Program-made: the position numbers and the translations under genes
Shown here: piece after piece, positions 1-20,789 of the stretch
How positions within the stretch are numbered: position 1 is the first letter of the stretch
Layout: the number at the start of each line of letters is the position of its first letter
Notes under the pieces: model-generated
Database searches by the model: none
Seen by the model: the letters and a program-made list of their open reading frames with translations, nothing else
Told to the model about the DNA's origin: nothing
Origin: a virus
Virus record (IMG/VR): IMGVR_UViG_3300036814_000983
Span: 1-20,789 of that record
DNA: 20,789 nt
Strand: one strand, 5' to 3'

Positions 1-460
1 CCATAACCGAGGGGTACTAGATGACCGGCAGCTTGTCAAGGCCTAATAAGAAATTGCCCTCAACCCTTTATTGGTAAGAAGTCAATAGCTAGGGGGTGAA
101 TCTAATTTAGTAATGATAAGAGCCATTCTAAGGGCATTCATGGCCTAAGTGGGGTAATGACATTACTAACCCCAACTTGGATTGATAGGAGAGTTTTAGG
201 GGTATTCTGAAGGGCATAGGAGTATGCTCTTATTAGAGTGCTATCCTGCTGCCCAACACCAATTGGGAATCCCTAAAACCCTTTACCAATAAGGCCTAAC
301 CTAGGGACACTTGACCCTATCCTATATATAGGCTATTGTGTTGGGTAATTCAGACGGGATAATCCCTTGACCTGGTTAAGCAGTTTCAGTGACCTCACTA
401 AGGATAGACTAGCCACTTGTAAACGTCTGACACCTGACCAGTTGGGAATCTGTTTTTTTC
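1..460 (+). ncRNA. Candidate large structured non-coding RNA (3' part), no protein gene
   Basis: No convincing ORF occurs on either strand here, but complementary segments are frequent: TTATTGGTAA 68-77 with 283-292 (10 bp), TTAGTAATG 107-115 with CATTACTAA 161-169 (9 bp, enclosing GCCAT 122-126 / ATGGC 140-144), AGGGCATA 211-218 with TATGCTCT 223-230 (8 bp, one G-U), CCCAACAC 252-259 with GTGTTGGG 338-345 (8 bp), and TCAGACG 350-356 with CGTCTGA 424-430 (7 bp, enclosing smaller hairpins). The helices 68-77/283-292 and 252-259/338-345 cross, which would form a pseudoknot. A T7 run at 453-459 could end the transcript. Short direct repeats (ATTCTAAGGGCAT-like at 125 and 204, TTGGGAATC at 263 and 442) are also present. 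Phages can carry large ornate RNAs such as GOLLD and ROOL; membership in a known class is not shown, and the strand is inferred from the T run. An origin or packaging region is an alternative. Confidence 0.35.
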
Positions 461-463
461 TTG

Positions 464-483
464 CCAAGTTTAATTAAACTTGG
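464..483. repeat. Dispersed palindrome copy 1 (perfect 20 bp)
   Basis: CCAAGTTTAATTAAACTTGG is a perfect 20-bp palindrome and the most symmetric copy of the family. It lies after the T run at 453-459 and 23 bp before the start of the gene at 507. Confidence 0.85.
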
Positions 484-506
484 CTTTCATTTTCCCAAGG
501 AATATT

Positions 507-1313
507 ATGGCAAAATTTGCCGATATTGTTAAAGGTTCAAAAGCTCCTGCCCAATCTTTTGTTGATTCATTTAGTGGATTGATTGCAGGGTCATTTGGTG
601 AGGTCAAAGCTCAGCAGTTGGCTTTGATCTCTTATGTTCTTTCTGGTCTTAAAGAATTAACAGACGCAAGCTCGTCTACTGTTTTAGTTCCTGGCGTTCT
701 AGACCTGCCCGAGAAAGCTCAAAAATTAGCTATTCAGGGCATGGGTTTCCAGGAAATTTTTTCCAGTGTTCGGGCTTTGACTCTTGATGCTTTTCAAGAT
801 TTACTACCTAGTCAAATTAGGATTGCTAAAAATCAATTCTCTCAAATGTTTGGGCCATGGCTTGCCATATCCCAAATTATTTATCTGGGTAGTAAATCCC
901 AAATTGCTGAGCTTTCGAATGCTTTGCTTTATGGTCCAGAAAATAATTCTGGTGAAGCTACCCCAGCCAGTTTTTCGAATTTAGCTAGTGTAGCAAAAGC
1001 AATTAGGATTGATTTAATTCTAGCTGAAAAAAATCTTTCCTATACTTCTGATAGTGGTGAAATCTTTTCAACTGATGGAATGAGAAAAGAGATCGCTACT
1101 CTAGAAAAAATTGCTGAAAAGCTGAAAATTCAAAAGTCAATAGTTGCCAGTTACCAACGGCCTTTATCAAAAGCGTTTGATAGTCGTTATGCTTTTATGA
1201 CTAAGGAGACCCCTAAACAGGGTGCGATTAAGGCCTTGAAAGCTGTTAATTCTGATGACGTAGCAACTCTGGATTTAGTAGCAAAAATAGCTAAGGAAGC
1301 TATAGCTAGTTAA
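507..1313 (+). CDS. Hypothetical protein, 268 aa, mostly helical
   Basis: I do not recognise this protein. It is about 268 residues, rich in Ala, Ser, Leu and Lys, with no cysteine that I can see and no clear membrane span or signal peptide. A lysine-rich, helix-prone stretch in the C-terminal half (KEIATLEKIAEKLKIQK) could be a coiled coil. I chose ATG 507 because AAGGA at 497-501 sits 5 bases before it; the in-frame TTG at 480 lies inside the palindrome and has no ribosome binding site. The gene is alone: a possible structured RNA and palindrome lie upstream, a strong terminator 37 bases downstream. Its codons look more AT-rich than those of the genes after 2700. A dedicated terminator suggests separate, possibly high-level expression. 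A virion or injected early protein is possible but unsupported. Confidence 0.75.
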   Translation: MAKFADIVKGSKAPAQSFVDSFSGLIAGSFGEVKAQQLALISYVLSGLKELTDASSSTVLVPGVLDLPEKAQKLAIQGMGFQEIFSSVRALTLDAFQDLLPSQIRIAKNQFSQMFGPWLAISQIIYLGSKSQIAELSNALLYGPENNSGEATPASFSNLASVAKAIRIDLILAEKNLSYTSDSGEIFSTDGMRKEIATLEKIAEKLKIQKSIVASYQRPLSKAFDSRYAFMTKETPKQGAIKALKAVNSDDVATLDLVAKIAKEAIAS

Positions 1314-1349
1314 ATCCAAAATTGTCCCAACTTGTCGGGTGTACCAAAG

Positions 1350-1379
1350 GGGTCAAGGGTCAAACCTTGGCCCTTTTTT
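1350..1379 (+). terminator. Rho-independent terminator after the 507-1313 gene
   Basis: GGGTCAAGG (1350-1358) pairs with CCTTGGCCC (1365-1373), a 9-bp stem with one G-U pair and the loop GTCAAA, followed by six T at 1374-1379. The same loop recurs in the terminator at 1883-1920. Confidence 0.85.
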
Positions 1380-1384
1380 ATTTT

Positions 1385-1461
1385 ATTTTTTAAATTTTTT
1401 TCGGGGCTGCCAGTCAGTCAGTTAGTCAGTTAGTCAGTGAAGTTTCATTAAACTTGGGGGG
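1385..1461 (+). repeat. Duplicated leader module, copy A
   Basis: An AT tract runs into CGGGGCTGC (ending at 1410), then tetranucleotide repeats of CAGT/TAGT (1411-1438), then palindrome copy 2 and a G run. The module recurs at 1921-1991 with the same order and nearly the same AT tract. In both places it directly follows a terminator with loop GTCAAA. It provides the leader and G-rich ribosome binding site of the gene at 1466. It may hold a promoter, but I see no clear -35/-10 pair. Confidence 0.7.
1440..1455. repeat. Dispersed palindrome copy 2
   Basis: AAGTTTCATTAAACTT: both 6-bp arms are intact and the centre is CATT. It ends 10 bases before the ATG at 1466. Confidence 0.85.
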
Positions 1462-1465
1462 TAAT

Positions 1466-1795
1466 ATGGAATATCCTAGAGTCTGTGGCGAATGCCTAGA
1501 AATCATTCGTATAGACTCAGATCATCATCTACCATTAATAAGTCATAATGAGGGACTTGTTAAGGAAATTAGAAACTGGATAGATGAAACTGGTATGGTT
1601 GGAACAATCGCATATGATCGTTGTTCCATGTCTGTAAAGGTTAGTTATGTGAATCACATGGATAGAACTATAGATGTGGTTTTAGTAGGTGACCTTACTA
1701 CAGAACTTGACAAATTTCGGTGGCTTATAATGGATCAAGGCCAGCCCGGAATTAGACCAGGATTTGAGTGGAGTGAAGAATTACAGGAAGTTTAA
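1466..1795 (+). CDS. Hypothetical protein, 109 aa
   Basis: Unrecognised protein of about 109 residues, with a Cys pair near the N-terminus (CGEC, residues 7-10) and scattered His residues (DHH) that could bind metal, though a full site is not evident. The C-terminal half has a beta-rich look (MSVKVSYVNHMDRTIDVVLVG). ATG 1466 is preceded by a G6 run at 1456-1461; the in-frame TTG at 1454 lies in the palindrome and is not used here. The last codons, GAA GTT TAA, are supplied by palindrome copy 3, giving the C-terminus QEV. The gene sits alone between two terminator/leader modules, like the gene before it, which suggests both are independently transcribed units of one design. Confidence 0.7.
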   Translation: MEYPRVCGECLEIIRIDSDHHLPLISHNEGLVKEIRNWIDETGMVGTIAYDRCSMSVKVSYVNHMDRTIDVVLVGDLTTELDKFRWLIMDQGQPGIRPGFEWSEELQEV

Positions 1796-1803
1796 TTAAA
1801 CTT
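1788..1803. repeat. Dispersed palindrome copy 3, over a stop codon
   Basis: AAGTTTAATTAAACTT; the TAA at 1793-1795 ends the preceding gene. No gene start follows closely, unlike most other copies. Confidence 0.85.
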
Positions 1804-1882
1804 GTAAGCAAGGAGTTTTATAGATTAGAGCAAGCCCATATCCAGTTTGTCAGCGTTCACAGGGAATACAATGCAATACCGA

Positions 1883-1920
1883 GTAGGCCAGGGGTCAAAC
1901 CCTGGTCTACTATTCGTTTT
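1883..1920 (+). terminator. Rho-independent terminator
   Basis: GTAGGCCAGGG (1883-1893) pairs with CCCTGGTCTAC (1900-1910), 11 bp with one G-U pair and loop GTCAAA, followed by a T-rich tract interrupted by CG. It lies 88 bases after the gene ending at 1795. Confidence 0.75.
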
Positions 1921-1991
1921 ATTTTTAAATTTTTTTCGGGGCTGCGATTCGGTCAGTCAGCCAGTCAGTGAAGTTTAACTAAACTTGGGGG
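1921..1991 (+). repeat. Duplicated leader module, copy B
   Basis: It repeats copy A: AT tract, CGGGGCTGC (ending at 1945), GTCAGTCAG/CAGTCAGTG repeats, palindrome copy 4, then GGGGG. The AT tract is one T shorter and the CAGT block is shorter and more degenerate. Unlike copy A, no ORF of useful length starts behind it. Confidence 0.7.
1971..1986. repeat. Dispersed palindrome copy 4
   Basis: AAGTTTAACTAAACTT, both arms intact, centre AACT, inside leader module copy B. Confidence 0.85.
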
Positions 1992-2101
1992 TAAGCTTAT
2001 GGCGTAGCTCTTATCATATACAGCGCCAAACCCACACTGTTGTGGGGTTCATTACTATAGCGAATTCATGGAATATAAATGGAGGGTATCAACGTCATAG
2101 A

Positions 2102-2196
2102 GACTGTTAAAAGTACAGTCGGGGTCAGGTCTATAGCTTTTTTACTGTAAAGTATTTCATATGTGAAGTACTACGCAGAGCTAGAAGCCTGACCCC
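2102..2196 (+). other. Long imperfect hairpin, possible small RNA or 3' structure
   Basis: GACTGT 2102-2107 pairs with ACAGTC 2115-2120. Directly after it GGGGTCAGG 2121-2129 pairs with CCTGACCCC 2188-2196, continuing after an internal loop with TAGCT 2134-2138 / AGCTA 2179-2183 and an apical stem AGTATTTCA 2151-2159 / TGAAGTACT 2164-2172 (one G-U). This is a hairpin of about 76 bases. A T6 run lies within its 5' arm region. Because it also lies just past the stop of the minus-strand terminase-like gene, it could act in that transcript instead; it lacks the terminal T run of a classical terminator on that strand. Confidence 0.4.
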
Positions 2197-2209
2197 TGAT
2201 AGTTCAGTC

Positions 2210-2225
2210 AAGTTTAACTAAACTT
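2210..2225. repeat. Dispersed palindrome copy 5, 3' of the minus-strand gene
   Basis: AAGTTTAACTAAACTT lies one base beyond the stop codon of the minus-strand gene 2227-2676. Its gene-end position therefore holds on the other strand too. Confidence 0.85.
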
Positions 2226-2226
2226 G

Positions 2227-2676
2227 CTAGGCTTCATATCCAAAGATAGCACCCAGTTTGTCACGTAGTTCGTCTTCAATGTCTTGAGGTGTTCGGTTCT
2301 CTACAATCAGTGTGGTCGATTCATCGAATAGGCCAGCTGATTTACCCAGTAGTTCCAATGCACGTACTCTAGTGCTGGCAGGATTTTCATCAGACAATGC
2401 CTCAGCTTTCAATCGCTCAGTGATCCAACTCTTATGGATTTTTGTCTGTACTTTCTTACTTGTCTTACGTCCATCAGTCAGTCGGTTAATCTCTGACGCA
2501 ACGTGAGGTAGCTTGGCTAGTTTAGATCCTTCAATTCTAATCGACTGGTCAGACATATTCTTAGAATTATATGCAGTCCTATAGCTTTCGGTTAGACTCT
2601 TACCCTCACTGACTAGCTGTACAAATACAGATTGTTTGGGCGTAAGGGTTCTACCCTTATCAGAAGTGTCGTTCAT
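2227..2676 (-). CDS. Terminase small subunit-like protein
   Basis: Small terminase subunits bind the phage packaging site and hand DNA to the large-subunit motor. The 149-residue protein shows the usual order of the Terminase_2-type family: an N-terminal LTPKQSVFVQLVSEGKSLTESYRTAY segment (described by its start LTPKQ and end YRTAY, residues 11-36) forming a DNA-binding helix-turn-helix, a basic linker, then RVRALELLGKSAGLF near residues 104-118 and a short C-terminal tail. The length fits the family. AAGGAAA lies before the ATG at 2676. The gene is inverted relative to its neighbours, stands alone, and has no large subunit beside it in this window. A regulator sharing this HTH fold is possible but less likely given the LELLGK..GLF block. 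Confidence 0.72.
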   Translation of the reverse strand: MNDTSDKGRTLTPKQSVFVQLVSEGKSLTESYRTAYNSKNMSDQSIRIEGSKLAKLPHVASEINRLTDGRKTSKKVQTKIHKSWITERLKAEALSDENPASTRVRALELLGKSAGLFDESTTLIVENRTPQDIEDELRDKLGAIFGYEA

Positions 2677-2716
2677 TTGTGGTTTCCTTACTCACTTTAT
2701 CTAGAGGAATTTCTAT

Positions 2717-3040
2717 ATGATTCAGGTAAATTTAGTGCCTAGACAACTTAGAATGCTGTCACGTAAAGATTACACCAGGGCATTGTATGCAGTCAACAGG
2801 CGATTGCAACTAAGTCAGATTGAAGCTGATAAAATCATACAAAGATGGTCAGATAGATTGTGGACTAAGCACCAAGTCAATTGGATATCATCCTATAATT
2901 CCAAGTTGACTAAGAATAAGAATGCTAAACGTGAGTGCGAAGTGATGGGTCAGTACACACTCAAGTCAGCTAGAGGTGGACACCGAAGGGGATACCATAG
3001 TATCCAAGATGTGATAGCGAATGTTCGGAAGTACTCGTGA
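2717..3040 (+). CDS. Hypothetical basic protein, 107 aa
   Basis: Unrecognised, strongly basic protein (many Arg and Lys) of 107 residues that may bind nucleic acid; no HNH, zinc or HTH motif is evident. The N-terminal half looks helical (LSRKDYTRALYAVNRRLQLS), and the tail has GGHRRGYHS. AGAGGA at 2704-2709 lies 7 bases before the ATG. It diverges from the terminase-like gene with only 40 bases between, so the two may share a regulatory region. Its TGA stop runs into palindrome copy 6. Confidence 0.7.
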   Translation: MIQVNLVPRQLRMLSRKDYTRALYAVNRRLQLSQIEADKIIQRWSDRLWTKHQVNWISSYNSKLTKNKNAKRECEVMGQYTLKSARGGHRRGYHSIQDVIANVRKYS

Positions 3041-3055
3041 AGTTTCATTAAACTT
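3040..3055. repeat. Dispersed palindrome copy 6
   Basis: AAGTTTCATTAAACTT overlaps the last base of the stop codon of the upstream gene and ends 13 bases before the ATG at 3069. Confidence 0.85.
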
Positions 3056-3068
3056 AGAGAGGTGTAGC

Positions 3069-3272
3069 ATGGATAGTATTAGGCTCAGTAGCATCAGAGA
3101 AGTAAAGGGTATGTTGGCAGAATCTGGATCTGTCTTTGCGACAATGACAGTACTCTGCAACACCATATGCAAGGGCAATGCCTGGGAGTGCTGCAATGTC
3201 AGGCAAGCCCTATGGCTCGTACTCTGTGCCAAGTTATGCAAAGTTCACCCAAATCCATATCTAAGGGGGTAA
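3069..3272 (+). CDS. Small cysteine-rich hypothetical protein, 67 aa
   Basis: A 67-residue protein with six cysteines in its second half (pattern C-x3-C-x5-CC-x9-C-x3-C), unusual for its size and perhaps metal-binding or disulphide-bonded; no family recognised. The start is ATG 3069, 13 bases past palindrome copy 6, with AGAGGTG as ribosome binding site; an upstream in-frame ATG at 3021 would lie inside the previous gene and across the palindrome. The next gene starts 3 bases after its stop, so they are probably co-translated. Confidence 0.6.
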   Translation: MDSIRLSSIREVKGMLAESGSVFATMTVLCNTICKGNAWECCNVRQALWLVLCAKLCKVHPNPYLRG

Positions 3273-3275
3273 ATT

Positions 3276-3623
3276 ATGTGGTATGATTTTAGGCAGAATA
3301 ATTCGGGGGGCTACTTCAATGGCCCCAAGTATGTGTTAGTGGAAGCTGATGGCTATGAAGAAGCCAATGCGATGGCAGAAAAAGTAGGTGTCTACTTTGA
3401 TGGAACAGGAGACTGTCCACGCTGTGGGCCTCGGTGGTCTATGGCTACTGAATGGGACGATGATGACCCACAGTCAGGTGTGATCTGGCCTAGCGATTTT
3501 ACGGGCTATCAAGCGAATGTATCCTTCAAAGTCGTTACCAAGGAGACTGCCACTGGTGAACTCAGAGTTCAGGATATTGAGACTAAATCCACAGACAAGT
3601 TCATACCATGGGAGGGAGTATGA
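3276..3623 (+). CDS. Phage protein of the DUF7296-like family (YDFRQNNSGG)
   Basis: The N-terminus WYDFRQNNSGGYF followed by VLVEADGYEEANAMAEKVGVYFDG and a CPRCG pair (about residues 48-52) matches a small phage family I know as a DUF7296-like protein; its function is unknown. The family usually keeps the Cys pair, which hints at a zinc site. The protein is 115 residues. A GGGGG run precedes the start. Its last codons (TGG GAG GGA GTA TGA) are written by the start-associated element of the next gene, giving the tail WEGV, and the stop overlaps the next ATG by four bases. Confidence 0.72.
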   Translation: MWYDFRQNNSGGYFNGPKYVLVEADGYEEANAMAEKVGVYFDGTGDCPRCGPRWSMATEWDDDDPQSGVIWPSDFTGYQANVSFKVVTKETATGELRVQDIETKSTDKFIPWEGV

Positions 3624-3790
3624 TGTACGAAGATGGTCAGGTTAATTGCGATCTGTGTGGGCAACACTTAGAGGAGCGTGGCCCATGGGGATGGCAGGGA
3701 TTAGTGATTGTATGTTGGGCGTGTGAATCTAGTAACACGCAAGAGGAGTTGGATGAGAGTTTAATTAAACTTAGGAGAACTTTAAACTAG
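3620..3790 (+). CDS. Small zinc-ribbon-like protein, 56 aa
   Basis: Two Cys pairs, CDLC (about residues 10-13) and CWAC (32-35), make a likely zinc ribbon; the role is unknown. The start ATG 3620 directly follows GGAGGGAGT, the spacing used throughout this region; ATG 3623 is an alternative, and ATG 3608 would place the element inside the gene. The reading frame runs straight through palindrome copy 7, encoding SLIKL, then ends at TAG 3790, so the last 11 residues come from what is elsewhere intergenic DNA. This suggests loss of an earlier stop. Confidence 0.65.
   Translation: MMYEDGQVNCDLCGQHLEERGPWGWQGLVIVCWACESSNTQEELDESLIKLRRTLN
3757..3772. repeat. Dispersed palindrome copy 7, inside a coding end
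   Basis: GAGTTTAATTAAACTT differs from consensus at the first base. It is the only copy read through in frame, within the 3' end of the gene at 3620-3790. Confidence 0.8.
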
Positions 3791-3798
3791 GAGGGAGT

Positions 3799-4473
3799 AT
3801 GAAGTTAATCAGTCCAGGGGCGAGCAACCCCAAGACAGCTAAGTCTGAGAAGCTTGGCTATGAGACTGGTATCCTTCACCTAGCTTCACACACTCAGTCA
3901 GGTTGGAATGTGTGTCCAAGTGCTAGTGAGGGATGTGCCAGTGCCTGTCTGTACCACCAGGGTAGAGGCAGAATGAGTAGCGTTCAAAACGCACGACTCA
4001 GAAAAACTACCATGTATTTCCAGGAGCGTGAGCTCTTTCTCGGTCTACTCGAGAAGGACATAACCTCCATAGTCAGAAGGGCAGATCGCAAAGGTTATGA
4101 ACCATGTTGCAGACTCAATGGCACTAGCGATATCAGGTGGGAACGTCATGGGATTATGGAAAAGTTTCCAGAGGTAGCGTTCTATGACTACACCAAGATC
4201 ATCAATCGGAGAGATCTGCCAGATAATTACTCGCTCACCTTCAGTCGGTCAGAGTGTAATGGAGACCACCTGGAGACAGCCCTGAGTAATGGGATGAACG
4301 TGGCTGCCGTGTTCAATGACGAGCTACCCTCGGAATGGATGGGTATCCCAGTGATTGATGGAGATGAACACGATCTCCGGTTTAAAGACCCGAAGCCATG
4401 TATCGTGGGTCTGTTAGCCAAGGGTAGTGCAAAGAAAGACCAGAGTGGATTCGTAATCATGCAGGAAGTTTAA
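3799..4473 (+). CDS. Phage Gp88-like / DUF7227 protein
   Basis: This 224-residue protein resembles the phage family that I recall as Gp88-like or DUF7227, found in many phages with no settled function. Landmarks are LISPGASNPKTAKSEKLGY at the N-terminus, NVCPSASEGCASACL with conserved cysteines around residues 38-51, RLNGTSDIRWE (about 104-115), FYDYTK (about 128-133), NYSLTFS, VAAVFNDELP, GIPVIDGDEHDLRF and a C-terminal VGLLAKGSAKKDQSGFV. The Cys cluster suggests a metal or iron-sulphur site, an inference. The start follows an exact GGAGGGAGT element (3790-3798). The last codons GAA GTT TAA come from palindrome copy 8, giving the tail MQEV. Confidence 0.75.
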   Translation: MKLISPGASNPKTAKSEKLGYETGILHLASHTQSGWNVCPSASEGCASACLYHQGRGRMSSVQNARLRKTTMYFQERELFLGLLEKDITSIVRRADRKGYEPCCRLNGTSDIRWERHGIMEKFPEVAFYDYTKIINRRDLPDNYSLTFSRSECNGDHLETALSNGMNVAAVFNDELPSEWMGIPVIDGDEHDLRFKDPKPCIVGLLAKGSAKKDQSGFVIMQEV

Positions 4474-4481
4474 CTAAACTT
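4466..4481. repeat. Dispersed palindrome copy 8, over a stop codon
   Basis: AAGTTTAACTAAACTT supplies the TAA stop at 4471-4473 and abuts the GGAGGGAGT element (4482-4490) of the next gene, with no base between. Confidence 0.85.
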
Positions 4482-4490
4482 GGAGGGAGT

Positions 4491-4658
4491 ATGAAAATGA
4501 AAGATGATTTCAGTTGGATACTAGCAGATGGGGATGACATCGAAGAGGCACTGGATGAATATCAATCCGAAATCTCTAACCCGACAGGTATGCAACGTAG
4601 GAACAACTGGATCAGACAGATAGAAAAAGCAGGTGAACAACAAGAGGAGGCAGAATGA
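4491..4658 (+). CDS. Small acidic hypothetical protein, 55 aa
   Basis: A 55-codon gene from ATG 4491 to TGA 4656-4658, directly behind palindrome copy 8 and an exact GGAGGGAGT element. The product starts MKMKDDFSWILADGDDIEEA, is acidic at both ends with a central RRNNWIRQIEKA segment, and is probably helical. No family recognised. ATG 4497 is a second possible start. Its stop overlaps the next gene's start by 4 bases and its C-terminal codons (CAA GAG GAG GCA GAA) contain that gene's ribosome binding site. Confidence 0.65.
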   Translation: MKMKDDFSWILADGDDIEEALDEYQSEISNPTGMQRRNNWIRQIEKAGEQQEEAE

Positions 4659-4987
4659 GTAACGTAAAGATTTACATTGAGGAATTCGGTTTCACCTCTG
4701 ACCTAGGCGTTGACCTTAGCAAGTACAAGCATACTGGTCCTGCAACGAAAGCGTTGCACAAGGCATTGCGTAAGTATGCTGAGGATATCGGGCAGAGTGC
4801 TGACGAGGTGATGCTAGTACGGCCAGAGGATAACGACAAGGCGGGTCATGAATTTATTCCAGGATGGGGTATCTGTTGGGAGGGTGGTCCATATGAATGG
4901 GCGACAGAATTAGAGAATTGTGAAGGGGATTGGGGTTATGGAGAGCCTGGATATTCCTTTAGTATTTCGATGGAGAGTGAAGTTTAA
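4655..4987 (+). CDS. Hypothetical protein, 110 aa
   Basis: Unrecognised 110-residue protein. It has a VKIYIEEFGF beta-like opening, a helical middle (TKALHKALRKYAEDIGQ) and an aromatic, acidic, Gly-rich C-terminal half (FIPGWGICWEGGPYEWA and GDWGYGEPGYSF), suggesting a small folded domain. It is coupled to the upstream gene by a 4-base overlap and ends GAA GTT TAA inside palindrome copy 9, giving the tail SEV. Confidence 0.65.
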   Translation: MSNVKIYIEEFGFTSDLGVDLSKYKHTGPATKALHKALRKYAEDIGQSADEVMLVRPEDNDKAGHEFIPGWGICWEGGPYEWATELENCEGDWGYGEPGYSFSISMESEV

Positions 4988-4995
4988 TTAAACAA
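4980..4995. repeat. Dispersed palindrome copy 9, weakened right arm
   Basis: AAGTTTAATTAAACAA keeps the inner 12 bp GTTTAATTAAAC but loses the last two paired bases. It supplies the stop of the upstream gene and abuts GGAGGAAGT. Confidence 0.8.
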
Positions 4996-5004
4996 GGAGG
5001 AAGT

Positions 5005-5172
5005 ATGAGCAAGACAGAGTTTACTGTTAGGTACACATGGGAAGGGGAGATAAAGATAGAAGCAGCAAATGAGGACGAGGCATTAATGGCCTTCGACAAG
5101 ATGCTTATGGAGGAGGAGTTTACTCACATCATGGACCTAGAGCTTTCCGAGGAGTGTGCAGAAGTAGTCTAA
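5005..5172 (+). CDS. Small acidic hypothetical protein, 55 aa
   Basis: A 55-codon gene. The product begins MSKTEFTVRYTWEGEIKIEA and continues with an acidic helical segment (EDEALMAFDKMLMEEEFT). The beta-strand then helix pattern (tyTWEGEIKIEAANEDEAL) resembles the small phage proteins that read 'transport into strand, then ..A.dedEAl..', also seen at 6816 and 11064, but homology is not shown. The start follows GGAGGAAGT (4996-5004), a one-base variant of the start-associated element. The 76 bases after its stop carry only a short ACATCG/CGATGT hairpin near 5208-5226. Confidence 0.6.
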   Translation: MSKTEFTVRYTWEGEIKIEAANEDEALMAFDKMLMEEEFTHIMDLELSEECAEVV

Positions 5173-5248
5173 ACAAAATTGAGAGAGATATACATTTTCC
5201 AATTAACGAACATCGTATCAGCGATGTGACACAGAGGAGGGTGCAGTA

Positions 5249-5491
5249 ATGAAAGATCTTGAACAAGAGTGGGTTCAGGCGATCAGTGATAAGCTGGTCG
5301 GTAAGACCATCAAAGAGGTGAGGTACATCTCTGATGAAGAGGCGAGAGGCATGGACTGGGACGCAAGGTCTGTTGCCATACAACTCTCAGATGGAGAATG
5401 GGTATTCCCCATGCAAGACGATGAAGGTAATGGGCCTGGTGCATTGAGCACTACCTATAAAGACCTTCCAACTATTCCAGTATTTAGCTAG
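5249..5491 (+). CDS. Conserved phage hypothetical protein, 80 aa
   Basis: The 80-residue protein has the pattern GKTIKEVRYISDEEARGMDWDARSV (residues about 18-42), then LSDGEWVFPMQDDEGNGPGAL and a tail LPTIPV. I recall this pattern from small hypothetical proteins common in phage genomes; no function is known to me. The ribosome binding site is GAGGAGGG about 8 bases upstream. The next gene follows 13 bases after its stop. Confidence 0.72.
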   Translation: MKDLEQEWVQAISDKLVGKTIKEVRYISDEEARGMDWDARSVAIQLSDGEWVFPMQDDEGNGPGALSTTYKDLPTIPVFS

Positions 5492-5504
5492 AGGAGGAGA
5501 CAGC

Positions 5505-5831
5505 ATGACAGAACTAACTGAAGTACCCTTTAAGCCAAGAGAGATTAAGCAGTGGGCCAGGGACGAACTCAAGGACAATTTCGATAAGTTTCTGGAATTG
5601 GCGAGACAGGTTCATTCTAAAGCTCGTCCCAATGAGGAGCTACATTGGAAGGATAGGTTGGTAGCCCTGATTCCTGAGTCTGATTTTGAAATGTATGACA
5701 GGGCAGTAATTCATTTTACCGGTGGCCCATTAGAAGATATTAGTGTGCTGGATGGTATTGTTGGGAGTTTCGTTAAAGATGGAATGATTCTTGTTAAAAC
5801 TGATGGCTACTGGGCATGCATAGGATCGTGA
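5505..5831 (+). CDS. Hypothetical protein, 108 aa
   Basis: Unrecognised 108-residue protein. The N-terminal half is helical and charged (IKQWARDELKDNFDKFLELARQ), followed by WKDRLVALIPESDFEMYDRAV and a beta-rich C-terminal part. GAGGAGGAGACAGC precedes the ATG. The stop TGA 5829-5831 touches palindrome copy 10. The motif LVALIPESDFEMYDRA resembles LVAMLPDTELNKLCSQI in the next gene, so the two may be distant duplicates. Confidence 0.65.
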   Translation: MTELTEVPFKPREIKQWARDELKDNFDKFLELARQVHSKARPNEELHWKDRLVALIPESDFEMYDRAVIHFTGGPLEDISVLDGIVGSFVKDGMILVKTDGYWACIGS

Positions 5832-5846
5832 AGTCTAACTAAACAT
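5831..5846. repeat. Dispersed palindrome copy 10, degenerate
   Basis: AAGTCTAACTAAACAT has one change in each arm relative to the consensus. It lies between a stop and an exact GGAGGGAGT element (5848-5856). Confidence 0.75.
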
Positions 5847-5856
5847 AGGAGGGAGT

Positions 5857-6246
5857 ATGAAGCTGTACGAAAAAGTAGCACAGGAAATAGTCAAGGATAT
5901 TAGTGGGGAATACGAGAAGTTCTACGACATAGAACCACTGGAGCTTTTCCTTAGAGACCTGGAGGAGATGGAAGACCCAAGGGTGACGGAGGAATTAGTA
6001 GCGATGCTGCCCGACACGGAGCTAAATAAACTCTGCTCTCAAATAAATACTATGAAGCAGGAAGGCAGTAACTCCGAAAAGCAAGTCGCTAGAGTCTTGG
6101 AACGGTGGGCGAAAGGGCAGAGGAAAACCATAAGAGAGATCTGTTGGGATGCCCTTGAAGAATTCGTCAATAATAGTCCTAGATTCCTGTACAAAAAAGA
6201 TCGGAGTCCAGTACCATACTACAAAGATAGGAGGAATAATGATTGA
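5857..6246 (+). CDS. Hypothetical charged helical protein, 129 aa
   Basis: Unrecognised 129-residue protein, acidic in its first half (ISGEYEKFYDIEPLELFL, DLEEMEDPRVTEELVAML) and basic toward the end (KKDRSPVPYYKDRRNND), predicted to be largely helical. Its LVAMLPDTEL segment may correspond to LVALIPESDF in the upstream gene. The start directly follows an exact GGAGGGAGT element. Its C-terminal codons hold the ribosome binding site of the next gene, which overlaps it by 8 bases. Confidence 0.65.
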   Translation: MKLYEKVAQEIVKDISGEYEKFYDIEPLELFLRDLEEMEDPRVTEELVAMLPDTELNKLCSQINTMKQEGSNSEKQVARVLERWAKGQRKTIREICWDALEEFVNNSPRFLYKKDRSPVPYYKDRRNND

Positions 6247-6427
6247 TGATTTTCCTGGCTATGATCATTGGAAAACATCCGGGCCACCTGATGAGCCAGA
6301 AGACAATGAAGACAACGCCACGATTCTTGAAGGACTCAGAGAGTCAGTCGAGGAGGAACATCCAGACTGGACTGAGGAACAAGTAGAGGAAGAAGTTGAA
6401 CGTAGGTTTGACGAGGAGGGAGTATGA
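6239..6427 (+). CDS. Small acidic hypothetical protein, 62 aa
   Basis: A 62-residue, very acidic protein (PPDEPEDNEDNA, then EEEHPDWTEEQVEEEVERRFDEEGV in two parts), helical at the C-terminus. No family recognised. ATG 6239 follows GATAGGAGG (about 6226-6233); an upstream in-frame ATG at 6149 lies deep in the previous gene and has no ribosome binding site. The tail EEGV and TGA stop are written by the start-associated element of the next gene, with a 4-base overlap. Confidence 0.6.
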   Translation: MIDDFPGYDHWKTSGPPDEPEDNEDNATILEGLRESVEEEHPDWTEEQVEEEVERRFDEEGV

Positions 6428-6819
6428 GTGAGAGCGAAAGTCCTGTAGGGAAATTATGTACACAATGTGATACCGAGATATGGGCAGAACCCAAGACACA
6501 TCTCCATGTATTTGCTGATCACAAGACAGGAAAGAAAGTAGAACGATCTATTGAAACGCAGGTGTGGTGCTGTAACTGTGGGATGAGGATATATGACAAC
6601 GCCTTACATGACAGAAGGTGGGAACAGTACTGTGAATACAATGATTTCATTGGACCTAGCAGAATAAAGAAGTTGCGAGAACGTCTTGGACTCAGCCAGG
6701 AAGAATTATCAAGTCTACTGGGGACTGAGCCAACAAATGTCCCAAGGTGGGAAGCAGGAGAATTTGTTCCGACTGGAGCAGATGAGAAACTACTTAGAGA
6801 AATGGAGGAGGGAGTATGA
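6424..6819 (+). CDS. MqsA-like zinc-finger / HTH (Xre) regulator
   Basis: The 131-residue protein combines an N-terminal zinc ribbon (Cys12, Cys15, Cys49, Cys52) with a C-terminal Xre-type helix-turn-helix around residues 80-127 (IKKLRERLGLSQEELSSLLG, then VPRWEAGE). This is the layout of MqsA-type antitoxins, which bind DNA through the HTH. No toxin of the MqsR type lies next to it, so it is more likely a phage transcription regulator. It is the best local candidate to bind the repeated palindromes, a guess from location only. It starts behind an exact GGAGGGAGT (6415-6423) and ends with EEGV, encoded by the next element. Confidence 0.78.
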   Translation: MSESESPVGKLCTQCDTEIWAEPKTHLHVFADHKTGKKVERSIETQVWCCNCGMRIYDNALHDRRWEQYCEYNDFIGPSRIKKLRERLGLSQEELSSLLGTEPTNVPRWEAGEFVPTGADEKLLREMEEGV

Positions 6820-7070
6820 GTGAGAAAGATCGATTCAATATAGTGATTCACAGAACGTATCGCATAACCCAAACTGTCTATGCTGACAGCCCCAGGGAGG
6901 CAGAGGATATTGGGGAAGAGTTACAGCAGGAGATAGACGACAGGTTTGTGCTTTCCCAGTGGACGCCTGAGTTCGAGAACAGGCATCCCAACACAAGAGT
7001 CAAGATTGAACCATATATCACATCCTCTGTACCAGTCATTGAGATTTTCTTTAACGAGGAGGAGGAGTAA
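6816..7070 (+). CDS. Hypothetical protein, 84 aa
   Basis: The 84-residue product starts FNIVIHRTYRITQTVYADSP after MSEKDR, then REAEDIGEELQQEIDDRF, a strand-then-helix pattern common in small phage proteins ('..v.A.s.eEA...'); no function known. It is coupled to the regulator upstream by a 4-base overlap and an exact GGAGGGAGT element. Its C-terminus, EIFFNEEEE, is encoded by a 26-bp element that recurs as non-coding leader DNA at 7410-7435. Confidence 0.62.
   Translation: MSEKDRFNIVIHRTYRITQTVYADSPREAEDIGEELQQEIDDRFVLSQWTPEFENRHPNTRVKIEPYITSSVPVIEIFFNEEEE
7041..7066 (+). repeat. 26-bp direct repeat, copy 1 (coding)
   Basis: It reads GAGATTTTC, then TTTAACGAGGAGGAGGA; the second copy at 7410-7435 differs only at base 5. 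Here it encodes IFFNEEE of the upstream gene and carries the ribosome binding site for ATG 7072. Confidence 0.8.
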
Positions 7071-7071
7071 C

Positions 7072-7407
7072 ATGAGTTTGCGTGATAATAATTTTCAGAA
7101 CCTGGAGTACCACCCATACGAAGAGGTGCTAACTGCATACCAGTGCGTCAAGAGCCAAGGGCCATACAGGGCAGAGCCAGCTTGCGATGAAGAGCTACAG
7201 GAAAAGTGGGGACAACTCATCGATGCCGATGTGATCCACGAACTGTTCTCAGGCCCATTTGATCGAGACTTCCTGCCTAAGACTTTCAGAGATCTGGGCG
7301 TTGTTGTCCATGTCGATGAAGATGGGCACCCCAATACATGGGGTATAGGCGAACCAGCATCAGCCGACAACGTGGGAGACCGGAAATGGCTGATACCATT
7401 AGTGTAG
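7072..7407 (+). CDS. Hypothetical protein, 111 aa
   Basis: Unrecognised 111-residue protein, with LEYHPYEEVLTAYQCVK near the start, ADVIHELFSGPFDRDFLP in the middle, and WGIGEPASADN / RKWLIPLV at the end. ATG 7072 follows GAGGAGGAGGAGTAAC; an in-frame ATG at 6946 lies within the previous gene. The repeat behind its stop supplies the next ribosome binding site. Confidence 0.62.
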   Translation: MSLRDNNFQNLEYHPYEEVLTAYQCVKSQGPYRAEPACDEELQEKWGQLIDADVIHELFSGPFDRDFLPKTFRDLGVVVHVDEDGHPNTWGIGEPASADNVGDRKWLIPLV

Positions 7408-7409
7408 TT

Positions 7410-7435
7410 GAGAGTTTCTTTAACGAGGAGGAGGA
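7410..7435 (+). repeat. 26-bp direct repeat, copy 2 (intergenic)
   Basis: It matches 7041-7066 at 25 of 26 positions. Here it lies between a stop (7405-7407) and ATG 7441, as a non-coding leader with a GAGGAGGAGGA ribosome binding site. Confidence 0.8.
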
Positions 7436-7440
7436 ATAGA

Positions 7441-7638
7441 ATGTCAATAAAAAAGTATCGTAAATATCTCACGGAGTATGGAGAACATTTACAAAGAGAT
7501 CGTGAGTACCGTTCCCCACTACTGCACTGTGAGGTGCAACAACAGTGGAGAAGTTACGGAACAAAACCATTAACCGAGAGGAGGCGTAGAAGACAAGAGG
7601 AAGTTGGTTGGTATGCACTACAATTTGAGCAAGTTTAA
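7441..7638 (+). CDS. Small basic hypothetical protein, 65 aa
   Basis: A 65-residue, Arg- and Tyr-rich protein (SIKKYRKYLTEYGEHLQRD, TERRRRRQEEVGWYALQ), likely helical and perhaps nucleic-acid binding; no family recognised. The start is ATG 7441 behind repeat copy 2; an upstream in-frame codon at 7408 would cross the repeat. The tail EQV and its TAA are written by palindrome copy 11. Confidence 0.58.
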   Translation: MSIKKYRKYLTEYGEHLQRDREYRSPLLHCEVQQQWRSYGTKPLTERRRRRQEEVGWYALQFEQV

Positions 7639-7646
7639 CTAAACTT
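7631..7646. repeat. Dispersed palindrome copy 11, over a stop codon
   Basis: AAGTTTAACTAAACTT supplies TAA 7636-7638 and is followed at once by AGGAGGTAGCATC before ATG 7660. Confidence 0.85.
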
Positions 7647-7659
7647 AGGAGGTAGCATC

Positions 7660-8271
7660 ATGGGATTTGATCTATACGGAATGAATCCAAAGATAGGAGA
7701 GGTAAAGAGACCAGAGCGTCCAACAGATGCAGTGCTGTATGATAGTCGGGACAAAGGTCCGAGGGACGAGTACTTCGAGAAACTAGAGGCATATGAGGGT
7801 GCCACCCCTGGCTCCTACTTTCGCAGGAATGTCTGGGGATGGAGACCACTGTGGCAGTTTGCTTGCGTAATAGCTGAAGGCATCCTAGATGACCAAGACG
7901 AACACTCTGGGGGGTTCAATGAAGGCCACGAGATCGATGCCGAAAAGGCAGTAGCAGTGGCTGATATGCTGGTAGGGGCCATTGAGGATGGACGGTTGGA
8001 CGAATATCTTGAGACAGAAAGAAAGGAGTTGTCTGAGATACCCTTGAGACCATGTCCTAGATGTACAGGGTCTGGGTGGGAGCCAGATAGCTCCATAGAA
8101 GACTCGAAAAAATTTCCTGGAAACCCATACCCCGAGGGAGAGGACGAGTGTGTAACCTGTAATGGACAGGGCCATATGCCCGCTATGGCAACATACTACA
8201 GATTTGGTGTGGAGGATGTCCAAGCTTTTGAAATATTCTGTAGAGAATCCGGAGGCTTTGAGATCTGTTAG
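7660..8271 (+). CDS. Conserved phage protein with DnaJ-type zinc motifs
   Basis: The 203-residue protein opens MGFDLYGMNP and contains GSYFRRNVWGWRPLWQF (about residues 47-63), GGFNEGHEIDAEKAVAVADML, and two CxxCxGxG units (CPRCTGSG near 131, CVTCNGQG near 166) like those in the DnaJ zinc domain, ending ESGGFEIC. I know this arrangement from hypothetical proteins in many phages and bacteria; its function is unknown. The paired motifs very probably bind one zinc ion. AGGAGGTAGCATC precedes the start. Palindrome copy 12 follows the stop. Confidence 0.8.
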   Translation: MGFDLYGMNPKIGEVKRPERPTDAVLYDSRDKGPRDEYFEKLEAYEGATPGSYFRRNVWGWRPLWQFACVIAEGILDDQDEHSGGFNEGHEIDAEKAVAVADMLVGAIEDGRLDEYLETERKELSEIPLRPCPRCTGSGWEPDSSIEDSKKFPGNPYPEGEDECVTCNGQGHMPAMATYYRFGVEDVQAFEIFCRESGGFEIC

Positions 8272-8274
8272 AGG

Positions 8275-8290
8275 AAGTTTGATTAAACAG
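8275..8290. repeat. Dispersed palindrome copy 12, weakened right arm
   Basis: AAGTTTGATTAAACAG keeps the core GTTTGATTAAAC. It lies between the stop at 8271 and the AGGAGGTAGC ribosome binding site of the methyltransferase gene. It is the last copy I can find in the window. Confidence 0.8.
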
Positions 8291-8300
8291 AGGAGGTAGC

Positions 8301-9641
8301 ATGAAAGTTGGAAGCTTATTCAGTGGAGTTGGAGGCTTTGACCTGGGCCTCGAGCGATCTGGACATGAGATCGTATGGCAGGTTGAGTATGACAAACAGG
8401 CCAGGAGTATTCTTAGGAAGCACTGGCCTGATGTCAAAATTTATAATGATGTTCAACAAGTAGGAGGTAAAGATGGAGAAGCAGGAAGAGATGTTCTTGA
8501 AGAAGTCGATCTCATCTGTGGTGGGTTCCCGTGTCAAGATCTATCAGTTGCGGGACACCGTAGAGGATTGGATGGTTCAAAATCGGGGCTTTGGTACGAA
8601 TTTCATCGCATTCTTGAAGAGTGCCGTCCCAAGTACTGTCTGGTCGAAAATGTCCCTGGTCTATTCTCCTCCAACAAAGGACGGGACATGGAAGTTCTCG
8701 TCAGGGGGTTGGAAGAACTGGGCTACCAGTGGCAATACAGAATACTTGACTCTCAACATTTCGGAGTCCCCCAACGTAGGCGTAGAGTCTTCATTGTCGG
8801 ATATCTTGGAGACGGATGTCAATCCCAAGTATTACTTGAGTCCGAAAGCCTGCCGTGGCATCCTGCGCAGAGCAGAGAAGAGGGGCAAAACTCTGCCGGA
8901 GATGCTGGATGTAGTGATGAGGAAGGTGGCAGAACGCTGTACAGAGGAGAAGGCTTCTCATCGTACAGAGAAGACGACTTAGCCGCACCCTTGAGAGCAA
9001 GCCAGTCCAAGCAAGCTGATACGGACCTGGTCGTGGCCAGATGCACTGGCTATGCCAAGTACAAGATGGAAGATGAGATGAAGGCGAGTAGCCCACTACG
9101 AGCTCGACACAATGAGGCTACCGATCTAGTCGTGCCACGTATCTTCCAGCAGAACACCAGAGATGAGGTAAGGTACATGAATGGTGATGGGCAACTGGCT
9201 GGAGCATTGCCAGCCCAGCCTGGGTCAAAGCAACAGAACTACATTGCTTTCCAACCTGGGAACCTGACAAGAAAGGCTGGGGCTAACCCAAGCACTGAGG
9301 TATTCCCCACACTTGGGGCTGCCACGCTTGGAGATCAGGCACCCCATGTAGCTACACATCAGCAGGTAGCACCGACTCTCAACTCCAGTGGTGCGGGAAC
9401 GTCGAGACCTGGGGGACAAGGAGCAGAACCTGGCTTCTATATCTCGAGTAATGCACCACGGAGATTAACGCCTCGAGAATGCGAGAGGTTACAAGGATTT
9501 CCGGATGACTGGACGAGGTGGACAGACACTGGACAAGAGATGGCGGATGGCCCACGCTATCGCATGATGGGCAATGCAGTCACAGTGAATGTGGCTGAGT
9601 TCATCGGAGCACAACTGAAGAGTGTTATCCCATTGTACTAA
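8301..9641 (+). CDS. DNA (cytosine-5) methyltransferase
   Basis: It transfers a methyl group from S-adenosylmethionine to C5 of cytosine in a specific DNA sequence, probably shielding phage DNA from host restriction. All key motifs are present in 446 residues: I (SLFSGVGGFDLGL, 5-17), IV with the catalytic Cys78 (GGFPCQDLS), VI (ENV, Glu116), VIII (QRRRRVFIVG, 158-167), IX (RLTPRECERLQGFPDDW, about 391-407) and X (RMMGNAVTVNVAEFIG, about 422-437). The variable region between VIII and IX is long, about 220 residues, and holds two similar blocks (APLRASQSKQADTDLVV and SPLRARHNEATDLVV) plus PTLxxx segments, seen in other phage enzymes. No restriction endonuclease lies beside it. A +1-frame ORF lies entirely within it. 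Confidence 0.95.
   Translation: MKVGSLFSGVGGFDLGLERSGHEIVWQVEYDKQARSILRKHWPDVKIYNDVQQVGGKDGEAGRDVLEEVDLICGGFPCQDLSVAGHRRGLDGSKSGLWYEFHRILEECRPKYCLVENVPGLFSSNKGRDMEVLVRGLEELGYQWQYRILDSQHFGVPQRRRRVFIVGYLGDGCQSQVLLESESLPWHPAQSREEGQNSAGDAGCSDEEGGRTLYRGEGFSSYREDDLAAPLRASQSKQADTDLVVARCTGYAKYKMEDEMKASSPLRARHNEATDLVVPRIFQQNTRDEVRYMNGDGQLAGALPAQPGSKQQNYIAFQPGNLTRKAGANPSTEVFPTLGAATLGDQAPHVATHQQVAPTLNSSGAGTSRPGGQGAEPGFYISSNAPRRLTPRECERLQGFPDDWTRWTDTGQEMADGPRYRMMGNAVTVNVAEFIGAQLKSVIPLY
8473..8982 (+). CDS. Candidate overlapping gene in +1 frame of the methyltransferase, 169 aa
   Basis: A 169-codon frame lies wholly inside the methyltransferase gene, shifted by +1. AGGAGGT at 8462-8468 sits 4 bases before ATG 8473, a near-ideal ribosome binding site. 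The product's second half (LTLNISESPNVG, SSLSDILETDVNPKYYLSP, KACRGILRRAEKRGKTLPEM in order) looks like a real protein, and I recall the pattern LSDILET..P..YxLSxKACxGILRRAxxRGKxLP from phage hypothetical proteins. The encoding DNA is methyltransferase motif VIII and the start of its variable region. Either both frames are expressed, or the database pattern arose from predictions over conserved methyltransferase DNA. Function unknown; the C-terminal half is basic and helical. Confidence 0.4.
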   Translation: MEKQEEMFLKKSISSVVGSRVKIYQLRDTVEDWMVQNRGFGTNFIAFLKSAVPSTVWSKMSLVYSPPTKDGTWKFSSGGWKNWATSGNTEYLTLNISESPNVGVESSLSDILETDVNPKYYLSPKACRGILRRAEKRGKTLPEMLDVVMRKVAERCTEEKASHRTEKTT

Positions 9642-9703
9642 AGTGCTATAGGACTTTTGTACAATGACAGAAGAGGAGTAACAAACATCAACGAGGAGGA
9701 GTA

Positions 9704-10174
9704 ATGTTAGAAGCACTTTACATAGACTTAATTGGGGATACGCTATACTGGACTTGTGTCCATATCATACAAGTGATTGGAGATAAGACAGGTATGGGTT
9801 ACCAGTTAGCCAATCTAGTAATCTTTATTTTCCTGCAACCTGGATTGATTTTACTATTCTTTATTCTCTGGATAAGAGGGAAAAAGAAATCTATCCCATC
9901 ACTTACTCACTCACCCATAGCGTATGATACAAGCTTCCTGTCATACATAGTGTTAGATCCTTCGATGCAAGAAGCAGTACGGTTCCGCCTCCATGCCTAC
10001 TTTAGACAGGAGTATGGGTTGCAAAATAAAGTTGCTCGACTGGCCGGCTATAACACTAGTGTATTTAGCAAGTACATAACAGGAAGAAGGAGACTACCAA
10101 TAGGATTCGTAGAGCATGTGCTACCCTATACCACGCTGACCTTAAACGGTCTACTTAACCAGAAGGATAACTAA
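9704..10174 (+). CDS. Membrane protein with C-terminal HTH-like region, 156 aa
   Basis: The N-terminal 60 residues contain a hydrophobic segment (residues about 33-55, YQLANLVIFIFLQPGLILLF and on) followed by basic RGKKK, a likely single membrane span with the rest in the cytoplasm. The C-terminal part (about 95-150) has QNKVARLAGYNTSVFSKYITGRRRLP, which resembles a helix-turn-helix of the Cro/Xre kind. This would be a membrane-tethered DNA-binding protein or a fusion of two small phage genes. GAGGAGGAG lies just before the ATG. No family assigned with certainty. Confidence 0.65.
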   Translation: MLEALYIDLIGDTLYWTCVHIIQVIGDKTGMGYQLANLVIFIFLQPGLILLFFILWIRGKKKSIPSLTHSPIAYDTSFLSYIVLDPSMQEAVRFRLHAYFRQEYGLQNKVARLAGYNTSVFSKYITGRRRLPIGFVEHVLPYTTLTLNGLLNQKDN

Positions 10175-10185
10175 AGGAGGAGATG

Positions 10186-10464
10186 ATGGAAGTACCGAAT
10201 GAAGTTCAACTGTATCTGCACTGTCTTAAATGTGCGGAAGAACTACCCGAGGGGGAAAGCCCTATGGAGTACGCTCGAACTCAAGCTGGATGGACGGACC
10301 GAGGCTTACAAATCTGGTGTAACCGACATAACATGAACGTCATGCACTTAGACTTCAAGGGTACGTATGAAGCCATCGAGGAAATCTTCAACATAGAAAT
10401 ACCATACAACGGTATAATGTTGGCTGAACCAGGTGAAAATGATATCACATCTGAAATGAACTAA
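10186..10464 (+). CDS. Conserved hypothetical protein, 92 aa
   Basis: The product contains LHCLKCAEELPEGESPMEYA, a Cys pair (CLKC), then GWTDRGLQIWCNRHNMNVMHLDF and GTYEAIEEIF. The pattern 'LHC..C......SP..YA....G.T..G.Q.WC.RH..NV.H.DF' is familiar from small phage and bacterial hypothetical proteins; Cys and His residues (C..C, C..RH) may form a zinc site. Two adjacent ATG codons exist at 10183 and 10186; I prefer 10186, 5 bases from AAGGAGG at 10174-10180. Confidence 0.7.
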   Translation: MEVPNEVQLYLHCLKCAEELPEGESPMEYARTQAGWTDRGLQIWCNRHNMNVMHLDFKGTYEAIEEIFNIEIPYNGIMLAEPGENDITSEMN

Positions 10465-10475
10465 AGGGAGAAATT

Positions 10476-10784
10476 ATGGCTGATTGGAGCGAAGGTAGTG
10501 TGTTTGTAATCGTCGGGATGACTACACCTAGTGATGAGTTATTATTAAAAGGGTTATCTATGATACTAAACGAAGGGCATCCAATAGAGCCAGCTCTGGT
10601 GGGCCTCATCTATAAAAAACTTTTAGAGAGTGAGATCATAGAAGATCCTGGTCACAGGGATGAGCAGTATCTCAGAGAGTTGATTCCCAAATGGATAGTT
10701 GAACTTGAGGAAGGCTTACAAGATGAGCGCACACAGGCTATTGAAGATTTATTAGCTAATTTACCGATGGGTGACTTTAACTAA
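10476..10784 (+). CDS. Hypothetical acidic protein, 102 aa
   Basis: Unrecognised 102-residue protein: a hydrophobic opening (VFVIVGMTTPSDELLLKGLSM), then helices rich in Leu and Glu (LVGLIYKKLLESEIIED, IPKWIVELEEGLQDER). No motif identified and no cysteine is present. AAAGGGAG precedes the ATG. The stop region ACTTTAACTAAGGAG resembles half of the dispersed palindrome but lacks the right arm. Confidence 0.65.
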   Translation: MADWSEGSVFVIVGMTTPSDELLLKGLSMILNEGHPIEPALVGLIYKKLLESEIIEDPGHRDEQYLRELIPKWIVELEEGLQDERTQAIEDLLANLPMGDFN

Positions 10785-10793
10785 GGAGAAATG

Positions 10794-11063
10794 ATGAAGA
10801 CTCGTGAAGCTAGAAAGTTAAAACGTGAAGGACTCAGGAGGGCTAAATTTCAAGGGCATACACCTGCCTTGATCAGTGAGTCTGGTGCTCTGCATCTGTT
10901 TGGATGCTTAGAACACAGATGTAACGCCATCCTAGAGGCCTGGGACAACCCAGCCATCCTATGTGGAACCATGATACATACTGGATGCAATGAGCGTTTA
11001 AAACGTAGCTGGTGGTTGAGGCTACGACGGAAGGTATACTTACTCATAAGGGAGGGAAGATAA
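10794..11063 (+). CDS. Hypothetical basic protein, 89 aa
   Basis: An 89-residue basic protein with Arg/Lys-rich ends (KTREARKLKREGLRRAKFQG; RLKRSWWLRLRRKVYLLI) and a central Cys/His-containing part (LFGCLEHRCNAILEAW, CGTMIHTGC). The four cysteines and nearby histidines could form a zinc site. Two ATG codons are adjacent; 10794 is preferred over 10791 because AAGGAG ends at 10788, 5 bases away. The next gene starts directly after its stop. Confidence 0.62.
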   Translation: MKTREARKLKREGLRRAKFQGHTPALISESGALHLFGCLEHRCNAILEAWDNPAILCGTMIHTGCNERLKRSWWLRLRRKVYLLIREGR

Positions 11064-11462
11064 ATGGCCGGGATATACGATGTAACGGTACACGAAATAA
11101 ATGTATGGAACCGTAGTGTGGTTGCCGACAGCAAACAGGAAGCTTGTGCCAAGGCCGAAGACATGATTACTAGTGAGGGCTTTGAGTACTGTACGCTCAC
11201 AATGGATCGCATCAAGTCTCGTGCCAAGAAACTACCTGTACTGACATACGATCAGTTCGTGCAGGCGTATCACGACAGTGCTACCGATTTGCTTGATTCC
11301 TCTACACATGAAGGTTTCGGTGCTTGGGTGGCAGCGCACATCATGCTAGATATTAAACTGCTCGAAGATGCATATCCACAATACTATGTGCAAATCAAAG
11401 ACACTAGAATCCTTGGCCACAGATGCTGGGAACTAATTGAAAAGTATCGCAACCCTAAATAA
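11064..11462 (+). CDS. Hypothetical protein, 132 aa
   Basis: The N-terminal 50 residues (YDVTVHEINVWNRSVVADSK followed by QEACAKAEDMITSEGFEY) show a beta-strand pair then helix, the layout of several small phage proteins here. The C-terminal part (ATDLLDSSTHEGFGAWVAAHIML, LLEDAYPQYYVQ) is helical. No function recognised. GGGAGGGAAGATAA precedes the ATG, which abuts the upstream stop. It is the last gene of the plus-strand run and is followed by a terminator. Confidence 0.65.
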   Translation: MAGIYDVTVHEINVWNRSVVADSKQEACAKAEDMITSEGFEYCTLTMDRIKSRAKKLPVLTYDQFVQAYHDSATDLLDSSTHEGFGAWVAAHIMLDIKLLEDAYPQYYVQIKDTRILGHRCWELIEKYRNPK

Positions 11463-11507
11463 AAAACCCCCTGACCTAGCCAGCGAGCAACTGACTAAGT
11501 CAGAGGG
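11461..11507 (-). terminator. Terminator for the leftward primase-helicase operon
   Basis: Read on the minus strand, CCCTCTGAC (11507-11499) pairs with GTCAGGGGG (11475-11467) with one mismatch, followed by six T (11466-11461). The loop is long, 23 bases, and contains a small inner repeat. It overlaps the stop of the plus-strand gene at 11462. Confidence 0.65.
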
Positions 11508-11546
11508 AGGTGTGGGCGAAGGGAGGATACCCAGACCTATTTTTTT
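11508..11546 (+). terminator. Terminator for the rightward small-gene operon
   Basis: AGGTGTGGG (11508-11516) pairs with CCCAGACCT (11530-11538) with one mismatch and a 13-base loop, followed by A and seven T. Together with the minus-strand terminator it separates the converging operons. Confidence 0.75.
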
Positions 11547-11632
11547 ACTTAAAAACGAGAACATGAGAGGAGGACATGTTTCTTCGCCTTCATCAACCTA
11601 AACCTACCTGTATGACTCAGTCAATCTCTTCG

Positions 11633-13375
11633 CTAAAACTCCCAGTCATCACCGTCTGCACTAGGATTATAATCTGACCACACACCTACGCTACGATTGA
11701 ACTTTAATGGACACACACCATGGTTGCCAATCCAAGACCACCTGATCTTCCAGATGTGTAGCTCAGGGGGTTCTATGTTCGCTGGGTCACGCCATAGCGT
11801 CCAGCCGATGTCGGCCTTGGCATACCAAGCAGCTGAACCTGAAACATCATTGCCAGTGGGTACGATCTTCTGCCCTCGGCCATCGCCCCCGATCTTAGTA
11901 GGGTGAGCAATAAAGAATACGTGAGCATCGTGAGACTTGGCCCACTGCTGTACTCGGGTCAACATCCCAGAGATCTCATCAGTCTCCTTAGCGGAAACTG
12001 GCATCGTCAAGTAGTTGTAGGGATCAATCACCAGGATGCGACAGCCCATCTGCATGACAGCAGTAGAAGCTATGTCTAGTATGCCGTCTATGTCAGTAGG
12101 TCCATCACGCCTGTAGTCCATGAAAAGAAAGTGGTCATCGATCCATTTCTTTGCTGAGTCTAGTTGCTCGTGATTCATACGAGTTCCATCTTCATCAAAG
12201 AACTGAAGCTTGGTACGTTTTTGTGCTAGTTGCATCATGTGGAGTTCAGGTGGCTTCTCGAAGCTACAGTACACTGTCTTGTAGCCTTCGTCCTCAGCGA
12301 GGTTAACACAAAGCTGATCAATGAAGTCGCTCTTTCCACTGGAAGGAAAGCCAGTAACAACCGACACCATGCCCATCGGGACTTGAACTAACTTATCTAC
12401 AGACGATAGACCTGTACGAGCGCCTCGCATCTGGCCGTTGTCGTAAAGATCATGTAGTGCATCATAGAATACTTCTGCACGGTGCAAGCCAATGGTGGGA
12501 AGAGGCTGTACTTCCTCGAACTTCTCGAGGAGATACTGATCACCTTCTTTCTCTAATGCTTGGGCTGCATCCTTGTGTTCGTCTAGGTCCATGACCCACA
12601 CTTTATTCCTGCCTATGCGTCGTATGATTTCTTCTTTAAGTGCATTGCCAGGATCATCATTGTCAGTGTTTAAAATAATTCTAGTAGCTGAGTCTAGTTG
12701 TTCCTTAGCTCTCCAGATGTACTTGAATTTGTTGTCATCGTTTGGATCAATTTTGCCATTGTTAACACGAGCTGGTGCTCCGTTTGGTATTGATAGAACT
12801 GTAACATTCTCGGGAACGCCAGAGCTCAACCAAGCACAGGCATCCATCTCGCCTTCACAGATAAGAATGTCATTGCCCTTAACGTAGTTATCAATGTTAA
12901 AAAATTCTTCGCATACATTCTCTTGGGAAAACATTTTCTTGGTGTCTGCTGAACGCCACTTCATGGCAACGACATCCTTTCCCTTGCGATAAGGAAATCC
13001 AATTGCTGGAACAGTTTTACCATTAAACCGGTAGGTGCCAGGAATCGTATGAGATTCGATGATCGCATCGGCAATCATGCGTCGCTTTAAATAATCAACT
13101 GCCACCTCGTTAGTAGCTGGAGGCAATGCTTTAATAGGCTTAGGTGCTACCGGTTGGCTGTCGAATGACCACTCCGAATCTGTAAAGACGCCACCACTGA
13201 CATCACAATGATGACACTGATACTGTGCGCCTTTGCTGTCAACCTTGATGGACAAAGACTTGTCATTTCTATTCTTTGATCGTTGGTCCCTGCACATAGG
13301 GCAATGTTTTTTATGCTGCCCCACGGAAAGGCTTGTCGCTAATCTTTCTATCTCGGGTATAACTTGATGCGTCAT
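11633..13375 (-). CDS. Bifunctional DNA primase-helicase (T7 gp4-like)
   Basis: It primes and unwinds the replication fork. The 580 residues show a CHC2-type zinc domain (Cys25, Cys28, Cys54, Cys57), a Toprim primase core (ICEGEMDA with Glu174 and Asp178; ILNTDNDDPGNAL near 235-250), and a RecA-like DnaB helicase domain with Walker A (GFPSSGKSDF, about 340), Walker B (ILVIDPYNYL, about 450) and FFIAHPTK. The length and order match phage T7 gp4-type proteins. It is the second gene of a leftward pair: its ATG overlaps the RusA-like stop by 4 bases. The 11463-11632 gap downstream contains terminators and an AACATG/CATGTT hairpin at 11560-11580. Confidence 0.93.
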   Translation of the reverse strand: MTHQVIPEIERLATSLSVGQHKKHCPMCRDQRSKNRNDKSLSIKVDSKGAQYQCHHCDVSGGVFTDSEWSFDSQPVAPKPIKALPPATNEVAVDYLKRRMIADAIIESHTIPGTYRFNGKTVPAIGFPYRKGKDVVAMKWRSADTKKMFSQENVCEEFFNIDNYVKGNDILICEGEMDACAWLSSGVPENVTVLSIPNGAPARVNNGKIDPNDDNKFKYIWRAKEQLDSATRIILNTDNDDPGNALKEEIIRRIGRNKVWVMDLDEHKDAAQALEKEGDQYLLEKFEEVQPLPTIGLHRAEVFYDALHDLYDNGQMRGARTGLSSVDKLVQVPMGMVSVVTGFPSSGKSDFIDQLCVNLAEDEGYKTVYCSFEKPPELHMMQLAQKRTKLQFFDEDGTRMNHEQLDSAKKWIDDHFLFMDYRRDGPTDIDGILDIASTAVMQMGCRILVIDPYNYLTMPVSAKETDEISGMLTRVQQWAKSHDAHVFFIAHPTKIGGDGRGQKIVPTGNDVSGSAAWYAKADIGWTLWRDPANIEPPELHIWKIRWSWIGNHGVCPLKFNRSVGVWSDYNPSADGDDWEF

Positions 13376-13821
13376 AAATTCCCCTCATTGGTAACGAGTT
13401 CTTCTAGCTTGCTCATAGCTAGGTCTTTATTGTCGAGCGTAGATACTACAATTAAAGCTCTGGGATTATGCTTATCTAATCCCCATTCGATGTACTGACC
13501 TTTAACCGATCTATCATTAGCATAAACATTATCCTGTAATAGATCTAATATTAAACTAGGATCTAAATCTGGTCTTCTACTAGCGTAATAAATCTTGATA
13601 GCAACGAATAGATCTTCACTGAATAGATTCTTTCTAGTAGGACACTGTAACTTAAATAACTTAACATAACCTAGTGCTTTTTTAGACTTAATAAATCTAG
13701 GTTTACCACCAATTAAAACAAACCTTCTTGAGTTAGCCTTTGAAGCTGGCTCTCCCTTGATAATACAGCTTGCAGGGTCATCGTCAATAGGCTTGCAAGA
13801 TTTAGATCGTTTCGTTATCAT
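13372..13821 (-). CDS. RusA-like Holliday junction resolvase
   Basis: RusA-family enzymes cut Holliday junctions and branched DNA during phage recombination and packaging. The 149-residue product has the typical KGEPASKANSRR opening (22-33), FIKSKKALGY, and the acidic block RRPDLDPSLILDLLQDNVYA followed by NDRSV, giving Asp85, Asp87 and Asp103 as probable metal ligands, then NPRALIVV. I start at ATG 13821, preceded by AGAGGATAATT; the frame stays open upstream to 13905 but without a ribosome binding site and it would run into the divergent gene. It leads the primase-helicase operon. Confidence 0.82.
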   Translation of the reverse strand: MITKRSKSCKPIDDDPASCIIKGEPASKANSRRFVLIGGKPRFIKSKKALGYVKLFKLQCPTRKNLFSEDLFVAIKIYYASRRPDLDPSLILDLLQDNVYANDRSVKGQYIEWGLDKHNPRALIVVSTLDNKDLAMSKLEELVTNEGNL

Positions 13822-13828
13822 AATTATC

Positions 13829-13862
13829 CTCTGTCGGGCATTTGAGCATAACATGCCCAGAG
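13829..13862. promoter_or_regulatory. Inverted repeat in divergent intergenic region (possible operator)
   Basis: CTCTG-TC-GGGCAT (13829-13841) and ATGCCCAGAG (13853-13862) form an interrupted palindrome around an 11-base AT-rich spacer. It sits between the leftward replication operon and the rightward recombination operon, where a shared operator would be expected. No convincing -35/-10 pair is visible. Confidence 0.45.
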
Positions 13863-13893
13863 AGTGGGGGCAACTATTAACCTGGAGAATACC

Positions 13894-14151
13894 TTGAACA
13901 GTCAAAGATACAGGGTTTACGAGGGTGTTGGAGTTCCACCTCCTAACCCAGGTCCACGCAGTAAGTGGGGCGATTTGCCCCTGGAAACAATCAATGTTGG
14001 TGACTTGATAGAGTTGCCCTTAAGCGAGGAGGAAGTCAAAGAAAAATTAGGTGGTGTGAGAGCTTATGCAGGACGATTAGCTCGTCAGACAGGAAAGAAG
14101 TATTCAGTAAGAGTAACATCACATGGGATCGCTATTTACCGAGTCCTATAA
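13894..14151 (+). CDS. DUF7303-like phage protein, first of two
   Basis: It has the pattern YRVYEGVGVPPP, then LPLETINVGDLIELPL, VRAYAGRLARQTGKKYSVRV and IAIYRVL, which I associate with the small phage DUF7303-like family (function unknown). TTG 13894 is the likely start, 7 bases after GGAG (13883-13886), giving 85 residues; GTG 13864 is an alternative without a good ribosome binding site. The next gene is a paralogue: both have a Y..(V/I)...P.P opening, a VGD/VGQ turn, a basic helix and a (K)xVR..... (I/V)(Y/W)RV ending. Confidence 0.7.
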   Translation: MNSQRYRVYEGVGVPPPNPGPRSKWGDLPLETINVGDLIELPLSEEEVKEKLGGVRAYAGRLARQTGKKYSVRVTSHGIAIYRVL

Positions 14152-14163
14152 CTGGGAGGAAAA

Positions 14164-14430
14164 ATGAAAGTATCAGAGTATGAAATCGTAGATGATTTGC
14201 CAACACCAAAACTGGCTGAACGTACAACTTACCCATTCTTCGGAGAACTCAAAGTAGGCCAATGTTCTCTAATTGATGTGGGTCCAAGGCAAAATAATGG
14301 TCAGCCTACTAAGGAGGAGAATCGTATTCGAGTGGCAGCCACTAAGAGGAACCAACGCTCAGACAAGAAGTTTATCGTGCGCATGATACCCGATAAAGAG
14401 AACCACGTAGGAGTCTGGAGAGTAGAGTAA
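14164..14430 (+). CDS. DUF7303-like phage protein, second of two
   Basis: The 88-residue product matches its upstream neighbour in outline: YEIVDDLPTPK, YPFFGELKVGQCSLIDVG, RIRVAATKRNQRSDKKFIVRMI and VGVWRVE. The pair probably arose by duplication. The fold is likely a small beta-rich domain with one basic helix that might touch nucleic acid; this is inference. GGGAGG precedes the ATG, and the TAA stop overlaps the exonuclease start by one base, so it belongs to the recombination operon. Confidence 0.72.
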   Translation: MKVSEYEIVDDLPTPKLAERTTYPFFGELKVGQCSLIDVGPRQNNGQPTKEENRIRVAATKRNQRSDKKFIVRMIPDKENHVGVWRVE

Positions 14431-15251
14431 TGGCGTTAACCAACAAGTACGGTGCGCCAGATGTATTTATTCGGGCAGTCGAGGGTGATCCCTACACCAA
14501 GGGGGAAGCAGATTTTTCGGCAACCGAATTACTTAAGCCACCACAAATCGCAAGGCTCTACAAGGAGCATGAGGATAAGATCGTCACCGATGTACGTGAT
14601 GAATGGTGGAAACTACTGGGTAAGGGTGTTCACAACATCCTAGAGGAGCATGGCGAAGGCCAAGCTGAGGAACGGTTTTTTGCTGAGTGTGATGGGGTAA
14701 CCATATCGGGGGCAATCGACTTATTGGACGATGGCTCAATGACCGATTACAAGGTGACCTCTGTCTACACAATTCAGCGAGGACTAAAGCCTGAATGGGA
14801 ACAGCAACTCAATATCTATGCGTGGTTGCTTAGGCAAAATGGTAAGGCTGCTACGAAGCTAACGATTGTAGGCTTGTGCCGTGACTGGATGATGTCTCGA
14901 GCCGATGTCAAAGCAGACTATCCGCAGAGTCCTATAGTTCCGATTTCAGTACCAGTATGGAGTGACAGCAGACAGGATAACTTTGTTGCACAGCGTGTTA
15001 AGGTTCACACGATGGACAACACGTTGCCCTGCACTCCAGAGGAGAGGTGGGCCAGGGGTGGCTATAATGTTGCAGGCGGTAGGCTTAAGCCAAGGTCTTT
15101 TAATACCTTGCAAGATGCCCACGCTTATATACAGATCAAGCAAAAACCTGGCGAAAGCTACTCCATCAAAGAAGGGGGTGCCAAATTCATCCGCTGTGAA
15201 TCATGGTGTTCAGTCGCAGAGTTTTGTCCACAATGGAAGGGGAAAAAATAG
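14430..15251 (+). CDS. PD-(D/E)XK exonuclease (RecB/Cas4-like), probable recombination nuclease
   Basis: Such nucleases resect double-stranded DNA ends to make single strands for the annealing protein encoded next. In 273 residues I see the RecB-like motifs: GKGVHNILEEH (His near 68), GAIDLLDDG then MTDYKVTS (Asp near 97, Asp-x-Lys near 107), and EWEQQLNIYAWLL (Gln-x3-Tyr near 125). Near the C-terminus PCTPEERWARG and RCESWCSVAEFCPQ supply four cysteines, as in Cas4/AddB enzymes that hold a 4Fe-4S cluster, though the spacing here is C-x3-C rather than C-x2-C. The order nuclease, Sak3, SSB supports the assignment. Confidence 0.83.
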   Translation: MALTNKYGAPDVFIRAVEGDPYTKGEADFSATELLKPPQIARLYKEHEDKIVTDVRDEWWKLLGKGVHNILEEHGEGQAEERFFAECDGVTISGAIDLLDDGSMTDYKVTSVYTIQRGLKPEWEQQLNIYAWLLRQNGKAATKLTIVGLCRDWMMSRADVKADYPQSPIVPISVPVWSDSRQDNFVAQRVKVHTMDNTLPCTPEERWARGGYNVAGGRLKPRSFNTLQDAHAYIQIKQKPGESYSIKEGGAKFIRCESWCSVAEFCPQWKGKK

Positions 15252-15914
15252 ATGGCTAAACCGACGTACAAACAGGTCTGGGATAAATTATCCAAGATCA
15301 ATGTCAACGCACATACCGAAGAGAAGATGGGCTTGACCTATCTGTCTTGGGCATGGGCGTATGGAATTATGATGGAGCACTACCCTGATCTACAGATCAG
15401 GTGGCATCGTTTTGCCGACGCTAATGACGTGTTGCGAGATGTGGCCTATTATGAGGGGGGTACAGCATCCGTCACTTGCACAGTAATGATTGGTGATCTT
15501 ACGAAGGAGATGTGGCTACCGGTTCTAGATTTTAAGAACAGGGCGCAGACACATCCTGACGCTATGGCAATCAACACAGCTAAAATGCGTTGCCTTACGA
15601 AAAACTTCGCCATATGGGGACTCGGACATTACATCTACAGCGGTGAAGATCTGCCTGTAGCGGTGGTGGAAGAAACTCCAGCACCTAAGAAGTCTAAGCC
15701 CAAGAAAGAAAACACAGTAGATCATATCGCAGAGCTAAGGGCTGTTGCGACAGATCTGCACGAAAGGGGATGGACCCCAGAAGGAGATACCAAGAAGGCA
15801 ATCAAGGATGTCATAGCCAGTGGTGATCAGGAGAAGGCAGCGGCTGTGACTAAGAAGTTGAAGAAGGCAGGAGAGATAGCACTTAAAATCAACGATGAAA
15901 AAGAGGAGAAATAG
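15252..15914 (+). CDS. Sak3-type (DUF1071) single-strand annealing protein
   Basis: It would anneal complementary single strands in phage recombination. The N-terminal 135 residues fit the Sak3/DUF1071 pattern: LTYLSWAWAYGIMMEHYPD (about 27-45), TASVTCTVMIGD, EMWLPVLDFKNRA, AINTAKMRCLTKNFAIWGLG (about 98-117) and YIYSGEDLP. The remaining third is a Lys/Glu-rich tail with a small helical unit (ELRAVATDLHERGWTPE). ATG 15252 abuts the exonuclease stop, so the two are translated together. Confidence 0.85.
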   Translation: MAKPTYKQVWDKLSKINVNAHTEEKMGLTYLSWAWAYGIMMEHYPDLQIRWHRFADANDVLRDVAYYEGGTASVTCTVMIGDLTKEMWLPVLDFKNRAQTHPDAMAINTAKMRCLTKNFAIWGLGHYIYSGEDLPVAVVEETPAPKKSKPKKENTVDHIAELRAVATDLHERGWTPEGDTKKAIKDVIASGDQEKAAAVTKKLKKAGEIALKINDEKEEK

Positions 15915-15916
15915 TA

Positions 15917-16234
15917 ATGCCGAATTACGATGATCAACCCAAGTTAGACTTTAGTATTTTCAAGAACCAGTTTGCTACTTCCAACAAGCATCCTGGTATG
16001 ACAGGGGCAATCGAGTTTACTCGTCCGTTCCTTAAGGCACTGGTTGAAGAAGCAAAGGCAGGAACAATGCCGACGGTAAAGATTGCGTCCTGGGAGCGTA
16101 CTGGCCGTGAGAGTGGTAAGCCTTACCAATACATGCGAATGGAACTCGCACAGACTGGTGACTCTGCTACGCCAGCACCTGCGGAAGAGACCAAGGAAGA
16201 GACCAAGGAAGAAGATGACGGTCTCCCCTTCTAA
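15917..16234 (+). CDS. Single-stranded DNA-binding (SSB-like) protein
   Basis: The 105-residue protein ends in an acidic tail and tip EEDDGLPF, close to the DDDIPF tip by which SSB proteins recruit partners. The upstream part (GAIEFTRPFLKALVEEAKAG, VKIASWERTGRESGKPYQYM) looks like a minimal OB-type domain found in phage SSB-like proteins; it is shorter than bacterial SSB. It sits behind the annealing protein. The tail contains a tandem 12-base repeat (GAGACCAAGGAA twice) whose purines also serve as ribosome binding site for the next gene, which overlaps it by 20 bases. Confidence 0.7.
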   Translation: MPNYDDQPKLDFSIFKNQFATSNKHPGMTGAIEFTRPFLKALVEEAKAGTMPTVKIASWERTGRESGKPYQYMRMELAQTGDSATPAPAEETKEETKEEDDGLPF

Positions 16235-16412
16235 AGAGGCCTTCCTACTGCGTCTCGAGAAAGTACTTCTGAACAAGGTACGACGCGAGGCGCAGAACAG
16301 GGAGATCACAGTGACCGACATGTTCGTAGAGATGGTAGAGAGCTACGACTATAACCAACAACAACAACCACTAGTCAAACCTAAGAGTACTAGATGGTGG
16401 GAGAAGAGATAA
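16215..16412 (+). CDS. Ribbon-helix-helix (CopG/Arc-like) protein, 65 aa
   Basis: The 65-residue protein has the ribbon-helix-helix pattern: a strand FLLRLEKVL, helix NKVRREAQNREIT, then TDMFVEMVESY, followed by a Gln-rich, basic tail (QQQQPLVKPKSTRWWEKR). Such proteins usually bind operators as dimers. It starts at ATG 16215, inside the acidic-tail codons of the SSB-like gene. It may regulate this operon. Confidence 0.6.
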   Translation: MTVSPSKEAFLLRLEKVLLNKVRREAQNREITVTDMFVEMVESYDYNQQQQPLVKPKSTRWWEKR

Positions 16413-16413
16413 C

Positions 16414-17553
16414 ATGAAGCATTTAATAGTGGACGACATAGCAGTTGTGAATGAATATCATAGCTATTTAGGTGTGATAGACCAGGAGACAGTCGAGAAT
16501 TTACTGTTTGTTCCGCACGAAAATAGTTTTGATCCCTTTTCTACCGCTGAAGACAAAAAAGGATATCAACGCAATGTTGAGCCAGAAAGGGTACGTAGTA
16601 TGGCTCAATACCTAGAAGGCCCGGGTAGAAATAAAGAGATAACCACCATAATGGTTTCTGTACGGCTGTCAGAACAAAAAGATATAGATCGATACCTACA
16701 TCTAATAAAACTGCAAGATTATGAAACCATTCTGGACAGATGGGGCCAATATTGTTCAGCCATAACAGATGGTCAGCACAGATGTGCAGGTGTTGAACTC
16801 GCAACTGCACTCAATCCAGACTTTAGGGCTAATATCCCAGTCTTATTTTATTTTGGATTAACCTATGAACAAGAGGTAGAACTATTTAACACGATTAATA
16901 AAGAGCAGAAGCGGATAGCAACAGCTTTGTTTGAAATAAATAAATGTGATATCACAGAAAAATCTGAGGTATCTTATGAACAAAAAATCCGTAAGATTGC
17001 TGCATCACTTTGTCGTGATACAGATTCCGTATGGGGTCCAGGCGAAGGTGGACAATACCGAGTGAACATGACTGGCCAATCAATTGGTAAGGGTTTGAAG
17101 CGACAACCCACATACGAAACAATCAGACGTGCAACCTCCGACATGTTTCCAGTAGAATTATTACGTCGTCTAGAAGGTAGTGGTAAGGAACCCCTGGATC
17201 TAGCTAAAGACTACTGGAGACTAGTGTCTGAAACATGTAAGCGAGGATGGACCGAAGAGCCATCTGTAAAAGTAATATATCACGATGAAGATGGTACGCA
17301 GACAACTAAATCTATAAAATATTTCCTAAAAAATTCAGTGGGCGTAGCATCTCTAGGCAAGCTAGGTGGCACCCTTGTCACAACCTATCTAGAGTCAAGC
17401 CGTGAACGCTATGAAGCACTCGTAGGAAGGCTGTATAAAGTAGACTGGGAGAATCGTGATAACAACGAGTTCCGGGCTACAAATTCAGGCTGGGCTGGTC
17501 AGAGAGAGCTTTATGGAATGCTCTATGACTTGGTGTATCTAGGTAAGGGGTAG
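16414..17553 (+). CDS. DGQHR-domain protein (DndB-like)
   Basis: The 379-residue protein carries the signature DGQHR (119-123, in AITDGQHRCAGVELA), then FYFGLTYEQEVELFNTINKEQKRI (145-168, described in two parts), typical of the ParB/Srx-fold DGQHR family. That family includes DndB, regulator of DNA phosphorothioation, and DpdB of the deazaguanine DNA modification system. No other dnd or dpd gene is in view. It may bind DNA and hydrolyse nucleotide as ParB-like proteins do, but its function in phage is unsettled. The start lies one base after the preceding stop. Its codons look more AT-rich than the recombination genes before it. Confidence 0.78.
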   Translation: MKHLIVDDIAVVNEYHSYLGVIDQETVENLLFVPHENSFDPFSTAEDKKGYQRNVEPERVRSMAQYLEGPGRNKEITTIMVSVRLSEQKDIDRYLHLIKLQDYETILDRWGQYCSAITDGQHRCAGVELATALNPDFRANIPVLFYFGLTYEQEVELFNTINKEQKRIATALFEINKCDITEKSEVSYEQKIRKIAASLCRDTDSVWGPGEGGQYRVNMTGQSIGKGLKRQPTYETIRRATSDMFPVELLRRLEGSGKEPLDLAKDYWRLVSETCKRGWTEEPSVKVIYHDEDGTQTTKSIKYFLKNSVGVASLGKLGGTLVTTYLESSRERYEALVGRLYKVDWENRDNNEFRATNSGWAGQRELYGMLYDLVYLGKG

Positions 17554-17558
17554 TAACA

Positions 17559-18053
17559 ATGAGAGGCAAACATGCAAAAGCGTCGTCTCGTCGCGAGGTC
17601 GCACAACTTGAGGTGCAAAACGAAGAACTTTGTGCCAAGGTACGCAAACTGGAGGCAGACCTTAAAGACGCACTGGTGGTAGTCAAAGAAAGCCAATCCT
17701 TGGCGAAGGCAGTCACACGTTTGCGCGAGCAACGAGACGCTGCTACTTCAGAAGATCTAGTCAAGGCACAACTCAGGGCTCACAAAGCCATCGAAGCTAG
17801 GGATAAGGCACAAGAGGGTCTCGACAAAGTAGGTAAGCACTATGACAAGCTCTGTCGATACTACATTGCCAAACACGGTGGACGATCAGATGGGGTGGAA
17901 GCCCTTGGTAAATTCCTCATAGGAAAGGACATTGGGGTAGGTTTTTACACAGAGCATATGAAAGTCAATAGTGTTCGAGGCTCCAAAATGGAGCGTATGA
18001 TGGAAAAGATACGACGATGGAAAGCAGAGACAGGGTTTAGGGTTTTAAAATGA
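17559..18053 (+). CDS. Coiled-coil hypothetical protein, 164 aa
   Basis: The first 105 residues form a long heptad-rich coiled coil (AQLEVQNEELCAKVRKLEAD, LAKAVTRLREQRDAA, LRAHKAIEARDKAQEGLDKV), followed by a basic domain with Tyr and Lys (YDKLCRYYIAKHGGRSDG, MERMMEKIRRWKAETGF). There is no membrane span. It could be a scaffold or DNA-associated protein; no family is recognised. The stop overlaps the next ATG by 4 bases. Confidence 0.68.
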   Translation: MRGKHAKASSRREVAQLEVQNEELCAKVRKLEADLKDALVVVKESQSLAKAVTRLREQRDAATSEDLVKAQLRAHKAIEARDKAQEGLDKVGKHYDKLCRYYIAKHGGRSDGVEALGKFLIGKDIGVGFYTEHMKVNSVRGSKMERMMEKIRRWKAETGFRVLK

Positions 18054-18127
18054 GATACATATGGGCGTTTACATTTATCTTTGCAGTGATTTTGTGGGGT
18101 TGGTTTACCGCTAACAAGGAAGAATAG
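18050..18127 (+). CDS. Single-span membrane microprotein, 25 aa
   Basis: A 25-codon gene from ATG 18050 to TAG 18125-18127. The product, MRYIWAFTFIFAVILWGWFT plus ANKEE, is one hydrophobic span with a short charged tail. It overlaps the upstream stop by 4 bases (ATGA) and abuts the next start (TAGATG), so it sits exactly between two real genes. The upstream GGG is a weak ribosome binding site, so translation would be by coupling. It may act with the membrane protein that follows. Confidence 0.5.
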   Translation: MRYIWAFTFIFAVILWGWFTANKEE

Positions 18128-18370
18128 ATGATTGATTTAGAAAAAATAATGTACTGGACGGCTATACTTGCTACAGTATGGATTGTGGCTTGGATGTCAC
18201 ATGTCGTGACAATGAAATCTGTTGCTCGAGAGATCAACGAGTTGGTGCCAGTGCATGTACCCGAGCCAGAGCCCGAGCAGAAGATACCCTTTCCAGGGGT
18301 AGAGGATATGAATCGACTAGACAGCATAGCTTTCTGTCAGGCTTTAATTATTAGGACGAGTAACGACTAA
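18128..18370 (+). CDS. Small membrane-anchored protein with Pro/Glu segment, 80 aa
   Basis: Residues about 7-27 (IMYWTAILATVWIVAWMSHVV) form a membrane span; next comes a short linker and a Pro/Glu repeat (VHVPEPEPEQK), then FPGVEDMNRLDS. This looks like a bitopic protein with an extended segment beyond the membrane. No lysis family (holin, spanin) is clearly matched. It directly follows the 25-aa membrane microprotein. Confidence 0.6.
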   Translation: MIDLEKIMYWTAILATVWIVAWMSHVVTMKSVAREINELVPVHVPEPEPEQKIPFPGVEDMNRLDSIAFCQALIIRTSND

Positions 18371-18386
18371 CAACTTAGGGGGGGAA

Positions 18387-18635
18387 ATGATTATACCAAA
18401 AAAAGGAACTCAGTGCGATACCGTGTTGCGTTATATCCAAGATTTCGGGAGTGTCACCGCGTTCCAGGCTATGGCATTATTCGGGTGCTACCGGTTGGCT
18501 GCACGTATTAAGGATTTGCGAGACATGGGATACCCTATCCTGACTCACATGGATGAACACGTAAAGGGTACACATGCAAGGTACACACTTAAGAAGGACG
18601 AGCCAGAACAAGCTTTACTTGATCTACAAGTTTAG
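18387..18635 (+). CDS. Winged-helix/HTH phage protein (HTH_39-like), 82 aa
   Basis: The 82 residues fit a small HTH domain common in phages: GTQCDTVLRYIQDFGSVTAF, QAMALFGCYRLAARIKDLRD, then GYPILTHM and ARYTLKK as wing strands. It probably binds DNA. GGGGGGG lies before the ATG. The last codons CAA GTT TAG contain a half-site of the dispersed palindrome (AAGTTTA), giving the tail LQV. The gene converges on the minus-strand operon with a 4-base overlap of coding ends. Confidence 0.72.
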   Translation: MIIPKKGTQCDTVLRYIQDFGSVTAFQAMALFGCYRLAARIKDLRDMGYPILTHMDEHVKGTHARYTLKKDEPEQALLDLQV

Positions 18636-19246
18636 CGGGTAAGTATAACTGCTCCGGCTCCCACGATAAGATAAGGCAAAGAACTACGTAACTTTTTAAA
18701 GACACCTGGGTTGGCTGCTCTGCGCCATGCATCCGATGATTCGTTCAGGGCAGCAATCTCCAGCCTCAATGCTTCATTAACTCTTTGGTCTCTCGACCAT
18801 ATTGAGTCCAGTGAATCTATCCTTGTCAGCAGAATTTGCTTATCCCATACCAGACTAGCCACTTGAACCTCGTATGCTTCGACCACTTGGAGGTGATTCG
18901 ATTCTAAGGTGTCTAAGACCATCGCTAAGGAACTTTGATCTTCTAGGCTATCGCGTAGTATAGTGAGGTTCTCCTCGAAGCTTACAGAGGACGTGAGGAC
19001 GTCATTTTCTGCCTGCTCTCGAACTTCGGCTAGAGAATCCTGAACTTGGTCTAAACTGTCCTTCAGTGACTCATAATTCTGGACAGCGTCTTCAACTTCC
19101 TTCTCCAACTCTGCTCGCTTCGCTTCCAAGACTTCCACCTTGCCCTCCGCAACCAGTGCATCGGTTCGGGCTGAGTCCGCATAGTTGAATCCAAAAAATA
19201 AAAGGAAGATTACTCCGACTGCTATTGCAATGCTACTGGATTTCAT
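18632..19246 (-). CDS. Membrane coiled-coil protein, 204 aa
   Basis: An N-terminal hydrophobic segment (SIAIAVGVIFLLFFGF, about residues 5-20) is followed by 150 residues of heptad-rich coiled coil (KVEVLEAKRAELEKEVED, SLKDSLDQVQDSLAEVRE) and a C-terminal hydrophobic segment (LPYLIVGAGAVILTR). The block DAWRRAANPGVFKKL before the last span occurs in phage membrane proteins I have seen annotated as hypothetical. It may span the periplasm like a spanin, but no lysis genes adjoin it. I start at ATG 19246, preceded by AGAAGGA; ATG 19267 is an alternative with a weaker site. Confidence 0.68.
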   Translation of the reverse strand: MKSSSIAIAVGVIFLLFFGFNYADSARTDALVAEGKVEVLEAKRAELEKEVEDAVQNYESLKDSLDQVQDSLAEVREQAENDVLTSSVSFEENLTILRDSLEDQSSLAMVLDTLESNHLQVVEAYEVQVASLVWDKQILLTRIDSLDSIWSRDQRVNEALRLEIAALNESSDAWRRAANPGVFKKLRSSLPYLIVGAGAVILTR

Positions 19247-19508
19247 ATGATCCTTCTTCTGTTGCATTCTTCAACCTGTAGCAAAGTCTTCTTGATACCA
19301 CTCCGGTCATGCCTCTTCTGGGTACCTTTACTACCTCAACTCGATCATCTCTGATCAACGCCTTTAGGCGAGAGCGTATCGCTTGGGCTGGTGAATCCAG
19401 GTGTTCGGACAACTCGAGTACTGTTCTGGCCCCTTCGTCTGGCTCCATGCCAGTATTGCTCAGAGACTTTACTAGTTCTTCTAATAATTCTGTTTCCGTG
19501 ATACTCAC
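19233..19508 (-). CDS. Winged-helix-like DNA-binding protein, 91 aa
   Basis: The 91-residue protein looks like a small wHTH: LLEELVKSLSNTGMEP, TVLELSEHLDSPAQAIRSRL with the recognition helix near SPAQAIRSRLKALI, then DDRVEVVKV and VVSRRLCYRLK as a wing. The start is GTG 19508, preceded by GGAGGTATC, overlapping the metallophosphoesterase stop by 4 bases (GTGA). It may regulate its operon. Confidence 0.65.
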   Translation of the reverse strand: MSITETELLEELVKSLSNTGMEPDEGARTVLELSEHLDSPAQAIRSRLKALIRDDRVEVVKVPRRGMTGVVSRRLCYRLKNATEEGSYEIQ

Positions 19509-20350
19509 GATACCTCCACAGTTGTGGGACGTTCAGGTTTGAATAATATCTTCTTCATATTATAATCATCATCGTCATCAATTTCAAACCAAACAAGTCC
19601 AATATCTGCGAGACTCTCTGCAACTCGGTGTACATATTCCGTTGCAAGCTGCCATGCTGGTAGTGCAACCAATCGTGTTTTTACCTTATGTATTCTTCCA
19701 CTGTCTGCGAACTGATGGAAGTGACTGCGGATTGCTATGTCAGGTGGATCTTCTCCATCCATCATGTAATTAAAAAAGATATCCTGTGCGTACCAACGCA
19801 TGTATGGGCCTTTGGTATGAGCTCTTCTGCCCATTCGGCCATGGTGCTTTATGTCAAATCTAAGGTTACCAAACTTAATCATTCTCTGATAGGATGATGT
19901 CGTTCCAGTATCGGGATCTTCTATGACATTCCATCGTTGAGCTTTCAACGCCTTGGCCATACCCTCTTCAAGTCCACCTGCCCTGCCAACGTGAGCGGGA
20001 GTTCCTCTGGTGATGTGTATGCTGTCAGGCTTGAGTGCCAACGGAACCCTTAAAGTTTCCAGCGCGCAGTTAACATGCTGACCTTCGCCAGAGCTGAAAA
20101 TTTGAGTCGTCCGGTGATGATCCCCATCAACAGCATCTCCATTACAGACTAGGTGTAGCTTGGCGTCTCTGTTCTTTCGCTTCACCGATTTGATCTTATC
20201 CCAAGATTCTTCCCAGTTATCCCACAGCCATTCCTGGCCTCTGCTAGGCATGTACAGTCCACCATCATCAAGCTCGACACCTTCGGGTGGGCACAATCCT
20301 ACCGTGGAACCACAGTGTAAGTCTCCAAAGCATACGACAATATGTTTCAT
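19505..20350 (-). CDS. Calcineurin-like metallophosphoesterase
   Basis: Metallophosphoesterases hydrolyse phosphoesters with two metal ions. The 281 residues show the family's motifs in order: GDLHCG (Asp10, His12), [11 protein letters not shown] (Asp72), RGTPAH in place of the usual GNHD/E, IKHHG, and SHFHQF as the final H-x-H. Two adjacent His pairs (DHH, KHH) suggest it is active. The replacement of Asn by Thr-Pro in the third motif is a point to check. Substrate unknown; phage relatives may act on nucleotides or RNA. ATG 20350 overlaps the methyltransferase stop by 4 bases; the ribosome binding site is GGGAGGAA. Confidence 0.8.
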
Positions 20351-20789
20351 TGATCTTCCCTCCTAGTGCCAATGTCATTCAGCATCTTTACTACTGTTAA
20401 ACCCACGGCATAACCCAAATTTACAGGTACTGCGTTACCTATCTGTTTATAAATATTATTTTTAGACCCATAAAATTCCCAATCATCTGGAAAAGTTTGA
20501 ATTCGAGCATATTCTCGGCAGGTTAATGGGCGAGTTTCACTTGGATGACACCGCTCTGTTTGTCCCTGTGCAGGAGAGCATACAAGAGTTAGACTTGGTT
20601 CGTCCCAAGATAAGCGTCTTGCAATACCCGTTTTTCCTCCTCCCAAATAATAACTTCCCTTCATGTATTCTCGCTGAAGTTCATCTGGTAAATCTCTCCA
20701 GTATCCGCCCTCAGGAACCTGTGCCATAATCTCTCGTTTTCTATCACGGTAGATTTGACCGCTAGAATGTGGGGTGTCTTCCTTGAAGA
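20347..20789 (-). CDS. DNA (cytosine-5) methyltransferase, second; C-terminal part only
   Basis: The frame stays open to the right window edge, and the 20 codons before the first in-view ATG ([20 protein letters not shown]) continue the protein, so ATG 20727 is not the start. The visible 146 residues carry the family's C-terminal signature: a target-recognition end ([37 protein letters not shown]), motif IX ([20 protein letters not shown]) and motif X ([17 protein letters not shown]). Motifs I to VIII must lie outside. The sequence is clearly different from the methyltransferase at 8301, being closer to stand-alone restriction-modification enzymes, so the phage has two. It heads the operon, as far as seen. 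Confidence 0.9.

Follow-up and report, generated by a model that had tools for sequence, protein, structure and literature searches.

A nested reading frame in a phage methyltransferase gene

The window, by which we mean the whole 20,789-nucleotide stretch of viral DNA that was analysed, carries a gene for a C5 cytosine methyltransferase and, nested within this gene in the +1 frame, a second open reading frame (ORF). The features of the locus are given below, with the evidence for each in brackets.

8301..9641, plus strand: C5 cytosine methyltransferase, frame 0, 446 aa, motifs I-X (PF00145)
8462..8468, plus strand: internal Shine-Dalgarno sequence AGGAGGT of the +1 ORF (sequence; position enriched in relatives)
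8473..8982, plus strand: +1-frame ORF P0001, 169 aa, proposed nested second subunit (open-frame and selection tests; phrog_16143)
8473..8787, plus strand: N-terminal part of the +1 protein, residues 1-105, probably a disordered leader (pLDDT, dNN/dNS)
8760..8792, plus strand: motif VIII FGVPQRRRRVF, frame 0 (sequence)
8791..8931, plus strand: conserved core of the +1 protein, residues 107-153, SLSDILE..KYYLSPKACRGILRRAEKRGKTLP.., a displaced methyltransferase element plus a helical hairpin (conservation, pLDDT, dNN/dNS, hhalign)
9459..9512, plus strand: motif IX RRLTPRECERLQGFPDDW, frame 0 (sequence, alignment)
9558..9593, plus strand: motif X YRMMGNAVTVNV, frame 0 (sequence, alignment)

The frame-0 protein matches PF00145 over its whole length (residues 1-440, E 7.9e-73), and its translation and alignment give the motif order IV (PCQ), VI (ENV), VIII (PQRRRR), IX and X. 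The +1 ORF starts with the ATG at 8473 and stops at 8980-8982; the AGGAGGT ends four bases 5′ of the ATG. A preliminary description of this DNA had reported the Shine-Dalgarno sequence, the start codon and a frame of 169 codons, and its coordinates and peptides are exact. It had also stated that motif VIII and the beginning of the variable region are encoded by the same DNA in the other frame. This is borne out, as SLSDILE of the +1 peptide lies at 8791-8811 and its nucleotides overlap those of frame-0 motif VIII.

In the window the parts of the enzyme are spread over two ORFs. The post-motif-VIII element LxDxLE..KYYLS, which elsewhere stands in frame, does not occur in frame 0 of the window and is found in the +1 ORF. 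An in-frame copy of this element is a trait of the canonical phage subtype, not of PF00145 as a whole. The phrog_16143 profile matches P0001 (E 3.9e-12) and 65 of 90 relatives; the label of this record is DNA methyltransferase, with no mention of an overlap or of a subunit role. Pfam and NCBIfam returned scattered weak matches only for the +1 proteins (PF00145 in 1 of 90), and these were not recognised as methyltransferases. Neither the +1 profile nor the core by itself found anything informative in sequence searches of the PDB. At the edge of the window (20347-20727, minus strand) there is also a translation that looks like the C-terminus of another C5 methyltransferase, with motifs IX-X.

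Conservation of the +1 frame

Relatives were gathered from viral contigs with a DNA pattern that covers only motif VIII (FGVPQRRRRVF) and selects nothing downstream in the +1 frame. A few chance matches in the genome scan that lacked the methyltransferase domain (L272, L321, L336 and L337) were excluded. The preliminary description had named stops in the +1 frame of relatives as a check, and these turn out to be rare. In 91 of the 108 usable genes the frame is open over 142 codons, 85 upstream and 57 downstream of motif VIII, where 4.0 such genes are expected when synonymous codons are permuted within each gene. The median frame length in the same genes is 165 codons for +1 and 30 codons for +2. 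This openness is far beyond chance.

A further check that had been proposed, an internal ribosome binding site next to an intact +1 frame, gives a similar answer. A Shine-Dalgarno sequence (5-mer) with a start codon lies at -84 to -100 codons from motif VIII in 52 of 109 genes, about three times the 16.7 expected. There is no such enrichment in the neighbouring intervals and none in the canonical enzymes. A recognisable Shine-Dalgarno sequence is present at the expected start in only about half of the genes, which counts against the explanation that we favour.

Selection was analysed in 69 independent pairs with a mean nucleotide identity of 81%, each difference being classed by its effect in both frames. 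The ratio dNN/dNS compares changes that alter both proteins with changes that alter frame 0 only; values below 1 indicate that the +1 protein is protected. It is 1.05 (0.97-1.14) in the control region upstream of the overlap and 1.05 (1.00-1.10) downstream. Along the overlap it runs 0.91, 0.64, 0.93 and then 0.47 (0.42-0.52), the last value belonging to codons 15-54 after the start of motif VIII, i.e. the core. In this stretch frame 0 is relaxed (dNN/dSN 0.85) whereas +1 is constrained, and the identity of the +1 protein is 0.724 against 0.615 for frame 0. The +1 protein is the better conserved of the two in 53 of the 63 informative pairs (53 against 10). The N-terminal part of the +1 protein is only weakly constrained (0.91, then 0.64), and the first half of this protein is mainly kept free of stops.

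The remaining check, on synonymous constraint, does not refute a second coding frame either: third-position variation in frame 0 is 0.21-0.37 in the overlap, lower than the 0.50-0.57 found in the rest of the gene. Together with the dNN/dNS and identity figures for the core, this indicates that the +1 core is selected as protein. Judged by these sequence comparisons, both frames are coding and +1 is a real, conserved coding frame.

Identity of the +1 core

As a control set we used canonical phage C5 methyltransferases, chosen by another motif VIII pattern (YGIPQNRERVF). They belong to the same family as the window enzyme and have the same element at the equivalent place, but here the element is in frame and +1 is closed. 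Most of them carry the sequence LKDxLEDEVDEKYYLS in frame, some dozens of residues downstream of motif VIII, and 96 of the 97 have a closed +1 frame. The sole exception (L395) has no in-frame element and carries CSLSDILETEVDQKYFLSEK in +1, which matches the in-frame element of a canonical enzyme with E 4e-8. When the whole +1 profile is compared with the canonical profile, hhalign pairs the same element stretch with E 1e-4 and a probability of only 57%; these E-values are approximate, as the alignments are shallow. The columns L108, L112, L122, A126, G129, I130, R133, P142 and L145 of the +1 core are invariant. The +1 protein also has a basic helical hairpin, which is absent from the canonical enzymes.

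The two locations of the element are mutually exclusive. None of the 109 relatives selected by motif VIII has the element in the frame-0 tail, and none of the 206 genes of both sets has it in both frames. Part of this exclusivity reflects shared ancestry, since the sets were chosen by differing types of motif VIII. On the other hand, Streptococcus phage MM1, pneumococcal phage SpSL1, L395, L367 and L382 have a motif of the NRER or HRER type yet show the +1 arrangement. Short nested elements without the helical hairpin were seen in NRER/HRER-type enzymes at L367, L382, L395, L006 and L517. L367 and L382 fall with the canonical in-frame enzymes on a tree, a hint that nesting may have arisen a second time or at an older date.

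These results bear on the main proposal of the preliminary description, that the enzyme is overprinted by a second conserved protein, widespread and overlooked. The open frame, the enriched start and the selection agree with it. It calls for one correction, as this protein is related to the enzyme. The core corresponds to a recognition-domain element that ordinary C5 methyltransferases have in their own frame, which points to a nested second subunit rather than a foreign overprinted gene. We had entertained a +1 protein unrelated to the enzyme, and dropped this idea after seeing relatives with in-frame, split and single-chain layouts.

Split and fused relatives

In a group of Firmicutes prophages (L248, L258, L277, L285, L300, L332 and L353) frame 0 stops soon after motif VIII, and +1 continues for about 450-540 codons, which cover the recognition region as well as motifs IX and X. 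The layout of L269 is split in a similar way. From their sequences we read these split loci as alpha/beta enzymes, with beta starting inside alpha. Motif IX, or IX-X, is found on a second polypeptide in these Firmicutes split loci only, and not in the window.

The reverse arrangement also exists. At L255 motifs I-VIII, the core and motifs IX-X form one continuous natural chain. In a tree of motifs I-VIII its genomic copy, L388, lies on a long branch inside the main +1 clade, so that L255 looks like a secondary fusion.

In the AlphaFold2 model of the +1 protein of the window, residues 1-105 have low confidence (pLDDT 45-69) and are probably disordered, and the helical hairpin of residues 108-165 reaches a pLDDT of about 87-98; for the conserved core, residues 107-153, the values are 90-98. 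In the single chain of L255 the core has a pLDDT of about 88-95, and the model matches M.HhaI with Z 28.6 and an rmsd of 2.8 over 267 residues. The first 100 or so residues of the +1 protein exceed what a minimal subunit needs, and this counts against our preferred explanation. The best fold match of the +1 model in the PDB (Z 4.7 over 39 residues) is a common helical arrangement and was not used.

Proposed mechanism and alternatives

We consider it likely that the window encodes a nested two-polypeptide C5 methyltransferase, the +1 product being a second subunit that supplies the displaced start of the recognition domain. One message with two ribosome binding sites would give two chains from the same DNA. 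The long frame would yield a catalytic chain with motifs I-X that lacks the post-motif-VIII element. A small +1 chain, started from its own ribosome binding site some 90 codons upstream of motif VIII, would supply this element and the added basic helical hairpin. The two chains would then assemble into an active enzyme, in which the recognition/hinge region is completed in trans by the +1 protein. We infer that the +1 product is synthesised, that it binds the catalytic chain and that it is needed for methylation. Such phage enzymes probably consist of two parts, which annotation would largely have overlooked. With somewhat less assurance, we lean towards a broader claim. A large family of C5 methyltransferases, spread over phages and prophages from many phyla with P1 and the pneumococcal phages among them, is annotated as one gene but may form obligate heterodimers from two overlapping frames. 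The recognition/hinge region would be completed by the nested subunit, and exchanges of the recognition region would leave the overlap in place.

A different reading is that the overprinted protein has a separate function, e.g. as a methyltransferase regulator, an anti-restriction factor or a DNA-binding protein, and that its likeness to the enzyme is a remnant of its origin. We think this unlikely. It would agree with the selection of +1 as protein, with a basic helical hairpin that canonical enzymes lack and with the short, standalone-looking +1 ORFs with new N-termini (L287, L007 and L090), but these short ORFs also lie inside methyltransferase loci. Furthermore, in the loci read the core is always accompanied by a C5 methyltransferase and never by an in-frame copy of itself, and in the split and single-chain loci it is joined in frame to motifs IX-X.

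Two further explanations do without an independent +1 protein. Programmed frameshifting, in which ribosomes pass from frame 0 to +1 near motif VIII and make one fused chain with no separate +1 start, might be suggested by the split loci, where the catalytic and C-terminal parts are in different frames. It is very improbable. We reject it because motif VIII (8760-8792) and the start of the core (8791-8811) have nucleotides in common; after a forward shift, motif VIII, the usual linker and the whole element could not all be retained. In addition, the +1 frame is open for about 90 codons upstream and its internal Shine-Dalgarno sequence and start are enriched. We give almost no weight to the idea that +1 is untranslated and that its conservation is a by-product of frame-0 conservation or of signals at the DNA level. 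Frame 0 does show strong conservation around motifs IV-VIII (identity 0.83-0.94), which accounts for much of the N-terminal +1 sequence. This does not extend to the core, where frame 0 is relaxed (0.85) and +1 constrained (0.47, with controls at 1.05) and where third-position variation contradicts the idea too. Nor would a by-product leave 91 frames open where permutation gives 4, or keep +1 going in the split loci where frame 0 has stopped.

Comparison with known systems

M.EcoHK31I (YGGCCR) resembles the proposal for the window in being a C5 methyltransferase of two polypeptides, and the small one is read from another frame inside the gene of the large one. There the small polypeptide provides motif IX and the large one motifs I-VIII and X and the recognition domain, whereas in the window motif IX is on the frame-0 chain and the nested protein consists of the post-motif-VIII element and the helical hairpin. 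M.AquI is split in the variable region into I-VIII and IX-X, the same division as in the Firmicutes loci L258, L277, L300 and others. The window differs in that its catalytic chain retains motifs IX-X and in that the second ORF lies wholly inside the first. Both M.AquI and M.EcoHK31I are established as C5 methyltransferases of two polypeptides, and fragments of M.SssI split in the variable region complement each other, some only when they overlap (PMC3404938).

A closer parallel is ORF13/ORF14 of Streptococcus phage MM1, which has the same nested layout with the +1 element SLSDILEEEVDERYFLS. Unlike in the window, the element is short in MM1 and lacks the KACxGILRRAxxRGK hairpin. NC_003050 lists ORF14 as a DNA methyltransferase, and DQ113772 names it the beta subunit of a C5 methyltransferase; we found no paper on the MM1 overlap or its selection. 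Another case is the pneumococcal phage SpSL1, whose m5C methylome has been measured and whose m5C enzyme is reported to methylate 102 of 113 sites of the phage genome (PMC6755750). Its cds15 has the nested layout, with CSLSDILEENVPEEFFLS in +1 and no in-frame element. Hence a functional enzyme is made, in the native context, from at least one gene of the nested type. This activity speaks for the enzyme working, not for the +1 product being required.

The kind of enzyme, C5 methyltransferases of two polypeptides, the subunit label on the overlapping ORF of MM1 and phrog_16143 are already known. Among open PMC papers we found no description of the overlap or of the peptide; the widespread overlap, its selection and the identity of the core with the in-frame element are without an open paper that we could find.

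Distribution and significance

A tblastn search with the single +1 sequence of the window matched 157 of 50,697 phage records, and 510 plasmids that are mostly P1-like. Of 5,426 complete E. coli genomes, 488 cover at least 80% of the +1 region of P1. The stretch of the window enzyme from motif I to VIII matched 1,651 phage records. By this count, which is insensitive and gives a lower bound, the overprinted type appears to be a minority. Among the matches listed, from viral and genome pattern scans, record titles name Bacillota, Pseudomonadota, Acidobacteriota, Planctomycetota, Bacteroidota and others. Few of the matches listed have a separate annotation for the +1 ORF, the MM1 records being a clear exception.

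Long same-strand overlaps with protein selection on both frames have rarely been demonstrated in phages. As the nesting is widespread and relatives with a single-frame layout exist, the system is a natural experiment on the origin of nested genes. There would also be practical consequences if the +1 product is a required subunit. Many phage methyltransferases cloned in recoded or codon-optimised form would look inactive for a trivial reason, and predicted methylomes as well as assignments of anti-restriction roles would have to be revised.

Nine P1-like copies were read. Both frames stay open among them, also in L514 and L515, which have an exchanged recognition region; L513 is a frameshifted pseudogene. 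When L514 and L515 are compared with L005 (P1-like), or L003 with the window, the recognition region is exchanged or extended right after the KACxGILRRA core, with both frames open. From these alignments the point after the core looks like a recombination joint for swapping specificity.

Some relatives are rearranged in other ways. In L007 (Mycobacterium phage Thibault, about 1350-2680) and L090 frame 0 is unbroken and has about 200-250 extra codons between motif VIII and the region of the +1 core; in Thibault this stretch crosses an annotated HNH endonuclease gene. It may be an insertion, an intron-like element or another overprinted gene. Finally, the second half of the core is in frame 0 at L222, and at L303 motifs I-VI are in the frame of the core, not in that of motif VIII; these changes of frame may be natural re-joining, decay or sequencing error.
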